In this document: positions 1 through 62,379 of the stretch, one piece after another
Numbering within the stretch: position 1 is the first letter of the stretch
How the letters are laid out: every line of letters starts with the position of its first letter
NCBI GenBank assembly: GCA_031275815.1
Contig: JAISOF010000002.1
Coordinates: 1 to 62,379 of the forward strand
Reading direction: 5' to 3'
From: Candidatus Nomurabacteria bacterium
GTDB taxonomy: Bacteria; Patescibacteriota; Saccharimonadia; Saccharimonadales; Saccharimonadaceae
DNA: 62,379 bases
The notes under the pieces: model-generated
What the model was told of the DNA's origin: nothing
What the model saw: only the letters and a program-made list of their open reading frames with translations
Databases searched by the model: none
Made by a program: the position numbers and the translations under genes

Positions 1-22
1 TTTGCTGTTCGCCGAGTGCAGC

Positions 23-73
23 CAAATCGGTTAAGGCTGAAGGGTGTGGGGTGCCCACACCTTAACCGATTTG
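23..73. repeat. Nested inverted repeat / stem-loop at window edge
   Basis: CAAATCGGTTAAGG (23-36) is perfectly complementary to 60-73. Inside it, GGTGTGGG (43-50) pairs with CCCACACC (54-61) around a GTG loop; the two stems share bases 60-61, so they compete or stack. No T-run follows, so this is not an obvious Rho-independent terminator. It may be the tail of an upstream gene or element beyond the window. Confidence 0.5.
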
Positions 74-96
74 ACGCGAAACGTACTCTTTGACGG

Positions 97-119
97 GGTG
101 ATAATTATGCAACAATACC
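97..119 (-). repeat. Solo TTGTTGCATAATTA motif (23-bp repeat, copy 1)
   Basis: These 23 bases are the exact reverse complement of 49901-49923, which lies just upstream of the ribosomal operon promoter. The core TTGTTGCATAAT also starts the large dispersed repeats and lies 48 bp beyond the stop codon of the IS5-type transposase, so it is probably an insertion-element end or a solo derivative. Confidence 0.6.
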
Positions 120-215
120 AGTTCGTGAGTTTGTTTTTGGTGATTTAGTCACAAAAAGCTTTTGTTTTTGAAAGTTTTGTGTTACACTGGGGTTAATTAA
201 GGAGGTTGTGGTAAG

Positions 216-2759
216 ATGCAGGCGTTCACGAGGAAAAATCACACAAAAAAGTTGTCGTGCGTGTTGAAAACGGGCTTGGCGGTCGTGGCAATGGCGGTGA
301 TTGGCGGCACTTTTGTTTCGTTTAATTCCGCGACCCACGCCACCGACAAAGACGCCCAAATTGTCGCCTATGACGGCGTGCTAGTATACGGCGCCAGCAC
401 GTATGACCAAACCAAATACGCCGTGCTGGGCTGTGACGACGGCACGGGTCAGTTGTCGGACACTTGTCCGGACGAGATTGACATCCCCGCAAGTTATGGT
501 CGTGAGGTTATCGAAATCGCCGACCACGCCTTCGAAAACAAATCGGGTGTCGGCAAACTAACCACACACGACGGGCTACTGTATGTCGGGGAGAAAGCCT
601 TTGCGAATTCACGGTTCACCGAGATGAACTTTGCTTCGACGGTGCTAACTTATGGCAATGAGGCGTTTTTCCAGATGGGCGACTATCTGGGGGTGGCGTT
701 GACGATTAATTTCGCCAACCCTAATCCAGCCGTCGACTCGTTTGGCAATGATATTATGGGCTACACTTGGGACAATCCCAAAAAATTGGTGGTTAATATT
801 CCGAGTGGAGCGTGGGCGGCTTATATCAATGCTCATTCGAACTTTCTTTGGTCTGATCTGATAGCGAATAATTTTTATACCGACGCTACAGATGTGCTGA
901 TTTTGATGGGGCATCGGGTCTGGGAGACTAGCGATGGGCCACTGCCGGACATTACGCTGTATCGAGCGGGCAGTCCGCTCAGCCCGCAGCCGAGCCAGTC
1001 GGTGGTGGACGGTTATATAATTAACCTGCTTGGTACATTTGACGACGATACTTATCAAGTTTATACCGGTGCGACCTATACTGGTGTGGATATTGTGGTG
1101 AGTGGCGGCAAATCTCGGTCGGTGCGGGTCAATTTTGCGGCTACGTTGACGCTTTCGCCGGTCGCTAGTGAGTCAGAGCCGCTGGATTTTGGCACGGCGA
1201 TGGGGAAGGATTACACCGTGACGCCACAGAAAGTGACGATTACTAATACTAGTGGTTTTGTGACGGCGACTAATCTGACGGTTGAGTGTTCTACTTACGA
1301 CCCGGTGTTTTGTGCCAATATTACTGGTAATCTGGGCAATTTGGCGCCGGGAGCGTCGATCGATATTGAGATTTCGCCTCGTCCAGGTCTCGACTATGGC
1401 AATTATGGCGAGCCGACCATTGGCATAACAACGGTTCATGCAACCTGTGATAGCTGTGGCGGGGAATACGACGATATTTGGGCGGCTTTTGAGGTTGGAA
1501 AATCGCTGAAATTGGTTGGGCAGGACGGGCGGTTGAGCAGCAATTTGCCGCCTGATTATGGTATTGACTACTTGCTCCAACTGGGGTCGGTGTCGGCCAG
1601 CGAGACCGCTACGACTTATAAAATCAAGGTTTATAATTACAATAGCCAGTTAGAGGATATTAGTTATGGCTGTTTTTATGGTGGTAATTGGTTGTCGGTC
1701 AACGGTGTGTCGTGCGATGTTTTGAGCGGTGCGCCGGCGACGATATACGACGTGCCGGCGGGCGGCTGGCAGGAACTCACCCTGGAAATTTCCAGCGGTC
1801 TAACGCCTGATTTTTACATTCAAGGCTTGAACTTTTCGAGCAACGACAGCGGTAATTTAGTGGTCCCGATTTTATACAATGTGGTTGGCGAGTACGGCGT
1901 CAATATCACCAGCGACAGCGCTCACCCCAGTTTTTATTGGGGCTCACCCTATACTTTTGCCGACGAATATGTTGGCTATGACCCAGTGGAACTTAAGTTG
2001 CCACTAGTGATTACTAATATCGGCACGGAAGCGATGGGCGAGATGACGTTAGAATGCAATTACGGTTGCGAAAACTGGGATTATCCAGCCTCCAAAATCA
2101 CCAGTTTAGACCCCAACCAATCGACGACGATTTATGTGTCACCGAAAGCTGGTTTGGCGGCGAGGAATTACGAAGGTGAGTTTTACCTAAAGTCGGATTA
2201 CTGGAGTGCTCCTGTCTACCAAGTTTTGAGTTTTAATGTTAAACCTTGTGGTAGCGACGAGTGCTTGCAACTGGAAATCAATGACAGCGACGACAGCGAA
2301 ATCCTCTTGCCAACCATTTCCGAAGATTATGCGGACGGCGACGGTGCCACAAAAATCACGCTCAAAAACGTCGGCAACCGAACAATCCCCAACATCACGC
2401 TTGCGCTTTCCGACAGCAATTTCATCCTATCAAACACCGAAAACTGCGCCAGCCTTGCCGCCGGCGCCAGTTGCCAATTCACCATCACGCCGACTTCCGG
2501 TCTCTCAAGCGGCGATTACACCGCCGAACTCAACGTGTCCTTTGGCAACACCCAAACCAAAACCCGCAACATCCTGTTCAAAGTGACCTCAAAAAACCTG
2601 CCTCCCCCCAATCCCGAACCTAAGCCACCCGCCACCGGTATCAACTCGCTCGCGGGCAGTGATTTCGCACAGAATATCGTGCCGAACCTGCTGGTTTTAT
2701 TGGTCGTTGTCATTATTGGCGGTAGTTTGGCGGCTGTGTTTGCGAAACAAAAGAATTGA
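216..2759 (+). CDS. Secreted/anchored surface protein, BspA-like repeats plus Ig-like modules
   Basis: 847 residues with a basic N-terminus and a hydrophobic signal segment at about residues 17-37, ending near an ATHA cleavage-like site. Residues ~60-150 resemble BspA-type leucine-rich repeats (patterns such as VIEIADHAFENKS and YVGEKAFANS). About four beta-rich modules follow, each built around a pattern like 'ITNxGxxxxxxLTLxC...L.PG.S..I.I.P..GL..G.Y', as in adhesin Ig-like repeats. The C-terminus has PEPKPPATG, then a transmembrane helix (LLVLLVVVIIGGSLAAVF) and a KQKN tail, resembling a variant sorting signal; a sortase is encoded at 60188-60874. The hydrophobic part starts about 16 residues after PPATG, further than in classic LPXTG signals, so simple membrane anchoring is equally possible. 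The start is set by AAGGAGG about 10 nt upstream. Probably a cell-surface adhesin. Confidence 0.8.
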   Translation: MQAFTRKNHTKKLSCVLKTGLAVVAMAVIGGTFVSFNSATHATDKDAQIVAYDGVLVYGASTYDQTKYAVLGCDDGTGQLSDTCPDEIDIPASYGREVIEIADHAFENKSGVGKLTTHDGLLYVGEKAFANSRFTEMNFASTVLTYGNEAFFQMGDYLGVALTINFANPNPAVDSFGNDIMGYTWDNPKKLVVNIPSGAWAAYINAHSNFLWSDLIANNFYTDATDVLILMGHRVWETSDGPLPDITLYRAGSPLSPQPSQSVVDGYIINLLGTFDDDTYQVYTGATYTGVDIVVSGGKSRSVRVNFAATLTLSPVASESEPLDFGTAMGKDYTVTPQKVTITNTSGFVTATNLTVECSTYDPVFCANITGNLGNLAPGASIDIEISPRPGLDYGNYGEPTIGITTVHATCDSCGGEYDDIWAAFEVGKSLKLVGQDGRLSSNLPPDYGIDYLLQLGSVSASETATTYKIKVYNYNSQLEDISYGCFYGGNWLSVNGVSCDVLSGAPATIYDVPAGGWQELTLEISSGLTPDFYIQGLNFSSNDSGNLVVPILYNVVGEYGVNITSDSAHPSFYWGSPYTFADEYVGYDPVELKLPLVITNIGTEAMGEMTLECNYGCENWDYPASKITSLDPNQSTTIYVSPKAGLAARNYEGEFYLKSDYWSAPVYQVLSFNVKPCGSDECLQLEINDSDDSEILLPTISEDYADGDGATKITLKNVGNRTIPNITLALSDSNFILSNTENCASLAAGASCQFTITPTSGLSSGDYTAELNVSFGNTQTKTRNILFKVTSKNLPPPNPEPKPPATGINSLAGSDFAQNIVPNLLVLLVVVIIGGSLAAVFAKQKN

Positions 2760-2880
2760 ACCCGAGATTGTAAAACTTAGTGTGGGGGTTCTGAGCTTGA
2801 AATTGCAAAGTGTGGCGCAGAGGTTCTATTTTCTCTGTAAAGAAACTCTTCGGCGAAAAGAATGTGCCGCAATAAAAAAA

Positions 2881-3579
2881 TTATTTCTGACCCTTATAAG
2901 CAAAATACAAAATCAAAGCAAACAAAAATCCACCGATAGTATTGCCGATGGTCACCCAGAGGAGGTTGTTCAGATACGCCAGTTCAAAGTGTCCGCTGGT
3001 GAAAATGGCGGCGGCAAAAATAAACATGTTGGCAATACTGTGCTCGGCTTTAATCATTACAAAGGTCATGATGGGGAGGATGATGCCGAAAATCCTTGTG
3101 CTCCCTTTTTCGTGAGTACCGAGCCAAGAGGCGATACAGACCAAAAAGTTAGCAATAGCGCCGGAAAACAACATCGCAACAGGGGTCAGATTGGCTTTGG
3201 TAGTGGCGGAAGACAGCAAATTATCTTGATAACTCTCCAACAACCCCGCCCCCCACAAAAATGTTGTAATAATTACAACACCCAATAAATTGAAAATATA
3301 AACGACCGCCAGGCGGGAAAATATCTTGGGTTGGCGCGGACGAAGCACCACCAAACAGTTGCTGGTGAAAAGTTCAGCACCGAGCAAGATAATCATCACG
3401 AGCCCAAACGAAAACAGTAAAGAACTCAACACAAGATTGCCAAAAAGCGCTGTGGCAATCACTGAAATCAACCCCGCGCAGCTCAGCACCACCCCCGCCA
3501 AAATCGAGCGCGACCATACCTGTCCGCGATTTTGCTTGAACTTGCCGGCAATGACCTTGTGGTATTCTTTCATCTGCAT
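2881..3579 (-). CDS. Formate/nitrite transporter (FNT) family channel
   Basis: 232 residues with six hydrophobic segments in the FNT arrangement. Family marks are GAELFTSN after helix 2, the N-F-L-V-C-I-A-S-W-L element, and KAEHSIANMF, which holds the central-pore histidine of FocA/NirC-type channels, then the final TIGNTIGG motif. FNT proteins are pentameric channels passing formate, nitrite, lactate or hydrosulfide as acid/anion pairs. It is shorter than FocA (about 285 residues), mostly in the N-terminal tail and loops. The substrate cannot be read from sequence; for a fermenting CPR cell formate or lactate export is plausible (inference). The start is supported by GAAAGGAGG upstream. Confidence 0.88.
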   Translation of the reverse strand: MQMKEYHKVIAGKFKQNRGQVWSRSILAGVVLSCAGLISVIATALFGNLVLSSLLFSFGLVMIILLGAELFTSNCLVVLRPRQPKIFSRLAVVYIFNLLGVVIITTFLWGAGLLESYQDNLLSSATTKANLTPVAMLFSGAIANFLVCIASWLGTHEKGSTRIFGIILPIMTFVMIKAEHSIANMFIFAAAIFTSGHFELAYLNNLLWVTIGNTIGGFLFALILYFAYKGQK

Positions 3580-3605
3580 GTTACGCCTCCTTTCTTATAC
3601 TTACC

Positions 3606-3633
3606 ATTATACAAACTTTCATTCAGATAGCAA
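3606..3633 (-). promoter_or_regulatory. Promoter of the FNT gene
   Basis: On the minus strand, TTGCTA (3633-3628), a 16-nt spacer and TATAAT (3611-3606) precede the FNT start, leaving a leader of about 20 nt that contains the GGAGG ribosome site. Confidence 0.6.
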
Positions 3634-3649
3634 GATAAATCCTCCGCAA

Positions 3650-3886
3650 GGTTTTGTTGCATAATCACTTTTGTTGGGCTTATTTTGCTTGCCGGTTTTG
3701 TTGGTATAGTTCTTTTGTTGGTATGTTCTTCCTGCCGCTCTTGTTGCACAACCACCCACATTCACAGGTACTAAAAACTGTTGCCATCCAATCGTTATTG
3801 GTGGCAGTCGGTTCCTCACTTCAATCTGTCGTCACAGATTGAAGAGCCCCGTGAAGTGGGGGTTGGTGCCAACAAGACCTTGTTGG
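3650..3886 (+). repeat. Dispersed structured repeat, copy 1 (MITE-like)
   Basis: Starts GGTTTTGTTGCATAATCAC and ends in the palindrome CCAACAAG-AC-CTTGTTGG (3869-3886), giving inverted GGTYTTGTTG ends. The interior holds TTGTTGG-rich short repeats, a conserved CCACATTCACAGGTAC block, an imperfect TGCCA...TGGCA hairpin and a perfect 11-bp hairpin (CTTCAATCTGT 3819-3829, ACAGATTGAAG 3834-3844, loop CGTC). Related copies lie at 60920-61220 (same strand) and 30403-30559 (opposite strand, truncated). No convincing ORF; it also separates the FNT gene from the next operon. Either a non-autonomous insertion element or a conserved structured RNA. Confidence 0.75.
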
Positions 3887-4007
3887 TAACAGTTTGATGT
3901 TTATTTCATCTCAACTTCTTTTCGTAATATCATAGTCTTAAAACATTTATGCTTTCATACTCTTATACCAGCAAAACCAAAAAACACCAATAACCTCACT
4001 AATCTTG

Positions 4008-4037
4008 TTGCATTTTCCAAACGCGGTGTGTTACAAT
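4008..4037 (+). promoter_or_regulatory. Promoter of the membrane protein / ATP-cone / flavoprotein operon
   Basis: TTGCAT (4008-4013), an 18-nt spacer and TACAAT (4032-4037). The ATG at 4044 begins 7 nt after the -10 box, where transcription would start, so the first gene is probably leaderless. Confidence 0.6.
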
Positions 4038-4043
4038 GAAAGC

Positions 4044-4745
4044 ATGAGCGACATTTGGGTCAATATTGCAGTTGTGGCGTTAGCCGGTTTTATCCATGCC
4101 ACTTTGCAATTGGGCTTGGGTTGCGTGATCTTATTGTATCACGGCTCCGTGGGGCGGGCGCACATTCGGCGCAAAACCAATAGCTTGGTTAGCAGTTTTA
4201 TTTCCGGCGTGGGGCTGATGTCGTTTTTGTTGCTGTCGGCGGTAGCTTTCATTTTATTGAATATTTTTGGGCTTTTTGTGCCGGATTACTTCTTGGCAGT
4301 GGGTGTGGGTATGTTGGCGGCGACCGCTGTTGCCACGATTTTGTTTTATTATCGGCGGGGCGTGGGGACGGAACTGTGGTTGCCAAAACCGGTGGCGAAG
4401 TTTATCGACCAACGCGCCAAAGCCACCAACAACACCAGTGAGGCGTATCTTTTGGGCTCGTTCGCCTGTTTTGGGGAGCTGCCGTTCATCTTGGCGTTAC
4501 TTCTGATTTCCGGCGCTTGCATTGTGGAACTTCCGGTTGAATGGCAGTTGCTGGCCGTGGCGATTTATGCCATCATTTCAATCATTCCGCTGGTGATTTT
4601 CCGGTTTTCGGTGCACACCGGCAAAACGGTCGCCGACGTCCAGAAGTGGCGCATGCATTTCAAACGCTTTTTGAAGATTATTTCCACCGTCAGCTATCTG
4701 GCGCTCACGCTGTTTGTGATAGTTTATAAAATAATTGAGGTGTGA
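4044..4745 (+). CDS. Polytopic membrane protein of unknown function
   Basis: 233 residues with about six hydrophobic helices in two groups of three, separated by a charged loop near residues 115-135 (KPVAKFIDQRAKATNN). The layout resembles small transporter folds such as the LysE/CcdA/GAP type, but I see no diagnostic motif or cysteine pair and cannot assign a family. I use ATG 4044 (MSDIW) rather than an upstream in-frame ATG at 4005, because the -10 box TACAAT ends only 6 nt before 4044 and no ribosome site precedes 4005. It is the first gene of a tight operon: the stop overlaps the ribosome site of the next gene, which overlaps the flavoprotein gene, suggesting a membrane-linked redox role (inference). 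Confidence 0.6.
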   Translation: MSDIWVNIAVVALAGFIHATLQLGLGCVILLYHGSVGRAHIRRKTNSLVSSFISGVGLMSFLLLSAVAFILLNIFGLFVPDYFLAVGVGMLAATAVATILFYYRRGVGTELWLPKPVAKFIDQRAKATNNTSEAYLLGSFACFGELPFILALLLISGACIVELPVEWQLLAVAIYAIISIIPLVIFRFSVHTGKTVADVQKWRMHFKRFLKIISTVSYLALTLFVIVYKIIEV

Positions 4746-4747
4746 AG

Positions 4748-4987
4748 ATGACGATTTTTTCCGAAGAAACTTTGAAACAAGAACTGATGAATGACGCGTT
4801 GGCAGTCCGAATACCTGAGGGGCAAGCGGAAGAGTTGGCGAGTTTGGCGACAGCGGAGGTCAAAAAGTGGCTAGAGGGGCGCGGTAAAGTCACGCGTGGC
4901 GACATTCAGCGGGTGATTTATCAAACTTTGATGCGGCACAACGAGAACTTGGCGTTCGCGTACGCCATTGAAGGCAGGGTGATATGA
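4748..4987 (+). CDS. Small ATP-cone-like protein
   Basis: 79 residues from ATG 4748, which follows GAGGTG at a suitable distance; a GTG at 4742 would add two residues. The C-terminal half (VTRGDIQRVIYQTLMRHNENLAFAYAIEGR) resembles the second half of the ATP-cone nucleotide-sensing domain of ribonucleotide reductases and NrdR (pattern 'v.t.eI.elV...L...d..ayl.fa.vyr'). The first half, where ATP-cones carry a conserved lysine and arginine, is only loosely similar. It may be a stand-alone regulatory subunit for the flavoprotein, whose ATG overlaps its stop (ATGA, 4984-4987). The assignment is tentative. Confidence 0.5.
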   Translation: MTIFSEETLKQELMNDALAVRIPEGQAEELASLATAEVKKWLEGRGKVTRGDIQRVIYQTLMRHNENLAFAYAIEGRVI

Positions 4988-6345
4988 GCAAGTTTGAATA
5001 CGATTTGGCAGTGTTGGGGTCGGGACCGGCGGGTGCCACGGCGGCGTCAGTGGCGGCGAAAGCCGGACGCAAAGTGGCGATAATGGAAGTTGGGGCGCAA
5101 GGTGGCGATTTTTTGAACGGCTATGACGTGCCGAGCCAAGCCGCTTTCACGATTGCCAAGAGCTTTTATGAAGCGAAAAAAGGTGCCAAATGGGGGCTGT
5201 CGTCCGGCAGTCTGCGGTATAATTTCCCCACTTTGATTAATTTCACAAGGAGCGCCGTGCGCAAGGCCTCGCCGTTTTTCGGCGCCAAGTTTTTGGAGAG
5301 CGCGGGCGTGGAGGTGATAAAGGGCAGGGCGCATTTTCTCAGCCCGCATGAAGTCAGCGTCGGCAGTCGAGTCGTCAAGGCCAAGAACTTTGTGATTGCC
5401 ACCGGCGCGGAATTGAAAAATGGCGAAATCAAAAATCTGGAAAACGTGCGGGTGCTCACGCCGAAGTCGGCGTTTGAGATTATTCGACCGCCCAAATCGT
5501 TGTTTGTGATTGGCGCGGGCGCGACCGGTGTGGAGTTGGCGCAATATTTTGCGACGCTTGGCACACAGGTGTTGCTCTCGGACATTGCCGCGCGACCTTT
5601 GCCCAAAGAGGATGAAGAAGTGGGGCAGTTTGTGGATGAATTGTTCAACAAGCGTTTTGGCATCAAGGTCTTGACACGGACGCGCGTGGTGGCGGTGGAA
5701 AAGGACGCAATTTCCAAAAAGGTGATTTTGATTCGTGGCGGACAGGAGAAAACGGTGCGGGTGGATGAAGTGTTGCTGGCGACCTCAAAAGCGCCCGCGA
5801 CGGATATTGGGTTGGAGAACGCGGGTGTGAAATATGACAATCACGGGATTTTGGTGGATCAGGCGTTGCGCACCACTGCGAAGAATATTTTTGCGGCGGG
5901 CGACGTGCTCGGTGGCAACAGCTCGGCGACACGTGCGGTGTTGGAGGGCAAAACGGCGGCGCAAAATCTGGTTTATCGTTCCAAAGTGGCGGTCGACCTT
6001 GCCGGCATGCCCACCATCACCAACATTCTGCCGAAAATCGCGTCAGTGGGGCTGAAAGAAGATGATTGTTTGAAGGCGGACAAGAAGATCAAGAAAGCTT
6101 TGGTGGCGTTTTCTGACGTTGTGCAAAGTGTGACGGCGGACGATGTGAACGGGTTTGTGAAAATCATTGCCGACCGTTCCGGCAAATTACTCGGCGGCAC
6201 CATCATGGCGCCAGACGCCGACTTGATGGTTGCTGAACTTTCGCTTGCTATCAAAAATGGCATGAGCGCCGAAGAATTAGCCGCCGCCCCGCACGCTGTT
6301 GAATCGTGGAGCGAGGCTGTGCGGGTGGCTGGTTTGAGGTTGTAG
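4984..6345 (+). CDS. FAD-dependent pyridine-nucleotide oxidoreductase without the redox disulfide
   Basis: 453 residues with the fold of dihydrolipoamide dehydrogenase/mercuric reductase. It has an N-terminal FAD Rossmann motif GSGPAGATAA (residues 12-21), an ATG motif (FVIATGAEL), a second dinucleotide motif GAGATGVELAQ, the FAD-binding AAGDV segment (NIFAAGDVLGG) and a C-terminal dimerisation domain with PHAVESWSEAV, where family members carry the catalytic His-Glu. The active-site disulfide segment (normally GGTCLNxGCxPSK) reads GGDFLNGYDVPSQ, so both cysteines are replaced (F43 and D48). It therefore cannot do classic dithiol chemistry. Soluble transhydrogenase and some NAD(P)H oxidases of this superfamily also lack the disulfide, so hydride transfer between nucleotides or to another acceptor is possible. 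Co-transcribed with the two preceding genes. Confidence 0.85.
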   Translation: MSKFEYDLAVLGSGPAGATAASVAAKAGRKVAIMEVGAQGGDFLNGYDVPSQAAFTIAKSFYEAKKGAKWGLSSGSLRYNFPTLINFTRSAVRKASPFFGAKFLESAGVEVIKGRAHFLSPHEVSVGSRVVKAKNFVIATGAELKNGEIKNLENVRVLTPKSAFEIIRPPKSLFVIGAGATGVELAQYFATLGTQVLLSDIAARPLPKEDEEVGQFVDELFNKRFGIKVLTRTRVVAVEKDAISKKVILIRGGQEKTVRVDEVLLATSKAPATDIGLENAGVKYDNHGILVDQALRTTAKNIFAAGDVLGGNSSATRAVLEGKTAAQNLVYRSKVAVDLAGMPTITNILPKIASVGLKEDDCLKADKKIKKALVAFSDVVQSVTADDVNGFVKIIADRSGKLLGGTIMAPDADLMVAELSLAIKNGMSAEELAAAPHAVESWSEAVRVAGLRL

Positions 6346-6432
6346 GCGTAACTTTTTATTGATAGACGAGAAGAGTTCCGCCGACAAAATCAACAAAAGA
6401 TTATGCGCCAGCGCGTTTTCGTGGTGGGGTGC

Positions 6433-6461
6433 TTTACTTTTTGTGCAATGTGTGATATAAT
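6433..6461 (+). promoter_or_regulatory. Promoter of a candidate small RNA
   Basis: TTTACT (6433-6438), a 17-nt spacer and a consensus TATAAT (6456-6461). The predicted start near 6468 has no ORF downstream until the RNase J gene, but there are strong RNA folds and a terminator. Confidence 0.6.
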
Positions 6462-6467
6462 GAAACT

Positions 6468-6712
6468 GTGTTTCGTTGTAACACTGCGTCACTCGGAAAA
6501 GTTTATAAATAAACTTTTCGCTCATTTCCTTGTGTTATAACGAAAAAATAATTCCATAATTGGACGTTTTTTCTGAAGCGCAAGTTGAGGAGGAGGAGGA
6601 GGAGGCTAATTAAAGAGCGTTCCGTGAGGGCGCAAAGTTTTGCGACAATCGCACCCCAACATAACGGCCCTCCACAGAAAGAGACGGATGTAGTGTTCTC
6701 CGTCTTTTTTCA
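6468..6712 (+). ncRNA. Candidate structured non-coding RNA (about 245 nt)
   Basis: Lies between a consensus promoter and an intrinsic terminator, without an ORF of useful length. A 14-bp stem (6471-6484 with 6532-6545, one G-U) encloses a perfect 10-bp hairpin (6496-6505 with 6510-6519, loop TAAA). A 19-nt GAG/GGA run (6587-6605), in effect several tandem Shine-Dalgarno-like motifs, follows with no start codon after it, then a GC-rich segment. CCCTCCACAGA (6668-6678) can pair with 6764-6774 beyond the terminator, so an alternative fold is available. I do not recognise tmRNA, RNase P, SRP or 6S RNA features. It could also act as a regulatory leader of the RNase J gene. Confidence 0.5.
6682..6710 (+). 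terminator. Rho-independent terminator after the candidate small RNA
   Basis: AGACGGA (6682-6688) pairs with TCCGTCT (6699-6705) and a T-run follows (to 6710). The A-rich left flank would let it work in both directions. Confidence 0.75.
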
Positions 6713-6780
6713 TATCGATTGCGGGTTTTTCATCTGATAAAAACAAAAATCACGTTTCGCACATCTGTGGAGGGTGCGTC

Positions 6781-6818
6781 CCTTGCGTAACCTCCCTTGC
6801 GTAACCCCTTGCGTAACC
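6781..6818. repeat. Three tandem copies of CCTTGCGTAACC
   Basis: Copies at 6781-6792, 6795-6806 and 6807-6818, just before a degenerate TTGTTGCAT motif (reverse strand, about 6824-6841) and the RNase J promoter. Possible protein-binding array or slippage product; nothing else in this stretch looks like a gene. Confidence 0.5.
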
Positions 6819-6852
6819 AGCAAGATAATCATGCAACAAGGTCAAAAAATCA

Positions 6853-6881
6853 TTGACAATTGGGAGCCGGCTTGGTATACT
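6853..6881 (+). promoter_or_regulatory. Strong promoter of the RNase J gene
   Basis: TTGACA (6853-6858), a 17-nt spacer and TATACT (6876-6881), the best sigma-70 match nearby. It leaves a leader of roughly 60 nt. Confidence 0.8.
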
Positions 6882-6949
6882 AAGGATACTAATAATATTT
6901 ACTTGTTAATTTGATGGGCGTTTCAAAGCTCGGCAATAAGAAAGGTGAA

Positions 6950-9046
6950 ATGAGAAATAATATTGAAGAAGAAAAACGACGTGTGAAACTGTTAAGGTTG
7001 CGCGAGGAGCGGTTGAGGCAATTGAAAATCCGGCAGACGATTGAGAAAAATCAGAAATCGGCGCCAAAAGCCCAGCCCGCTCCGCCGAAAAACAACCGCA
7101 ATCGCCCGCGCACGCCGAGCAAGACGAGCAAGACGAAAGCTCCCGCGACCAAAAATGACGCGAACAAAGTCAATTTGTCGGTGGCGACACGGCGGGGCGA
7201 GATGAACCACGCAATTCGCATGAAGTTTCAGGATGTGAACGCACAGGCGACACAGCACGTGGTGGGGATTCCGGTCAACAAATCGCGATACAACGGCAAT
7301 CACGGCGAGCAGATTTCGACCAACACTCTGAAACAGGCGCGGCGCAATTTTGAAGCAGTGCGGGTGATTCCGATTGGCGGCGTGGGCGAGTTTGGGATTG
7401 GCAAAAACATGACTTTGATTGAATACAAGGACGAGATGGTGGTGATTGACATGGGGGTGTTGTTCGCGGGTGGCGATTATCCGGGCGTGAATTACATGAT
7501 TCCGGACATCAGATATCTGGAGCAGAACTTGCGCAAGGTCAAGGCGCTGGTGTTCACGCACAGCCACCTTGACCACATCGGCGCCTGCCGGCACCTGCTG
7601 CCGAAGTTCGGCAACTTGATGCCGATTTATGCGACGGATTTCACCATAAATATGATAAAAAAACAAATGGATGAGTTGCCGGACACACCGGATTTGAATT
7701 ATCAAGTGGTCGACCCGTTCAGGCACGATATCATCAAAGTCAGCGAACATTTGTCGGTGGAACTGGTGCACACTTTGCACTCAGTGCCTGGTAATGTATC
7801 GATTATCGTGCGGACACCGGTGGGAAATATCGTGTATATGGGCGACTGGCGGTTTGAAAACAACCCCTTGTTGCCAAAGTTTGATATGGAGCGGTTGGTG
7901 GAGGTATCGCAAAAAGAGAAGATACATCTCTTGGTGAATGAAAGTACCAACATCGACAGCCCAGGCACGCACCCGCATTCGGAATACGACGTGGGCGAAA
8001 ATCTCGGCAGGGTGATGGATAATCATGCCCATGGGCGGATTATTGTCAGCTGTTTTTCGTCGCAGATTATTCGCATGCAACTGGTGCTCGACGAGGCGAA
8101 AAAGCGCGGGCGCAAGGTGGCGTTTGCCGGATTTTCGATGATTAACAACATGGAAGTGGCTTTGAAGTCGCGTCAAATCAAGGTGCCGAAAGACGTGGTG
8201 ATGAAGATGGAAGACATTATCAAGTTGCCCGACGAGAAGGTCACGGTGATTTGCACGGGGTCGCAGGGCGAGCTGAACGCGGTGCTAAACCGCATGATAA
8301 CGGGGGCGCACAGGTATATCAAAATCAAGGCGACCGACACAATTGTTTTTTCGAGCAACCCGATTCCAGGCAACGAACCGCATGTGACGGCGACGGTGGA
8401 TGGACTGTTGCGCGAGGGTGCGCAGGTGATTCAACACGGCAAAAACCATATTCACAATCTGGGGCCGTTACATTTGTCGGGACACGCGTACTATGAAGAC
8501 CACGTGCGGTTGGTGCAGACGCTGAAACCCTTGAACTATTTGCCCAATCATGGCGAGTTTTACATGTTGGAGCACAATGCTCAGATGGCGGAATATGTTT
8601 GTGGCATTGACCGGAAGAATATTTTGGTGTGTGACGATGGTGATATTGTGGAATTATTTGATAATAAAATCCGCAAAAACGGGCGGATTGAGGTCGGTAG
8701 CGAGTTGTATGACAACAATGGCAACAAAGTGCACGAAGCGGTGGTCAAAGACCGGATTCACATTTCGACGGAGGGGATTTTTGCGATAATTCTCACGATT
8801 TCCAAGAAAACTGGGCGACTGTTGAAAACGCCGGACATCGTGTCGCGGGCGTTTATTTATCTTGACACTTCTGAAGAGTTGATTGGCAAAGTGCGCTATT
8901 ATTTGCGCACCAAGACCGACCGTTCCGTGCAGACGGACATTGAACTGGCGGCCCTGAAACAGGAAATCAAAGATGACGTGGCGCATATTTTGTATGATTC
9001 GACGGGGCACACGCCGGTGGTGATTCCGGTGATTAATAAGATTTGA
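6950..9046 (+). CDS. rnj: Ribonuclease J
   Basis: Metallo-beta-lactamase/beta-CASP nuclease that degrades and matures RNA in the cytoplasm (5'-to-3' exonuclease and endonuclease activities in characterised homologues). Zinc-binding THSHLDHIGA lies near residue 203; later come the HSVPGN and VYMGDWRF segments, NESTN, the beta-CASP FSSQ region and the C-terminal LSGHAYYEDH and PNHGE motifs. Compared with Bacillus enzymes, 'HGHxDH' is HSHLDH and 'HTGDFKFD' is YMGDWRFEN. A Lys/Arg/Pro-rich extension of about 110 residues precedes the catalytic core and may bind RNA or partners. I prefer ATG 6950, preceded by AAAGGTG; ATG 6914 lacks a ribosome site. It is the only obvious RNA-decay nuclease of the window besides RNase HII. 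Confidence 0.9.
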   Translation: MRNNIEEEKRRVKLLRLREERLRQLKIRQTIEKNQKSAPKAQPAPPKNNRNRPRTPSKTSKTKAPATKNDANKVNLSVATRRGEMNHAIRMKFQDVNAQATQHVVGIPVNKSRYNGNHGEQISTNTLKQARRNFEAVRVIPIGGVGEFGIGKNMTLIEYKDEMVVIDMGVLFAGGDYPGVNYMIPDIRYLEQNLRKVKALVFTHSHLDHIGACRHLLPKFGNLMPIYATDFTINMIKKQMDELPDTPDLNYQVVDPFRHDIIKVSEHLSVELVHTLHSVPGNVSIIVRTPVGNIVYMGDWRFENNPLLPKFDMERLVEVSQKEKIHLLVNESTNIDSPGTHPHSEYDVGENLGRVMDNHAHGRIIVSCFSSQIIRMQLVLDEAKKRGRKVAFAGFSMINNMEVALKSRQIKVPKDVVMKMEDIIKLPDEKVTVICTGSQGELNAVLNRMITGAHRYIKIKATDTIVFSSNPIPGNEPHVTATVDGLLREGAQVIQHGKNHIHNLGPLHLSGHAYYEDHVRLVQTLKPLNYLPNHGEFYMLEHNAQMAEYVCGIDRKNILVCDDGDIVELFDNKIRKNGRIEVGSELYDNNGNKVHEAVVKDRIHISTEGIFAIILTISKKTGRLLKTPDIVSRAFIYLDTSEELIGKVRYYLRTKTDRSVQTDIELAALKQEIKDDVAHILYDSTGHTPVVIPVINKI

Positions 9047-9163
9047 GGTTGGCGGAGGGCTACACGTTCAAAAGCAAATGGCGGGAGCCACGCGTTCCAA
9101 GCAAACTAAAGGGAGCGGTTGCAACAAGAGAGGTTTGGCGGGAGCGGTTTTCGCCCAAAGAAA

Positions 9164-9185
9164 CTGCCAGACTTGCGTCTGGCAG
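9164..9185. repeat. Perfect hairpin between convergent genes
   Basis: CTGCCAGAC (9164-9172), loop TTGC, GTCTGGCAG (9177-9185). There is no T-run on the plus side. It lies between the RNase J stop and the convergent small gene, so it may mark a 3' end processed or stabilised by structure. The rest of 9047-9212 shows no gene. Confidence 0.55.
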
Positions 9186-9212
9186 CGAAGGTGCGGTAGC
9201 TTGGGGGGCAAC

Positions 9213-9437
9213 TTATTTGCGATTACGGCAGTACCGGTGGTAAGTCAGGTTGTCTCTGCCTTGCCAACGGGCTATCTCGACGTCGTTCAGCTCCGAGTAG
9301 CGTGCTATTTCCTGTTTTGTTTTTTCATTTTTCTGGTCGATAGTCGCACGCCACTCCCCATACTTTTCACAACTGCCATCAAACTTGCAGGTGACAGTAC
9401 GGTTGCGACATTCAGGGACACAGGGGCAATTATTCAT
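9213..9437 (-). CDS. Small Cys-rich protein of gut-phage type
   Basis: 74 residues from ATG 9437, placed by GAAGGAGGAG upstream; a GTG at 9443 is the alternative. The N-terminal pattern NNCPCVPECRNRTVTCKFDGSCEKYGEW matches the 'C..C..R...C...C..Y..W' layout of small proteins common in Firmicutes phages, where they are uncharacterised; the cysteines could bind a metal. The charged second half is probably helical. A promoter with TTGACT, 17-nt spacer and TAAACT lies upstream (about 9467-9507). Its presence beside core genes suggests a phage-derived cargo gene. The family link is from memory of sequence style, not a search. Confidence 0.65.
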   Translation of the reverse strand: MNNCPCVPECRNRTVTCKFDGSCEKYGEWRATIDQKNEKTKQEIARYSELNDVEIARWQGRDNLTYHRYCRNRK

Positions 9438-9552
9438 CAGCACTCCTCCTTCAACTAGTCAGCTACCTGTTTAAAGTTTAACATGTATAGCTGGTTCAGT
9501 CAAGTGTTCATTGTTGCGCTGTTGGGTGACTCCGCCAATGCGTGGGAGGTGT

Positions 9553-10584
9553 TCATGCGCCGAGCGTGAAAAAGCTTTGGATGTGATAGTCGTCGCCCTC
9601 CACGCTGGCAACGGCAAGGAGGGGCGCGAAGTTCGGGATTTTGTGGAGTTTGGCGAAGATTTCGACGCCGAGTTGCATTTTGTGGAGTTTTTGGTCGGTG
9701 ATGGCGGCGAGGCCGTCGCCGTGTTCAATGGTTCGGCGATATTTGACCTCAGTGAAATAGTATTTTTCATCATGTTTTGAGATAATGTCAATTTCCACCA
9801 GCGGGGTTTTAAAATTGCGCGCCAGGACTTCGTGTCCTTGACGCTCCAACATCTCCACCACCACATCTTCCGCGCGGTTTCCGATTTTTGTTGTGTTTTT
9901 TACAACATTCTTAGCGGTGGCGGCAGAGTGGAAAGAACGGCGGGCGAATGGGGTGTGAGAGCGGCGAGCAGACGCTATATCTGGTGTCTGGACGCTAGAT
10001 ATAGCGTCTACGCCGCGATATTTTTGCAGTGGCTGAATGCTCAAGCGGTGCTCTGGGCAAACCCCGTGCCGTTCAATCGCCGCGAAATGCCCCGCAGTGC
10101 CATATCCCACGTGCTTTTCAAAACCATATTCCGGATGCGCCGCCGCCAATTTGGTCATATATTCATCGCGTGCCACTTTCGCCACAATCGCCGCCGCCGA
10201 CACGGCGTGGACCTTTTGGTCGGCTTTGACAAGTGTTGACGTATAGCGTTCCAAAGCAGTTCCCTCCAAAAAGTTAATAGTGCCATCAATCATGATTTCG
10301 TGAAACGTCACTTTGCTTTTTTGCACCGCCCGCACCGCCCGCCGCGTCGCCAACCGGAGCGCCTCAGCCATGCCGATTTCGTCGATTTTCCCAGCTGCCA
10401 CCCAACCCAGCCCCACGCCCGCGCCCGAAGCTATCACCAATTTCGACAACTCCGCGCGGCGCTTTTTTGACAATAACTTGCTGTCCGCGAGCCCCGCGAT
10501 GTCCTCCGCCAAAACCACCGCGCCGACCACAAGAGGCCCCGCAATGGAGCCTCTGCCTACTTCGTCAATGCCCAAAATTGCCAT
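9553..10584 (-). CDS. rnhB: RNase HII fused to a YraN/UPF0102 nuclease-like domain
   Basis: 343 residues. Residues 1-191 are RNase HII, which removes ribonucleotides and RNA from RNA-DNA hybrids; the acidic catalytic set is visible as D7-E8 (GIDEVGRG), D100 (MIDGT) and D122 (KADQKVHAVSA). Residues ~228-343 are a YraN/UPF0102 domain of the endonuclease-like fold (IGNRAEDVVVEMLERQG, LARNFKTPLVEIDII, YYFTEVKYRR; the E..D...EVK residues are present). In many bacteria rnhB and yraN are adjacent separate genes; here they form one reading frame. The linker (192-227) contains a palindromic DNA element. The ATG overlaps the rplS stop by one base, so translation is probably coupled. Confidence 0.9.
   Translation of the reverse strand: MAILGIDEVGRGSIAGPLVVGAVVLAEDIAGLADSKLLSKKRRAELSKLVIASGAGVGLGWVAAGKIDEIGMAEALRLATRRAVRAVQKSKVTFHEIMIDGTINFLEGTALERYTSTLVKADQKVHAVSAAAIVAKVARDEYMTKLAAAHPEYGFEKHVGYGTAGHFAAIERHGVCPEHRLSIQPLQKYRGVDAISSVQTPDIASARRSHTPFARRSFHSAATAKNVVKNTTKIGNRAEDVVVEMLERQGHEVLARNFKTPLVEIDIISKHDEKYYFTEVKYRRTIEHGDGLAAITDQKLHKMQLGVEIFAKLHKIPNFAPLLAVASVEGDDYHIQSFFTLGA
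9970..10009. repeat. Palindromic element inside the RnhB-YraN linker
   Basis: AGACGCTATATCT (9970-9982) and its perfect complement (9997-10009), extended outward by GCGGCG (9961-9966) and CGCCGC (10011-10016). It encodes linker residues 192-205 (ending QTPDIAS). A 17-bp part (9971-9987) is identical to 47808-47824, next to tRNA-Asn, where the companion arm also appears in swapped order. Resembles in-frame palindromic elements such as the Rickettsia RPEs (analogy only). Confidence 0.65.
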
Positions 10585-11132
10585 TATTCCGCCGGTTCTT
10601 CAGACCCCTCTTCTGCGTCTTTTTTCTCTTCTTGAACTTCGGCGGTTTTTTCTTCGGCCGCCAAAGCCTCTTCCGCTTGTTCAGCGGCTACGTCATCCAC
10701 CTCCGACGAGCTCGCCGCTGTTTCAACATTTTTCTCTTCACTGTCAACTGTCACATCATTAACAGCCTGCCTGTCAAAGTCCTTGCCCGCAAGCCGCGCT
10801 GATTTGCCACTACGACTGCGCAAATACGACAGATTATTACGCCGCACCTTGCCACGCGCCACCACTTCAATCTTCTCAACCAGCGGGGAATGCACCAAAA
10901 AACTTTTCTCCACACCGACGCCGGAAGCGATTTTGCGCACCGTAATCCGCGCCGTGTGCGACTGAGTCCGGTCAGTGCGAATCACCGTGCCTCGAAACAT
11001 CTGCACGCGCTCTTTATCGCCCTCTTTGATTTTTTGATATACTTTCACCGTGTCGCCACTTTTCACCGCAACTACTGCCGGTTTTTTCATAGTGTCGTTG
11101 ACTTTTTTGATTAGTTCAAAACCTGAAATCAT
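10584..11132 (-). CDS. rplS: Large ribosomal subunit protein bL19
   Basis: 182 residues. The first ~115 are L19, which sits at the subunit interface (KSGDTVKVYQKIKEGDKERVQMFRGTVI, GVGVEKSFLVHSP, KVRRNNLSYLR). The remaining ~65 are a low-complexity acidic tail rich in E, A and D, absent from standard L19 (about 115 residues). Start ATG 11132 follows GAGGCG; the internal MKKPAVV start is an alternative nearer the usual N-terminus. First gene of an rplS-rnhB/yraN operon, with a minus-strand promoter TTGCAA, 17-nt spacer, TAGAAT overlapping the divergent aminopeptidase promoter. Confidence 0.92.
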   Translation of the reverse strand: MISGFELIKKVNDTMKKPAVVAVKSGDTVKVYQKIKEGDKERVQMFRGTVIRTDRTQSHTARITVRKIASGVGVEKSFLVHSPLVEKIEVVARGKVRRNNLSYLRSRSGKSARLAGKDFDRQAVNDVTVDSEEKNVETAASSSEVDDVAAEQAEEALAAEEKTAEVQEEKKDAEEGSEEPAE

Positions 11133-11164
11133 ATTTTTTCGCCTCTTTTATAAAAACTCCTGTC

Positions 11165-11206
11165 ATTCTATCACACTTTGCATTTATTTGCAAAGGGGTA
11201 TACAAT
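11165..11206. promoter_or_regulatory. Overlapping divergent promoters (rplS and M1 aminopeptidase)
   Basis: Minus strand: TTGCAA (11193-11188), 17-nt spacer, TAGAAT (11170-11165). Plus strand: TTGCAT (11178-11183), 17-nt spacer, TACAAT (11201-11206). Each -35 box lies in the other promoter's spacer, so polymerase binding should be mutually exclusive. Confidence 0.7.
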
Positions 11207-11213
11207 GAATTAT

Positions 11214-13616
11214 ATGAAAAAAGTGGAGAGATTTATCAAATATTTTACGCCAGAGCGCTATTTATTAGATCTGACGTTGGACAAAAACAACTTAAGCTTT
11301 TCCGGAATTGTGAATATTCACGGATTAGCGAAGGACAAAATTATCAAGTTGCACCAAAAGGGGCTGAATATCACGTCGGTAATGCACGGCGCGACGCCAC
11401 TGAAGTTTGAAGTGACGGAGGACGCGCTGGTGGTGCATGGCGTGGAGGTCAAGTCGCTAGAGCTCACGGTGGAGTTTGACGGCGCCATCTCGGAGCAAAT
11501 GCACGGCTGTTACCTATCAAAATATCAATTTGATGGCTTTGAGGAGCGGGTGATTGCGACGCAGTTTGAGAGTCATTTTGCGCGCGAGTGCTTCCCGTGC
11601 GTCGATGAGCCGGAGGCGAAAGCGATTTTCAATTTGCGGTTGATTACGCTTGGCGCGGAGGATACGGTGTTGTCTAATATGCCGATTTTGAAACAGGAGC
11701 CGGTGGAAAATGCGGGGCAAAATTGGACGGCGACCACGTTTTCCCCCACGCCACGCATGTCAACCTATCTGTTGGCGTTTGTGGTGGGCAAATTCAACAA
11801 GGTTTCCGCTAAGAACCAGCATGGTGTCACAGTGTCAACGTACGCCCCGCTCAACCAACCGGTGAAATCTTTGCACTTTGCCAATCGGATTGCTGGCGAA
11901 AGCTTGGATTTTTATTCCGACAAGTTTGGGTTTGATTACCCTTTGCCGAAGTTGGATCAGGTGGCGTTACCGGATTTTGAGGCGGGCGCGATGGAAAACT
12001 GGGGGTTGGTGACTTATCGCGAGAGTTGTTTGTTGTTCAACGAGGCGACCACTTCGGTGGCGGCGCAGATTTTCATTGCTTCAGTGATTGTGCACGAGCT
12101 GTCGCACCAGTGGTTTGGCAATTTGGTGACGATGAAGTGGTGGGATGATTTGTGGTTGAATGAGAGTTTTGCCACGATGATGGCGGTGATTTGTTTGGAG
12201 GCGATTCATCCGGAGTGGAAAGCGCTGGAGGATTTTTGGACGAACGACCGCCCGTATGCCATGAACCGCGACGCCCTTCGCGGCGTGCAGCCGATTCGGC
12301 AGGATGTGGCGCACCCTGACGAGATTCAGACTTTGTTTGACGGGGCGATTGTGTACAGCAAGGGTGCTTGTTTGATGTTTATGCTGAAGGATATTGTGGG
12401 TGAGGAGGCGTTTTATAGGGGTTTGGCGGACTATTTCAAGGATTTTGCTTACACGAACGCGGTGGGCGATGATTTGTGGGGCGAGCTGGAGAAATATACC
12501 ACAGTTGATATTTTATCTTTGATGAACCAATGGATTTCGCGGCCCAATTATCCGGTGATTGCGGAGGATGGCAGCCAAAAATCCATTGCGGGGACGGGCG
12601 ATACTTATCCGATTCCCAAAGTTGCGGATGATTTGTCGGGTTATTATGTGTTGGATTTGAATGACGAAAAGTTCAATAAAGTTATCGCAACGTTTGCGGG
12701 CAAGACTTTGGGGCAGAAGTTGCGCGTGGTGCTGGATAGTTATCTGCTTGCGAAAAACAATCTGTTTCCAGCCGCAAAATTGTTTCATATCTTGCAGGAA
12801 ATGCGCTCGGAACAGAGCGAGGCGGCGTGGTTTATGGCGGGGCGGCTGTTCGGAACTTTGCGGTTGTTCATTGAAAAAGACAGTTTGGTGGAAGTCAAGT
12901 TTCGGGCGTTGGTCGGTGAGGTATCGGAGAATCAGTATCAGAGGTTGGGGTGGGAATCTGTGTCCGGCGAGTTGCCGATAACGGCGGAACTTCGCACGAT
13001 GATTATATCAAATATGATATATTCCGAGCGTGAGGATGTGGTGGTGCAAGCTTTGGAAAAATATGACGAAGCTTTGGAAAAAATTGATAAAAACTTGCGC
13101 GCGGTGATTATTGCCGCCAAGCTTCGCCACGATTTTTCCGAACCGTTGCTGAAACGAACCCTGTTATATTACCAAAACGCCACTTCTCCCGACATCAAAG
13201 ACGACATTTGTCAAGGCGTAACGGGCGGGTTTGAAAATGTGGATGTGATTTATTATATTTTTGATTTCATCAAGGATTTCAACAGCGTGCGTCCGCAAGA
13301 CACTTTGGCTTGGGTGGCGGGACTGTTGCGCAATAACCACACCAGCCAATTGGCGTGGGAGTTTGTCAAGGATAATTGGGGCTGGCTGGAGCAACATTTC
13401 AAAGACGGCAAGGGACTCAGCAGTTATCCGCGCGTGGCGGTGGCGGCTCTCAAAACTGAGGCGGACCTCAAAGATTACAAGAAGTTCTTCGGGCAGTTCG
13501 CCGACCGTCCGGAGCTGGCGCGAGATATTGCGCTGGGGATTGAGGAGCTGGAGAAGAAAATCCAGTTGATTGCGCGCAATAAATCTGAGGTGGAATCGTA
13601 TTTAGAGTACCCCTGA
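11214..13616 (+). CDS. M1-family zinc aminopeptidase
   Basis: 800 residues. M1 aminopeptidases remove N-terminal residues from peptides. The exopeptidase motif GAMENWG lies near residue 257 and the zinc site HELSHQW at ~293, with the third ligand in NESFA about 18 residues on (HExxH-x18-E). The N-terminal beta domain and the long helical C-terminal (ERAP-like) domain both look complete. No signal peptide, so it is cytoplasmic and fits an organism scavenging amino acids from peptides. Start: ATG 11214 (MKKVERF) begins 7 nt after the -10 box TACAAT, so the mRNA is probably leaderless; ATG 11205 overlaps the -10 box and is unlikely. Confidence 0.92.
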   Translation: MKKVERFIKYFTPERYLLDLTLDKNNLSFSGIVNIHGLAKDKIIKLHQKGLNITSVMHGATPLKFEVTEDALVVHGVEVKSLELTVEFDGAISEQMHGCYLSKYQFDGFEERVIATQFESHFARECFPCVDEPEAKAIFNLRLITLGAEDTVLSNMPILKQEPVENAGQNWTATTFSPTPRMSTYLLAFVVGKFNKVSAKNQHGVTVSTYAPLNQPVKSLHFANRIAGESLDFYSDKFGFDYPLPKLDQVALPDFEAGAMENWGLVTYRESCLLFNEATTSVAAQIFIASVIVHELSHQWFGNLVTMKWWDDLWLNESFATMMAVICLEAIHPEWKALEDFWTNDRPYAMNRDALRGVQPIRQDVAHPDEIQTLFDGAIVYSKGACLMFMLKDIVGEEAFYRGLADYFKDFAYTNAVGDDLWGELEKYTTVDILSLMNQWISRPNYPVIAEDGSQKSIAGTGDTYPIPKVADDLSGYYVLDLNDEKFNKVIATFAGKTLGQKLRVVLDSYLLAKNNLFPAAKLFHILQEMRSEQSEAAWFMAGRLFGTLRLFIEKDSLVEVKFRALVGEVSENQYQRLGWESVSGELPITAELRTMIISNMIYSEREDVVVQALEKYDEALEKIDKNLRAVIIAAKLRHDFSEPLLKRTLLYYQNATSPDIKDDICQGVTGGFENVDVIYYIFDFIKDFNSVRPQDTLAWVAGLLRNNHTSQLAWEFVKDNWGWLEQHFKDGKGLSSYPRVAVAALKTEADLKDYKKFFGQFADRPELARDIALGIEELEKKIQLIARNKSEVESYLEYP

Positions 13617-13637
13617 AAAATCCGCCAACTACTACGG

Positions 13638-15338
13638 TTAAGAGCCAGCTATACACCTGATAGCACCCCCATCGTACTTATAAGTGTTTGTCCCCGCCGA
13701 AACACGCGTGGTGCTGAAAGAAAAGGCCGGCGTCGCCCAAGACTGTGTACCCGCTCTACTCGACCAATACTCTCCATCATTGCTTTGATTGACCAAGCCG
13801 AAATAATTAGTAGTCCGAGGATTAAAATACCCAGAATAAACACCCCGCCATATGCTGGAAGCTCCTATAAGGCTACTGTGTTGGCTGCCAAGGGCAGTGT
13901 AAAGATCCTTGGGGTCACCACCATTCCATTGACCACCCACCAGATTTATTTTAGGCAATCGCCAACCTGTTGGGCAAATGGACGCCGTGGCCTCACTATT
14001 TGTCATGTTTGCTGTGCCAGTACCAGCAGTGGCGGCATACCAATTATACAGATAACCACATTCAGTATAATCAATACTGCCAGCAGTAGTACGGTAGGAG
14101 GAAGTGCAGGCAGTTCCAAGATGTTGCGCGACCCTACCACCATTTGGAGCACTGTCTGTGTACGGATCAACATAGTAAGCCGCAGAGGTGGAACTTTCCG
14201 TCCAGCTACTAGAGCCGTCACCTGTATAATGGGTCATAGTGCCGAAACTGACCCCATGATTATTGATGGAAGACCCGTCAGCGTTCCCACCATAAGCAAG
14301 ATTAGTTATCATCCAACACTTATTATCCGGCATTTTTGCAATCGCATAATAGCGGTCATCTCGGTCGTCTTTGACTAGTGAAATTGCGTCAATGTTCGTA
14401 CCCCTAAACACTGTAGCAGCGGTGCACATAGTCGATGTGACGTTTTGGATGTCGTCGCCATCAGCAATGATTTTAGTTGCTGGCGGCGAGCTTGATACGC
14501 TCCACGACCGTGCGGTGGTGTTTGACACATGGCCGTCCATTGAGCGGCAAGCCACATAATAAGTATAATGACCACCATTTGCAACAGTGATACTTTGACT
14601 GTGCGTGGTGCTATTAGTGTCTTCAAAGGTGTCCGGAAGGCTGTTATAGGCTACATTATTGGTGCCATATTTGCAAGTGGCAACTTTATTGGTGGTAACA
14701 ACCAGATTTGTGGAAGTGGTGCCATAAGCCAAAGCTTGGTCGGCGGCAGGGTTGGTAATGGTGACAGCAAAAGGGAGAATTTCATCATAAGCAATATCCA
14801 CTGTATAGTTGCCGATGTTGGTGCCAGCTGGGATGGTGATAATTACATTGAAAGTCGTGGTTTCACCGTTTGCTATGCCAGAGATATCGTTGTCATCAGA
14901 CAGAATAGTGGTTGGGGTGGAAGCGAGACTGCAGGGGTTGGTATTATTACAGGTAGAAGTTTTATTGGCGGTTATGCTGGCGCTGTCTGGATAGATTTGA
15001 ACCGTTGAGCCGGCTGGGAGTGTGGTGTTTAAAGCGGCAGTGAGACTGTATCCATCGGTGGCACTAGTGTCTTTGACGTTGACGATTGACGCTTTGTTGA
15101 TGATGGTGATATTGTTGTCTTGAGTGGTGGTGATGGTTTGGTTGTTGTCGGTGACGGTAATGGTGTTAGTGAGGGCTTCGGTGGGGTTGATGGTCTGATA
15201 AAAAATAGCTGCGAGAACAGCAAAGGTCAGGACGAAGGTGGCAGGAATGATGAGTTTGGGATGCTTCAAAAATAACAATTTGGCTGAGCTTAATCTTGGT
15301 TTTTTGCGATGTATTTTTATGCTTGGTTGGTGTTTCAT
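13638..15338 (-). CDS. Surface protein with Fibrobacter-major-type (C-type-lectin-like) C-terminal domain
   Basis: 566 residues. A basic cytoplasmic N-terminus is followed by one transmembrane/signal helix (about residues 30-50) and TINPTEA. Residues ~55-190 form a Thr/Asn-rich beta module (VTDNNQTITTTQDNNIT, then a calcium-like or disulfide segment TCNNTNPCSL) that is paralogous to the N-terminal module of the protein at 43.6-45.7 kb. Then comes a linker module with 'YYVACRSMDGH'. The C-terminal ~240 residues match the Fibrobacter succinogenes major paralogous domain: KCWMITNLAYGG, GYLYNWYAATAG, ICPTGWRLPK, YWSSRAG and a final GGAIRCIAG. Such lectin-like domains bind extracellular ligands. 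Start from AAAAGGAGG upstream. Convergent with the aminopeptidase, 21 nt apart. Confidence 0.8.
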   Translation of the reverse strand: MKHQPSIKIHRKKPRLSSAKLLFLKHPKLIIPATFVLTFAVLAAIFYQTINPTEALTNTITVTDNNQTITTTQDNNITIINKASIVNVKDTSATDGYSLTAALNTTLPAGSTVQIYPDSASITANKTSTCNNTNPCSLASTPTTILSDDNDISGIANGETTTFNVIITIPAGTNIGNYTVDIAYDEILPFAVTITNPAADQALAYGTTSTNLVVTTNKVATCKYGTNNVAYNSLPDTFEDTNSTTHSQSITVANGGHYTYYVACRSMDGHVSNTTARSWSVSSSPPATKIIADGDDIQNVTSTMCTAATVFRGTNIDAISLVKDDRDDRYYAIAKMPDNKCWMITNLAYGGNADGSSINNHGVSFGTMTHYTGDGSSSWTESSTSAAYYVDPYTDSAPNGGRVAQHLGTACTSSYRTTAGSIDYTECGYLYNWYAATAGTGTANMTNSEATASICPTGWRLPKINLVGGQWNGGDPKDLYTALGSQHSSLIGASSIWRGVYSGYFNPRTTNYFGLVNQSNDGEYWSSRAGTQSWATPAFSFSTTRVSAGTNTYKYDGGAIRCIAGS

Positions 15339-15462
15339 GAAAACCTCCTTTTTACTTCCAAAATATATAGTATAGACTTATTTTAACATAAGTATTATTT
15401 TAATACCACTATTTTGGGCAAAAAGTTTTGCCTAGGAGAGTCCACGAGGGGTTGTTTCGTGT

Positions 15463-15468
15463 TAAAAT
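15463..15468 (+). promoter_or_regulatory. Extended -10 of the TrmH-family gene
   Basis: TAAAAT with TG one base upstream (TGTTAAAAT); the ATG at 15475 follows 6 nt after the box. No good -35 is seen. The same TGTTAAAAT arrangement precedes dnaE. Confidence 0.55.
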
Positions 15469-15474
15469 GAAAAA

Positions 15475-15972
15475 ATGATAGATTTGGTGATTATTTTGCA
15501 CAATATCCGCTCCACTTATAATGTAGGGTCGATTTTGCGTACGGCGGAGGGATTTGGAGTGAAGACGGTGATTTTTTCGGGTTATACCCCGTTTCCGACG
15601 GTGCCTGGCGACCCGCGCCTGCCACATCTTCGCGCGAAAATCCAAAAACAAATCAACAAAGTGGCGCTGGGGGCGGAGCAATTGTTGAATATTGTGGTGG
15701 TGGAGGATTTCGCGGCGTGGGCGAGGCAAAATCATTATCAGTTGGTGGCTTTGGAGCAGGCAAAGAGCAGTATTAAGCTTCCCGAACTCCAAGCCTCTGA
15801 TTTGTCGGACAAAACCGCCCTGTTGCTCGGTGAAGAAGTGCACGGCGTTCCTCCGGAAATCCTGAGACAATGCGCCAAAATCATCGAAATCCCAATGCGC
15901 GGGCAAAAGGAGTCTTTCAACGTGGCGGTGGCGGCGGGGGTGGCGATTTATCAGATAACGACGCTGAAATAA
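15475..15972 (+). CDS. SpoU/TrmH-family RNA 2'-O-methyltransferase
   Basis: 165 residues, close to the minimal size of the SPOUT knotted methyltransferase fold; no extra RNA-binding domain. Three family motifs are present: NIRSTYNVGSILRTAEGFG near the N-terminus, LLLGEEVHGVPPE in the middle and IPMRGQKESFNVAVAAGVAIYQ at the end, with the catalytic Arg of motif 1 (R in LRTAEG). It uses S-adenosylmethionine to methylate a ribose in tRNA or rRNA; the target cannot be read. The mRNA is probably leaderless. It runs convergently toward the large surface gene and is separated from it by a long hairpin. Confidence 0.85.
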   Translation: MIDLVIILHNIRSTYNVGSILRTAEGFGVKTVIFSGYTPFPTVPGDPRLPHLRAKIQKQINKVALGAEQLLNIVVVEDFAAWARQNHYQLVALEQAKSSIKLPELQASDLSDKTALLLGEEVHGVPPEILRQCAKIIEIPMRGQKESFNVAVAAGVAIYQITTLK

Positions 15973-15986
15973 TAGCGCCAAAATCC

Positions 15987-16040
15987 CCCCAATTTCGCTC
16001 CTACATGGGCTACGATGGTAGGAGCGAGATTGGAGGGACT
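15987..16040. terminator. Long hairpin between convergent genes
   Basis: About 16 bp (15989-16004 with 16018-16033, one G-U), extendable by CCC/GGG on the outside, followed on the plus strand by ACTGTTTTT. Serves trmH and probably also stops the minus-strand surface-protein transcript. Confidence 0.65.
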
Positions 16041-16084
16041 GTTTTTCAAGGTGCTTGAAGTGCGGTTGGTTGTGGTTGTTTTAC

Positions 16085-21036
<4,952 letters not shown>

Positions 21037-21093
21037 TTGTAGCTCCCGTTGTTATCTTTTATTAATTTGATTATATAAACATAACTACTAACA

Positions 21094-21122
21094 CTTATAC
21101 TCCGCCATTTCGTTCATGTCAA
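21094..21122 (-). promoter_or_regulatory. Promoter of the large phase-variable surface gene
   Basis: Minus strand TTGACA (21122-21117), 17-nt spacer, TATAAG (21099-21094), about 55 nt before ATG 21036; the leader carries GGGAG 7 nt before the ATG. Confidence 0.75.
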
Positions 21123-21134
21123 CAAGTTTTTGGC

Positions 21135-21168
21135 AAAAAATCACCCCTGCCGGTGGCTGGCAGGGGTG
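21135..21168 (-). terminator. Rho-independent terminator of the stalk/transglutaminase gene
   Basis: CACCCCTGCC (21142-21151) and GGCAGGGGTG (21159-21168) form a perfect 10-bp stem with a 7-nt loop; on the minus strand it is followed by ATTTTTT (21141-21135). Confidence 0.9.
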
Positions 21169-21202
21169 AGAAAAGCAAATCAAAGTTTTGCGTGCGGTTG
21201 CT

Positions 21203-22582
21203 TTATGAAACCGGCGCGACGTGGTCGGGGTAGACATAATGCAGGTAGTAACTGGCGGCTAACGGGCGCGCAACGTCAAGAAAAAACAACATGCCGCCGG
21301 GTACCGCTATTTCTTCTATCTTATAAACTTCATCAAGCGCCTGTCTCTTTAAGAAAGGCGATGCTATTCTGGTTAAGTCTATTGTAGCTTCAACAAACTC
21401 CCATGCATCTTCATCGGGCAGATAGCAAGCCACCCAAGCATGCCCTATGTTACTGGCTAAATTAATCCCGTCTACGCGAAACGCCGGTATGCCGGCGGCC
21501 TTCAGCGCCGCTATGACCAGTTCGCTACTGCCATAACAGTCTAACACATAAGGCTGGGTTCCGCTCAGGGTGTCAATTTCCCGCCTGTGTTTACCTATAC
21601 CATAAACCACCATTTGATCAACGCTGCTGATAACATTAACGGCAGTTTCGCGGTCGCTATTGCCGGTCATCTTTGAAAAATATGCTTTGACGGTCGGTGT
21701 CTCGTAGTACGTACAGTTCGCGTTACCGTTAAACCCATAAGTCGTGCTGTTTGAATCATCATAATATGTGGAGATATAACTTACTAGAGCGTCAGTGTTG
21801 GCATACAACCAATCAATAAACCTCTGATTGCGGGCGGTATTGTTCGGCGCGCCATCCAAAAAAGCCTTGCTTTCAGCTTCGGTCGGCGCCCTGAGCGGAA
21901 TATACGGATTGTCGCCAAACAGCGGCTGCCCGCCACGCGTCAAAGAAACGGTGCGGCTTCCGCCATCCCACGTCACACTGCAACCAAAAACTTGCGCAAT
22001 GCCGCGAATCGGCAGATAAGTTGTGCCGTCATAAATGATGGGCGCGACACGGTTGCCGTTGGCGTCCCATAAACCGACCAATGTGTGGTCAAGGGTCGTA
22101 ACAATCGTGAAATCAGAGGTGGCTTTGACGGCGCGCGGAGTTTTGTTGTTAATGGTCGAAGTTTTGGGCGGGACAACGACTTGCCCCCACGCATTTTTGT
22201 CCCAATTTGTCCAAATCCTGACGTCATGCATGGTCTTGTCCGGTTGCGGCTGCCCCCAAGCCCACCATCCAATCATGTAATTGAATGCATAAGAAATAGC
22301 CCGCACCGGCACAAAAACCGAACCCTTGTAATTCAACGGCGCGACTTCCGCACCACTCACATTCAACAGGTCAAGCTTTTTGCCATCCAATGTGATACTG
22401 ATATCCGGCGACAGAGTCGCCGTAACTTCCTCCGCCTTGACCTTGGTCCAGTCGGTTTGAGCGACCGGCGCCGCGCTTGCCGAAATCGGCAAGGTCGTGA
22501 GCGCAAGCACAAGACAAAGCACAATAGCGATAACTTGTTTGGAACTTTGGAACATTTTTTGGAGCTTCTGTTTGGTGTTCAT
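21203..22582 (-). CDS. Secreted stalk-domain (copper amine oxidase N-like) protein with a transglutaminase-like domain
   Basis: 459 residues from ATG 22582, preceded by AGGGAGGGA; an upstream in-frame ATG at 22645 has no ribosome site. Signal peptide at residues 1-37 (Lys-rich, then VIAIVLCLVLALTTLPISASA). Two 'copper amine oxidase N-terminal' repeats follow (YKGSVFVPVRAISYAFNY and YDGTTYLPIRGIAQVFGC...VTWDGGSRTVSL), typical of Clostridia surface proteins. The C-terminal part is transglutaminase-like: Cys in VLDCYGSSELVIAALKAAGIPAFRV, His in IGHAWVACY and an acidic residue in WEFVEAT form the expected Cys-His-Asp/Glu set. It could cross-link or cleave peptides at the surface. The domain style is strongly Firmicutes-like, so recent transfer is likely. 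It has its own terminator. Confidence 0.8.
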   Translation of the reverse strand: MNTKQKLQKMFQSSKQVIAIVLCLVLALTTLPISASAAPVAQTDWTKVKAEEVTATLSPDISITLDGKKLDLLNVSGAEVAPLNYKGSVFVPVRAISYAFNYMIGWWAWGQPQPDKTMHDVRIWTNWDKNAWGQVVVPPKTSTINNKTPRAVKATSDFTIVTTLDHTLVGLWDANGNRVAPIIYDGTTYLPIRGIAQVFGCSVTWDGGSRTVSLTRGGQPLFGDNPYIPLRAPTEAESKAFLDGAPNNTARNQRFIDWLYANTDALVSYISTYYDDSNSTTYGFNGNANCTYYETPTVKAYFSKMTGNSDRETAVNVISSVDQMVVYGIGKHRREIDTLSGTQPYVLDCYGSSELVIAALKAAGIPAFRVDGINLASNIGHAWVACYLPDEDAWEFVEATIDLTRIASPFLKRQALDEVYKIEEIAVPGGMLFFLDVARPLAASYYLHYVYPDHVAPVS

Positions 22583-22796
22583 TTTTATCCCTCCCTGATT
22601 GAGAACAACTGAAAAAAATAACCGAAAACTGAAGATACCCTCCAACGCACAGTCCTTTTACTTTGATTTCCTTCAAGTTAAGTTGCGCGCTCGTAGCGAC
22701 GATAAGTCTGTTATACGCTAATTGATGTGATAATGCAAGCTTGAGCGATTTAAAGCTAGCCCAAACAGCCACCACGTCAACAATCAACCTCCCCCG

Positions 22797-24020
22797 TCAT
22801 CTTTTGTCAAGCAACCAAGAAATCACATTTTTCTGCTGGATGCCATCATAGTTATTCCATTCCGGATCAAGAGACAACACAATTTTTGTATTATTATCAT
22901 CAATATTTTGCAGTGCTGACAGCTCCCGCTCACGCGTCGTCTCGCCGCGCATGGTTTCAGTCACTTGATAATATTCAATGATGCCAGTGTTGGTTTTGGC
23001 AACAAAATCCACTTCTTTGCCGGATTTGGTTTTGCCAGTCCAAACTTGATAGCCGCGACGCAACAGCTCAAGATAAACCACGTTTTCAAGCGCTCGACCA
23101 GTGTCAAATTGTTGGTCGCGCGCCAATAAAACCTGCCTCAACCCCGTGTCAACCAAGTAATATTTTTGTTGGGTTTGCAATAATTCCTTACCTTTGATAT
23201 TAAACCTGTCAACGTCATACAACACAAAACTTTCCTTTGCCGCCGTGAGAAACGCCTCAATCGTGCGGCTGGACATTGAGCGGTAATTGCTCGCCATATA
23301 ATCGGCAATTTTCTTCGGTGAAAGGGGCTTACTGATATTGTCAAAGACAAACTTCAGGACGTTTTCCAAAGCGTCGGGGTCGTTCGCCCCTTTGCGCGTC
23401 AAGATGTCTTTGATGGCTACCGTGTTGAACACTCCCGTAAGATAATCTATGCCCAAACTAATATTTTTCTTGAAGATTTCAACTGATTGCGGAAACCCGC
23501 CGTTCCGGAGAAAATCAAAAAACTTCGCCTCATCTTGTCGCCTGTCGTCACCCAACATCTCAACGTATTCGGCGAAAGAAAAGGGTAGCATTTTGATTTC
23601 CATGTAACGACCAGAAAGCAGAGTCGCCCACTCGCCAGAGAGAAAATAGGCGTTACTGCCAGTGACATACAAATCCACATTTGGCTTGACAAACAAACTG
23701 TCAATCATCTTTTCAAAATTATCGACCAGTTGCAGCTCATCAAGGAAAATATAGTTCATTTTGTGCGGAACAAGATTTTTTTCAAGATGGCGATGCAATG
23801 ACAACCAATCCGACAGATTGATGTTTTTTGCCTCTTCGAAATTGATGGACTGGATTTGTTGATGAGCCACGCCCGCTCGGAGCAGCTCTCGTTTGAAAAG
23901 AGCAAGCAGGCTGGACTTGCCGGAGCGGCGCACTCCAGAGATGACCTTGATGATATGTTCATCTTTGAGGTCGCGCAACTTCTTGAGATATTCTTCGCGT
24001 TTGATTAATTTCGTGTTCAT
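22797..24020 (-). CDS. AAA_14/DUF4143 ATPase
   Basis: 407 residues from ATG 24020 (after AGGAAAGGA); an in-frame start 13 codons upstream lies over the promoter. Walker A GVRRSGKSSLL, Walker B YIFLDELQL and the sensor-like VTGSNAYFLSGEWATLLSGRY identify the archaeal-type AAA_14 ATPase; the C-terminal DUF4143 region (NVVYLELLRRGYQVWTGKTKSGKEVDFVAK) resembles a PD-(D/E)XK nuclease-like domain with E...D.V.K residues. The family is widespread, often laterally transferred, and largely uncharacterised; defence or transcription-related roles have been suggested. It stands alone, in the same direction as dnaE upstream. Confidence 0.85.
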   Translation of the reverse strand: MNTKLIKREEYLKKLRDLKDEHIIKVISGVRRSGKSSLLALFKRELLRAGVAHQQIQSINFEEAKNINLSDWLSLHRHLEKNLVPHKMNYIFLDELQLVDNFEKMIDSLFVKPNVDLYVTGSNAYFLSGEWATLLSGRYMEIKMLPFSFAEYVEMLGDDRRQDEAKFFDFLRNGGFPQSVEIFKKNISLGIDYLTGVFNTVAIKDILTRKGANDPDALENVLKFVFDNISKPLSPKKIADYMASNYRSMSSRTIEAFLTAAKESFVLYDVDRFNIKGKELLQTQQKYYLVDTGLRQVLLARDQQFDTGRALENVVYLELLRRGYQVWTGKTKSGKEVDFVAKTNTGIIEYYQVTETMRGETTRERELSALQNIDDNNTKIVLSLDPEWNNYDGIQQKNVISWLLDKR

Positions 24021-24045
24021 AAAAATCCTTTCCTGATGAGTGTCA

Positions 24046-24140
24046 TCATACCAAAACAAAGTGTTAATGTCAAGTTTTTGCCCAAATGGGCAAAAACTAT
24101 CAAAAAATCAAAAGTTTTTGCCGAAATGGGCAAAAACTTT
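24046..24140 (-). promoter_or_regulatory. Promoter of the AAA ATPase with two tandem inverted repeats upstream
   Basis: Minus strand TTGACA (24073-24068), 16-nt spacer, TATGAT (24051-24046). Upstream are two palindromes 40 bp apart: 24073-24098 (AGTTTTTGCCC and complement) and 24111-24140 (AAAGTTTTTGCC and complement). The distal one is followed on the minus strand by TGATTTTTTG, so it can serve as the dnaE terminator; the proximal one touches the -35 box and could be an operator. Confidence 0.6.
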
Positions 24141-24198
24141 GCAAGCAGCTCTTCCGCGCCTTTTTGGGCGTTTGCGAGTCGCATTTTGCAAAAGGCGG

Positions 24199-27100
24199 CT
24201 ATTTCACCGCCACACACTCCTCGCCGAAAATCCGCCGCACCTCGCCGGAAAGCTCGTCCGAAATCTCGACTTTGAACGGCATTTTGATGGCTTTTTTGTC
24301 CGCTCCATCGCCAACCACCAAAATCACGTCTTCCAGCCCCGCGAACTTGTGGCAAACTTTGCGCAAATCCACCAAGCGCGCCTCATCGTCGGGATTTTCG
24401 ACTTTCACAAACATTTTTTTCAGCTCAACCGGCGTCGGTGGCAGATAAGCCATGCGTGGTGGCGCCGGTTTGGCAGTTTTTTCCGCCATCGCGCCCGCGC
24501 CCGTCCTTCCGCGCCCACCTCCCCCTTTCGCCACCAACCCCTCCGCTCGCTTGCCAGTTTTGTGATAATTGTCCAACTCTGCGTCATCCACCACCACAAT
24601 TTCGTTGGCATTGATTTTGACATCAGAAGTCGCCCGCCCATCGCGATCGCGGCAGTTCACCTCGCCCTTGATTTTCACCACCGCGTCCAACACCAACTTT
24701 CCACCAACCAACTCAAACACGCTGGGAAACACAATCACTTCCACCTGTTCCGTCCGGTCTTCCAGCATCATAAACGCCATTTTGCTGCCACTTTTCGTGA
24801 TGATGGTGCGAATGTTAGCGATGATGCCGCCCACCACCACGCTCGCCCTGTCCATATCCGTTGTGATTTCCACGATGGGCAGCGTTTGCTCCTCAAAATA
24901 CGTGGCGTATTTGTCCAAAGGGTGCGCCGAAACATACAACCCCAACAATTCCCGCTCCCAAACCAGCCGCTCTTTCTCCGGATGTTTGCTGGGCGCGGGT
25001 TGAATCTCCACTTCCGGCATTTCGAACACCTCCGACTGCCCAATCGACGAAAACAAATCAATTTGCCCCGACACCGCCTCTTTTTGGGCTTTCGCACCGT
25101 ACGCCTGAATCTTTTCCAAACCAAACAACAAATCCGAGCGGTCGCCAAACTCGTCAAATCCGCCCGCCTTGATGGTCGCCTCCCACATTTTTTTGTTGAA
25201 CTTGGTGGAGTTGACGCGCTTTGCGAAGTCGCAGACCGATTTGAAATTGCCACGCGTTTTGCGCTCGCGCACGACGTCTTCCACAATGCCCGCGCCCACG
25301 CCTTTGACAGCGGAAAGCGAAAAACGGATTTTGTTCTGATCCTTGACCACCGAAAACTCTTCAAAACTTTCGTTCACCGACGGCGGCAACACCTGCAACC
25401 CCATCTTTTTGCACTCGGCAATTTCCACCGCCAACCGGTCGTTGTCGCCGGCATCCGACGTCATCAGCGCCGCCATGAACGCGTCCGGAAAATGCGCCTT
25501 GATATACGCCGTCCAATAAGCAATCAGGGCATAACAGGCGGCGTGGCTTTTGTTGAAACAGTAATTCGCGAACTCTTCAAGCTGGTTCCAAAAGGTTTCC
25601 GCCACCTCTTTGGTCGCCCCGCCCACCTTCACCGCGCCCTCAATGAACTCCGGTTTCATTTTCATCATCAAATCAATTTTTTTCTTGCCGACGGCTTTGC
25701 GCAAGGTGTCCGCCTGTCCGCCCGTGAACCCGCACCACTCTTTGGAAATCTGCATGAACTGTTCTTGATAAACCAAAATACCATAAGTGTTTTCCAGCGA
25801 ACCTTTCAAGCCCTCGTGCAAATAAGTAATCGGTTCGCGACCGTGTTTGCGCGCAATAAACGAGTCGATGAATTGCATCGGGCCCGGACGATACAGCGCC
25901 ACCATTGCCACAATGTCCTCAAACATCGTCGCCTGCAAATCTTTCAGATAACGCTTCATGCCGGCAGACTCCAACTGAAACACGCCGGTGGTGTCCGCCC
26001 TTTGGAACAGCTCATAAGTCTTCGGGTCATCGAGCGGCAGGTTGGCAATGTCGATATTTTTGCCGTATACTTTGCGCACAATCCGCGCGGCATTGTTGAT
26101 AATCGTCAAGTTTTTCAGCCCCAAAAAGTCCATTTTGAGCAGGCCCAACTCCTCCACGTTGCCCATCGGGAACTGTGTCGCCACCACACCCTTTTGCGCC
26201 ATCTCCAACGGCAAAAACTTCACCAAATCGTCCGGCGCAATCACCACACCACAAGCATGCACACCGTGCGAACGGATGGTACCCTCCAAAATCGCTGCAA
26301 AGTCAATCACCTGCCTCGCGGTGGGGTTGGCTTCGTACTCTTGTTTCAAATCCGCACTCTCCACGATGGCTTTTTTCAGTTGAACATGGTGCCCCTGAAC
26401 GGGGTCGGGCACCAGTTTGGCGATCCTGTCCGCCTCTGCATACGGCACCTCCAGCACTCGCGCCACGTCGCGCACGGCATTTTTTGCCATCATTTTGCCA
26501 AAAGTGCAAATATTCGCCACTCGCTCAGCACCATATTTGTCGGTACAATATTGCACCACTTCGTCGCGGCGCGTGTCCTGAATGTCAATATCGATATCCG
26601 GCATAGAAATGCGGTCGGGGTTCAAAAACCGCTCAAACAGCAGGTCATATCTTAAGGGGTCAAGGTCGGTGATATTCAACGCAAACGCGATAATCGAGCC
26701 CGCCGCGCTGCCTCGACCCGGTCCAAACACAATGCCTTGATTTTTGCCCCAGTTGATGAAATCTTGGACAATCAAAAAATAACCGTAATACCCCATTTTT
26801 TCGATAATCGCGAGCTCCATTTCCGCGCGCGCTTTCACTTCGTCCGACAACAGTTTTTTGGCCGCCACCGGTGTCAGAGTCGGGGCTCTCTCCTTGGGTG
26901 TCTTGGCATAACGCACCGCCAGACCTTGATATACCAGCTCCGACAAAAAACTTTTTTCGGTTTTGCCTTGCGGCACCGGAAACTTGGGGATCAGGATCCT
27001 GTCCAACTCCAGCTGCACGTTGCAACGGTCGGCAATGCGCTTGGTGTTTTTAATCGCCTCCGGAAAATCCTTGCCCCAACGCTTGATGATATCCCTTGGA

Positions 27101-27876
27101 TCAATAAAGTGCAACTGAAAATCTCTCAAAGACATGCGGTTTTTATCGGACAAATTGGACGCCGTGCCCACCGACAACAAAATCTCATGCGCGTCTTGGT
27201 CTTCGTGAAACAGATAGTGCCCGTCGCAAGTCACCACCAACGGGATGTTCAATTCTTTGGACAATTTTTGCAAACCCTCGTTGACTTTTTTCTGCTCCGG
27301 CCAAAAACTCGGCGTGTCAGGGTGTCCGTGGTCTTGCATTTCCAGATAAAACCGGTCGCCGAACAACTTCTGATACCACACCGCCAACTCTTTCGCCTTG
27401 GCGTAATCGTCGGCGCGCAACTTTTCCGAAATCTCGCTGCCCGCGCACCCCGACAGGCAAATCACGCCCTCGTTCCAGCGCTCCAATATTTCGTGGTCAA
27501 TGCGTGGCTTATAATACACGCCGTTCAGATACGATTCAGTGGTCAGCCGGCAAAGATTTTCATAACCCTTGTTGTCCATCGCGAGCAGAGTCAGATGAAA
27601 GCGCTCCTTGTCCTTGCTGGGGTCGCGGTCGGTGCGACTGCGCGTCGCAAGATACGCCTCAAACCCCAAAATCGGCTTGATACCATGTTCGTGCGCCACC
27701 TTATACAGCTCAAACACTCCGCTCATGGTGCCATGATCGGTCACCGCCACCGCCTCCATCCCGAGCTCCTTGACGCGACCAACCAAATCCGGCACCTTGG
27801 TCATGCCATCCAACACGCTGTAATGCGTGTGGTTGTGCAGGTGCACAAAATCGCTGGGTTGCAGGGTCTCGCTCAT
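24199..27876 (-). CDS. dnaE: DNA polymerase III alpha subunit
   Basis: 1225 residues. Replicative polymerase catalytic subunit. N-terminal PHP domain (HLHNHTHYSVLDG, VTDHGTMSGV), then the Pol III palm with GPGRGSAAGS and the catalytic aspartates in PDIDIDIQDTRRDEV, fingers with FGKMMAKNAVRDVAR and TGVFQLESAGMKRYL, the helix-hairpin-helix region (VKGVGAGIVEDVV) and a C-terminal OB fold (ASVVVGGIIANIRTI). Length and order fit the DnaE1 type. A Gly/Arg-rich linker precedes a short C-terminal domain. ATG 27876 (MSETLQ) is chosen because an extended -10 (TGTTAAAAT, 27889-27884) lies 7 nt upstream, making the message leaderless; the 19-codon upstream extension lies over that promoter. Confidence 0.95.
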   Translation of the reverse strand: MSETLQPSDFVHLHNHTHYSVLDGMTKVPDLVGRVKELGMEAVAVTDHGTMSGVFELYKVAHEHGIKPILGFEAYLATRSRTDRDPSKDKERFHLTLLAMDNKGYENLCRLTTESYLNGVYYKPRIDHEILERWNEGVICLSGCAGSEISEKLRADDYAKAKELAVWYQKLFGDRFYLEMQDHGHPDTPSFWPEQKKVNEGLQKLSKELNIPLVVTCDGHYLFHEDQDAHEILLSVGTASNLSDKNRMSLRDFQLHFIDPRDIIKRWGKDFPEAIKNTKRIADRCNVQLELDRILIPKFPVPQGKTEKSFLSELVYQGLAVRYAKTPKERAPTLTPVAAKKLLSDEVKARAEMELAIIEKMGYYGYFLIVQDFINWGKNQGIVFGPGRGSAAGSIIAFALNITDLDPLRYDLLFERFLNPDRISMPDIDIDIQDTRRDEVVQYCTDKYGAERVANICTFGKMMAKNAVRDVARVLEVPYAEADRIAKLVPDPVQGHHVQLKKAIVESADLKQEYEANPTARQVIDFAAILEGTIRSHGVHACGVVIAPDDLVKFLPLEMAQKGVVATQFPMGNVEELGLLKMDFLGLKNLTIINNAARIVRKVYGKNIDIANLPLDDPKTYELFQRADTTGVFQLESAGMKRYLKDLQATMFEDIVAMVALYRPGPMQFIDSFIARKHGREPITYLHEGLKGSLENTYGILVYQEQFMQISKEWCGFTGGQADTLRKAVGKKKIDLMMKMKPEFIEGAVKVGGATKEVAETFWNQLEEFANYCFNKSHAACYALIAYWTAYIKAHFPDAFMAALMTSDAGDNDRLAVEIAECKKMGLQVLPPSVNESFEEFSVVKDQNKIRFSLSAVKGVGAGIVEDVVRERKTRGNFKSVCDFAKRVNSTKFNKKMWEATIKAGGFDEFGDRSDLLFGLEKIQAYGAKAQKEAVSGQIDLFSSIGQSEVFEMPEVEIQPAPSKHPEKERLVWERELLGLYVSAHPLDKYATYFEEQTLPIVEITTDMDRASVVVGGIIANIRTIITKSGSKMAFMMLEDRTEQVEVIVFPSVFELVGGKLVLDAVVKIKGEVNCRDRDGRATSDVKINANEIVVVDDAELDNYHKTGKRAEGLVAKGGGGRGRTGAGAMAEKTAKPAPPRMAYLPPTPVELKKMFVKVENPDDEARLVDLRKVCHKFAGLEDVILVVGDGADKKAIKMPFKVEISDELSGEVRRIFGEECVAVK

Positions 27877-27883
27877 TGTTTTT

Positions 27884-27889
27884 ATTTTA
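27884..27889 (-). promoter_or_regulatory. Extended -10 of dnaE
   Basis: Minus strand TAAAAT with TGT directly before it, ending 7 nt before ATG 27876; same form as at trmH. Confidence 0.55.
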
Positions 27890-28103
27890 ACACAAAATGA
27901 CGAATGGGGTTTGATGTTTTTCCTTTTTTTCATGCTGCAAGAGTGGCAAGTTAGTTGAAGTTAACCGAATCAACGGGGATAAAGCGATGAAAGTGATTGG
28001 TGTGGTTAATTTGACCAAGATTTGTTTGCCAAAAGAACGTTGGCTTGAGATAGTGTTTTTGTTGAAGTTTGGCTTGTTATTTGGTTTTTGCATGTCTTAT
28101 GTA

Positions 28104-28132
28104 TTGACAAAACGTAAGAAGTTTGATATAAT
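28104..28132 (+). promoter_or_regulatory. Consensus promoter with a 240-nt leader
   Basis: TTGACA (28104-28109), 17-nt spacer, TATAAT (28127-28132). Transcription would start near 28139, leaving about 238 nt of untranslated leader before ATG 28377. The leader begins with a CAGCCCAA/TTGGGTTG hairpin (28141-28159) and ends in a T-rich stretch before AGGAGGAGG. No known riboswitch recognised. The remainder of 27934-28103 holds no gene I can support. Confidence 0.7.
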
Positions 28133-28376
28133 GGTTGTGACAGCCCAAGAATTGGGTTGTGGATGGTTAATGGTGCGCGTTAGGATGGGTGGTAGAGGTT
28201 TGTTTTCATCTAAAAGCGTTTTTAGTTCGCCTGTTCAGTGGTTAAGCGATTGACTGCTGATAGGAGTCTTGATTGGGGGTTTTCTTGATTGAGGCTTGAA
28301 CATTAAAAAGTCATCTTTAACTGTTATATATTTTGTTCGTTTTTTTTTGTTCTTTTCATAGGAGGAGGAAAACCCA

Positions 28377-28967
28377 ATGGCGAACGCTACTAGTAATTAC
28401 CGTTACCGTTACTCCATGAGAGGAGGAGAGTTCCTCCTTGGAGAGGTCAGAATCCGTTATCGTGGGGAATGGGTTAAGTTTAAGGATATCCCCTTTGGGG
28501 ACTGGCTGAACAATCAGCTAGATTCTCCCATTTTACCCCCCGACCCTAGTGATCCATGTCGCCTCAACCTTCTCGAGACAGAGGAGAAGGAAGAGGAAGA
28601 GACGGAAGAAGAGCGGGAGTCGCTGTATTATCAGCGAGTCTACGACGAAACCCGCTCGGAGCTAGTTAAAAAGCTCCAGCGGGAGCACGGCGCGACCGTG
28701 TGGTCGTACCGCTTTGAGGCGGACGACTACCTCTTGGCGGTCTTCGACGTCGAGGGATATCGGGCTGGTGTGGCCGAGCACCAATACACCGGTCACGCTA
28801 CCTACCTCTACGTTGAGGACGAAGAGGCGCCCGGCACAATCGAAGAGGTGCTGAGCCTCACAAAACGTGAGGCGCGGGAGTGCGGAGCCAAACGGCTATA
28901 CCACGTCTCAGACGTGGATGGCCATTACGAAAGGATAAAAAACAGATTGGAGGTGATGACGGGCTGA
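28377..28967 (+). CDS. Hypothetical acidic protein in accessory island
   Basis: 196 residues, not recognised. Start well set by AGGAGGAGG. Residues ~60-85 are a Glu-rich run (TEEKEEEETEEERES), followed by a mixed alpha/beta segment with many Tyr and His (LYYQRVYDETRSELVKKLQREHG, AEHQYTGHATYLYVEDEE). No membrane helix, signal peptide or catalytic motif. Codon use (CTC, TAC, CGG common) differs from the neighbouring dnaE and gatA, which suggests an acquired gene. An 8-bp stem CGGGCTGA/TCAGCCCG (28960-28983) overlaps its stop and may end the transcript, though no T-run follows. Confidence 0.6.
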   Translation: MANATSNYRYRYSMRGGEFLLGEVRIRYRGEWVKFKDIPFGDWLNNQLDSPILPPDPSDPCRLNLLETEEKEEEETEEERESLYYQRVYDETRSELVKKLQREHGATVWSYRFEADDYLLAVFDVEGYRAGVAEHQYTGHATYLYVEDEEAPGTIEEVLSLTKREARECGAKRLYHVSDVDGHYERIKNRLEVMTG

Positions 28968-29082
28968 TAGTAAAATCAGCCCGATTCTCGGATAATTGTC
29001 GCTAAACGACAGGCACCCGACCACAAATTAAACAGAAACCTTGTTGATGGAGTTGACGCGCTTTTGATGAACTATGGCGTTG

Positions 29083-29098
29083 TTGCATAATTCCCTGT
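29083..29098 (+). repeat. Solo TTGTTGCATAAT motif
   Basis: GCGTTGTTGCATAATTCC in intergenic DNA, matching the end motif of the dispersed repeats and of the region beside the IS5-type transposase. Confidence 0.5.
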
Positions 29099-29116
29099 TG
29101 TTTTATGGAGGGGTAG

Positions 29117-29290
29117 TTGTTGGGTTTTCTTCACGGACGAAAGGCTGCTTGTTGGGTTTTTCACGGATGGAGTGTTGTTTAATGTTAGGGTTGTCTGTTG
29201 TTGGTTTTTGTTATGGGCGAAAAGTTATTTAATATTAGGGTTGCTGGTTGACTTGTTGGTTTTTTTCACGGACGAAAAGCTACTAATAGA
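29117..29290 (+). repeat. Four degenerate tandem repeats
   Basis: Units begin at about 29117, 29149, 29198 and 29253. Each starts TTGTTGG followed by a T-run, then CACGGACGAAAAGCT or a variant; units 2 and 3 also carry TTTAATRTTAGGGTTG. Unit lengths vary (32-55 nt). No ORF fits. This is the core of an otherwise gene-free 28990-29640 stretch. Confidence 0.6.
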
Positions 29291-29589
29291 TAATTCTTGG
29301 GCATACCAACGTTGGAGTTTACTAGTGGTTGGTTTTGAAGTTTGTGGTGGTAGTACTCCTGCCATCTACCCCCACCCCCTCAAGGGGACAATGCCCAAGC
29401 AATTACTATTAGCTAGCTTTTCTGTTGGGGGTAACGGGAGTTTTTTAATCGCAGAACACGGATTGCAAACTTTTTTCTCTGTTGTGGGTCAGACTTTCTG
29501 TTGTCTTCTTCTGTTCTTCTCTACCACAAAGTCGCGGAGGCTTGACGTTCTTTTTTTGTATGTTACGATACTGACACTCGTTCACGGGT

Positions 29590-29627
29590 AGGTGTTGGTG
29601 CCTAACACCAATTGAACTTTTTTTTGA
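29590..29627 (+). terminator. Possible terminator before the small Cys-rich gene
   Basis: GGTGTT and AACACC form a 6-bp stem with a 7-nt loop, followed after AATTGAAC by a run of T. Confidence 0.4.
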
Positions 29628-29644
29628 GAAAGGTGGTGATATGC

Positions 29645-29833
29645 TTGGCAAGCGGAAGCAACTGCAAGGCAACAGGACTCGATCGTAGGTATTGCTACTG
29701 CTGGGAGTGCGTTAAGCGACGCAACAATGCGGTGCTTCGTAGCGGTAACAACAACCAAAAGCGCAAGTCCACCAACCCGCACAATGATGGGTTGAAGGGC
29801 AATCGCGGAAACGGCGGGGGCAAAAAGAAATAA
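29645..29833 (+). CDS. Possible small basic zinc-ribbon-like protein
   Basis: 62 residues from TTG 29645 (AAGGTGG upstream). Four cysteines (C7, C17, C19, C22) in an otherwise basic, Asn/Lys/Gly-rich chain suggest a small metal-binding nucleic-acid protein. An ATG at 29641 in another frame would give only 15 residues and stop. The gene is followed by a convincing terminator, which supports a transcribed unit ending here, but the coding assignment is uncertain. Confidence 0.4.
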   Translation: MASGSNCKATGLDRRYCYCWECVKRRNNAVLRSGNNNQKRKSTNPHNDGLKGNRGNGGGKKK

Positions 29834-29853
29834 CCGCCCATCAAAACGACCTT

Positions 29854-29880
29854 AAGCCAAGTCGTAAAACTGGCTTTTTT
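29854..29880 (+). terminator. Rho-independent terminator
   Basis: AAGCCA (29854-29859) and TGGCTT (29871-29876), with an additional bulged AGT/ACT extension, then TTTTTT. Confidence 0.75.
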
Positions 29881-29905
29881 CACATGGAGGTTGTAATATG
29901 GCTTT

Positions 29906-30382
29906 ATGAAATCAGATGAATTGGAAAACCGCAAACTGGAGAAAATGGCTGTTAGCTTAGTTTATCGTGAATCAAATCAGGATGAGATAGCCCTGATTTT
30001 TGGGTTGTGGCCGGTGGTTGCACACCGTTTGGCTACAGGCATGTCTGAGATGTCCGTTGGCAGTATACGTGTGTCAACTGCTGGAATCAACAAATACAGT
30101 GGTTGGTTGGTAATGGGGTTGGAGTTTTTAGTAGAGCGGGGCGCTTGGTCGAAAGCTAACATTGAAAGGAGGGTCGAAGAAATAATCAACGAGTTGGATT
30201 TTGACGAACACAACATCCAAAAATACACCGACTGCTTGATTAATCTATTTACTTTTCCGCCACTCTATTTTGAACTAGCCAGCGACCCTTCCATAAAACA
30301 TTTTAGAGAAGTATTTACCGTACCCAATACCCGAAGGGTACTCAATAAATTAAAAATAGCAGTTGGAACAGTAGATTTCTAA
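29906..30382 (+). CDS. Hypothetical helical protein in accessory island
   Basis: 158 residues, no recognised family. Soluble and predominantly helical in appearance; a patch IFGLWPVVAHRLATGM near residue 35 could be a DNA-binding helix pair, but this is not diagnostic. The start ATG 29906 lies 6 nt after a TAATAT -10-like box (29894-29899), so the message may be leaderless. The intervening ATG at 29898 stops after three codons. It is followed directly by the truncated repeat copy at 30403-30559. Confidence 0.5.
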   Translation: MKSDELENRKLEKMAVSLVYRESNQDEIALIFGLWPVVAHRLATGMSEMSVGSIRVSTAGINKYSGWLVMGLEFLVERGAWSKANIERRVEEIINELDFDEHNIQKYTDCLINLFTFPPLYFELASDPSIKHFREVFTVPNTRRVLNKLKIAVGTVDF

Positions 30383-30402
30383 AAATTTTTCGCCGTCACT
30401 TT

Positions 30403-30559
30403 GATTGAAGCGAGGAACCGACTGCCACCGGTAACGATTGGCTGGCACGGTTCTGTACCTGTGAATGTGGGGGGGTGCAACAAGAGCGGCAGAGGAAACT
30501 TATCACAACAAAACCGGCAAGTAGAATAAATCCAACAAAGGTGATTATGCAACAAAGCC
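30403..30559 (-). repeat. Dispersed structured repeat, copy 2 (truncated, inverted)
   Basis: Reading the minus strand: GGCTTTGTTGCATAATCACC, TTGTTGG motifs, the CACATTCACAGGTAC block, a TGCCA...TGGCA hairpin and CGGTTCCTCGCTTCAATC, then homology stops in the middle of the 11-bp hairpin found in the other copies. The 3' half is missing. Confidence 0.75.
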
Positions 30560-30640
30560 TAACCTATGTTTGACAATACTGGCGCAAGCGTTCGACCACT
30601 TTTTGCGCACATTTCGCATTACAATTTTTGACATTTCGTG

Positions 30641-30646
30641 TATAAT
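30641..30646 (+). promoter_or_regulatory. -10 box of the gatC operon
   Basis: TATAAT ending 9 nt before ATG 30656; a weak -35 (TTACAA, 30619-30624) is at 16-nt spacing. The leader is only a few nt. Confidence 0.6.
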
Positions 30647-30655
30647 GGAGAGGAC

Positions 30656-30946
30656 ATGAGCGAGATTACAGATTCAGAAATGAAACATTTGGCGGAGTTG
30701 TCCAATTTGTTTTTGGGCGACAAGGAGGCAAAGAGTTTGAAACGGGATTTGACGCGGATTTTGGCTTATATTGACGAGCTGGACGAGGTCGATGTGACGG
30801 GGGTGGAGCCGACTTATCAGGTGTTTGACATGGAAACGGTTTGGCGGGAGGATGAGGAGATTGATTATGGGGTTTCGCGCGTGGAGCTGTTGGAGCTAGC
30901 GGAGCAAGTCAAAGATAATTCGGTGGTGGTGCCAAAGGTGTTATGA
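30656..30946 (+). CDS. gatC: Asp/Glu-tRNA amidotransferase subunit C
   Basis: 96 residues. GatC is the small helical subunit that stabilises GatA within GatCAB, which converts misacylated Glu-tRNA(Gln) or Asp-tRNA(Asn) into the amidated form. The family pattern is visible: MKHLAELSNLFLGD, KSLKRDLTRILAYIDELDEVDVTGVEPTYQ, then WREDEEIDYGVSRVELLELA. ATG 30656 is used since the GTG at 30638 overlaps the -10 box. The stop overlaps the gatA start (ATGA at 30943). Confidence 0.93.
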   Translation: MSEITDSEMKHLAELSNLFLGDKEAKSLKRDLTRILAYIDELDEVDVTGVEPTYQVFDMETVWREDEEIDYGVSRVELLELAEQVKDNSVVVPKVL

Positions 30947-32364
30947 TGAGTGAAAATTGGCGAAAAATACCGGAAATTGTGCGTGACGTGAGGAGTGGCG
31001 CAGTTTCGGCTGTGGAGAACGTTGAGCGGGCTTTGGCGGTGGCGGAATGTTGTAAAAATTACAACATTTTTGTGAGCATAACGAAAGAGCGGGCCCTGCA
31101 AAGGGCGACGGAGATTGACCAGAAAGTGAAAGCTGGCGTGGCGGTCGGAGAGTTGGCGGGGGTGCCATATGTGCTCAAAGATAATTTTTTGGATTTTGGG
31201 GCAAAGACCACTGCGTCCGCGAAGATGTTGGAGGGTTTTGTAGCGCCTTTGCAGGCAACGGCGGTGAAAAAACTGGAGGCGGCGGGTGCGATTTGTATCG
31301 GCAAATCCAACTTGGACGCTTTTGCGCACGGCGGCAGCACGGAAAACTCGTTTTTTGGCGTGACCAAAAACTCCAAAGATACGCGGCGTGTGGCGGGTGG
31401 CTCGTCCGGCGGGTCGGCGGTGGCAGTGGCGCTGGGTGTCGCGCCGTTTGCGCTCGGCACGGACACCGGCGGGTCAATTCGCCAGCCAGCGGCTTTCAAC
31501 GGGGTGATTGGGGTGAAACCTACTTTTGGGTCGGTGTCGCGGTTTGGGGTGGTGGCAATGGCAAGTTCAACGGATACGATTGGGTGTTTTGCAACGAACG
31601 CTTTTGACGCGCGGCTGGTGATGAATGTGATGAGTGGCAAAGATTCTTGGGACTCCACCACGATTGACAACGATTTCATGCGCCACACCAGCCGAAAGTT
31701 GCGGATTGGGGTGATTTTGGATTTCATGACGGATGACGTAGACAGGGAAGTGTTGACTATTGTTGAAAAATATGTTAAAAAGCTTGATAAAAAAGGATAC
31801 GATGTTAAAACCATAAAAATGTCCACGCTAAAATACGCCCTGCCGGTGTATTATGTGGTGGTACCAGCGGAGGTGGCGAGCAATTTGGCACGCTATGACG
31901 GGATTCGCTATGGGCACCGCGCGCGGGTGGCGAAAACTTTGCCGGAGATTTATGGACACAGCCGCGACGAGGGGTTTATGCCGGAAAATAAGCGTCGGGT
32001 TTTGATTGGCAATTTTGTGCTATCCAGTGGTTTTTTTGACGCGTATTATCTGAAAGCGCAAAAGGTGCGCACGTTGATTATCGAGGAATACCGGAAGGCT
32101 TTTGCCAAGTTTGATGTGCTCCTTTGTCCGACCACGCCGACGCCGGCGTTCAAGATTGGCGAGAAAACTGACGACCCCGTGAAGATGTATCTGGAAGATG
32201 TGATGACCGTGCCGCCGAGTTTGGCGGGGTTGCCGGCGGTTTCAGTGCCGGCGGGGCGCACCAAGAGCGGTTTGGATGTGGGGGTGCAGTTGATTGGTGC
32301 ACGGGGGTCGGACGCTGTGATTTTGACGCTAGCGGAGCAGATGGAGGATTATGGAGAGCAGTAA
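30943..32364 (+). CDS. gatA: Asp/Glu-tRNA amidotransferase subunit A
   Basis: 473 residues. Amidase-signature glutaminase subunit supplying ammonia to GatB. The catalytic Lys lies in GVPYVLKDN, and the Ser-cisSer pair in VAGGSSGGSAVAVALG and FALGTDTGGSIRQPAAFNG. Full length for the family. The start overlaps gatC by 4 nt; a second ATG follows at once at 30946. Downstream the operon continues with three small genes before gatB, an unusual order. Confidence 0.95.
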   Translation: MMSENWRKIPEIVRDVRSGAVSAVENVERALAVAECCKNYNIFVSITKERALQRATEIDQKVKAGVAVGELAGVPYVLKDNFLDFGAKTTASAKMLEGFVAPLQATAVKKLEAAGAICIGKSNLDAFAHGGSTENSFFGVTKNSKDTRRVAGGSSGGSAVAVALGVAPFALGTDTGGSIRQPAAFNGVIGVKPTFGSVSRFGVVAMASSTDTIGCFATNAFDARLVMNVMSGKDSWDSTTIDNDFMRHTSRKLRIGVILDFMTDDVDREVLTIVEKYVKKLDKKGYDVKTIKMSTLKYALPVYYVVVPAEVASNLARYDGIRYGHRARVAKTLPEIYGHSRDEGFMPENKRRVLIGNFVLSSGFFDAYYLKAQKVRTLIIEEYRKAFAKFDVLLCPTTPTPAFKIGEKTDDPVKMYLEDVMTVPPSLAGLPAVSVPAGRTKSGLDVGVQLIGARGSDAVILTLAEQMEDYGEQ

Positions 32365-32506
32365 CAATTACGACAGTTTGGAGAATATGGCTGGAACATA
32401 TGAAATGGGAGATATGCTCAAAACGGGAGCCATCATCGTAGCTGTAATTATTATTGTTTTTATTTGTTTTATGGTATATAAAAGACTAAAGGATAATAGC
32501 TTATGA
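32351..32506 (+). CDS. Small single-pass membrane protein in the gat operon
   Basis: 51 residues from ATG 32351, inside the gatA 3' end in another frame, with GGAGG 3 nt upstream. An acidic/polar N-terminus (MESSNNYDSLENMAG) is followed by a strong hydrophobic helix (AIIVAVIIIVFICFMVY) and a basic tail (KRLKDNSL), giving an N-out topology by the positive-inside rule. The stop overlaps the next ATG in the ATGA form used throughout this operon, which argues that it is real. Not in any family I know. Confidence 0.65.
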   Translation: MESSNNYDSLENMAGTYEMGDMLKTGAIIVAVIIIVFICFMVYKRLKDNSL

Positions 32507-32922
32507 GTAGTGGATTAATTTTTTTCTTTGTGGCAATTTTGATTGTGGGGGCGCTGTTGTTTTTTGCGATTTCGGCGACCAAGCACAAGGTGGTGGTTTT
32601 GGACAAGGACAAGTATCAGGCGGATTGGTTGGCGATTGAAAATGAATTGATGAAAGAGGACGCAAAAACTTATAATATTGCGGTGCTGGAGGCGGACAAA
32701 CTAGTGGATAAGATTTTGATAGAAATTGGCGCGATTGGCAAGACGATGGGTGAGCGCTTAAAATCGGAAGGCGAGCGCTTTTCCAATCTGAACGGCGTGT
32801 GGTATGTGCACAAATTGCGCAACCAAATCGCGCACGAGCGCGGTTTTTCGGTGTCATACGAGCAGGCGAAACGGTCGCTGTCGGTTTATAAGCAGGCTTT
32901 GCAGGATTTGGGGGCGATATGA
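32503..32922 (+). CDS. Membrane-anchored HEPN-like protein
   Basis: 139 residues: one N-terminal transmembrane helix (about residues 4-24), then a helical cytoplasmic domain. HKLRNQIAHE near the C-terminus gives the R-x4-H motif of HEPN domains, which is the RNase active site in many toxin and defence HEPN proteins but is structural in others. Segments such as ALxEADKLVDKIL and MGERLKSEGERFSN occur in a family I recall as widespread in CPR genomes without a function. Overlaps neighbours on both sides by 4 nt. A role linked to tRNA or translation stress is suggested only by context. Confidence 0.65.
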   Translation: MSSGLIFFFVAILIVGALLFFAISATKHKVVVLDKDKYQADWLAIENELMKEDAKTYNIAVLEADKLVDKILIEIGAIGKTMGERLKSEGERFSNLNGVWYVHKLRNQIAHERGFSVSYEQAKRSLSVYKQALQDLGAI

Positions 32923-33764
32923 AAAATCAGGTGAAATTGTTTGAGCAGCGGGAGGTGCGGAGCGTTTGGGATGAGAGGGAGGAGAAGTGGTGGTTTTCGG
33001 TTTTGGATATTGTGGGTGTTTTGACTGAGAGCCCCAACCCGCGCAAGTATTGGAGCGTGCTCAAAACCCGTCTCAAAAAAGAGGGTAGTCAGTTGACTAC
33101 AAATTGTAGTCAACTGAAATTAACGGCGCGCGATGGCAAGAAATATTTGACCGACGTGATGGACACCGAGCAACTCCTCCGCCTCATCCAATCCATCCCC
33201 AGCAAAAAGGCCGAGCCGTTCAAGCTCTGGCTGGCGAAAGTTGGCAATGAGTTCATTGACGAAGCCATCGACCCTGAACTAGCGATGAACCGCGCGGTGC
33301 GCAACTACCGCAATCTTGGCTACAGCGAAAATTGGATAAATATGCGACTAAAAACCATTGAGGCACGTAAGGCTCTGACCGATGAATGGGACAAAAGTGG
33401 CGTCAAAGAGGGCGCTGGCTATGCCAGCTTGACCGATTTGATGTATCAGACTTGGGCTGGGATGAGGGCGCGGGATTATAAGAAGTACAAAGGGCTGAAG
33501 AAAGAAAACTTGCGCGACAACATGACTAACGCCGAGTTGGTGCTGAATATGCTGGCCGAAGTTGCCGCCACCGAAATCTCGTTGGACGAGCAGCCTGACA
33601 CGCCGAGCCAAAGCGCCAAGATTGCCAAAACTGGCGCGACCGTCGCCAAAAACGCCCGCACGGATTTTGAGCAGAAGCTCGGCCGTAGTTTAATTAGCCC
33701 GCAGAATGCGAAGAGTTTGGGCAAACGAAACAACAAATTCATAAACGACGGAGGTGCAAAATGA
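32919..33764 (+). CDS. DinD/Bro-N family protein
   Basis: 281 residues. The N-terminal half is a Bro-N domain (VRSVWDEREEKWWFSVLDIVGVLTESPNPRKYWSVLKTRL, TDVMDTEQLLRLIQSIPSKKAEPFKLWLAKVG), a DNA-binding module of phage antirepressors; the C-terminal part (YGYSENW-like NLGYSENWINMRLKTIEARKALTDEW, NMTNAELVLNMLAEVAATEIS) follows DinD, the SOS-induced protein of E. coli that inhibits RecA in vitro. The sequence contains a perfect 13-bp palindrome with a 1-nt centre at about 33089-33115. Located between gatA and gatB with 4-nt overlaps on both sides, so it is translated with them. Confidence 0.8.
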   Translation: MKNQVKLFEQREVRSVWDEREEKWWFSVLDIVGVLTESPNPRKYWSVLKTRLKKEGSQLTTNCSQLKLTARDGKKYLTDVMDTEQLLRLIQSIPSKKAEPFKLWLAKVGNEFIDEAIDPELAMNRAVRNYRNLGYSENWINMRLKTIEARKALTDEWDKSGVKEGAGYASLTDLMYQTWAGMRARDYKKYKGLKKENLRDNMTNAELVLNMLAEVAATEISLDEQPDTPSQSAKIAKTGATVAKNARTDFEQKLGRSLISPQNAKSLGKRNNKFINDGGAK

Positions 33765-35254
33765 GTTTAAACAACGTCAACGGACGCGGGTCGGAGGCCT
33801 CGAAAGAGACGGAGAAATATTTAATTTATGGTTATTTGCCGACCATTGGGATTGAGTGCCATGTACAGCTGGCGACCAAGACCAAATTGTTTTCTGGCGC
33901 GGACAATGACGCGCGGGAGGCTGAGCCGAACAGCAAGACTTCGCCAATCGATTTTGCATTGCCGGGCATGTTGCCGGTGTTGAACAAGGAGGCAGTGCGC
34001 CTCGCAGTGCGGTTGGGGTTGGCGCTGAATGCCAAAATCAACTTGCGCAGTCGTTTCGACCGCAAGCATTATTTTTATCCGGATTTGCCGAAAGGCTATC
34101 AAATCTCGCAATTTTATCAGCCGATTATCGGCGCGGGCTGGGTGGACGCGGGCGGGCTGAAAGTGCGCGTGGAACACGCTCATCTTGAGGAGGACGCGGG
34201 TAAGTTGACGCACGTGGGCGGTGCCAGTTTGGTGGATTTGAACCGCGCGGGCACGCCGCTGCTGGAGATTGTTTCAATGCCGGACATGCACTCGGCGGCG
34301 GACGCCAAAGCTTATTGCTTGGAGTTGCAGAGGTTAGCGATTTATGCCGGCGCGTCGGATGCTAATTTGTATTATGGGAACATGCGGTTTGATGTGAATA
34401 TTTCGGTGGCGAAACAGGGCGCGAAAAAGCTGGGGACGCGGGCGGAAATCAAAAATCTCAACTCGTTTCGCAGCGTGGAGCGAGCGGTGGAATATGAGTT
34501 TGAGCGGCAAGTTGAACTGTTGGAAAAGGGTGAAAAAGTCAAGCAAGAAACGCGCGGATGGAGTGAGGCTAAGGGTAAAACTCTGCCCCAGAGAAGCAAG
34601 GAAGAGGCGCAAGATTATCGTTACATGCCGGAGCCGGATGTACCACCGGTGGTTTTGAGCCGGAAGTTTGTGGATGAAATTAAGGCAAATATGCCGCTTT
34701 TGCCTGAAAAACATCGCGCTTGTTGGGCGGAGTTGGGGCTTTCGCAGTCGGTGGTTGAGGCAATTTTGGACAACCTCATCCTTGCGCAAAAATTGACGAC
34801 TGTGATTCAAAAATTGGGTCTGCCAGAAGGCCGCGAAATCGCCAAAATTATCACTAACTGGTTCGCAAATATCCTTTTATCAGAGGAAAATGCCGCGAAA
34901 GATTTTCACCAACTGGAAGTGGAGGCACTGATTGAGCTCGCGGAAATGACGGCGGAAAAACAACTGAACTCCAACTCGGCCAAAGATATTTTGTTGAAAT
35001 TGCTGGACGGCAAGAAGCGTCCAAAAGCGTTGGCGGAAGAGATGAACTTGTTGCAAGTCAGTGATTCTGGCGAGCTGGAAATTATTGTGGACAAAGTTTT
35101 GGGTCTGCCAGAAAGTGCCCAAGCGGTTTCCGATATCAAGGCGGGGCAGATGAAGGCGATTGGGTTTTTGGTGGGGCAAGTGATGAAGGAGAGCAAGGGC
35201 AAGGCCAACCCCAGCGTGGCGAGTGAAATTATCAGGAGGAAAATTAATGATTGA
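33761..35254 (+). CDS. gatB: Asp/Glu-tRNA amidotransferase subunit B
   Basis: 497 residues. GatB binds and phosphorylates the misacylated tRNA and transfers ammonia. Family motifs: IGIECHVQLATKTKLFSG, PGMLPVLNKEAV, FDRKHYFYPDLPKGYQISQ, HLEEDAGKLTH, DLNRAGTPLLEIV, the kinase region NMRFDVNISV and AEIKNLNSFRSVERAVEYE; C-terminal YqeY-like tRNA-binding tail. About 28 extra residues precede the core. Start after GGAGG, overlapping the DinD-like stop by 4 nt. Implies that Gln- or Asn-tRNA is formed by the indirect route. Confidence 0.95.
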   Translation: MSLNNVNGRGSEASKETEKYLIYGYLPTIGIECHVQLATKTKLFSGADNDAREAEPNSKTSPIDFALPGMLPVLNKEAVRLAVRLGLALNAKINLRSRFDRKHYFYPDLPKGYQISQFYQPIIGAGWVDAGGLKVRVEHAHLEEDAGKLTHVGGASLVDLNRAGTPLLEIVSMPDMHSAADAKAYCLELQRLAIYAGASDANLYYGNMRFDVNISVAKQGAKKLGTRAEIKNLNSFRSVERAVEYEFERQVELLEKGEKVKQETRGWSEAKGKTLPQRSKEEAQDYRYMPEPDVPPVVLSRKFVDEIKANMPLLPEKHRACWAELGLSQSVVEAILDNLILAQKLTTVIQKLGLPEGREIAKIITNWFANILLSEENAAKDFHQLEVEALIELAEMTAEKQLNSNSAKDILLKLLDGKKRPKALAEEMNLLQVSDSGELEIIVDKVLGLPESAQAVSDIKAGQMKAIGFLVGQVMKESKGKANPSVASEIIRRKIND

Positions 35255-35269
35255 ACTAAAGGAGAAAAC

Positions 35270-36157
35270 ATGAGCAAATACAAGACACCAACCAAAGCAG
35301 TAATTACCGACGCGGGCTGTGCCAGCCGGTACTTGCCGATTACGAAGACCGTGCCAAAGGCGATGTTGCCGATGGGCAACAAGCCGGTAATGCAACTGGT
35401 CGTGGAGGAGTGTGTGAGTGCGGGGATTCGCGATATTATTATTGTGGCGACACCGGAGGGCAGGGCGATTTATGAGGATTATTTTGGCAATCCGGTGGAA
35501 AAGATTTTACGACAGTTGACATCTCAGGGCAAAGAGGACAGATATGAGTCGGTGAAAGAGGTGTTGGAGTTGGCGAATATTACCGTGATTGAGCAAGACC
35601 CGAAATTGCCGTATGGTAATGGCTCACCGATTGCCAGTGCCCAGTCTTATCTGAACGAGGACGAGGCGTTTGTGGCGCTCTATAGCGATGATTTGATTTT
35701 GGGGACGGGGGATGTGGCGACTTTGATTAAGGCCTATCAGAAAAATCCCGAAGCCAAAGCGGTGATTACGGCGCAGAAAATGCCAGAGGCGGTGTGGAAT
35801 AAATACGGCATGATTGCCTTGAAAGACGCGCAAAAGCGCACGTTGAGCCACATTGTGGAGAAGCCGAAAACGCCGGCGGAGTCGCCGTCCAACTTGACTT
35901 CATACGGGCGGTATCTGTTGACGCCGGAAGTGTTCAAATATTTAGTGCCAAAAAATACAGGGTTGGATGATGAGCTTTGGACGGTGGACGCCATCACCAA
36001 GTTGGCAAAGTCGGGGGATGTTTATGTGGTGAACAGTCGCGGCAAATGGCTGACCACCGGCGACCCGAAGAATTACATGGCGGCGTATTTGCGGTATGTT
36101 TTGGAGCATGAGGATTATGCGGAGGTAGTGAAGGCAACTGTGGGCGAGTATTTGTGA
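35270..36157 (+). CDS. galU: UTP-glucose-1-phosphate uridylyltransferase-like protein
   Basis: 295 residues, matching GalU in order and length: N-terminal nucleotide site, LVVEECVSAGIRDIIIVA, PYGNGSPIASAQSYL, ALYSDDLILG (metal-binding D) and GRYLLTPEVFKYL. It would make UDP-glucose from UTP and glucose-1-phosphate for glycans. The signature loop, normally AAGxGTRxLPxTKxxPKEMLP, reads DAGCASRYLPITKTVPKAMLP: the GxGTR glycine and threonine are changed (GCASR) and the PKE glutamate is Ala. The lysine of TK is retained. Activity may differ. Ribosome site AAAGGAG. Confidence 0.82.
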   Translation: MSKYKTPTKAVITDAGCASRYLPITKTVPKAMLPMGNKPVMQLVVEECVSAGIRDIIIVATPEGRAIYEDYFGNPVEKILRQLTSQGKEDRYESVKEVLELANITVIEQDPKLPYGNGSPIASAQSYLNEDEAFVALYSDDLILGTGDVATLIKAYQKNPEAKAVITAQKMPEAVWNKYGMIALKDAQKRTLSHIVEKPKTPAESPSNLTSYGRYLLTPEVFKYLVPKNTGLDDELWTVDAITKLAKSGDVYVVNSRGKWLTTGDPKNYMAAYLRYVLEHEDYAEVVKATVGEYL

Positions 36158-36181
36158 CTTGTTTCTGCCGTGCAAGTCGTG

Positions 36182-36187
36182 TATGAT
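36182..36187 (+). promoter_or_regulatory. -10 box of tyrS
   Basis: TATGAT, ending 6 nt before ATG 36194, right after the galU stop; implies a leaderless tyrS message. Confidence 0.55.
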
Positions 36188-36193
36188 AGGAGT

Positions 36194-37402
36194 ATGAAGC
36201 TATCAGAAGAGTTAATTTGGCGGGGATTTTTTGCGGAACATACTTTGAAAGACCCCAAAGAGCTTGACCAGCGGTCGCGCAAGTTTTATTTTGGCGCGGA
36301 TCCCAGCGCGGATTCTTTGCAGATTGGCAATCTGGCGGCGCTGATGATGGTGCGGTGTTTTGTGCGGCACGGTTTTGAAGCGTTTTTGTTGGTGGGTGGC
36401 GCGACGGGGCAGATTGGCGACCCAAAGATGAGCGAGGAGCGCCGGTTGAAATCTTTGGACGAGGTGGCGAAAAACAAGCGGGTAATTGCGGGGCAGTTCA
36501 AGATGGTGGCGGGGACGGATTTCACCTTAGTGGATAATTATGATTGGTTCAAAGACATTAATTATATTGAGTTTTTGCGCGAGGTTGGCAAGCAGTTTTC
36601 GATGACGCAACTGCTCGACCGAGAGTTTGTGAAGTCGCGGATTGGTGAGGGCGGCGCGGGGTTGTCGTATGCCGAGTTTTCGTATTCTCTGATGCAGGGG
36701 TATGATTTCTTGCATTTATTCCGCAAATATGGCGTGGACTTGCAGGTGTGTGGCGCGGATCAGTTCGGCAACTGTGTTTCTGGCATTCATTTGATTGACC
36801 GACTGGAGGGCGAAAAGGCTGACGTGTGGTCGTTGCCACTGGTGATTGACAAGTTGTCGGGCAAAAAGTTCGGCAAAAGTGAGGGCAACGCGGTGTGGCT
36901 ATCGGCGGAAAAGACTTCGGTGTTTGATTTTTATCAGTTTTGGCTGAATACGGCGGACGAGAACGTGGAGCAATTTTTGAAGATTTATACTGAACTGGGT
37001 CAGCCGGAGGCTGAAGAACTTTTGGCGGATTTTGCGAAAAACCCCAGTGGTCGAGTGGCGCAAAAACGCTTGGCATACGAGGCCACAAAGATTGTGCACG
37101 GCAAGAAACCAGCGGATAATGTTGTAAAAATTACAACAGTTTTGTTCGGCGGAGGCGAACTGCAAGATTTGAGCAATGATGAGCTGAATCAGCTGGCGCT
37201 GTCGATTCCGACGGCGAAAATTGGCGAAAGTTTGGTGGACATCTTGACGGAAAGTGGGTTGGTCGCGTCGAAAACCGCAGCGCGCAAACAGTTGTCTGGC
37301 GGCGCGATTAGCGTGAATGGCAAAAAAATGCTGGAAGATGGCACGGTCAATGAGCTTGGCCTTGTGAAAAAGGGCAAGAACAAGTTTGTTTTGGTGCGAT
37401 AG
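36194..37402 (+). CDS. tyrS: Tyrosyl-tRNA synthetase
   Basis: 402 residues. Class I synthetase charging tRNA-Tyr. Rossmann domain with the ATP-site segment DPSADSLQIGNL, the tyrosine pocket and GADQFGN, then LPLVIDKLSGKKFGKSEGNAVWL (KFGKS form of KMSKS), the anticodon-binding domain, and a C-terminal S4 RNA-binding domain (KTAARKQLSGGAISVNGKK). Unusual: the HIGH signature is QIGN, with both histidines replaced. The rest, including KFGKS, is normal. ATG 36194 is chosen because the -10 box ends 6 nt upstream; an earlier in-frame start at 36170 lies over the promoter. Confidence 0.92.
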   Translation: MKLSEELIWRGFFAEHTLKDPKELDQRSRKFYFGADPSADSLQIGNLAALMMVRCFVRHGFEAFLLVGGATGQIGDPKMSEERRLKSLDEVAKNKRVIAGQFKMVAGTDFTLVDNYDWFKDINYIEFLREVGKQFSMTQLLDREFVKSRIGEGGAGLSYAEFSYSLMQGYDFLHLFRKYGVDLQVCGADQFGNCVSGIHLIDRLEGEKADVWSLPLVIDKLSGKKFGKSEGNAVWLSAEKTSVFDFYQFWLNTADENVEQFLKIYTELGQPEAEELLADFAKNPSGRVAQKRLAYEATKIVHGKKPADNVVKITTVLFGGGELQDLSNDELNQLALSIPTAKIGESLVDILTESGLVASKTAARKQLSGGAISVNGKKMLEDGTVNELGLVKKGKNKFVLVR

Positions 37403-37463
37403 GTGTCGTTTTTGCTCAGCAAGACCGTAATTGTGGAAATTATCAAGAAAAAATGTTTACAAA

Positions 37464-37485
37464 AAGTTTACCTTATGATAAACTT
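37464..37485 (+). promoter_or_regulatory. Inverted repeat over the toxin-antitoxin promoter
   Basis: AAGTTTA (37464-37470) and TAAACTT (37479-37485) flank and overlap the -10-like TATGAT (37474-37479), directly before the antitoxin ATG at 37491. The position fits autorepression by the antitoxin-toxin complex. Confidence 0.6.
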
Positions 37486-37490
37486 CCATC

Positions 37491-37754
37491 ATGAGTAGTA
37501 TTAACGCAACCAATATTATTAGTTTAAAAGACTTTCGCAACAACGTCCAGAAGTACGCCGACATGGTGGAAGACGGCGACACTTTTGTGGTGATGAAACG
37601 TTCGGAGCCGATTTTTAAGGTTGTTTCGCCGCGAGAAGAGTGGGAAGAGATTGACTTGACGGATGAGAACGATAACGGCATGCCGATAGAGGAGTTTAAG
37701 GCGATTTTGGAAAAAGTTATCGCGGAAGACGAAAATGGCCGACGACACGACTAA
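37491..37754 (+). CDS. Phd/YefM-type antitoxin
   Basis: 87 residues. The N-terminal half (NIISLKDFRNNVQKYADMVEDGDTFVVMKRSEPIFKVVSP) is the Phd/YefM DNA-binding fold; the acidic C-terminal tail (EEIDLTDENDNGMPIEEF, ending AEDENGRRHD) would wrap the toxin. It overlaps the downstream toxin gene by 20 nt. It should neutralise the toxin and repress the operon through the adjacent inverted repeat. Confidence 0.8.
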   Translation: MSSINATNIISLKDFRNNVQKYADMVEDGDTFVVMKRSEPIFKVVSPREEWEEIDLTDENDNGMPIEEFKAILEKVIAEDENGRRHD

Positions 37755-37980
37755 ACCGTTGCGCAAATTGCCTTTGGATGAAAAATATAAGGTGTTGACT
37801 GTAATTGAATTGATTCTATCGCGCAACTTTGCTAACCTTCACATCCGCCATTTGGCCGGATACAAACAGCTCTATCGCGCCAAAGTCGGGCGCATTCGCA
37901 TTATCTTCAAAGATGATGGCGCGCACGCCGAAATCGTAAAAGTCGCTTTGCGTAACGAAAAGACCTATAAAGGTCTTTAG
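37735..37980 (+). CDS. RelE/ParE-superfamily toxin
   Basis: 81 residues. KLPLDEKYKVLTVIELILSR, LHIRHLAGYKQLYRAKVGRIRIIF and AEIVKVALRNEKTYKGL give the helix-helix-beta layout and basic RIRIIF/R-N-E-K-T-Y ending of RelE/ParE toxins, which cleave mRNA on the ribosome or block gyrase. The RNase-type C-terminal (R.E.TYK) favours RelE. ATG 37735 lies in the antitoxin 3' end, so translation is coupled. Next feature is tRNA-Ser, a frequent neighbour of mobile gene pairs. Confidence 0.8.
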   Translation: MADDTTKPLRKLPLDEKYKVLTVIELILSRNFANLHIRHLAGYKQLYRAKVGRIRIIFKDDGAHAEIVKVALRNEKTYKGL

Positions 37981-38040
37981 CTTTTCGCAAAAAAAAGCAA
38001 GTTGGCTTTTGGCAAAGTTTGCGGTAGAATAATGATGTGT

Positions 38041-38128
38041 GGAAGGGTGACCGAGTGGTTGATGGTACCGGTCTTGAAAACCGGCGTAGCTCAAACTACC
38101 GCGAGTTCGAATCTCGCCCCTTCCGCCA
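38041..38128 (+). tRNA. tRNA-Ser (anticodon TGA)
   Basis: Acceptor GGAAGGG/CCCTTCC, long class II variable arm (CGTAGCTCAAACTACCG), anticodon stem CCGGT/ACCGG around CTTGAAA with anticodon TGA, T-arm GCGAGTTCGAATCTCGC, discriminator G and encoded CCA. Confidence 0.97.
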
Positions 38129-38146
38129 GATTAAGGAGGTTTTATT

Positions 38147-39385
38147 ATGGGTGTATTATTGGATTTGGGACTTGCAAGCGATTTGGTGAGTACAGAAGAA
38201 TTAGCAACCGAGCGACAAGCCGCCGACGTGGCGTATGAGCAACTGCCAACGATGGAAATGACGGGGTGGCTGACGCCGGACGAGGGCATTTTGTCGCGCA
38301 TCAAAACGCTGGCAAAAAACATCAAAACCAACTCTCAAATCTTGGTTTCGATTGGAATTGGCGGGAGCTATCTTGGCGCCAAAGCGGTGATTGAGGCGCT
38401 GGGTGGCGACGGCGTGGAGGTGGTGTTTGCGGGCAATTCTTTGAGTTCGAAAGAGTTGCAAAAAGCGCTGGACGCGGTCGCCGGCAAGGATTTTGCGGTT
38501 TGCGTGATTTCCAAATCCGGTGGGACATTGGAACCGGCGCTGGCATTTCGGATTTTTCGCAAGGCGCTTGTGGAAAAATACGGCGCAGACGAGGCGAACC
38601 GCCGGATTGTGGCGATTACCGACGCGAACAAGGGCAGCTTGCACGATTTGGCAGTGCAAAAAGGCTGGGAAATGCTCTCCGTGCCGGATGATGTGGGCGG
38701 ACGGTTTTCGGTTTTGACGGTGGCGCAACTGTTGACAATCGCCACGAAAGGCGTGGACGTTGAGCAGTTACTGGCTGGAGCGAAGCAAGCCGCGACTGAT
38801 GAGCAATGCTTGGAAAATGCCAAAAAGTATGCCGCCCTGCGCCATTTACTATACAAAAAATCCAAGAAAATTGAGATTTTGTCAAGCTTTGAGCCCAGTT
38901 TGCAATATTTTGCGGAGTGGTGGAAACAGTTGTTTGGCGAAAGCGAGGGCAAAAATCAACAGGGTATTTTCCCTGCGTCGGTGTCGTTCACCACAGATTT
39001 GCATTCTCTCGGGCAGTTCATTCAGGATGGCGAGCGGGATTTGTTTGAAACGGTGTTGAGAGTGGAAAAATCGGCGATGGAAATTGCTATCCCGCTTGAT
39101 GATGAAAATGGCGACGGCTTGAATTATTTGGCGGGCAAAAACTTGAGTCTGGTCAACGAAATGGCGCTCATCGGCACCAAACAGGCGCACGCAGACGGTG
39201 GCGTACCGGTGATTGAAATTACAGTACCGGAAATCACGGCATTTCATCTCGGGCAGTTGATTTTTTTCTTCGAGCTGTCGTGCGCGCTTTCTGCCATGCT
39301 GTTCGGTGTCAACCCGTTCGACCAGCCGGGCGTGGAGGCGTATAAAAATAATATGTTTGCATTGCTGGGCAAACCGGAAAAATGA
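38147..39385 (+). CDS. pgi: Glucose-6-phosphate isomerase
   Basis: 412 residues. Interconverts glucose-6-phosphate and fructose-6-phosphate. SIS sugar-binding domains with LVSIGIGGSYLGAKAVIEAL, the phosphate-binding VISKSGGTLEPALAFR, DVGGRFSVLTVAQLL, HSLGQFIQDGERDLFE and NPFDQPGVEAYKNNMF. Shorter than E. coli Pgi (549) and like the compact Bacillus-type enzyme. Ribosome site AAGGAGG. It begins 19 nt after tRNA-Ser and precedes gpmA, forming a small glycolysis unit. Confidence 0.95.
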   Translation: MGVLLDLGLASDLVSTEELATERQAADVAYEQLPTMEMTGWLTPDEGILSRIKTLAKNIKTNSQILVSIGIGGSYLGAKAVIEALGGDGVEVVFAGNSLSSKELQKALDAVAGKDFAVCVISKSGGTLEPALAFRIFRKALVEKYGADEANRRIVAITDANKGSLHDLAVQKGWEMLSVPDDVGGRFSVLTVAQLLTIATKGVDVEQLLAGAKQAATDEQCLENAKKYAALRHLLYKKSKKIEILSSFEPSLQYFAEWWKQLFGESEGKNQQGIFPASVSFTTDLHSLGQFIQDGERDLFETVLRVEKSAMEIAIPLDDENGDGLNYLAGKNLSLVNEMALIGTKQAHADGGVPVIEITVPEITAFHLGQLIFFFELSCALSAMLFGVNPFDQPGVEAYKNNMFALLGKPEK

Positions 39386-39425
39386 GTTTTTGAGACAAAA
39401 TACAATAATAAATAACGGAGGTAAC

Positions 39426-40061
39426 ATGAGTGGAAAATTAGTAATCACGCGACACGGAGAATCGGAATATAACGCCAAAGGCTTGTGGGCAGGGTGGACG
39501 GACGTGCATTTGACCGAAAAAGGCAAAACGGACGCCAAAAAAGTAGCGGAATTGATTCGCGATATTGACTTTTCGGGGATTTATGTTTCACCACTGGTGC
39601 GCACGACTGAAACTCTGGATAGTTTTAATGAGGTGCTACACTTGACGGCACCGGTGGTAATCGCACCAGAGCTGAGAGAACGGAATTATGGGATTTTCAA
39701 TGGCAAGGACAAGTGGAAAGTCAAAGAAGAAGTGGGCGACGAGGAGTTCCAGAAAATCCGACGGGGCTATGCTTATCAGCCGGAGAATGGAGAATCATTG
39801 GAAATGGTGGTGGCGCGCGCGGTGCCGTATTACCAAAAGCAGATTTTGCCGCGACTGTTGGCGGGAGAAAATATTTTGATTGTGGGGCACGGCAACAGCG
39901 ACCGCGCCCTCATCAAATATCTGGAAAACCTTTCAGAGGCGGAAATTACGGAGCGCGAGATGCCGCTCGGCACGGTGTTGATTTATACAGTGCAGGATGA
40001 CGGGCGGATGAGTACAAGGGTGGAGCTGAACGCGGAGATTGAGGCGACGGCTAAGGCTTAA
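39426..40061 (+). CDS. gpmA: 2,3-bisphosphoglycerate-dependent phosphoglycerate mutase
   Basis: 211 residues from ATG 39426, after CGGAGG; upstream in-frame codons lie inside pgi. The phosphohistidine motif TRHGESEYN near residue 8, LTEKGKTDA, SPLVRTTETL, LRERNYGIFNG (proton donor Glu) and VGHGNSDRALIKYL are all present. Converts 3- to 2-phosphoglycerate. A little shorter than E. coli GpmA (250) through loop losses. Confidence 0.93.
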   Translation: MSGKLVITRHGESEYNAKGLWAGWTDVHLTEKGKTDAKKVAELIRDIDFSGIYVSPLVRTTETLDSFNEVLHLTAPVVIAPELRERNYGIFNGKDKWKVKEEVGDEEFQKIRRGYAYQPENGESLEMVVARAVPYYQKQILPRLLAGENILIVGHGNSDRALIKYLENLSEAEITEREMPLGTVLIYTVQDDGRMSTRVELNAEIEATAKA

Positions 40062-40081
40062 GGAGGTTATATAAAAAACTT

Positions 40082-40120
40082 TTGGCACTCTCTTGACACG
40101 AGTGCCAAGTGGAGTATAAT
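40082..40120 (+). promoter_or_regulatory. CIRCE operator and promoter of clpC
   Basis: TTGGCACTC (40082-40090), nine bases, GAGTGCCAA (40100-40108): a perfect CIRCE-type inverted repeat, the HrcA heat-shock repressor site. It contains the -35 TTGACA (40093-40098); TATAAT follows at 40115-40120 with a 16-nt spacer. Bound HrcA would block polymerase. Confidence 0.9.
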
Positions 40121-40127
40121 GGAAGAC

Positions 40128-42596
40128 ATGATGGATGATTTTGCAGAAATGATGAGTCACTTGACCGACGATGCGCGGATGGTGCTCCAAAAGGCGGACT
40201 ATTTTGCGAAAAAATACGCCGGCGGGTTCATGGGCACGGAGCACGTGTTGCTGGGGATTTTGGCGCACGACAGTTCGATGGCCTCGAAATTATTATTGGA
40301 ACAGGATATCACTTTGGAAAAGGCGGAGCACACGATTGGCGCGCCGGCAGCAGAGGTGAAGGTGTCGCACGTGGCGATGATGTCTTTTTCGGAAGCAGTG
40401 GTGTTGACTTTGCGCATGAGTTGGAATGTGGCGCAGGATTTAAGTAGCGACCGGATTGATTCGGAGCATATTTTGTTGGCTTTGCTCAGCCAAAACAACA
40501 GCAAGGCGGTGGATATTTTGTTGGATCTTGGCGCAGATGTGGAGAAATTGATGGATGATGTGGGGGAGTTTCTGGAAAAACAGAACTTGGTGATGGCGGG
40601 CAGTGGCACGCGCAAGGGGCAAAAGACTCCCCTCAGGTTTCTGTCGAAATATGGCACAGATTTGACGGCGCTGGCGGCTCAGGGCAAGTTGGACACGGTG
40701 ATTGGGCGCGAAAAGGAGATTGAGCGGATGGTCACGGTTTTGTCAAGGCGCACGAAAAGTAATCCGGTGCTGATTGGCGAGGCGGGCGTGGGCAAGACAG
40801 CGATTGTGGAGGGTGTGGCGGATCGGATTGCGAAAAACGCCGTGCCGGAATGTTTGATTGGGTACACGCTGTACCAGATTGACCTCGCGGGAATGGTGGC
40901 TGGGACGAAGTATCGCGGGGAGTTTGAGGAGCGGTTGAAAGGGTTGTTGTCGGAGGTGGAGGCGGCGCCGAAGACTTTGTTGTTTATTGATGAGTTGCAT
41001 TTGTTGGCGGGCGCGGGGTCGGCGGAGGGGTCGATGGATGCGGCGAACATGTTGAAACCGGCGCTCGCGCGTGGGCAAATCAAGCTGATTGGCGCGACGA
41101 CTTTTGATGAATATCGCAAACATATTGAGAAAGACAAGGCGTTGGCGCGGCGACTTCAGACGGTGATTGTGGATGAACCGGACGAAAACACGGTATTCGC
41201 AATTATTAAGGGTATCAAAAAACATTACGAAACACACCACAATGTCGTAATTCCCGACGAGGTGATAAAGAGTGCAGTGTTTATGACTTCGCGTTATCTG
41301 GCGGAACGCACCATGCCGGACAAAGTGATTGATATTTTGGATGAGGCATCCGCGATTGCGCGGGTGGAAAGCGACAAAAAGGGCGGCAATGTTTTGAAGA
41401 AAATGTTGGTGCAGATTGATCTTTTAACCAAGAAGATTGAGTTGTCCGCCGAGCGTCAGGATTACGAAAAAGCGGCGGTGTACAAAACTGAGTTGGCAAA
41501 ACTAGAAACAGAAGTGGAAAAAATCAAAAAAGACAAGAAAAAGTTATCAGAAATGACCCCAAAACTGTCTTTAGCGCACATCGCGCGGGCGATATCTTTG
41601 AAAACCGGCATTCCGGTGGATAAAGTACATGGCAATGAAGCGGATGTATTGCGGGACTTGGAGCAACATTTGGGTAAGTATGTTCTGGGACAAGAGGAGG
41701 CTATTGCCAAAGTTGCAAAAGCCATCCGGCGCGGACGTAGTGGCATTTCCAACACCAACCGTCCAATTGGGTCGTTCATTTTCATGGGCCCAACGGGAGT
41801 GGGCAAGACTGAGCTGGCGCGCGTGATTGCCCGCGAAGTGTTTGGCGGCGCCGACGCTTTAGTCAAGATTGACATGAGCGAGTTTGGTGAAAAACACAAC
41901 GTATCGCGGCTGGTCGGGGCACCGGCGGGATATGTCGGATATGACGACGGCGGAAAACTGACCGAGATGGTGCGCCGCCATCCTTATTCCGTGGTGCTGT
42001 TTGACGAGATTGAAAAGGCGCACAAAGAGGTGTTCAATATGCTGTTGCAGATTTTGGAAGACGGAGTTTTGACCGACGCCAAAGGCGAGAAAATCCGGTT
42101 CAACAACACGATTGTGATTTTGACGTCCAACCTTGGCGCGGAAGAGATGATGAAAGAAGCGGAGCTGGGCTTCACGGCGAAAAGTCGCCACAAACAGCGT
42201 GATTTGCAATTGGAACACGAGAAAAATGTGGAAAGTTCAAGAAAAGCTTTGCGCAAAATGATGCGCCCGGAACTGTTGAACCGGTTTGATTCGGTGGTGG
42301 TGTTCAATTCGCTCAGCGAAAAAGACGTGGCAAAGATTTTGGATAATTTCATTGTGGATTTGCAAAAGCGCTTGAGTGTGCAAGGCATCGGCATCAAAGT
42401 CGAGCCCTCTGCCAAAAAATACTTAATCAAAAAAGGCTATGACGTGAAAAACGGCGCCCGACCGCTCCGGCGCGCGCTGGAAGACGAGCTGGAGACCTTG
42501 TTGGCGGAAGAAATCTTGAGCGGCAAAGTCAAAAAAGGCACAGTGTTCACAGTCAAGGCGGACAAAAACCAGCTGTCATTATGCCACGAGGCATAA
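40128..42596 (+). CDS. clpC: ClpC-type AAA+ unfoldase
   Basis: 822 residues from ATG 40128. Double-ring ATPase feeding proteins to ClpP. Two Clp_N repeats (LTDDARMVLQKADYFAKK...GTEHVLLGIL), AAA-1 with Walker A GEAGVGKTAIVEG and Walker B LLFIDELHLL, a short middle domain (LSAERQDYEKAAVYKTELAKLETEVEKIKKDK) and AAA-2 with GPTGVGKTELAR and VVLFDEIEKAH, C-terminal RPLRRALEDELETLLAEEIL. The tripeptide LGF before the sensor region (AELGFTAK) may be the ClpP-binding loop. The -10 box ends 7 nt before the ATG, so the message is leaderless; ATG 40119 overlaps the -10 box and is rejected. Heat-shock control by the CIRCE element is expected. Confidence 0.95.
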   Translation: MMDDFAEMMSHLTDDARMVLQKADYFAKKYAGGFMGTEHVLLGILAHDSSMASKLLLEQDITLEKAEHTIGAPAAEVKVSHVAMMSFSEAVVLTLRMSWNVAQDLSSDRIDSEHILLALLSQNNSKAVDILLDLGADVEKLMDDVGEFLEKQNLVMAGSGTRKGQKTPLRFLSKYGTDLTALAAQGKLDTVIGREKEIERMVTVLSRRTKSNPVLIGEAGVGKTAIVEGVADRIAKNAVPECLIGYTLYQIDLAGMVAGTKYRGEFEERLKGLLSEVEAAPKTLLFIDELHLLAGAGSAEGSMDAANMLKPALARGQIKLIGATTFDEYRKHIEKDKALARRLQTVIVDEPDENTVFAIIKGIKKHYETHHNVVIPDEVIKSAVFMTSRYLAERTMPDKVIDILDEASAIARVESDKKGGNVLKKMLVQIDLLTKKIELSAERQDYEKAAVYKTELAKLETEVEKIKKDKKKLSEMTPKLSLAHIARAISLKTGIPVDKVHGNEADVLRDLEQHLGKYVLGQEEAIAKVAKAIRRGRSGISNTNRPIGSFIFMGPTGVGKTELARVIAREVFGGADALVKIDMSEFGEKHNVSRLVGAPAGYVGYDDGGKLTEMVRRHPYSVVLFDEIEKAHKEVFNMLLQILEDGVLTDAKGEKIRFNNTIVILTSNLGAEEMMKEAELGFTAKSRHKQRDLQLEHEKNVESSRKALRKMMRPELLNRFDSVVVFNSLSEKDVAKILDNFIVDLQKRLSVQGIGIKVEPSAKKYLIKKGYDVKNGARPLRRALEDELETLLAEEILSGKVKKGTVFTVKADKNQLSLCHEA

Positions 42597-42640
42597 AAAC
42601 GGGTTAGCCAAGCTCACGCGGGCCGACAACATCAAATTAA

Positions 42641-42721
42641 TTCGGCAAATAGCTGTATGAGAAGAGCAGTGTCGCATGCAACAGGCCAACCATACCAGCT
42701 CAGCTCGGCAAATAGTTGTAT
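42641..42721. repeat. Direct repeat upstream of rpsP
   Basis: TTCGGCAAATAGCTGTAT (42641-42658) and CTCGGCAAATAGTTGTAT (42704-42721), 63 bp apart; the second contains the rpsP -35 box. Possibly a duplicated promoter region. Nothing else is evident between clpC and rpsP. Confidence 0.55.
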
Positions 42722-42744
42722 TTTGCGAAACAATCTAGTATAAT
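42716..42744 (+). promoter_or_regulatory. Promoter of rpsP
   Basis: TTGTAT (42716-42721), 17-nt spacer, TATAAT (42739-42744), about 25 nt leader to ATG 42776. Confidence 0.75.
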
Positions 42745-42775
42745 GCGAAAGTTATTAAATAAATAAAGGGAAAAA

Positions 42776-43150
42776 ATGTTAGCAATCCGTTTACAACGTA
42801 ATGGTCGATCCGGGTATCCGGTTTATCGAATAGTCGTCCAGGAGGCTAATCGCCACCCATTGAGTGGCAGAATTGTGGCGCAGGTCGGGTCTTTCAACCC
42901 GCACACCAAAGCGACAAACTTGGACAAAACACAAATTGAAAAATATCTGAAAAACGGCGCACAGCCCAGCACGCGCGTGGTGCGCATCTTGAAAGAGGCA
43001 AAAATCACCCTGCCAAAATGGGTGAAAGTTGCGCCAACGCGCTCGGCAAAAGCCAAAAAGCCGGAAAAATTGCGCAAAAACCAACCCAAAGAAGCGCCGG
43101 TGGCGGATGCCCCACAGGAAGTTGCTCCTGAAACTGAAGCTACAAAATAG
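42776..43150 (+). CDS. rpsP: Small ribosomal subunit protein bS16
   Basis: 124 residues; S16 core (MLAIRLQRNGRSGYPVYRIVV, RIVAQVGSFNPHTK, KYLKNGAQPSTRVVRILK) followed by a ~45-residue Lys/Ala/Pro-rich tail. A 30S assembly protein. Ribosome site AAAGGGAAA. Stands alone, without the rimM-trmD-rplS neighbours found in many bacteria. Confidence 0.95.
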   Translation: MLAIRLQRNGRSGYPVYRIVVQEANRHPLSGRIVAQVGSFNPHTKATNLDKTQIEKYLKNGAQPSTRVVRILKEAKITLPKWVKVAPTRSAKAKKPEKLRKNQPKEAPVADAPQEVAPETEATK

Positions 43151-43189
43151 CAGTACGTTTTGTGCGGTTGATTTTTTGGAGCGATGGGG

Positions 43190-43489
43190 TTATTTATACA
43201 GCCCGTCTTCCTCATAGTAATATGACTGTTCAATGCCTTTCATAAAAACTTCGCGGTCGTCGATTTTGTCGGTCAAGGCACCGTGCAACAGCTCGCGGAT
43301 TTCCAAATCGTTAACTGGGCTGCGCTCCATGGCACTAAAATAGTCCGCTTTGTCGACTTGTTGCCAATCAACACACTTGCCGAGTCGCTTTTTCAAAATT
43401 AAATCCAACCAAATCCGTGTCGACCGCCCGTTTCCTTCCATGAACGGGTGAGCGATATTCATTTCGACGTATTTTTTAATGATATCCTT
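43190..43489 (-). pseudogene. 5'-truncated Fic-family AMPylator remnant
   Basis: The frame covers 43190-43489; the 90 codons from ATG 43462 include the Fic motif [12 protein letters not shown] followed by [16 protein letters not shown] and the typical C-terminal [38 protein letters not shown]. Upstream, nine more codons (KDIIKKYVE) still match the family, then a TAA stops the frame. Normal Fic proteins of this type have ~190-200 residues with the beta-flap hairpin before the motif, which is missing here. It may be inactive. No ribosome site before ATG 43462. The loss of the N-terminal half is probably connected with the arrival of the surface gene next to it. Confidence 0.8.
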
Positions 43490-43519
43490 TTATCTTTTGA
43501 CAAGCCGGAAATTTTGGGG

Positions 43520-43547
43520 TTGCGCATTTTTTCTGGTGTGGTATACT
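43520..43547 (+). promoter_or_regulatory. Promoter of the second phase-variable surface gene
   Basis: TTGCGC (43520-43525), 16-nt spacer, extended TGG-TATACT (43542-43547), about 40 nt of leader with GGGAGAAAGG before ATG 43592. Confidence 0.6.
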
Positions 43548-43591
43548 GGTTATAGTTAGTTGAAGTTAAGTAAGGGAGAAAGGCAACACCA

Positions 43592-45660
<2,069 letters not shown>

Positions 45661-45870
45661 GGCTCTCCTTGACACCCCCAACCTCTACTCCATCATTCTA
45701 GGCATATCCCAAAATCCAAACTCTCTCTCCGTCGTTCTGCGCGAAGTCGCAGAATCCAAACCTTTCTGCCGGATACTGCGACTGCGCGCAGCATGACAAC
45801 AATGGATGGATTCCGGAACCAGACCTGAATAACAGGAAAACCAACCCCAAAACAAACAAGCAATAACATG
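45661..45870. repeat. Degenerate repeat of 'tcgcagaatccaaa' type
   Basis: Contains CAAACTCTCTCCGTCGTTCTGCG-like text, a TTCTGCG/CGCAGAA hairpin (about 45736-45755) and near-repeated CCAAACYTTTCT blocks. Translations on the minus strand (GLDSATSRR.., FGFWDMPRMME) are of a kind I recall from dispersed intergenic repeats in diverse bacterial genomes. No gene is supported here. Confidence 0.4.
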
Positions 45871-45908
45871 GCGGGTTTTTTCCACTAGCATTTTCCCCCA
45901 ACCTGAGC

Positions 45909-45914
45909 TACAAT
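45909..45914 (+). promoter_or_regulatory. -10 box of the CaCA exchanger gene
   Basis: TACAAT ending 7 nt before ATG 45922; another leaderless arrangement. Confidence 0.5.
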
Positions 45915-45921
45915 AAAACCC

Positions 45922-46878
45922 ATGATTACCAACATTCTCCTAGTCATCGTGGGGTTTGCGCTGCTGATTAAGTGCGCGGACTTTTTTGTGGATGGGGCGG
46001 CGTCGTTGGCCAAGCACTTGCGGGTGCCGGCCACGGTGATTGGTCTGACGATTGTGGCTTTTGGGACTTCGTCGCCGGAGCTGGCGGTGTCGGTGCAGGC
46101 GCACCTTAGCGGCAACACGGATATGCTGGTGGGCAACATCGTTGGGAGCTCAATCATCAACATCTTTCTGATTATTGGCATCTCGGCGCTGATTGCGCCG
46201 ATGCGCACCAAAAACCACGTGGTGCGCCAAGAACTGCCGATTTTGCTGCTGATTACGGCGGGTTTTGCGGTGATGTTTTTGGACAAGTTGCTGGACGGTT
46301 CGCCCGACAATCTGATTAGCCGCACCGACGGGGTGATGTTGGTGCTGGTGTTTTCGATTTTTCTGTATTATCTTTTGGGCATCATTCACGGCAAACGGGC
46401 GGTCAGAAAACAAGAGGACATCAAGGCAAAGTTTGGCGTGCCGGTGTCGGTGGTGGCGATTATCGGCGGGTTGGCAGGGATTATTCTTGGCAGCAATTTG
46501 GTGGTGGATCACGCTTCGTCAATTGCGCTGACGCTGGGCCTCAGCCAAAAAATCATCGCCGTGACCATTGTGTCCATCGGCACGTCGCTGCCGGAGCTCA
46601 TCACCTCTGTGATGGCGGCCAAAAAAGGCGAGCCGGCGCTGGCGCTCGGCAATATCATCGGCAGCAATATTTTCAATATTTGCATGGCGCTCGGTCTGCC
46701 GGTGATTATTTTTGGCTCGGTGTCACTGGCATCGTTTAGCATTATCGACGTGGTTTATATGATTCTGTCCGTGCTGACCCTCCTGTTTTTCGCCGCCACC
46801 AAACGCACCATCTCCCGCAAAGAGGGCGTTGTGCTGGTGCTGTTGTTTCTGTCTTATTATGTTTGGTCGATGGTGTAA
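45922..46878 (+). CDS. Calcium/sodium antiporter (CaCA, YrbG-like)
   Basis: 318 residues with ten predicted helices. The two alpha-repeats that form the ion site are clear: TIVAFGTSSPELAVSVQA near residue 43 and TIVSIGTSLPELITSVMAA near residue 215, each with a GxxxxGTSxPE core, and the paired GNIVGSSIINIFLI and GNIIGSNIFNICMA. Members exchange Na+ or H+ for Ca2+ (or K+) across the cytoplasmic membrane. The cytoplasmic loop is short. Start as discussed under its promoter. Confidence 0.92.
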   Translation: MITNILLVIVGFALLIKCADFFVDGAASLAKHLRVPATVIGLTIVAFGTSSPELAVSVQAHLSGNTDMLVGNIVGSSIINIFLIIGISALIAPMRTKNHVVRQELPILLLITAGFAVMFLDKLLDGSPDNLISRTDGVMLVLVFSIFLYYLLGIIHGKRAVRKQEDIKAKFGVPVSVVAIIGGLAGIILGSNLVVDHASSIALTLGLSQKIIAVTIVSIGTSLPELITSVMAAKKGEPALALGNIIGSNIFNICMALGLPVIIFGSVSLASFSIIDVVYMILSVLTLLFFAATKRTISRKEGVVLVLLFLSYYVWSMV

Positions 46879-46993
46879 GCTTGGCAATTTCAGCAAAGTA
46901 TGATAAAATAAGAAAAGCTGGGCGCTCGTTTTTGACGTTTGGTGTTTTTTAATCTTTTGCTTTGCCAATGCTTAAAAAATCAGGAGGTGGAAT

Positions 46994-47608
46994 ATGATTC
47001 AAGTGCTGATGAGGGTAGTTGTCAACCTTGCCGTTGTGCCGCTATTCTTGGCGATAAGTACCATTCTGGTGCCCATTTTTGGGTTGAAACGCCAAGATTG
47101 GCTGGATAAGTTGTTGTCAAAAAGTATGATAGTTGTTGAAGCGAAGAAAATATTGCAAGCATTCGTCCTCATCTATGGCCCAGCAGTAGCTCTGGGTCTC
47201 GTCGCGCAATTGCTTGCCAGCAACTACCAGTTGGTTACATTTGTTGGAATGCTGGGCTGGTACCTGTTAGCAGCTATCTGTGTTTTCATCAAGCAAGGGA
47301 ACCATAACCCCAATAGTGCCATGAACATAAGTGGCACGATAATCAAGAAGGGGTCTCTTGCTATCTCTATCTGTGCTTTTGTTGGGCTTATAGTGCTTTC
47401 CAAGTTCGCCACGTTCTTGGACGCTCTGGACACACCCCACGTTTTGTCGTTAATAATTTATACACTCGCCAATCACGGCTTGGTGTGCCTCCTCGTCAAC
47501 GACACCCCGCGAAAATTATTGCGCAAAGCAAAAGACCTAATAAAGAGCGTGCGCGCCAAAACGGCGGTGCAACCCAGTGCTCTTTATCACAGTAGCCATA
47601 GACATTAA
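46994..47608 (+). CDS. Membrane protein of unknown function
   Basis: 204 residues, about five or six hydrophobic helices with a basic C-terminal tail (RKLLRKAKDLIKSVRAKTA), so the tail is probably cytoplasmic. No family recognised. The start is set by AGGAGGTGG at the right distance. The terminator hairpin overlaps the last codons. Likely monocistronic. Confidence 0.6.
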   Translation: MIQVLMRVVVNLAVVPLFLAISTILVPIFGLKRQDWLDKLLSKSMIVVEAKKILQAFVLIYGPAVALGLVAQLLASNYQLVTFVGMLGWYLLAAICVFIKQGNHNPNSAMNISGTIIKKGSLAISICAFVGLIVLSKFATFLDALDTPHVLSLIIYTLANHGLVCLLVNDTPRKLLRKAKDLIKSVRAKTAVQPSALYHSSHRH

Positions 47609-47629
47609 ACTATGGCTGCTTTTCTTTTA
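47595..47629 (+). terminator. Terminator overlapping the 3' end of the membrane-protein gene
   Basis: AGCCATAG (47595-47602), loop containing the TAA stop, CTATGGCT (47611-47618), then GCTTTTCTTTT. Confidence 0.85.
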
Positions 47630-47664
47630 GTGTCTTGCAAGAGACCAAAAACTTATCCTCACAC

Positions 47665-47706
47665 CAAAAAAACCCTCCGACGGGCTGCCTCAGCAACCAA
47701 AGGGTC
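47665..47706 (-). terminator. Terminator of the minus-strand tRNA unit
   Basis: On the minus strand, ACCCTTTGG pairs imperfectly with the CCGTCGGAGGGT side and a run of seven T follows (47671-47665). Confidence 0.6.
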
Positions 47707-47711
47707 TTTCT

Positions 47712-47786
47712 TGGCTCCTCGGGTCAGACTCGAACTGACAACCTCGAAGTTAACAGCTTCTTGCTCCACCATTGAGCTACCGAGGA
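47712..47786 (-). tRNA. tRNA-Asn (anticodon GTT)
   Basis: TCCTCGG/CCGAGGA acceptor, D-arm GCTC...GAGC, anticodon arm GAAG-CTGTTAA-CTTC with anticodon GTT, T-arm GTCAGTTCGAGTCTGAC, discriminator G and encoded CCA. GatCAB could supply amide for this or tRNA-Gln. Confidence 0.95.
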
Positions 47787-47788
47787 AT

Positions 47789-47824
47789 ACGCTAGATGTA
47801 GCGTTTGGACGCTATATCTGGTGT
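47789..47824. repeat. Palindromic element between tRNA-Asn and tRNA-Asp
   Basis: ACGCTAGATGTAGCGT (47789-47804) and, after TTG, a 17-bp match (47808-47824) identical to 9971-9987 in the RnhB-YraN linker; the two arms are in opposite order compared with that copy. Confidence 0.6.
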
Positions 47825-47850
47825 GTTGACACCATAAAAAAACGCTATTT

Positions 47851-47928
47851 TGGCGGGTCCGACCGGATTCGAACCGGCGATCTCCTCCGTGACAGGGAGG
47901 CGTACTAGGCCAACTATACCACGAACCC
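47851..47928 (-). tRNA. tRNA-Asp (anticodon GTC)
   Basis: GGGTTCG/CGGACCC acceptor (one G-U), anticodon arm CTCC-CTGTCAC-GGAG with anticodon GTC, T-arm GCCGGTTCGAATCCGGT, discriminator G and encoded CCA. Upstream, TTGTAT (47966-47961), 17-nt spacer, TAGACT (47943-47938) forms a promoter for the tRNA-Asp-tRNA-Asn pair. Confidence 0.95.
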
Positions 47929-47937
47929 TCTGAAAAA

Positions 47938-47977
47938 AGTCTACACTATTTTGCAAAAAAATACAATATGCTATACT
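47938..47977. promoter_or_regulatory. Overlapping divergent promoters for the tRNAs
   Basis: Minus: TTGTAT/TAGACT as given for tRNA-Asp. Plus: TTTTGC (47949-47954), 17-nt spacer, TATACT (47972-47977), starting a transcript near 47984 for tRNA-Thr. The two cannot be bound simultaneously. Confidence 0.65.
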
Positions 47978-47988
47978 ATTTAATGGTT

Positions 47989-48064
47989 GCCGCCTTAGCT
48001 CAGTTGGTAGAGCGACGCATTCGTAACGCGTAGGTCGCCAGTTCAATCCTGGCAGGCGGCTCCA
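47989..48064 (+). tRNA. tRNA-Thr (anticodon CGT)
   Basis: GCCGCCT/AGGCGGC acceptor, D-arm GCTCAGTTGGTAGAGC, anticodon loop TTCGTAA with anticodon CGT, T-arm GCCAGTTCAATCCTGGC, discriminator T and encoded CCA. Confidence 0.95.
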
Positions 48065-48120
48065 CGACCAAGTTTCGGAAAATCTGACGACAAAAACCTT
48101 GCTTGTTCGCGTCGTTATGA

Positions 48121-48126
48121 TATGAT
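48121..48126 (+). promoter_or_regulatory. -10 box of the metalloprotease-like gene
   Basis: TATGAT ending 6 nt before ATG 48133; no ribosome site, so leaderless. Confidence 0.5.
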
Positions 48127-48132
48127 TGATAA

Positions 48133-49104
48133 ATGACAACTCGCAATAAAAACGTCGTTCGAGTCGCAGTTTTGGCATTGTTTGCGGCGGCATGTTTTGT
48201 GGCGACGCAAATTGATTATCAAGATATTTCTGACCGGATTACCAGTTCCCAGTTTGAACCGTCGGCAGAGGTGGCGGATTTGAGTGGCAATTTGGAGTTG
48301 ACGGACAAGGGGAAGCGGATTTTGTATGCTTCGTCGCCGGTGGTGGCGGAGGGCAAGGAGTTCAACACTAATTGCGCCGGAGGCGGAGACGAGCATGTGA
48401 ACGTGCTTGGTTGTTATTATGCCAAGAAGATTTTTGTGTTTGCGGTGAAAAATGATCAAGTGGCGGGAATCAAGGAGGTGACTTTGGCGCACGAGCTGCT
48501 ACACGCAGTGTGGGCGAGGTTGGGAGAGCGTGAGCACACGAAGCTGGGCGCATTGCTTCGGCAAGTTTATGAAAAGAATGCTTATTTGAATGATAAAATG
48601 CAATATTATGCGCCCAGCGAGTTTGAAAATGAGTTGCATTCCATTGTCGGCACAGAGGTGCGGGATTTGCCGGAGGAGTTGGAGCTCCATTATGCCAAAT
48701 ATTTCAAGAATCGCGCGGCAATTGTGACGACTTTTGAGGGATACAACGAAGTGTTCAACCAGTTGATGGCGCAATCGGAGGAGTTGTCAGCGAAAATGGC
48801 GGTTTTGGAAAAGGATATTACGGCCCTTAAAACCGATTACGAGGGGCGTCGGGACACTTTGAATGCGGAAATTACGGATTTCAACCGGCGTGCTGACAAC
48901 CATGCGTTTGCGTCGAACAGCGATTTTTACAGCGAGCGCGCGATTTTAGAGCGCGACATCAACGACTTGAATGGTCTGTATGAGGAGATTAACCAGAAAA
49001 TTAGTGAATATAACAATTTGGTGGAACAGTACAATGCTATTTCAGTGCATTTGACGGAGCTCGCAAACAGTATCAGTAGCGCCACACCACCGGTGGAGTT
49101 CTGA
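48133..49104 (+). CDS. Membrane-anchored putative zinc metallopeptidase with coiled coil
   Basis: 323 residues. A single N-terminal helix (about residues 9-27) exports or anchors it. The central region has TLAHELLHAVWARLG, an HExxH-type zinc motif, and a possible third ligand in ENELHSIVGTEVRDLP about 50 residues later. Two cysteines (FNTNCAGGG, NVLGCYY) precede it and could form a disulfide. The last ~110 residues are coiled coil (ELSAKMAVLEKDITALKTDYEGRRDTLNAEI, ERDINDLNGLYEEINQKISEYNNLVEQYN). No family name recognised; the arrangement recurs among CPR proteins as I recall. Possibly a cell-wall or surface-processing enzyme. Confidence 0.7.
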   Translation: MTTRNKNVVRVAVLALFAAACFVATQIDYQDISDRITSSQFEPSAEVADLSGNLELTDKGKRILYASSPVVAEGKEFNTNCAGGGDEHVNVLGCYYAKKIFVFAVKNDQVAGIKEVTLAHELLHAVWARLGEREHTKLGALLRQVYEKNAYLNDKMQYYAPSEFENELHSIVGTEVRDLPEELELHYAKYFKNRAAIVTTFEGYNEVFNQLMAQSEELSAKMAVLEKDITALKTDYEGRRDTLNAEITDFNRRADNHAFASNSDFYSERAILERDINDLNGLYEEINQKISEYNNLVEQYNAISVHLTELANSISSATPPVEF

Positions 49105-49125
49105 AAAGCCGCTGGCTATTATATA

Positions 49126-49827
49126 TCAGCCGATTTTCGTGCCGATTTTCTCGTCACGCACAATCTTCGTCACGTTGCCGTCTTTCCGAAGTTCAAACAC
49201 CACAATCGGCAAGTGATTATCCCCCGCCATTCCCAGCGCCGCCTTGTCCATCACTCGGATATTTTGGTTGGTGACTGCCTCGTCATAAGTCAGAGACTCC
49301 AGCCGGTGAGCTTTCGGGTTCTCGATGGGATCCTCCACATACACGCCGTCCACCTTGGTCGCTTTCGCCACTACGTCGCATTTCAGTTGCAACGCCAGCA
49401 TCACCGCCCCCGTGTCGGTCGTGACCAGTGGCATGCCCGTCCCGCCCGCCAAAATCACTACTCTGTCTTTCGAGAAATGGTTGAGCGCCCGCCGATAAGT
49501 GAAATCGTCCGCAATCTGTGGCGCCGACACGTTCGACAGCACCGCCACCGGCACGCCCGCCCGTTTAAAAACGTCGCCAAGGAGAATAGCATTAATGAGT
49601 GTCGACAGCATACCGGCATTGTCCGCCGTCACTCGGTCGATATCCCCGTTCGCAATCTCCTCGCCCCGCACAAAATTGCCACCACCCACCATCACCGCCA
49701 TCTGCGCTCCCATCTGGATGGCCTCTTCCACCTCTTTTGCCAGCCACTTGGCAACCTCCACGTCAAAACCGTGCCCACTCTTGCCACCAAGCTGTTCGCC
49801 GGATATCTTTAATAAAATCCGTTTCAT
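49126..49827 (-). CDS. pyrH: UMP kinase
   Basis: 233 residues. Hexameric bacterial UMP kinase of the amino-acid-kinase fold. LLKISGEQLGG at the N-terminus, MVGGGNFVRG, ADNAGMLSTLINAILL, VILAGGTGMPLVTTDTGAVMLALQL, KVDGVYVEDP and MDKAALGMAGDNHLPIVVF fit the family. Ribosome site CGGAGG. Not followed by frr here, unlike many bacteria. Confidence 0.95.
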   Translation of the reverse strand: MKRILLKISGEQLGGKSGHGFDVEVAKWLAKEVEEAIQMGAQMAVMVGGGNFVRGEEIANGDIDRVTADNAGMLSTLINAILLGDVFKRAGVPVAVLSNVSAPQIADDFTYRRALNHFSKDRVVILAGGTGMPLVTTDTGAVMLALQLKCDVVAKATKVDGVYVEDPIENPKAHRLESLTYDEAVTNQNIRVMDKAALGMAGDNHLPIVVFELRKDGNVTKIVRDEKIGTKIG

Positions 49828-49900
49828 AAAAACCTCCGTTTTTTGTCATACAGAGTGTAACATAAAAGCCAGTTTTTTGCCAAGTATCATTTTTTTTGCC

Positions 49901-49923
49901 GGTATTGTTGCATAATTATCACC
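49901..49923 (+). repeat. 23-bp TTGTTGCATAATTA repeat, copy 2
   Basis: Exact inverted match of 97-119. Ends 9 bp before the -35 box of the ribosomal operon promoter. Confidence 0.65.
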
Positions 49924-49932
49924 AAAAAAGGG

Positions 49933-49962
49933 TTGACAGTGGATCGCTATTTGTGATAGGAT
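49933..49962 (+). promoter_or_regulatory. Promoter of the ribosomal protein operon
   Basis: TTGACA (49933-49938), 18-nt spacer, TAGGAT (49957-49962); no S10 gene precedes rplC, so this is the operon's own start. Confidence 0.7.
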
Positions 49963-49988
49963 ACAGAAGTATTTTATAAATAAAAGCC

Positions 49989-50046
49989 ACACCTAGACGT
50001 CAAGCGCAAGTCTTTAGTGAAAAGAAACTGCCTATAAGTCTAGTGT
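49989..50046 (+). promoter_or_regulatory. Structured leader of the ribosomal operon
   Basis: ACACCTAGAC (49989-49998) pairs with GTCTAGTGT (50038-50046) with one bulged C, closing about 39 nt just before the rplC ribosome site. Position and form suit autoregulation by an operon-encoded protein, as L4 does in E. coli, but the fold does not match a known leader. Confidence 0.45.
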
Positions 50047-50066
50047 ATTTAATGGGAAAGGAAAAG

Positions 50067-50678
50067 ATGAAAGTCATCTTAGGCACCAAGATTGGTATGA
50101 CTCAAATCATCGGCAAGGATGGAGCGGTGACTCCGATTACGCTTATTCATGCCGGCCCCTGCACTGTAACTCAAGTTAAAACCGTGGAAACCGACGGTTA
50201 TAATGCAGTGCAAATGGGTTTTGGTTTGGGGAAGAACTTGAGCAAGGCCACTGCGGGACACGTTAAGCCCGCAAATATTACACCGAAACATATTCGGGAG
50301 TTTCGTTTTGCAACACTGCCAGAAGCGAAAACCGGCGACACTGTGAGTGTGGCTGATTTTGTTTTGGGCGACAAAATTGAAGCCACCGGCACCTCCAAGG
50401 GCAAGGGGTTTGCGGGCACCATCAAGCGCCACAATTTTGCTGAAAGTCGCAACACGCATGGTTTCAAGGGCGACATCCGCAAGGTCGGCTCCATCGGTTC
50501 AATGTATCCGCAAAAGGTGTTCAAGGGCAAAAAAATGCCCGGTCGCATGGGGCACGACAGAGTCACGGTCAAGAACTTGGTCGTGTCTTTTATTGATGTG
50601 GAAAATAATTTGATTGGACTAAAGGGCGCTGTACCGGGTCCGCGCAAAGGGTTGATTACCTTGCGGGGGGAGAAATAA
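50067..50678 (+). CDS. rplC: Large ribosomal subunit protein uL3
   Basis: 203 residues from ATG 50067 (MKVILGTKIGMTQ) with AAAGGA upstream; the ATG at 50052 and a start at 50043 are less well placed. Core motifs GTSKGKGFAGTIKRHNF, THGFKGDIRKVGSIGSM, KGKKMPGRMG are typical. L3 organises the peptidyl-transferase region. First gene of the operon. Confidence 0.97.
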   Translation: MKVILGTKIGMTQIIGKDGAVTPITLIHAGPCTVTQVKTVETDGYNAVQMGFGLGKNLSKATAGHVKPANITPKHIREFRFATLPEAKTGDTVSVADFVLGDKIEATGTSKGKGFAGTIKRHNFAESRNTHGFKGDIRKVGSIGSMYPQKVFKGKKMPGRMGHDRVTVKNLVVSFIDVENNLIGLKGAVPGPRKGLITLRGEK

Positions 50679-50679
50679 A

Positions 50680-51312
50680 ATGGCAGATGTGAAATTGAAT
50701 AAAGATATTTTTGGCTTGGAAGTCAAGAATCATGAACTATTGAAACTGGCTTATACAGCTTATCTTGCAAACTCGCGCTCGGCCGCTGCCAAAACTTTGA
50801 AACGCGGCGAAGTGCGCGGCGGAGGCAAGAAGCCTTGGCGCCAAAAGGGCACCGGACGCGCTCGTTTTGGTTCGACGCGCAACCCAATTTGGCGACATGG
50901 TGGCGTGGCGTTTGGTCCGACCGGCGAACAGAACTTCAAAATTAAATTGACGAAAAATATGAAACGGGGAGCAGTAGTGCAAGCGCTGTCGTTGGCAAAT
51001 CAAGCCAAAAAGATTTTCATAGGGGCAGATTTTGCGCCAGCTGAGGGCAAGGTCAAGGAAACTTTTGCTTATCGCGACGACTTGGTCAAGACCGCCGGAT
51101 ACAAGCCGCTCCAGCGTGGCTGTCGTGTTTTGCTAGTCGTGCCCGAAAAAAGCGATTTAATCTTGCGCGCCACCCGTAACATTCCGGAACTAAAAGTTGT
51201 GCGACCGACTTATCTCAACGTTTTTGACATTTTGAACGCTGACGCGGTAGTGATTACCAAATCAGCTTTGCCGCTGATTGAAGAGTGGCTGGGCGTAAAG
51301 GAGGAAAAATGA
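50680..51312 (+). CDS. rplD: Large ribosomal subunit protein uL4
   Basis: 210 residues. RGEVRGGGKKPWRQKGTGRARFGSTRNPIWRHGGVAFGP is the tunnel-lining loop signature. L4 also represses its operon in E. coli, which makes the leader hairpin interesting. Begins one nt after the rplC stop and overlaps rplW by 4 nt. Confidence 0.97.
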   Translation: MADVKLNKDIFGLEVKNHELLKLAYTAYLANSRSAAAKTLKRGEVRGGGKKPWRQKGTGRARFGSTRNPIWRHGGVAFGPTGEQNFKIKLTKNMKRGAVVQALSLANQAKKIFIGADFAPAEGKVKETFAYRDDLVKTAGYKPLQRGCRVLLVVPEKSDLILRATRNIPELKVVRPTYLNVFDILNADAVVITKSALPLIEEWLGVKEEK

Positions 51313-51725
51313 TGTTAATAATTCCAATTGTCAGCGAAAAAGCGTATCTCGTGTCCGCGCAAAACAAGTACGTCTTCAGAGTGCCGGCGGGAGTCTCCAA
51401 ACAAGCCATCAAACAGGCGGTGGAAGAGCAGTTCAAAGTTGGGGTGGTGAGTCTGTGCGTCACAGTGCGCAAAGGCAAACCCACGCGATTTTCCAAAGGC
51501 AAGCACCGTTATCCTGCCACGACTTTCAAGAAAGACCAACGCTATGCTTATGTCACTTTGAAACAGGGTGATTCCCTCAAGATTTTCGACAAGAAAACTG
51601 CCACTGAGAGTGATGAAAAAGCCGAAAAAGTAACCAAAATAACTGCTGATGCCGAGCGGCCCGAAGAAACCAAAAAGGTTGGTTTGTTCGCCAAGCGGCG
51701 CACGGGCAAAAGGGGAGATAAATAA
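51309..51725 (+). CDS. rplW: Large ribosomal subunit protein uL23
   Basis: 138 residues (ATG 51309 or 51312). IIPIVSEKAYLVSAQNKYVFRV and the KVGVVSLCVTVRKGKPTRF stretch are L23; it lies at the tunnel exit and docks SRP and trigger factor. Longer than usual (~95), with an added ~40-residue charged tail ending in KRRTGKRGDK. Confidence 0.95.
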   Translation: MMLIIPIVSEKAYLVSAQNKYVFRVPAGVSKQAIKQAVEEQFKVGVVSLCVTVRKGKPTRFSKGKHRYPATTFKKDQRYAYVTLKQGDSLKIFDKKTATESDEKAEKVTKITADAERPEETKKVGLFAKRRTGKRGDK

Positions 51726-52567
51726 TGAGTATCAAGCAATACAACCCAACCACTCCGGCGAGGCGCCAAATGACTTCTGCGGATTATGCCGAAATTACCA
51801 CCAAAAAACCGCTGAAAAGTCTGTTAAAACGCAAAAAACAGACCGCCGGACGCAATAATTCCGGCAAAATCACCGTGCGTCATCGCGGTGGCGGCGCCAA
51901 GCGGCACTATCGTTTGGTCAACCACAACCTGCCGAAAAACCTGACCTTGACTGTGGAAGAAATTGAGTACGACCCGAACCGTTCAGCGCGGATTGCGCGG
52001 GTCAAGGATCAGAACGGTACCTATCATTACATTTTGGCGGACACCGCCATGAAAAAAGGCGTGAAAGTTGCGGTGGGTGATGGCGTGGCGGTGGAAGAAA
52101 GCTCGCGTTTGCCGATTGAGAACATCCCGATTGGCACCAAGATTTATGCAATTGAGCTGACCCCAGGTCGCGGTGCGCAATTGGTGCGGGCGGCGGGAGC
52201 CTCCGCGCAATTGATGGCGAAAGAGGGCAATTACGCCTCTGTGAAAATGCCCTCCGGCGAAGTGCGCAAGGTGCCAGTAACGGCTTTTGCCTCCATCGGC
52301 ACGGTGGGTAATCTCCAACACCAAAACATCAAATACGGTTCAGCTGGGCGCATTCGTCGCAAAGGTATTCGTCCGACGGTACGCGGAGTGGTGCAAAATG
52401 CCACCGATCACCCACATGGTGGTGGCGACGGCGGACGCCACGGGACGGGACGAGCGCCACGCACTCCTTGGGGACAACTGACATTAGGGTATCGTACCCG
52501 CAAGAACAAGAGTACTAACAAAATGATAATTACCAGCCGTCACAACCAAAAAAGGAGGAAAAAATGA
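51725..52567 (+). CDS. rplB: Large ribosomal subunit protein uL2
   Basis: 280 residues. [21 protein letters not shown] near the N-terminus and [23 protein letters not shown] near the C-terminus, holding the histidine close to the peptidyl-transferase centre. Overlaps the rplW stop by one base and rpsS by 4 nt. Confidence 0.98.
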
Positions 52568-52851
52568 GTAGATCGCTGAAAAAGGGCCCCTTCGTGGACT
52601 TCAAGCTGGCGCGCAAAGTGGCAAAACTGTCTTCCGAAGACCGCACCATTATCAAAACTTGGGCGCGCGCTTCCAGTATTTCACCGGAGATGGTGGGTCG
52701 CACAATTGCGGTACATAACGGCAAGACTCATGTGCCAGTTTATATTTCAGAAAACATGGTGGGGCACAAGCTGGGTGAGTTTTCACCCACCCGCAAGTTC
52801 CGCAAGCATGGCGGCAAAAAAGCGATGGCGGCGAAAGGGGACAAGTCATGA
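52564..52851 (+). CDS. rpsS: Small ribosomal subunit protein uS19
   Basis: 95 residues: [46 protein letters not shown] and [16 protein letters not shown]. Head of the 30S, contacts L5 in the bridge. ATG overlaps the rplB stop. Confidence 0.97.
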
Positions 52852-53252
52852 CGGAAGATTACATCAAAGCTGTGGCGGTAATCAAAGGCGTGGCGGAAGC
52901 CCCGCGCAAAGCCGCGATTGTGGCAAGCTTGGTGCGCAACCGCACGGTGGAAGACGCGCTGGTTATCTTGGAAAACACACCGCGCCACGCTGCCCAACCG
53001 GTCAAAAAGGCTATTCAAAGCGCCAAAGCCAATCTGTTGGAGAAGGGTAGCATTGACAGCACTTCCATCATCCTTTCCAAAATCTCCGTCACCGCCGGCG
53101 CCCGCATGCGCCGCTACAAGCCCGCCTCGCGCGGACGCGCTTTGCCGTTTGAGAAAGTTTCCAGTAATATTTTGATAGAAGTTGTGGGCAAGAAAAAGGT
53201 TAAGAAAGCTGACGCGAACAAACAGCAGCCAGCTAACAAGGAGAGCAAATAA
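52848..53252 (+). CDS. rplV: Large ribosomal subunit protein uL22
   Basis: 134 residues: [46 protein letters not shown], then the beta-hairpin that lines the exit tunnel ([16 protein letters not shown]). C-terminal Lys-rich tail. Overlaps rpsS and rpsC. Confidence 0.96.
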
Positions 53253-53881
53253 TGGGACAGAAAGTTGATCCACGCAGTTTCAGGTTGCAAGTGACCAAAG
53301 GCTGGGCGTCAAGGTGGTTCGCCAAAAAAATCAATTATCGAGATTGGCTGATTTGCGATGTCAAAATCCGCAATTTGATTGAAGCCAAGTTCAAGGCGCG
53401 CCCCACCATCGCCAGAGTACAAATTGAGCGTTCGCCAAACTTGATTACTGTAACGATTTTCACCAGCAAGGCTGGCGCGGTGATTGGCAAGGGTGGCGCC
53501 GGTGTGAATGAATTGAAAGCCGAAATTGAAAAACTGTCCGACACGCCGGTCAGAATCAATATTGAAGAAGTCAAAAAGCCGGAGTTGTCCGCCAAATTGG
53601 TGTCCGAAAACATCGCGCACCAACTGGAAAAGCGCATGAACTTCCGTCGCGCCATCAAAATGGCGGCGCAAAACACCATGTCAGCGGGCGCGAAAGGCGT
53701 GCGGATTGAAGTGTCTGGGCGGTTGAACGGCGCAGAGATGAGTCGCCGCGAGAAGTTGATTGAGGGGTCGGTGCCACTGCACACCATCCGAGCGGACATT
53801 GATTTCAATGTGGCGCGCTCGCAAACGGTCGCCGGCATCATTGGGGTGAAAGTTTGGATTTATAAGGGGGAGAAAGGTTAA
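53252..53881 (+). CDS. rpsC: Small ribosomal subunit protein uS3
   Basis: 209 residues: [25 protein letters not shown] domain ([19 protein letters not shown]) and [20 protein letters not shown]. Forms part of the mRNA entry helicase site. Overlaps rplV by one base. Confidence 0.97.
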
Positions 53882-53883
53882 TT

Positions 53884-54303
53884 ATGGCAATACTTATTCC
53901 TAAAAAGCAAAAACACCGAAAGGTTCGTAAGGGCAAAAACGATGGTATCGCCACAAGAGGCAATACTGTTGCTTTTGGAAGTTACGGCTTGATGAGTCTC
54001 GACAACGAACGGATTAACAGCCGCCAAATTGAGGCCGCCCGCCAAGCCATGACCCGCTATATCAAGCGCGGTGGCAAAATCTGGATTCGCATTTTTCCGC
54101 ACACTCCCGTGACCAAAAAACCGCTTGACGTGAAGATGGGTAGCGGCAAGGGTGATCCCGCATTTCATGTGGCGAAAGTCAAAGCGGGAACTGTGATGTT
54201 TGAGCTGGCGGATGTGACCGAGGAGCAGGCCCGCGAAGCTTTGCGCCTTGCAGGACACAAACTGCCCGTGCGCACCAAGTTTTTGAAGAAAGAGGAGTTT
54301 TGA
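53884..54303 (+). CDS. rplP: Large ribosomal subunit protein uL16
   Basis: 139 residues: [52 protein letters not shown] and [14 protein letters not shown]. Positions the A-site tRNA elbow. Confidence 0.97.
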
Positions 54304-54304
54304 G

Positions 54305-54493
54305 ATGGCTGAAAAGAAAGAATTAACATTGGATGAGCAATTGTTGGCGAAAAAAGCGGAGTATATTGACGCGAAAAAGCGCCTGCATTCCGATGAGCTG
54401 GCAAACCCCCACGCCCTGAAAGCCCTCCGCAAAGAAATTGCTCGGATTGCAACGAAAATCACTGCTGAAAAAAAACTAAAGGAAGGAAAATAA
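54305..54493 (+). CDS. rpmC: Large ribosomal subunit protein uL29
   Basis: 62 residues: [47 protein letters not shown]. Helical hairpin at the tunnel exit. Stop is one nt before rpsQ. Confidence 0.94.
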
Positions 54494-54494
54494 T

Positions 54495-54773
54495 ATGGCA
54501 AGGACATTAACCGGCGTCGTGAAGTCTGACAAACGCGACAAGACTATCACCGTTTCTGTAACCAGCCGTGAAACTCATCCGGTGTACAGAAAGCAATATT
54601 CGGTCACTCGGAAATACACCGCCCACGACGAAAAAAACGTGGCGAAAGTCGGCGACACGGTTTTGATTAAAGAATCTCGCCCGATTTCCAAGACCAAAAC
54701 TTGGGTTTTGGAAAAGGTTTTGGAAAAAACCGCTGGCACCATTGAGTTGAAAGATGATGAGGTAACAGTATGA
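54495..54773 (+). CDS. rpsQ: Small ribosomal subunit protein uS17
   Basis: 92 residues: [66 protein letters not shown], the S17 OB fold. Overlaps rplN by 4 nt. Confidence 0.97.
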
Positions 54774-55138
54774 TTCAGGAAATGACAAGATTAAAAGTGG
54801 CGGACAACAGCGGTGCCAAAGAGCTCGGAGTGATTCGCGTGCTCGGCGGAACCAGACGGCATTATGCTTATGTGGGCGATGTGGTGGTGGCGTCGGTCAA
54901 AGAAGCGTCGCCGACCGGCACCGTCAAGAAAAAAGCGGTGGTGAAAGCCGTGATCGTGCGGACGCGCAACCAAGTACGTCGCAAGGACGGCTCCACGATT
55001 TGTTTTGACGACAACGCCGCCGTGCTGGTCAACGACGACAAAACGCCACGCGCCACCCGCGTTTTCGGCCCCATCCCGCGTGAGTTGCGCGAATTAGGTT
55101 ATACAAAAATTATTAGCCTTGCGCCGGAGGTATTATGA
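54770..55138 (+). CDS. rplN: Large ribosomal subunit protein uL14
   Basis: 122 residues, beginning [27 protein letters not shown], with ending [25 protein letters not shown]. Contacts h14 of 16S rRNA and binds RsfS. Overlaps rplX by 4 nt. Confidence 0.97.
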
Positions 55139-55461
55139 GCACAGGAAAAAGAATTAAAACTGGCGATTTGGTGAAAATCATCAGTGGAACCAACAAAGGT
55201 GAAGTCAAGAAAGTGTTGAAGGTTTTGCCGAAAGAACAGCGCGCAGTGTTGGATGGCATTGGGGTGCGCGAACGCCACGTCAAGCCCACCCGTTTCAACA
55301 AAGGCGGCAAAAAAGAGATTCATGTTGGCATTCATTTGTCCAAATTGGCATTTGTGGTGGACGAGAAAACCAGCAAAACCAGCCGGATTGGCTATGCCAA
55401 AAAAGACGGCAAAACCATCCGGATTGCCAGAAATTATAACAACAAGGAGATTGCAGTATGA
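55135..55461 (+). CDS. rplX: Large ribosomal subunit protein uL24
   Basis: 108 residues; KOW motif [16 protein letters not shown]-like stretch near the N-terminus ([19 protein letters not shown]) and [19 protein letters not shown]. Early 50S assembly protein. Overlaps rplE by 4 nt. Confidence 0.95.
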
Positions 55462-56045
55462 AAAAAATTACGACTAATACTCCACGCCTCAAACAACTTT
55501 TCGACACCAAATTGAAAGCTGATTTGCAGAAAAAATTGCAGTTGGATAATATTATGGAAGTACCGAGCTTGCAAAAAATTGTGGTGAGTTCCGGCGTCGG
55601 CAAGAAAAAAGACGACAAAAAATATCTGGAAACTGTCAAGAACACGCTGGAAAAAATCACCGGTCAAGCCACCACCGAGCGGTTGGCAAAGAAATCCATT
55701 GCCACATTCAAAATCCGCAAGGGGCAGGGTGGCGCGATTGGCTACATGGCAACTTTGCGTAATGACAAAATGTATGAGTTTTTGGATCGGCTGGTGAATA
55801 TTGCTTTGCCGCACACACGGGATTTTCACGGCGTGCCTTTGAAAGCTTTCGACAAGCAAGGTAATTATAATTTGGGCATCAAAGAACAGACGATTTTTCA
55901 AGAAATATCATTTGAAGACGCACAAGTTTTGCACGGGTTGGAAGTGGCGCTGGTCATCAAAAACGGCAGCCCAGAAAAAAGCAAAGCGCTGCTGGAAGCT
56001 TTTGGTGTGCCGTTTGAAAAAGCCTTGAAAGGCGAGGGGGAATAA
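55458..56045 (+). CDS. rplE: Large ribosomal subunit protein uL5
   Basis: 195 residues: [78 protein letters not shown]. Binds 5S rRNA and forms the central bridge. Confidence 0.97.
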
Positions 56046-56046
56046 T

Positions 56047-56316
56047 ATGGCAAAAAAATCAATGGTCTTAAAAGACAAGAAACGACAGGAAATGTTTGAA
56101 AAATATGCCGCGAAGCGCGCAGAATTGAAAGCACTAGGCGACCAAGAGGGCTTGCAAAAGTTGCCACGCAATTCTTCGCCGACCCGTCGCAAAAACCGTG
56201 ATTTGTTGACTGGGCGACCGCGGGCGTATATGCGCCGTTTTGGAATGGATCGCATTAATTTCCGCGAAAAAGCCAGCAAGGGCGAAATACCGGGCGTAAT
56301 AAAGAGTAGTTGGTAG
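56047..56316 (+). CDS. rpsN: Small ribosomal subunit protein uS14
   Basis: 89 residues: [68 protein letters not shown]. This is the long zinc-free form (no CxxC pairs), unlike the short zinc form frequent in Firmicutes. Confidence 0.96.
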
Positions 56317-56330
56317 GAAAGGAGAGAAAT

Positions 56331-56732
56331 ATGTCATTACAAAGTTCAGACGCCGTCGCAGATTTAATCACCAGAATCCGCAACGCAATCATGGTCGGCA
56401 AACACGAAATCCGCGTGCCCACTTCCAAGTTGAAAAAAGCTGTTGCTGACGAGTTGAAAAAAGCGCGTTATTTGGAGGAGGTGAATGTTGAGGAGGCGGT
56501 GCCACGCGATATTTTGCACGTCGTCATCAACAAAAAAGGTGAAAATGCCGCCATCAACGAAATCAGCAAAGTCAGCAAATCCGGACGGCGCGTTTATGTC
56601 GGCGCCGCCAAAATCCCGCGCGTCAAATCGGGTCGCGGCATGGTTTTAATCAGCACTTCCAAAGGTGTGATGAATGGCAACGAGGCCAAAAAATTGCACT
56701 TGGGCGGTGAAGTATTAGTAAAGGTTTATTAA
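56331..56732 (+). CDS. rpsH: Small ribosomal subunit protein uS8
   Basis: 133 residues from ATG 56331, after AAGGAGAG; an ATG in the preceding TGG-TAG region (56310) is rejected since it overlaps the rpsN end and lacks the S8 start. DLITRIRNAIMVGKHEIRVPTSKLKKAVADELK and the C-terminal GRGMVLISTSKGVMNGNEAKKLHLGGEVLVKVY are typical. Confidence 0.96.
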   Translation: MSLQSSDAVADLITRIRNAIMVGKHEIRVPTSKLKKAVADELKKARYLEEVNVEEAVPRDILHVVINKKGENAAINEISKVSKSGRRVYVGAAKIPRVKSGRGMVLISTSKGVMNGNEAKKLHLGGEVLVKVY

Positions 56733-56747
56733 TAAGGAAAGGAATAG

Positions 56748-57284
56748 ATGAGTCGAATCGGAAAACTACCAATTGCAATTCCAAGTGGCGTGACAATCAC
56801 GGTTGGCGATGACGCTATCAGCGTGGCTGGTGGCAAAGGCACTCTTTCGGTTGCCAAACAACCGGACATCAGCGTTGCCGTCGCGGACAACCAAATTGTC
56901 GTCACGCGGAAAGACGACGAAGCCCCATCGAAAGCCAAGCACGGCTTGCAACGGGCATTATTAAACAACGCGGTGACTGGCGTGACCAAAGGTTTTGAAA
57001 AAAAGCTGGAAATCAACGGCGTGGGGTTTCGCTTGAGCGGTGGCGGACAAGCCATTGAAATGGCGCTGGGATTTTCACATCCGGTGAAATATCAAGCTCC
57101 CGCTGGTGTCCAACTCGGTGTGAACAAAATGGAAATCACCGTGTCTGGCATTGATAAACAGCTGGTGGGACAGGTCGCGGCGGAAATCCGCAGCTTGAAA
57201 AAGCCGGAGCCATATAAGGGCAAGGGCATCAAATACGCGGGTGAGCAGATTTTGCGCAAGAGCGGAAAGGCAGGTAAAAAATGA
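56748..57284 (+). CDS. rplF: Large ribosomal subunit protein uL6
   Basis: 178 residues: MSRIGKLPIAIPSGVTI, GVTKGFEKKLEINGVGFRL, EPYKGKGIKYAGEQILRKSGKAGKK. Near the factor-binding site. Overlaps rplR by 4 nt. Confidence 0.97.
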   Translation: MSRIGKLPIAIPSGVTITVGDDAISVAGGKGTLSVAKQPDISVAVADNQIVVTRKDDEAPSKAKHGLQRALLNNAVTGVTKGFEKKLEINGVGFRLSGGGQAIEMALGFSHPVKYQAPAGVQLGVNKMEITVSGIDKQLVGQVAAEIRSLKKPEPYKGKGIKYAGEQILRKSGKAGKK

Positions 57285-57634
57285 GTGAAATAGAACGAAA
57301 AGAGCGGAACAAAGTTTTGCGCAAACAGCGGGTGCGCGCCAAAGTTTTTGGCACAACGGAGCGTCCGCGTCTGAACGTCAAGATTAGCAATTTGCATATT
57401 AATGCGCAAATTATTGATGATGAAAAACGCGTGACTTTGGCGTCCGCCACAACTGTGGGCAAGAAATTGACTGGCAGCAAAACTGAAAAAGCCGCCATCA
57501 TTGGGGCGGAAATTGCCAAAAATGCCAAGAAAAAGGGCATTTCCAAAGTTGTTTTGGATCGAAATAGCAGAAAATATGCTGGTCGGCTGAGCAGTCTTGG
57601 CACCGCCGCCAGAAAAGAAGGATTGGAGTTTTAA
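57281..57634 (+). CDS. rplR: Large ribosomal subunit protein uL18
   Basis: 117 residues: RVRAKVFGTTERPRLNVKISNLHINAQIIDDEKRVTLASA, ending KVVLDRNSRKYAGRLSSLGTAARKEGLEF. Binds 5S rRNA. One nt before rpsE. Confidence 0.96.
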   Translation: MSEIERKERNKVLRKQRVRAKVFGTTERPRLNVKISNLHINAQIIDDEKRVTLASATTVGKKLTGSKTEKAAIIGAEIAKNAKKKGISKVVLDRNSRKYAGRLSSLGTAARKEGLEF

Positions 57635-57635
57635 C

Positions 57636-58232
57636 ATGGCAGAAAATACGAAAACCACCAACACCGCTCCTCGCGTCGTCAATGCGGAGGGCAGTAGCCG
57701 GTTCGCCAACCGTCGCTCTGGCGGCAAGCGCATGGAGCGCAAACCCGACGCGCCGAAAGAGTTTGAAGAAATCACAATTTCCATCGACCGCGTGGCACGC
57801 GTGGTGAAGGGCGGGCGACGTTTCCGGTTCAAGGCTTTGGTGGCAATTGGCAACAAGAAAAACAAGGTCGGTGTGGGCGTGGCCAAGGGACAGGACGTGA
57901 CCAGCGCCGTGACCAAAGCCACTGACCGCGCCCGCAAGAACCTGATTACCATTCATATTGATAACGAAACCATCCCGCACGAAGTGGAAGAAAAGGTCAC
58001 TGGCGCCGTGGTGTTGATGAAACCCGCTGCTCCGGGTACTGGAGTGATTGCCGGCGGCGTGGTGCGCTCGATTATTGGACTGACCGGCATCAAAAACTTG
58101 ATTTCCAAATCTTTGGGCTCAACCAACAAGGTGAACATTGCCTATGCGGTGATTAAGGGTCTGGATAGTCTAGTGCCGAAAGAGCGCTGGCATAACCATA
58201 AGGACAAAAAGGAGCAGAAAAATGAAGTTTAA
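57636..58232 (+). CDS. rpsE: Small ribosomal subunit protein uS5
   Basis: 198 residues from ATG 57636 (MAENTKTTN). A ~45-residue Asn/Arg-rich N-terminal extension precedes the core EFEEITISIDRVARVVKGGRRFRFKALVAIGNKKNKVGVGVAKGQ. Fidelity and mRNA entry protein. Overlaps rplO by 11 nt; no L30 gene follows, in line with CPR genomes. Confidence 0.96.
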   Translation: MAENTKTTNTAPRVVNAEGSSRFANRRSGGKRMERKPDAPKEFEEITISIDRVARVVKGGRRFRFKALVAIGNKKNKVGVGVAKGQDVTSAVTKATDRARKNLITIHIDNETIPHEVEEKVTGAVVLMKPAAPGTGVIAGGVVRSIIGLTGIKNLISKSLGSTNKVNIAYAVIKGLDSLVPKERWHNHKDKKEQKNEV

Positions 58233-58692
58233 TGATTTGACAGTCACGACCCACAAAAAAACCAAGCGCGTGGGGCGCGGTATTGCGGCGGGTCAAGGCA
58301 AAACCGCAGGGCGCGGCACCAAAGGGCAAAAGTCCCGCGCCGGACACAACAAAATGCCGGCGGGTTTCATGGGCGGGCAAAAAGCTTTCATGCAGGCCGT
58401 GCCGAAACTGAAAGGTTTCAAAAGCCTGCACAAAAAAGCTGAAGTGGTCTATCTTGACCGGTTGGGCGCTCTGACTGGCGTGGTGGATAATTTCACCCTG
58501 TTCGAAAATAGCATGATTTCAACGCCGTACACCAAAGTAAAAATCCTCTCGCGTGGCGAAATTAAAACCCCAGTGACCTTAAAAACCCAATTTGCCTCGA
58601 AAACTGCCATCGAAGCCCTCAAAAAGGTCGGCGGCACGTTCGAAAAAACTCCGGTTCCCGCCCGCAAACCACTGGAAAAAGCCAAAAAATAA
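58222..58692 (+). CDS. rplO: Large ribosomal subunit protein uL15
   Basis: 156 residues: MKFNDLTVTTHKKTKRVGRGIAAGQGKTAGRGTKGQKSRAG and the C-terminal GGTFEKTPVPARKP. Starts inside rpsE. Last ribosomal gene of the run, followed by a secY-specific promoter. Confidence 0.96.
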   Translation: MKFNDLTVTTHKKTKRVGRGIAAGQGKTAGRGTKGQKSRAGHNKMPAGFMGGQKAFMQAVPKLKGFKSLHKKAEVVYLDRLGALTGVVDNFTLFENSMISTPYTKVKILSRGEIKTPVTLKTQFASKTAIEALKKVGGTFEKTPVPARKPLEKAKK

Positions 58693-58702
58693 CCTTTAAC
58701 AA

Positions 58703-58776
58703 TTGACTTTAATAACATAGTGTGATATAATAAGAAGATATACCTATTGTCTTCTTGCCCATATTCATGCTAGAAT
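58703..58776 (+). promoter_or_regulatory. Tandem promoters and hairpin of secY
   Basis: P1: TTGACT (58703-58708), 17-nt spacer, TATAAT (58726-58731). Between them AAGAAGA/TCTTCTT can form a hairpin (about 58731-58757). P2: TTGTCT (58747-58752), 18-nt spacer, TAGAAT (58771-58776), ending 9 nt before ATG 58786. So secY has its own control apart from the ribosomal operon. Confidence 0.7.
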
Positions 58777-58785
58777 GGACTAAGT

Positions 58786-60204
58786 ATGAACTTCAAAACC
58801 ATTTTTAAATCGTTCAAAAACCGCGACATGCTGAAACGCATTCTGATTATTCTCGGCATTATTGTGATTTATCGTTTTTTGGCGCACATCCCCATCCCGC
58901 TCGCCGACCCAGTGAAAATGAAAGCCGCGATTGAGGGCGCAATTTCTTCGTCGGATCTCGGCGGTTTCATGAACCTGCTCTCCGGCGGAGCGTTGACCAA
59001 CTTCTCAATTATCTTGGTGGGGCTGAGCCCATTCATCACCGCCTCCATCGTCATCCAACTCTTGACCAAAGCCGTGCCGAAACTGGAAGAACTGCACAAC
59101 GACGGCGAAAGCGGGCGCCGCAAACTCAACCAATGGACGCGGATGTTGACCGTGCCCCTCGCTATCTTGCAATCGGTGGCATACATCTTCATCTTGCGCC
59201 AAACTGTGCTGGCCGCCAACTCGGCCGACGTCGGCGCCACCAGCATGTCGGAATGGGTTATCGCCATCACCGCCATGACCGCCGGTTCTATTCTCTTGAT
59301 GTGGCTAGGCGAATTAATCACCGAGCAAGGTATTGGCAACGGCATCAGCATGCTGATTTTCGCCAGCATTGTCAGCCAATTGCCCGCCGCCGTCATCACT
59401 GTCTGGAACAGTGTCGTCGGCACAGGCGGCACCCTCAGCGTCTTTGGCTGGTTCGATCTGCCCATCAACGGCTACAACTTGGCCATCATCGCGGGATTCC
59501 TGATATTAGTGTTGTTCATCTTGTATGTCCTCGTCAAAATCAACGAGGCCCAACGCATTATCACCATCAATTACGCCAAACGCGTGCACGGCAACAGCTC
59601 ATACGGCGGCATCAAAAGCATTCTGCCCATCAAATTAATCGCCGCCGGCGTCATACCCGTCATCTTTGCCGTAGCTTTTTTGTCCCTGCCGTCATTCATC
59701 GGACAAGTCATCCGCTCGGCCGACTCCGCATCCGCCATCGGCAACAAACTCGTACTCTGGTTCTCCGCCCCCAATGCCGGCACTTTCACCGGTGAAACGT
59801 GGGAGTCGTTCATTTATCCCGTCACTTATTTCTTGTTGGTGGTTGGATTCACCTATTTTTACACTAGCATTGTCTTCAACTCCAAAGAAATCTCCGAAAA
59901 CCTGCAACGGCAAGGCGGGTTTATTGAGGGCGTGCGTCCGGGCAAAAGCACCGCCACTTATCTCAGCAAAATCGTCAACCGCCTCAACCTCTTCGGCTCG
60001 GTGGCACTGGGGTTGATTGCCATGTCGCCGTTCGTTGCCGACCTCTTGTTTTATTTCTTCACCGGACAGCCCAACGCTCAACTCTCGATTAACGGAACCG
60101 GTTTGCTGATTGTCGTGACTGTTGCTCTTGAAAGCTTGCGTCAGCTCAACTCCCGCGCGCTAATGATAACTTATGATGATTACAAAAATGAGCCTGAGAG
60201 TTAA
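58786..60204 (+). CDS. secY: Protein translocase subunit SecY
   Basis: 472 residues, ten transmembrane helices; the channel of SecYEG. Typical segments: NLLSGGALTNFSIILVGLSPFITASIVIQLL, GQGIGNGISMLIF-like EQGIGNGISMLIFASIV, INYAKRVHGNSSYGG with the ILPIKLIAAGVIPVIFA core, and GGFIEGVRPGKSTATYLSKIVNRLNLFGSVALGLIAM. A slightly long cytoplasmic N-terminus. It is followed not by adk/map/infA but by a sortase whose start lies inside secY. Confidence 0.96.
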   Translation: MNFKTIFKSFKNRDMLKRILIILGIIVIYRFLAHIPIPLADPVKMKAAIEGAISSSDLGGFMNLLSGGALTNFSIILVGLSPFITASIVIQLLTKAVPKLEELHNDGESGRRKLNQWTRMLTVPLAILQSVAYIFILRQTVLAANSADVGATSMSEWVIAITAMTAGSILLMWLGELITEQGIGNGISMLIFASIVSQLPAAVITVWNSVVGTGGTLSVFGWFDLPINGYNLAIIAGFLILVLFILYVLVKINEAQRIITINYAKRVHGNSSYGGIKSILPIKLIAAGVIPVIFAVAFLSLPSFIGQVIRSADSASAIGNKLVLWFSAPNAGTFTGETWESFIYPVTYFLLVVGFTYFYTSIVFNSKEISENLQRQGGFIEGVRPGKSTATYLSKIVNRLNLFGSVALGLIAMSPFVADLLFYFFTGQPNAQLSINGTGLLIVVTVALESLRQLNSRALMITYDDYKNEPES

Positions 60205-60874
60205 AACCACCCATCGAATTATTTTGCGCAGCGTCGGATTTTTGTTGCTGTTGGGACTGGTGGTGTTGCTCGGCATTGTGATTTTGAACGAAAAACGCAT
60301 GGCGGACGACCGCGCAAACACTCCGCCAGTCGCGGAGGCGCAGGAGGTGGTAGAGGCGGAAATTGTCGACGAAACCCCCATCACGCCAGAGCAAGTCGAG
60401 CAGTGGGTGGTGGCAAAAGACAAGCCCAGATATCTATCTGTCCCCAAAATTGGTGTGGAAAAAGCGCGGGTGGTGGAAATCGGCATCAAAGACGGGCGGA
60501 TTAACAGTCCGGTCAGCATTTTTGATGCTGGTTGGTATAGAAACAGCGCCAAACCAGGCTCGGGCGGTACCATATTCATGGACGGGCACAACGGTGGCAC
60601 GCGGCGCGAGGGGATTTTCGACAACTTGAGCAAGCTGAAAGCCCAAGACGAAATCATCGTGGAGCGGGGCGACGGCGCGATTTTCACATACGAAGTGGTG
60701 GAGATCAAAATCATCCCACTGGACGAGGCGGGCGACCACATGAACACCATGCTGTACAAAAGCGCCGTTTTCGGCAAAGAGGGTCTGAACATCATCACCT
60801 GCATTGGCGATTGGAATGAAAATCTGAAAACTTACAACCAGCGCGTGATGTTGCGCGCGGTTTTGAGGAGTTAG
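60188..60874 (+). CDS. Sortase (class E/F-like)
   Basis: 228 residues from ATG 60188, within the secY 3' end; another ATG at 60173 adds five residues. One N-terminal membrane anchor (LRSVGFLLLLGLVVLLGIVIL), an acidic linker, then the sortase fold: catalytic H134 in FMDGHNGG, C205 in LNIITCIGD and R219 in YNQRVML. Sortases join proteins with sorting signals to the envelope or to each other. Of the window's surface proteins only the one at 216-2759 has a C-terminal PPATG-helix-basic tail that could be a substrate. Overlap with secY couples its expression to the translocon. Confidence 0.88.
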   Translation: MSLRVKTTHRIILRSVGFLLLLGLVVLLGIVILNEKRMADDRANTPPVAEAQEVVEAEIVDETPITPEQVEQWVVAKDKPRYLSVPKIGVEKARVVEIGIKDGRINSPVSIFDAGWYRNSAKPGSGGTIFMDGHNGGTRREGIFDNLSKLKAQDEIIVERGDGAIFTYEVVEIKIIPLDEAGDHMNTMLYKSAVFGKEGLNIITCIGDWNENLKTYNQRVMLRAVLRS

Positions 60875-60898
60875 TTGCGCTGGCTCGAAACTTATTCA

Positions 60899-60925
60899 CC
60901 CCTTGTTGCCATTCACAAGGGTTTT
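60899..60925 (+). terminator. Probable terminator after the sortase
   Basis: CCCTTGT pairs with ACAAGGG (60915-60921), loop TGCCATTC, then TTTTG; the T-run also begins the third dispersed repeat. Confidence 0.6.
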
Positions 60926-61220
60926 GTTGCGTAATCACTTTTGTTGGGTTTGTTCTGCTTGCTGATTTTGTTGGTGTGATACTCTTGTTGGTATGTTCTC
61001 CTGCCACTTTTGTTGGTGCAATTCTCCTGCCGGTTTTCTTGGTATAGTTTTTGTTGGGATGTTTCTCTTTCCGGTCTTGTTGCACAACCACCCACATTCA
61101 CAGGTACTCAAACCGTGCCAGCCGGCCCAGCCTGCGGCAGGTCGGTTCCTCGCTTCAATCTGTCGTCACAGATTGAAGAGCCCTGTGAAGTGGGGGTTGG
61201 TACCAACAAGACCTTGTTGG
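60920..61220 (+). repeat. Dispersed structured repeat, copy 3 (longest)
   Basis: Starts GGTTTTGTTGCGTAATCAC and ends with the CCAACAAG-AC-CTTGTTGG palindrome. About 60 bp longer than copy 1 because of extra TTGTTGG-containing units near the 5' end. The perfect 11-bp hairpin (61153-61163 with 61168-61178) and the CCACATTCACAGGTAC block are conserved; the TGCCA hairpin is altered. Lies between the sortase and the transposase. Confidence 0.8.
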
Positions 61221-61297
61221 AGGTTATTCAAGTTTTTTCAGTTGCCAACAAGTATGAAGTTTTTGTAATAAAACCCCTGAAGTCGAAAAAAATCGAA

Positions 61298-62379
61298 GGT
61301 CTTGTTGCATAATCCCCCCCCAAAAAAACAAAAACCAAAACCCCCCTCCACCCCTCCCCACTACCCTGCATACTCTGGCAGTCCCATCCGGTTATACCTA
61401 TTAATCAAACTAGCCCTAATGCACTGTTCCGTATATTGCGATTCAACTGTCCTAGACCTTAGCTTGTCTCCAAAGATGGTCTTTAGCCTGTAGAAAGTAT
61501 TTTCTACGATATTTCTTCTATGGTATCCTACTTCTTGTTTCCAACTTTCTAAGCCAATCTCCGCAATCCTGCTGACTATGTGATTACGCTCTTCCCACCC
61601 TGACTGGTCTTTAATACCTACTCTCCTGCCACCCGTAACTCGAATGGTAGCGTTCTTAGGTGGTGGAGCAATAAAGTAGAACCACTCGTCTTCGGCATAG
61701 TGATAGAACTCGTTCACATCATAGGCTCCATCACCTATGACTGTATCTATGACTCCTGCTGGTAGATTGTGCTTGACTGCACGGATCAGTGGCTTAAACT
61801 GCGAAGCATCATGCACATTGGATTTGGTATTGATTAAGCCTAAGATGTCACGAGAATCGTTAACAGCAATGTGAGTCTCCACCCATGTTCGACGATAGGA
61901 GCAACCATGCTTTCTGACTTTCCATTCTCCTTCGCCATAGACCTTTAGTCCTGAGCTGTCCAGTGAGAGGGTGAGCTTTTGACCGTTTAGCTTTGATCGA
62001 ATGTCTCGACAAAAATCTACTTCTAGCTTTTGCATTCTGCGGGACAATGTCGAATAGTCTGGCAATGACCAGTTGACTCCTATGGCGCTTAAAAAGCCAG
62101 CTACAAAGCCAGTGGTTTGTCTTAGTGGGAGGTGGTAGACTGTTCGAACTGTCAGGATTAGTAAGATCAGGTCGTCAGAGTATTTCTTAGGTCTTCCAGC
62201 CAGCTTGGTTTTCTTGGGCGCTAGGGCAGTCTTTGTGATGAGTTTTCGGGAGATGTACAGGGTAATATTGCCACGTTCTTGGAGTGACTTATTGTATTTG
62301 TTCCAATTTCCGATTTTTTTGGTGGCTTTTGTGTTAATATTGTTTGGAGTAGTGTTGTTTTTTGTTTTTTTCATAATAT
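61298..62379 (-). mobile_element. IS5-family insertion sequence, cut by window end
   Basis: Transposase plus a candidate end: GGTCTTGTTGCATAAT (61298-61313), 48 bp beyond the stop codon, resembling known IS5-family ends with GG..TTGTTG. The other end lies outside. 61314-61360 is C-rich noncoding. The target duplication cannot be checked. Confidence 0.6.
61361..62374 (-). CDS. IS5-family transposase
   Basis: 337 residues, complete (start ATG 62374). DDE transposase: first Asp in LTLSLDSSGLKVYGEGEWKVRKHG, second in DTVIGDGAYDVN, Glu in NIVENTFYRLKTIFGDKLRSR, with the YREK-like spacing of the family. An N-terminal Lys/Asn-rich segment and a helix-turn-helix-like region (SDDLILLILTVRTVYHLPLRQTTGFV) would bind the ends. 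No frameshift or stop seen, so it may be active. Confidence 0.92.
   Translation of the reverse strand: MKKTKNNTTPNNINTKATKKIGNWNKYNKSLQERGNITLYISRKLITKTALAPKKTKLAGRPKKYSDDLILLILTVRTVYHLPLRQTTGFVAGFLSAIGVNWSLPDYSTLSRRMQKLEVDFCRDIRSKLNGQKLTLSLDSSGLKVYGEGEWKVRKHGCSYRRTWVETHIAVNDSRDILGLINTKSNVHDASQFKPLIRAVKHNLPAGVIDTVIGDGAYDVNEFYHYAEDEWFYFIAPPPKNATIRVTGGRRVGIKDQSGWEERNHIVSRIAEIGLESWKQEVGYHRRNIVENTFYRLKTIFGDKLRSRTVESQYTEQCIRASLINRYNRMGLPEYAG

Follow-up and report, generated by a model that had tools for sequence, protein, structure and literature searches.

The LysE superfamily, whose members are mostly exporters, includes both DsbD, its transmembrane electron carrier, and the GAP family (PMC4608589). 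DsbD and CcdA (TC 5.A.1; DsbD_TM) resemble the membrane protein of the operon presented here in their six transmembrane helices, and the GAP/SfLAP peptidoglycolipid-addressing proteins (TC 2.A.116; PF11139) resemble it in size and topology. DsbD and CcdA receive their electrons from thioredoxin, whereas the present operon encodes a flavoprotein. The latter is homologous over its whole length to the group I flavin disulfide reductases Lpd, MerA and soluble transhydrogenase, with which it shares the FAD and NAD motifs and the dimerisation domain. A third, small product displays the helical core fold of the ATP-cones of NrdR and ribonucleotide reductases (PF03477), but stands alone in a membrane operon. 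Literature searches uncovered no description of this operon, of its function or of the four-gene module from which it descends, and the main text of a transposon study of a Saccharibacterium (PMC10633639) did not mention such proteins.

The window (the whole stretch of DNA analysed, 62,379 nucleotides from a Candidatus Nomurabacteria bacterium) contained three open reading frames on one strand, located by ORF reading where they had been predicted (Table 1). A gap of two nucleotides separated the membrane and small protein genes, and the small protein and flavoprotein genes overlapped by four nucleotides (ATGA), which makes translational coupling of the three genes plausible. Elsewhere in the window, the minus strand encoded a formate/nitrite transporter at 2881-3579 (Form_Nir_trans, 163.8 bits) that diverged from both the FocA and the NirC model, and a single ORF at 9553-10584 that resembled, by eye, a fusion of ribonuclease HII with a YraN-like nuclease domain.

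Table 1. Features of the three-gene operon (window coordinates)
Feature	Position	Strand	Remarks
Membrane protein	4044..4745	+	ATG 4044 to TGA 4745; 233 aa, six TM
Q22-L23	4107..4112	+	Site of the invariant TM1 Pro-Cys (NPC) of Cys-type relatives; P 22/22 to Q 42/46; C 22/22 to L 45/46
E145-L-P-F148	4476..4487	+	Site of TM4 ELPC; C 22/22 to F 43/46; Glu kept (E 46/46 in Cys-less proteins)
Small protein	4748..4987	+	ATG 4748 to TGA 4987; 79 aa
Flavoprotein	4984..6345	+	ATG 4984 to stop 6345; 453 aa; ATG overlaps the stop of the small gene
FAD-binding GSGPAG, residues 12-17	5017..5034	+	G12, G14 and G17 invariant in the alignment
F43 to D48, former CxxxxC redox motif	5110..5127	+	F43 at 5110-5112, D48 at 5125-5127; C/C in all Cys-type relatives
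NAD-binding GAGATG, residues 177-182	5512..5529	+	G177 and G179 conserved; acidic D200 after the second strand
C-terminal interface H437-AVESWS-E444	6292..6315	+	V439 at the catalytic His position

All three genes were found in the same order and on one strand in 79 of the 80 named Saccharibacteria loci, the sole exception being a locus cut by a contig end. This ruled out a chance gene order and upheld the original prediction of a conserved module in which a flavoprotein without the disulfide is joined by a polytopic protein and a partner resembling an ATP-cone. The named loci stemmed mostly from Saccharibacteria MAGs and included TM7i, oral taxa 350 and 352 and Ca. Microsaccharimonas. One genome displayed an unrelated ORF of ~340 aa between the ATP-cone and flavoprotein genes (L084:4846-5868). 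Within the family of the window, the flavoprotein was detected in 48 of the 61 genomes (36-82% identity), and clear matches to the membrane protein occurred in 46 of these 48 and in none of the 13 others; both proteins were thus present in 46 genomes, the flavoprotein alone in two, the membrane protein alone in none and neither in 13 (Fisher p 1.6e-11). Saccharibacteria are ultra-small and their genomes tiny, and genes conserved this widely in them are presumably useful.

Selection between the window and its congener was strongly purifying on all three genes, dN/dS being 0.076 for the membrane protein, 0.13 for the small protein and 0.094 for the flavoprotein. These values of ~0.1, together with the intact ORFs, led to the rejection of pseudogene decay. 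The 13 of 61 family genomes from which both genes are gone would fit an operon decaying in the ordinary way, a remnant on its way out, but with such dN/dS values, no stops and an operon kept in 79 of 80 loci across many genera this explanation is hardly credible.

The flavoprotein is a member of the flavin disulfide reductase family that is devoid of redox cysteines. It matched Pyr_redox_2 (PF07992; 169 bits, 2e-49) and Pyr_redox_dim (PF02852; 67.7 bits, 1.2e-18), both above cut-off, and its closest solved relatives were dihydrolipoamide dehydrogenases (1ebd, 196 bits). Both the absence of the redox-active CxxxxC and the retention of the nucleotide-binding motifs had been noted originally and were confirmed here: F43 and D48 occupied the redox-cysteine positions of Lpd, MerA and GR, and the two dinucleotide GxGxxG motifs were intact, as were most residues of the FAD site. 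The C-terminal His-Glu region, said to be kept as well, was so only in part. H437 and E444 were present, but V439 replaced the catalytic His of the HAHPT motif, which left the His-Glu pair of the dimer interface incomplete; this His was already Phe in Cys-containing relatives. In contrast to Lpd, MerA and soluble transhydrogenase, the window protein thus lacks both redox cysteines and the catalytic His, and carries Asp in place of the charge-transfer Cys.

This Cys-to-Asp48 exchange was the sharpest switch in the flavoprotein alignment. Position 48, that of the second, flavin-side cysteine, was Asp in 39 of the 41 Cys-less flavoproteins of the tree set; among the named loci, a gut clade had Asn instead. 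Position 43 was varied (S in 25, A in eight, F in two and N in two of the 41, among other residues). Position 200 was D or E in 40 of the 41, an acidic residue that we take as a sign of NADH preference. Lys52, which contacts flavin N5 in disulfide reductases, was missing from the window protein and from roughly half of the Cys-less flavoproteins, and D307 of the FAD motif was variable in seven of the 41, so that some copies may be catalytically dead.

The small protein of the window scored 18.8 bits against the Pfam ATP-cone model (PF03477), below the cut-off of 25.8, which was exceeded by its relatives L031 (38.3 bits) and L011 (26.3 bits). Structural matches 1 to 9 of its AF2 model (pLDDT 84) were all ATP-cones of NrdR and ribonucleotide reductases (Z 9.4 to 7.5, the highest value being to NrdR), with 7p37 at the top (Z 9.4, rmsd 2.0 over 74 residues); a PDB sequence search with an ATP-cone profile gave nothing useful. 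The predicted likeness to an ATP-cone was therefore borne out. The protein is not half of one, however, but a genuine stand-alone ATP-cone minus its first (N-terminal) beta-hairpin. In known ATP-cones this hairpin bears nucleotide contacts. Most relatives began with a hairpin of the KRxG type, which was lacking in the window copy, in that of its congener and in a small number of further relatives (~5 of 21, counted by eye; a regex count over 140 loci was too noisy and was left out of the results). The strand whose Lys-Arg belongs to the nucleotide site is missing from the ATP-cone of the window's genus, so that it appears doubtful that the window copy senses nucleotides and, with it, that the module does.

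This missing hairpin also bears on the activity first suggested for the locus, a nucleotide-sensing transhydrogenase or diaphorase. Such an activity would suit the intact dinucleotide sites, the relatedness to SthA and Rv3303c and the NCBIfam matches to PRK05249 and PRK07845. Transhydrogenase and quinone reductase activities are known from SthA and Rv3303c, which are relatives depleted in Cys. The window protein displayed no specific signature of either activity, which leaves NAD(P)H transhydrogenation without specific support, and with an ATP-cone that lacks the nucleotide-binding hairpin throughout the genus this function is judged very unlikely.

Taken alone, the membrane protein of the window matched no Pfam family above cut-off, SfLAP (PF11139) included. 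Its affiliation emanated from Cys-type intermediates, whose profile aligned with that of the Cys-less proteins over 217 columns (hhalign, 99.1%, E 4.5e-19). Among 16 Cys-type members, 12 matched SfLAP/GAP and four DsbD_TM (best E 1.3e-9); the Cys-type relative L031 scored 40.1 against an SfLAP cut-off of 35, and Cys-type members matched DsbD weakly in NCBIfam. These relatives carry Pro-Cys in TM1 and one Cys in TM4, and distant homologues in other Patescibacteria displayed NPC and ELPCTG, respectively; in contrast to DsbD and CcdA, the window protein has neither Cys (L23, F148). By these profile relationships, it is a DsbD/CcdA/GAP-type LysE-superfamily protein without redox cysteines. The Cys pattern suggests that the Cys-type protein moves electrons. 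Against this, GAP, which is a family of lipid exporters within the superfamily, was matched by more Cys-type members than DsbD_TM was. Unlike GAP proteins, Cys-type members bear DsbD-like PC motifs, and no tie to mycobacterial lipids was seen. In the AF2 model of the window protein (pLDDT 92.6), helices TM1 and TM4 were broken at the former Cys sites. Foldseek and VIA-align retrieved generic helical transporters (Z up to 8.2) with no CcdA among the matches listed, so that the assignment relies on profile homology; a PDB sequence search with the Cys-type membrane profile gave nothing useful.

Cys-less membrane proteins shared a conserved polar set composed of Q22, E145 (Table 1) and Y175 (44 of 46). 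Such a set, in a superfamily of mostly exporters (PMC4608589), could indicate that the protein is itself an exporter, the flavoprotein and the ATP-cone being its cytosolic regulators or a substrate-processing enzyme. This is regarded as unlikely, since the replacements at the old active site were mostly hydrophobic (N to F, C to L, C to F, T to I and Y to L) and would tend to close a polar path.

In sister families, the flavoprotein gene closed a series of four, in the order extracytoplasmic protein, DsbD-like protein, ATP-cone and flavoprotein. This module was found in eight loci, in one of which (L065) the start of the membrane gene was missing and the outside protein lay on another contig. 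The upstream extracytoplasmic protein displayed GPVHWH and HEHxDxRIH motifs and four invariant Cys (a PDB sequence search with it gave nothing useful), the DsbD-like protein kept both Cys within NPC and ELPCTG, the adjoining ATP-cone was full-length and the flavoprotein carried the Cys-containing, dihydrolipoyl-dehydrogenase-like motif GGECPN.GCVPTK. Both Cys-type flavoproteins tested exceeded the NCBIfam cut-off for dihydrolipoyl dehydrogenase (lipoamide_DH). Cys-type membrane homologues extended to another Patescibacteria class, the Cys-containing flavoprotein of the module being found in sister families only. Elsewhere in the phylum, family f112 (L033-L036) combined an HWH extracytoplasmic gene, a DsbD-like gene and a full ATP-cone without flavoprotein. 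Downstream of these lay a gene for pterin-4a-carbinolamine dehydratase, and upstream of them one that looks, on reading, like a P-type ATPase.

The operon of the window descends from this four-part module encoded side by side. Judging from its parts, the ancestral module was likely a transmembrane thiol relay from NADH to the outside, which would couple a redox path of the envelope to the nucleotide state. Because the membrane protein lost its two Cys and the ancestral module had a fourth, extracytoplasmic Cys/His protein, the present module is likely the derived state of such a relay and not a nucleotide-sensing module that arose de novo.

None of the 61 genomes in the family of the window encoded the extracytoplasmic protein, and the membrane proteins of this family lacked both Cys. 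Five family members still displayed a Cys-containing flavoprotein and branched below the clade of 41 Cys-less flavoproteins (support 99/97). The tree accordingly formed a ladder from Cys in both proteins, through a Cys-containing flavoprotein with a Cys-less membrane protein, to loss in both. The Cys-less state of the flavoprotein is not due to chance, as it is common to a clade of 41 sequences with this support. Four Cys losses are needed in the flavoprotein tree, all of them where the membrane Cys were lost or the membrane gene was missing, the membrane genes of L051 and L075 having been read individually for this count; with only four independent pairs, the association fell short of significance (median p 0.25).

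Decay of the relay in parallel, with intact ORFs, was encountered in sister families. In G082, one flavoprotein Cys and the membrane Cys were lost and the outside protein was devoid of its His motif; G077 displayed NPF in place of NPC, and in G076 one membrane Cys remained. The outside and membrane genes of G083 were degenerate. The flavoprotein of G076 (L171:2313-3341) had shrunk to 343 aa, in which only one NAD domain could be recognised, and the ATP-cone beside it kept its hairpin in a retained operon. Loss of disulfide formation does not explain the loss of Cys, VKOR being present on both sides of the transition. The window genome itself displayed one thioredoxin-reductase-like protein with CATC as well as a further ATP-cone, this one full, encoded by a 175-aa frame that corresponds to NrdR in size; neither a thioredoxin (PF00085) nor a match to VKOR was detected in it. 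The operon offers a natural experiment, in which two partners of a likely thiol relay lost their catalytic cysteines in a defined order and stayed together, so that a non-thiol role of such a complex becomes testable.

With all relay cysteines gone and the genes intact under strong selection, the three proteins must now do something other than thiol relay. The retained FAD and NAD motifs and the near-invariant Asp48 favour an NADH flavoenzyme that has been repurposed and sits on a membrane anchor. In the ancestor, electrons would have passed from NADH to the flavin, the flavoprotein disulfide, the membrane cysteines and finally a thiol protein outside. In the window's family, the outside protein and both membrane Cys were lost, followed by both flavoprotein Cys in a nested clade, with the three inner genes remaining intact, linked and under purifying selection. 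Today, the flavoprotein would work with FAD and NADH and be held at the membrane protein, whose role would have become that of an anchor or scaffold. Its flavin, tuned by Asp48 where the charge-transfer Cys formerly sat, might pass electrons directly, without thiols, to a quinone, O2, a metal or a soluble carrier. The ATP-cone would serve as an adaptor, possibly one that responds to adenine nucleotides where the hairpin was kept; in the window's genus, its role is probably no more than structural. This account of ancestor and present complex, taken as a whole, seems to us just as probable as its negation. Reaction, acceptor, interaction and regulation of the complex are inferred, and electron transfer to the membrane partner, as first envisaged, is possible, but no redox group can be recognised in this partner any longer. 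More tentatively, and with a probability that we place a little below even, the cysteine-free, membrane-anchored NADH flavoenzyme complex with its ATP-cone adaptor, derived from a thiol relay stripped of every catalytic thiol, would represent a redox device, or a redox-sensing one, of a new kind, kept by most of a large Saccharibacteria family.

It is also conceivable, if somewhat unlikely, that all three proteins are without redox catalysis and form a structural or signalling complex in which the flavoprotein is an NAD(H)/FAD-dependent switch. The loss of Cys in both partners, the variable position 43, the many copies without Lys52 and degenerate versions with intact ORFs, such as the 343-aa flavoprotein of G076, are all in line with this; mere scaffolding, however, would not obviously need the FAD and NAD motifs or a nearly invariant D48.

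Heme-copper oxidase was present in 24 of the 61 genomes of the window's family. In the sister families, it occurred in three out of four genomes whose relay had decayed (G076, G077 and G082), in none of the eight with an intact relay (G065, G071, G084, G085, G086, G094, G097 and G098) and in 16 of the 31 others, the last two counts differing with p 0.012, uncorrected for phylogeny. A trade-off between an intact relay and aerobic respiration is put forward as a hypothesis only. In one further genome (G074, L173:4020-7030), a DsbD-like gene adjoined genes for a His-rich protein and a cupredoxin-like protein, identified by eye, an arrangement that suggests a possible copper link of the wider group.
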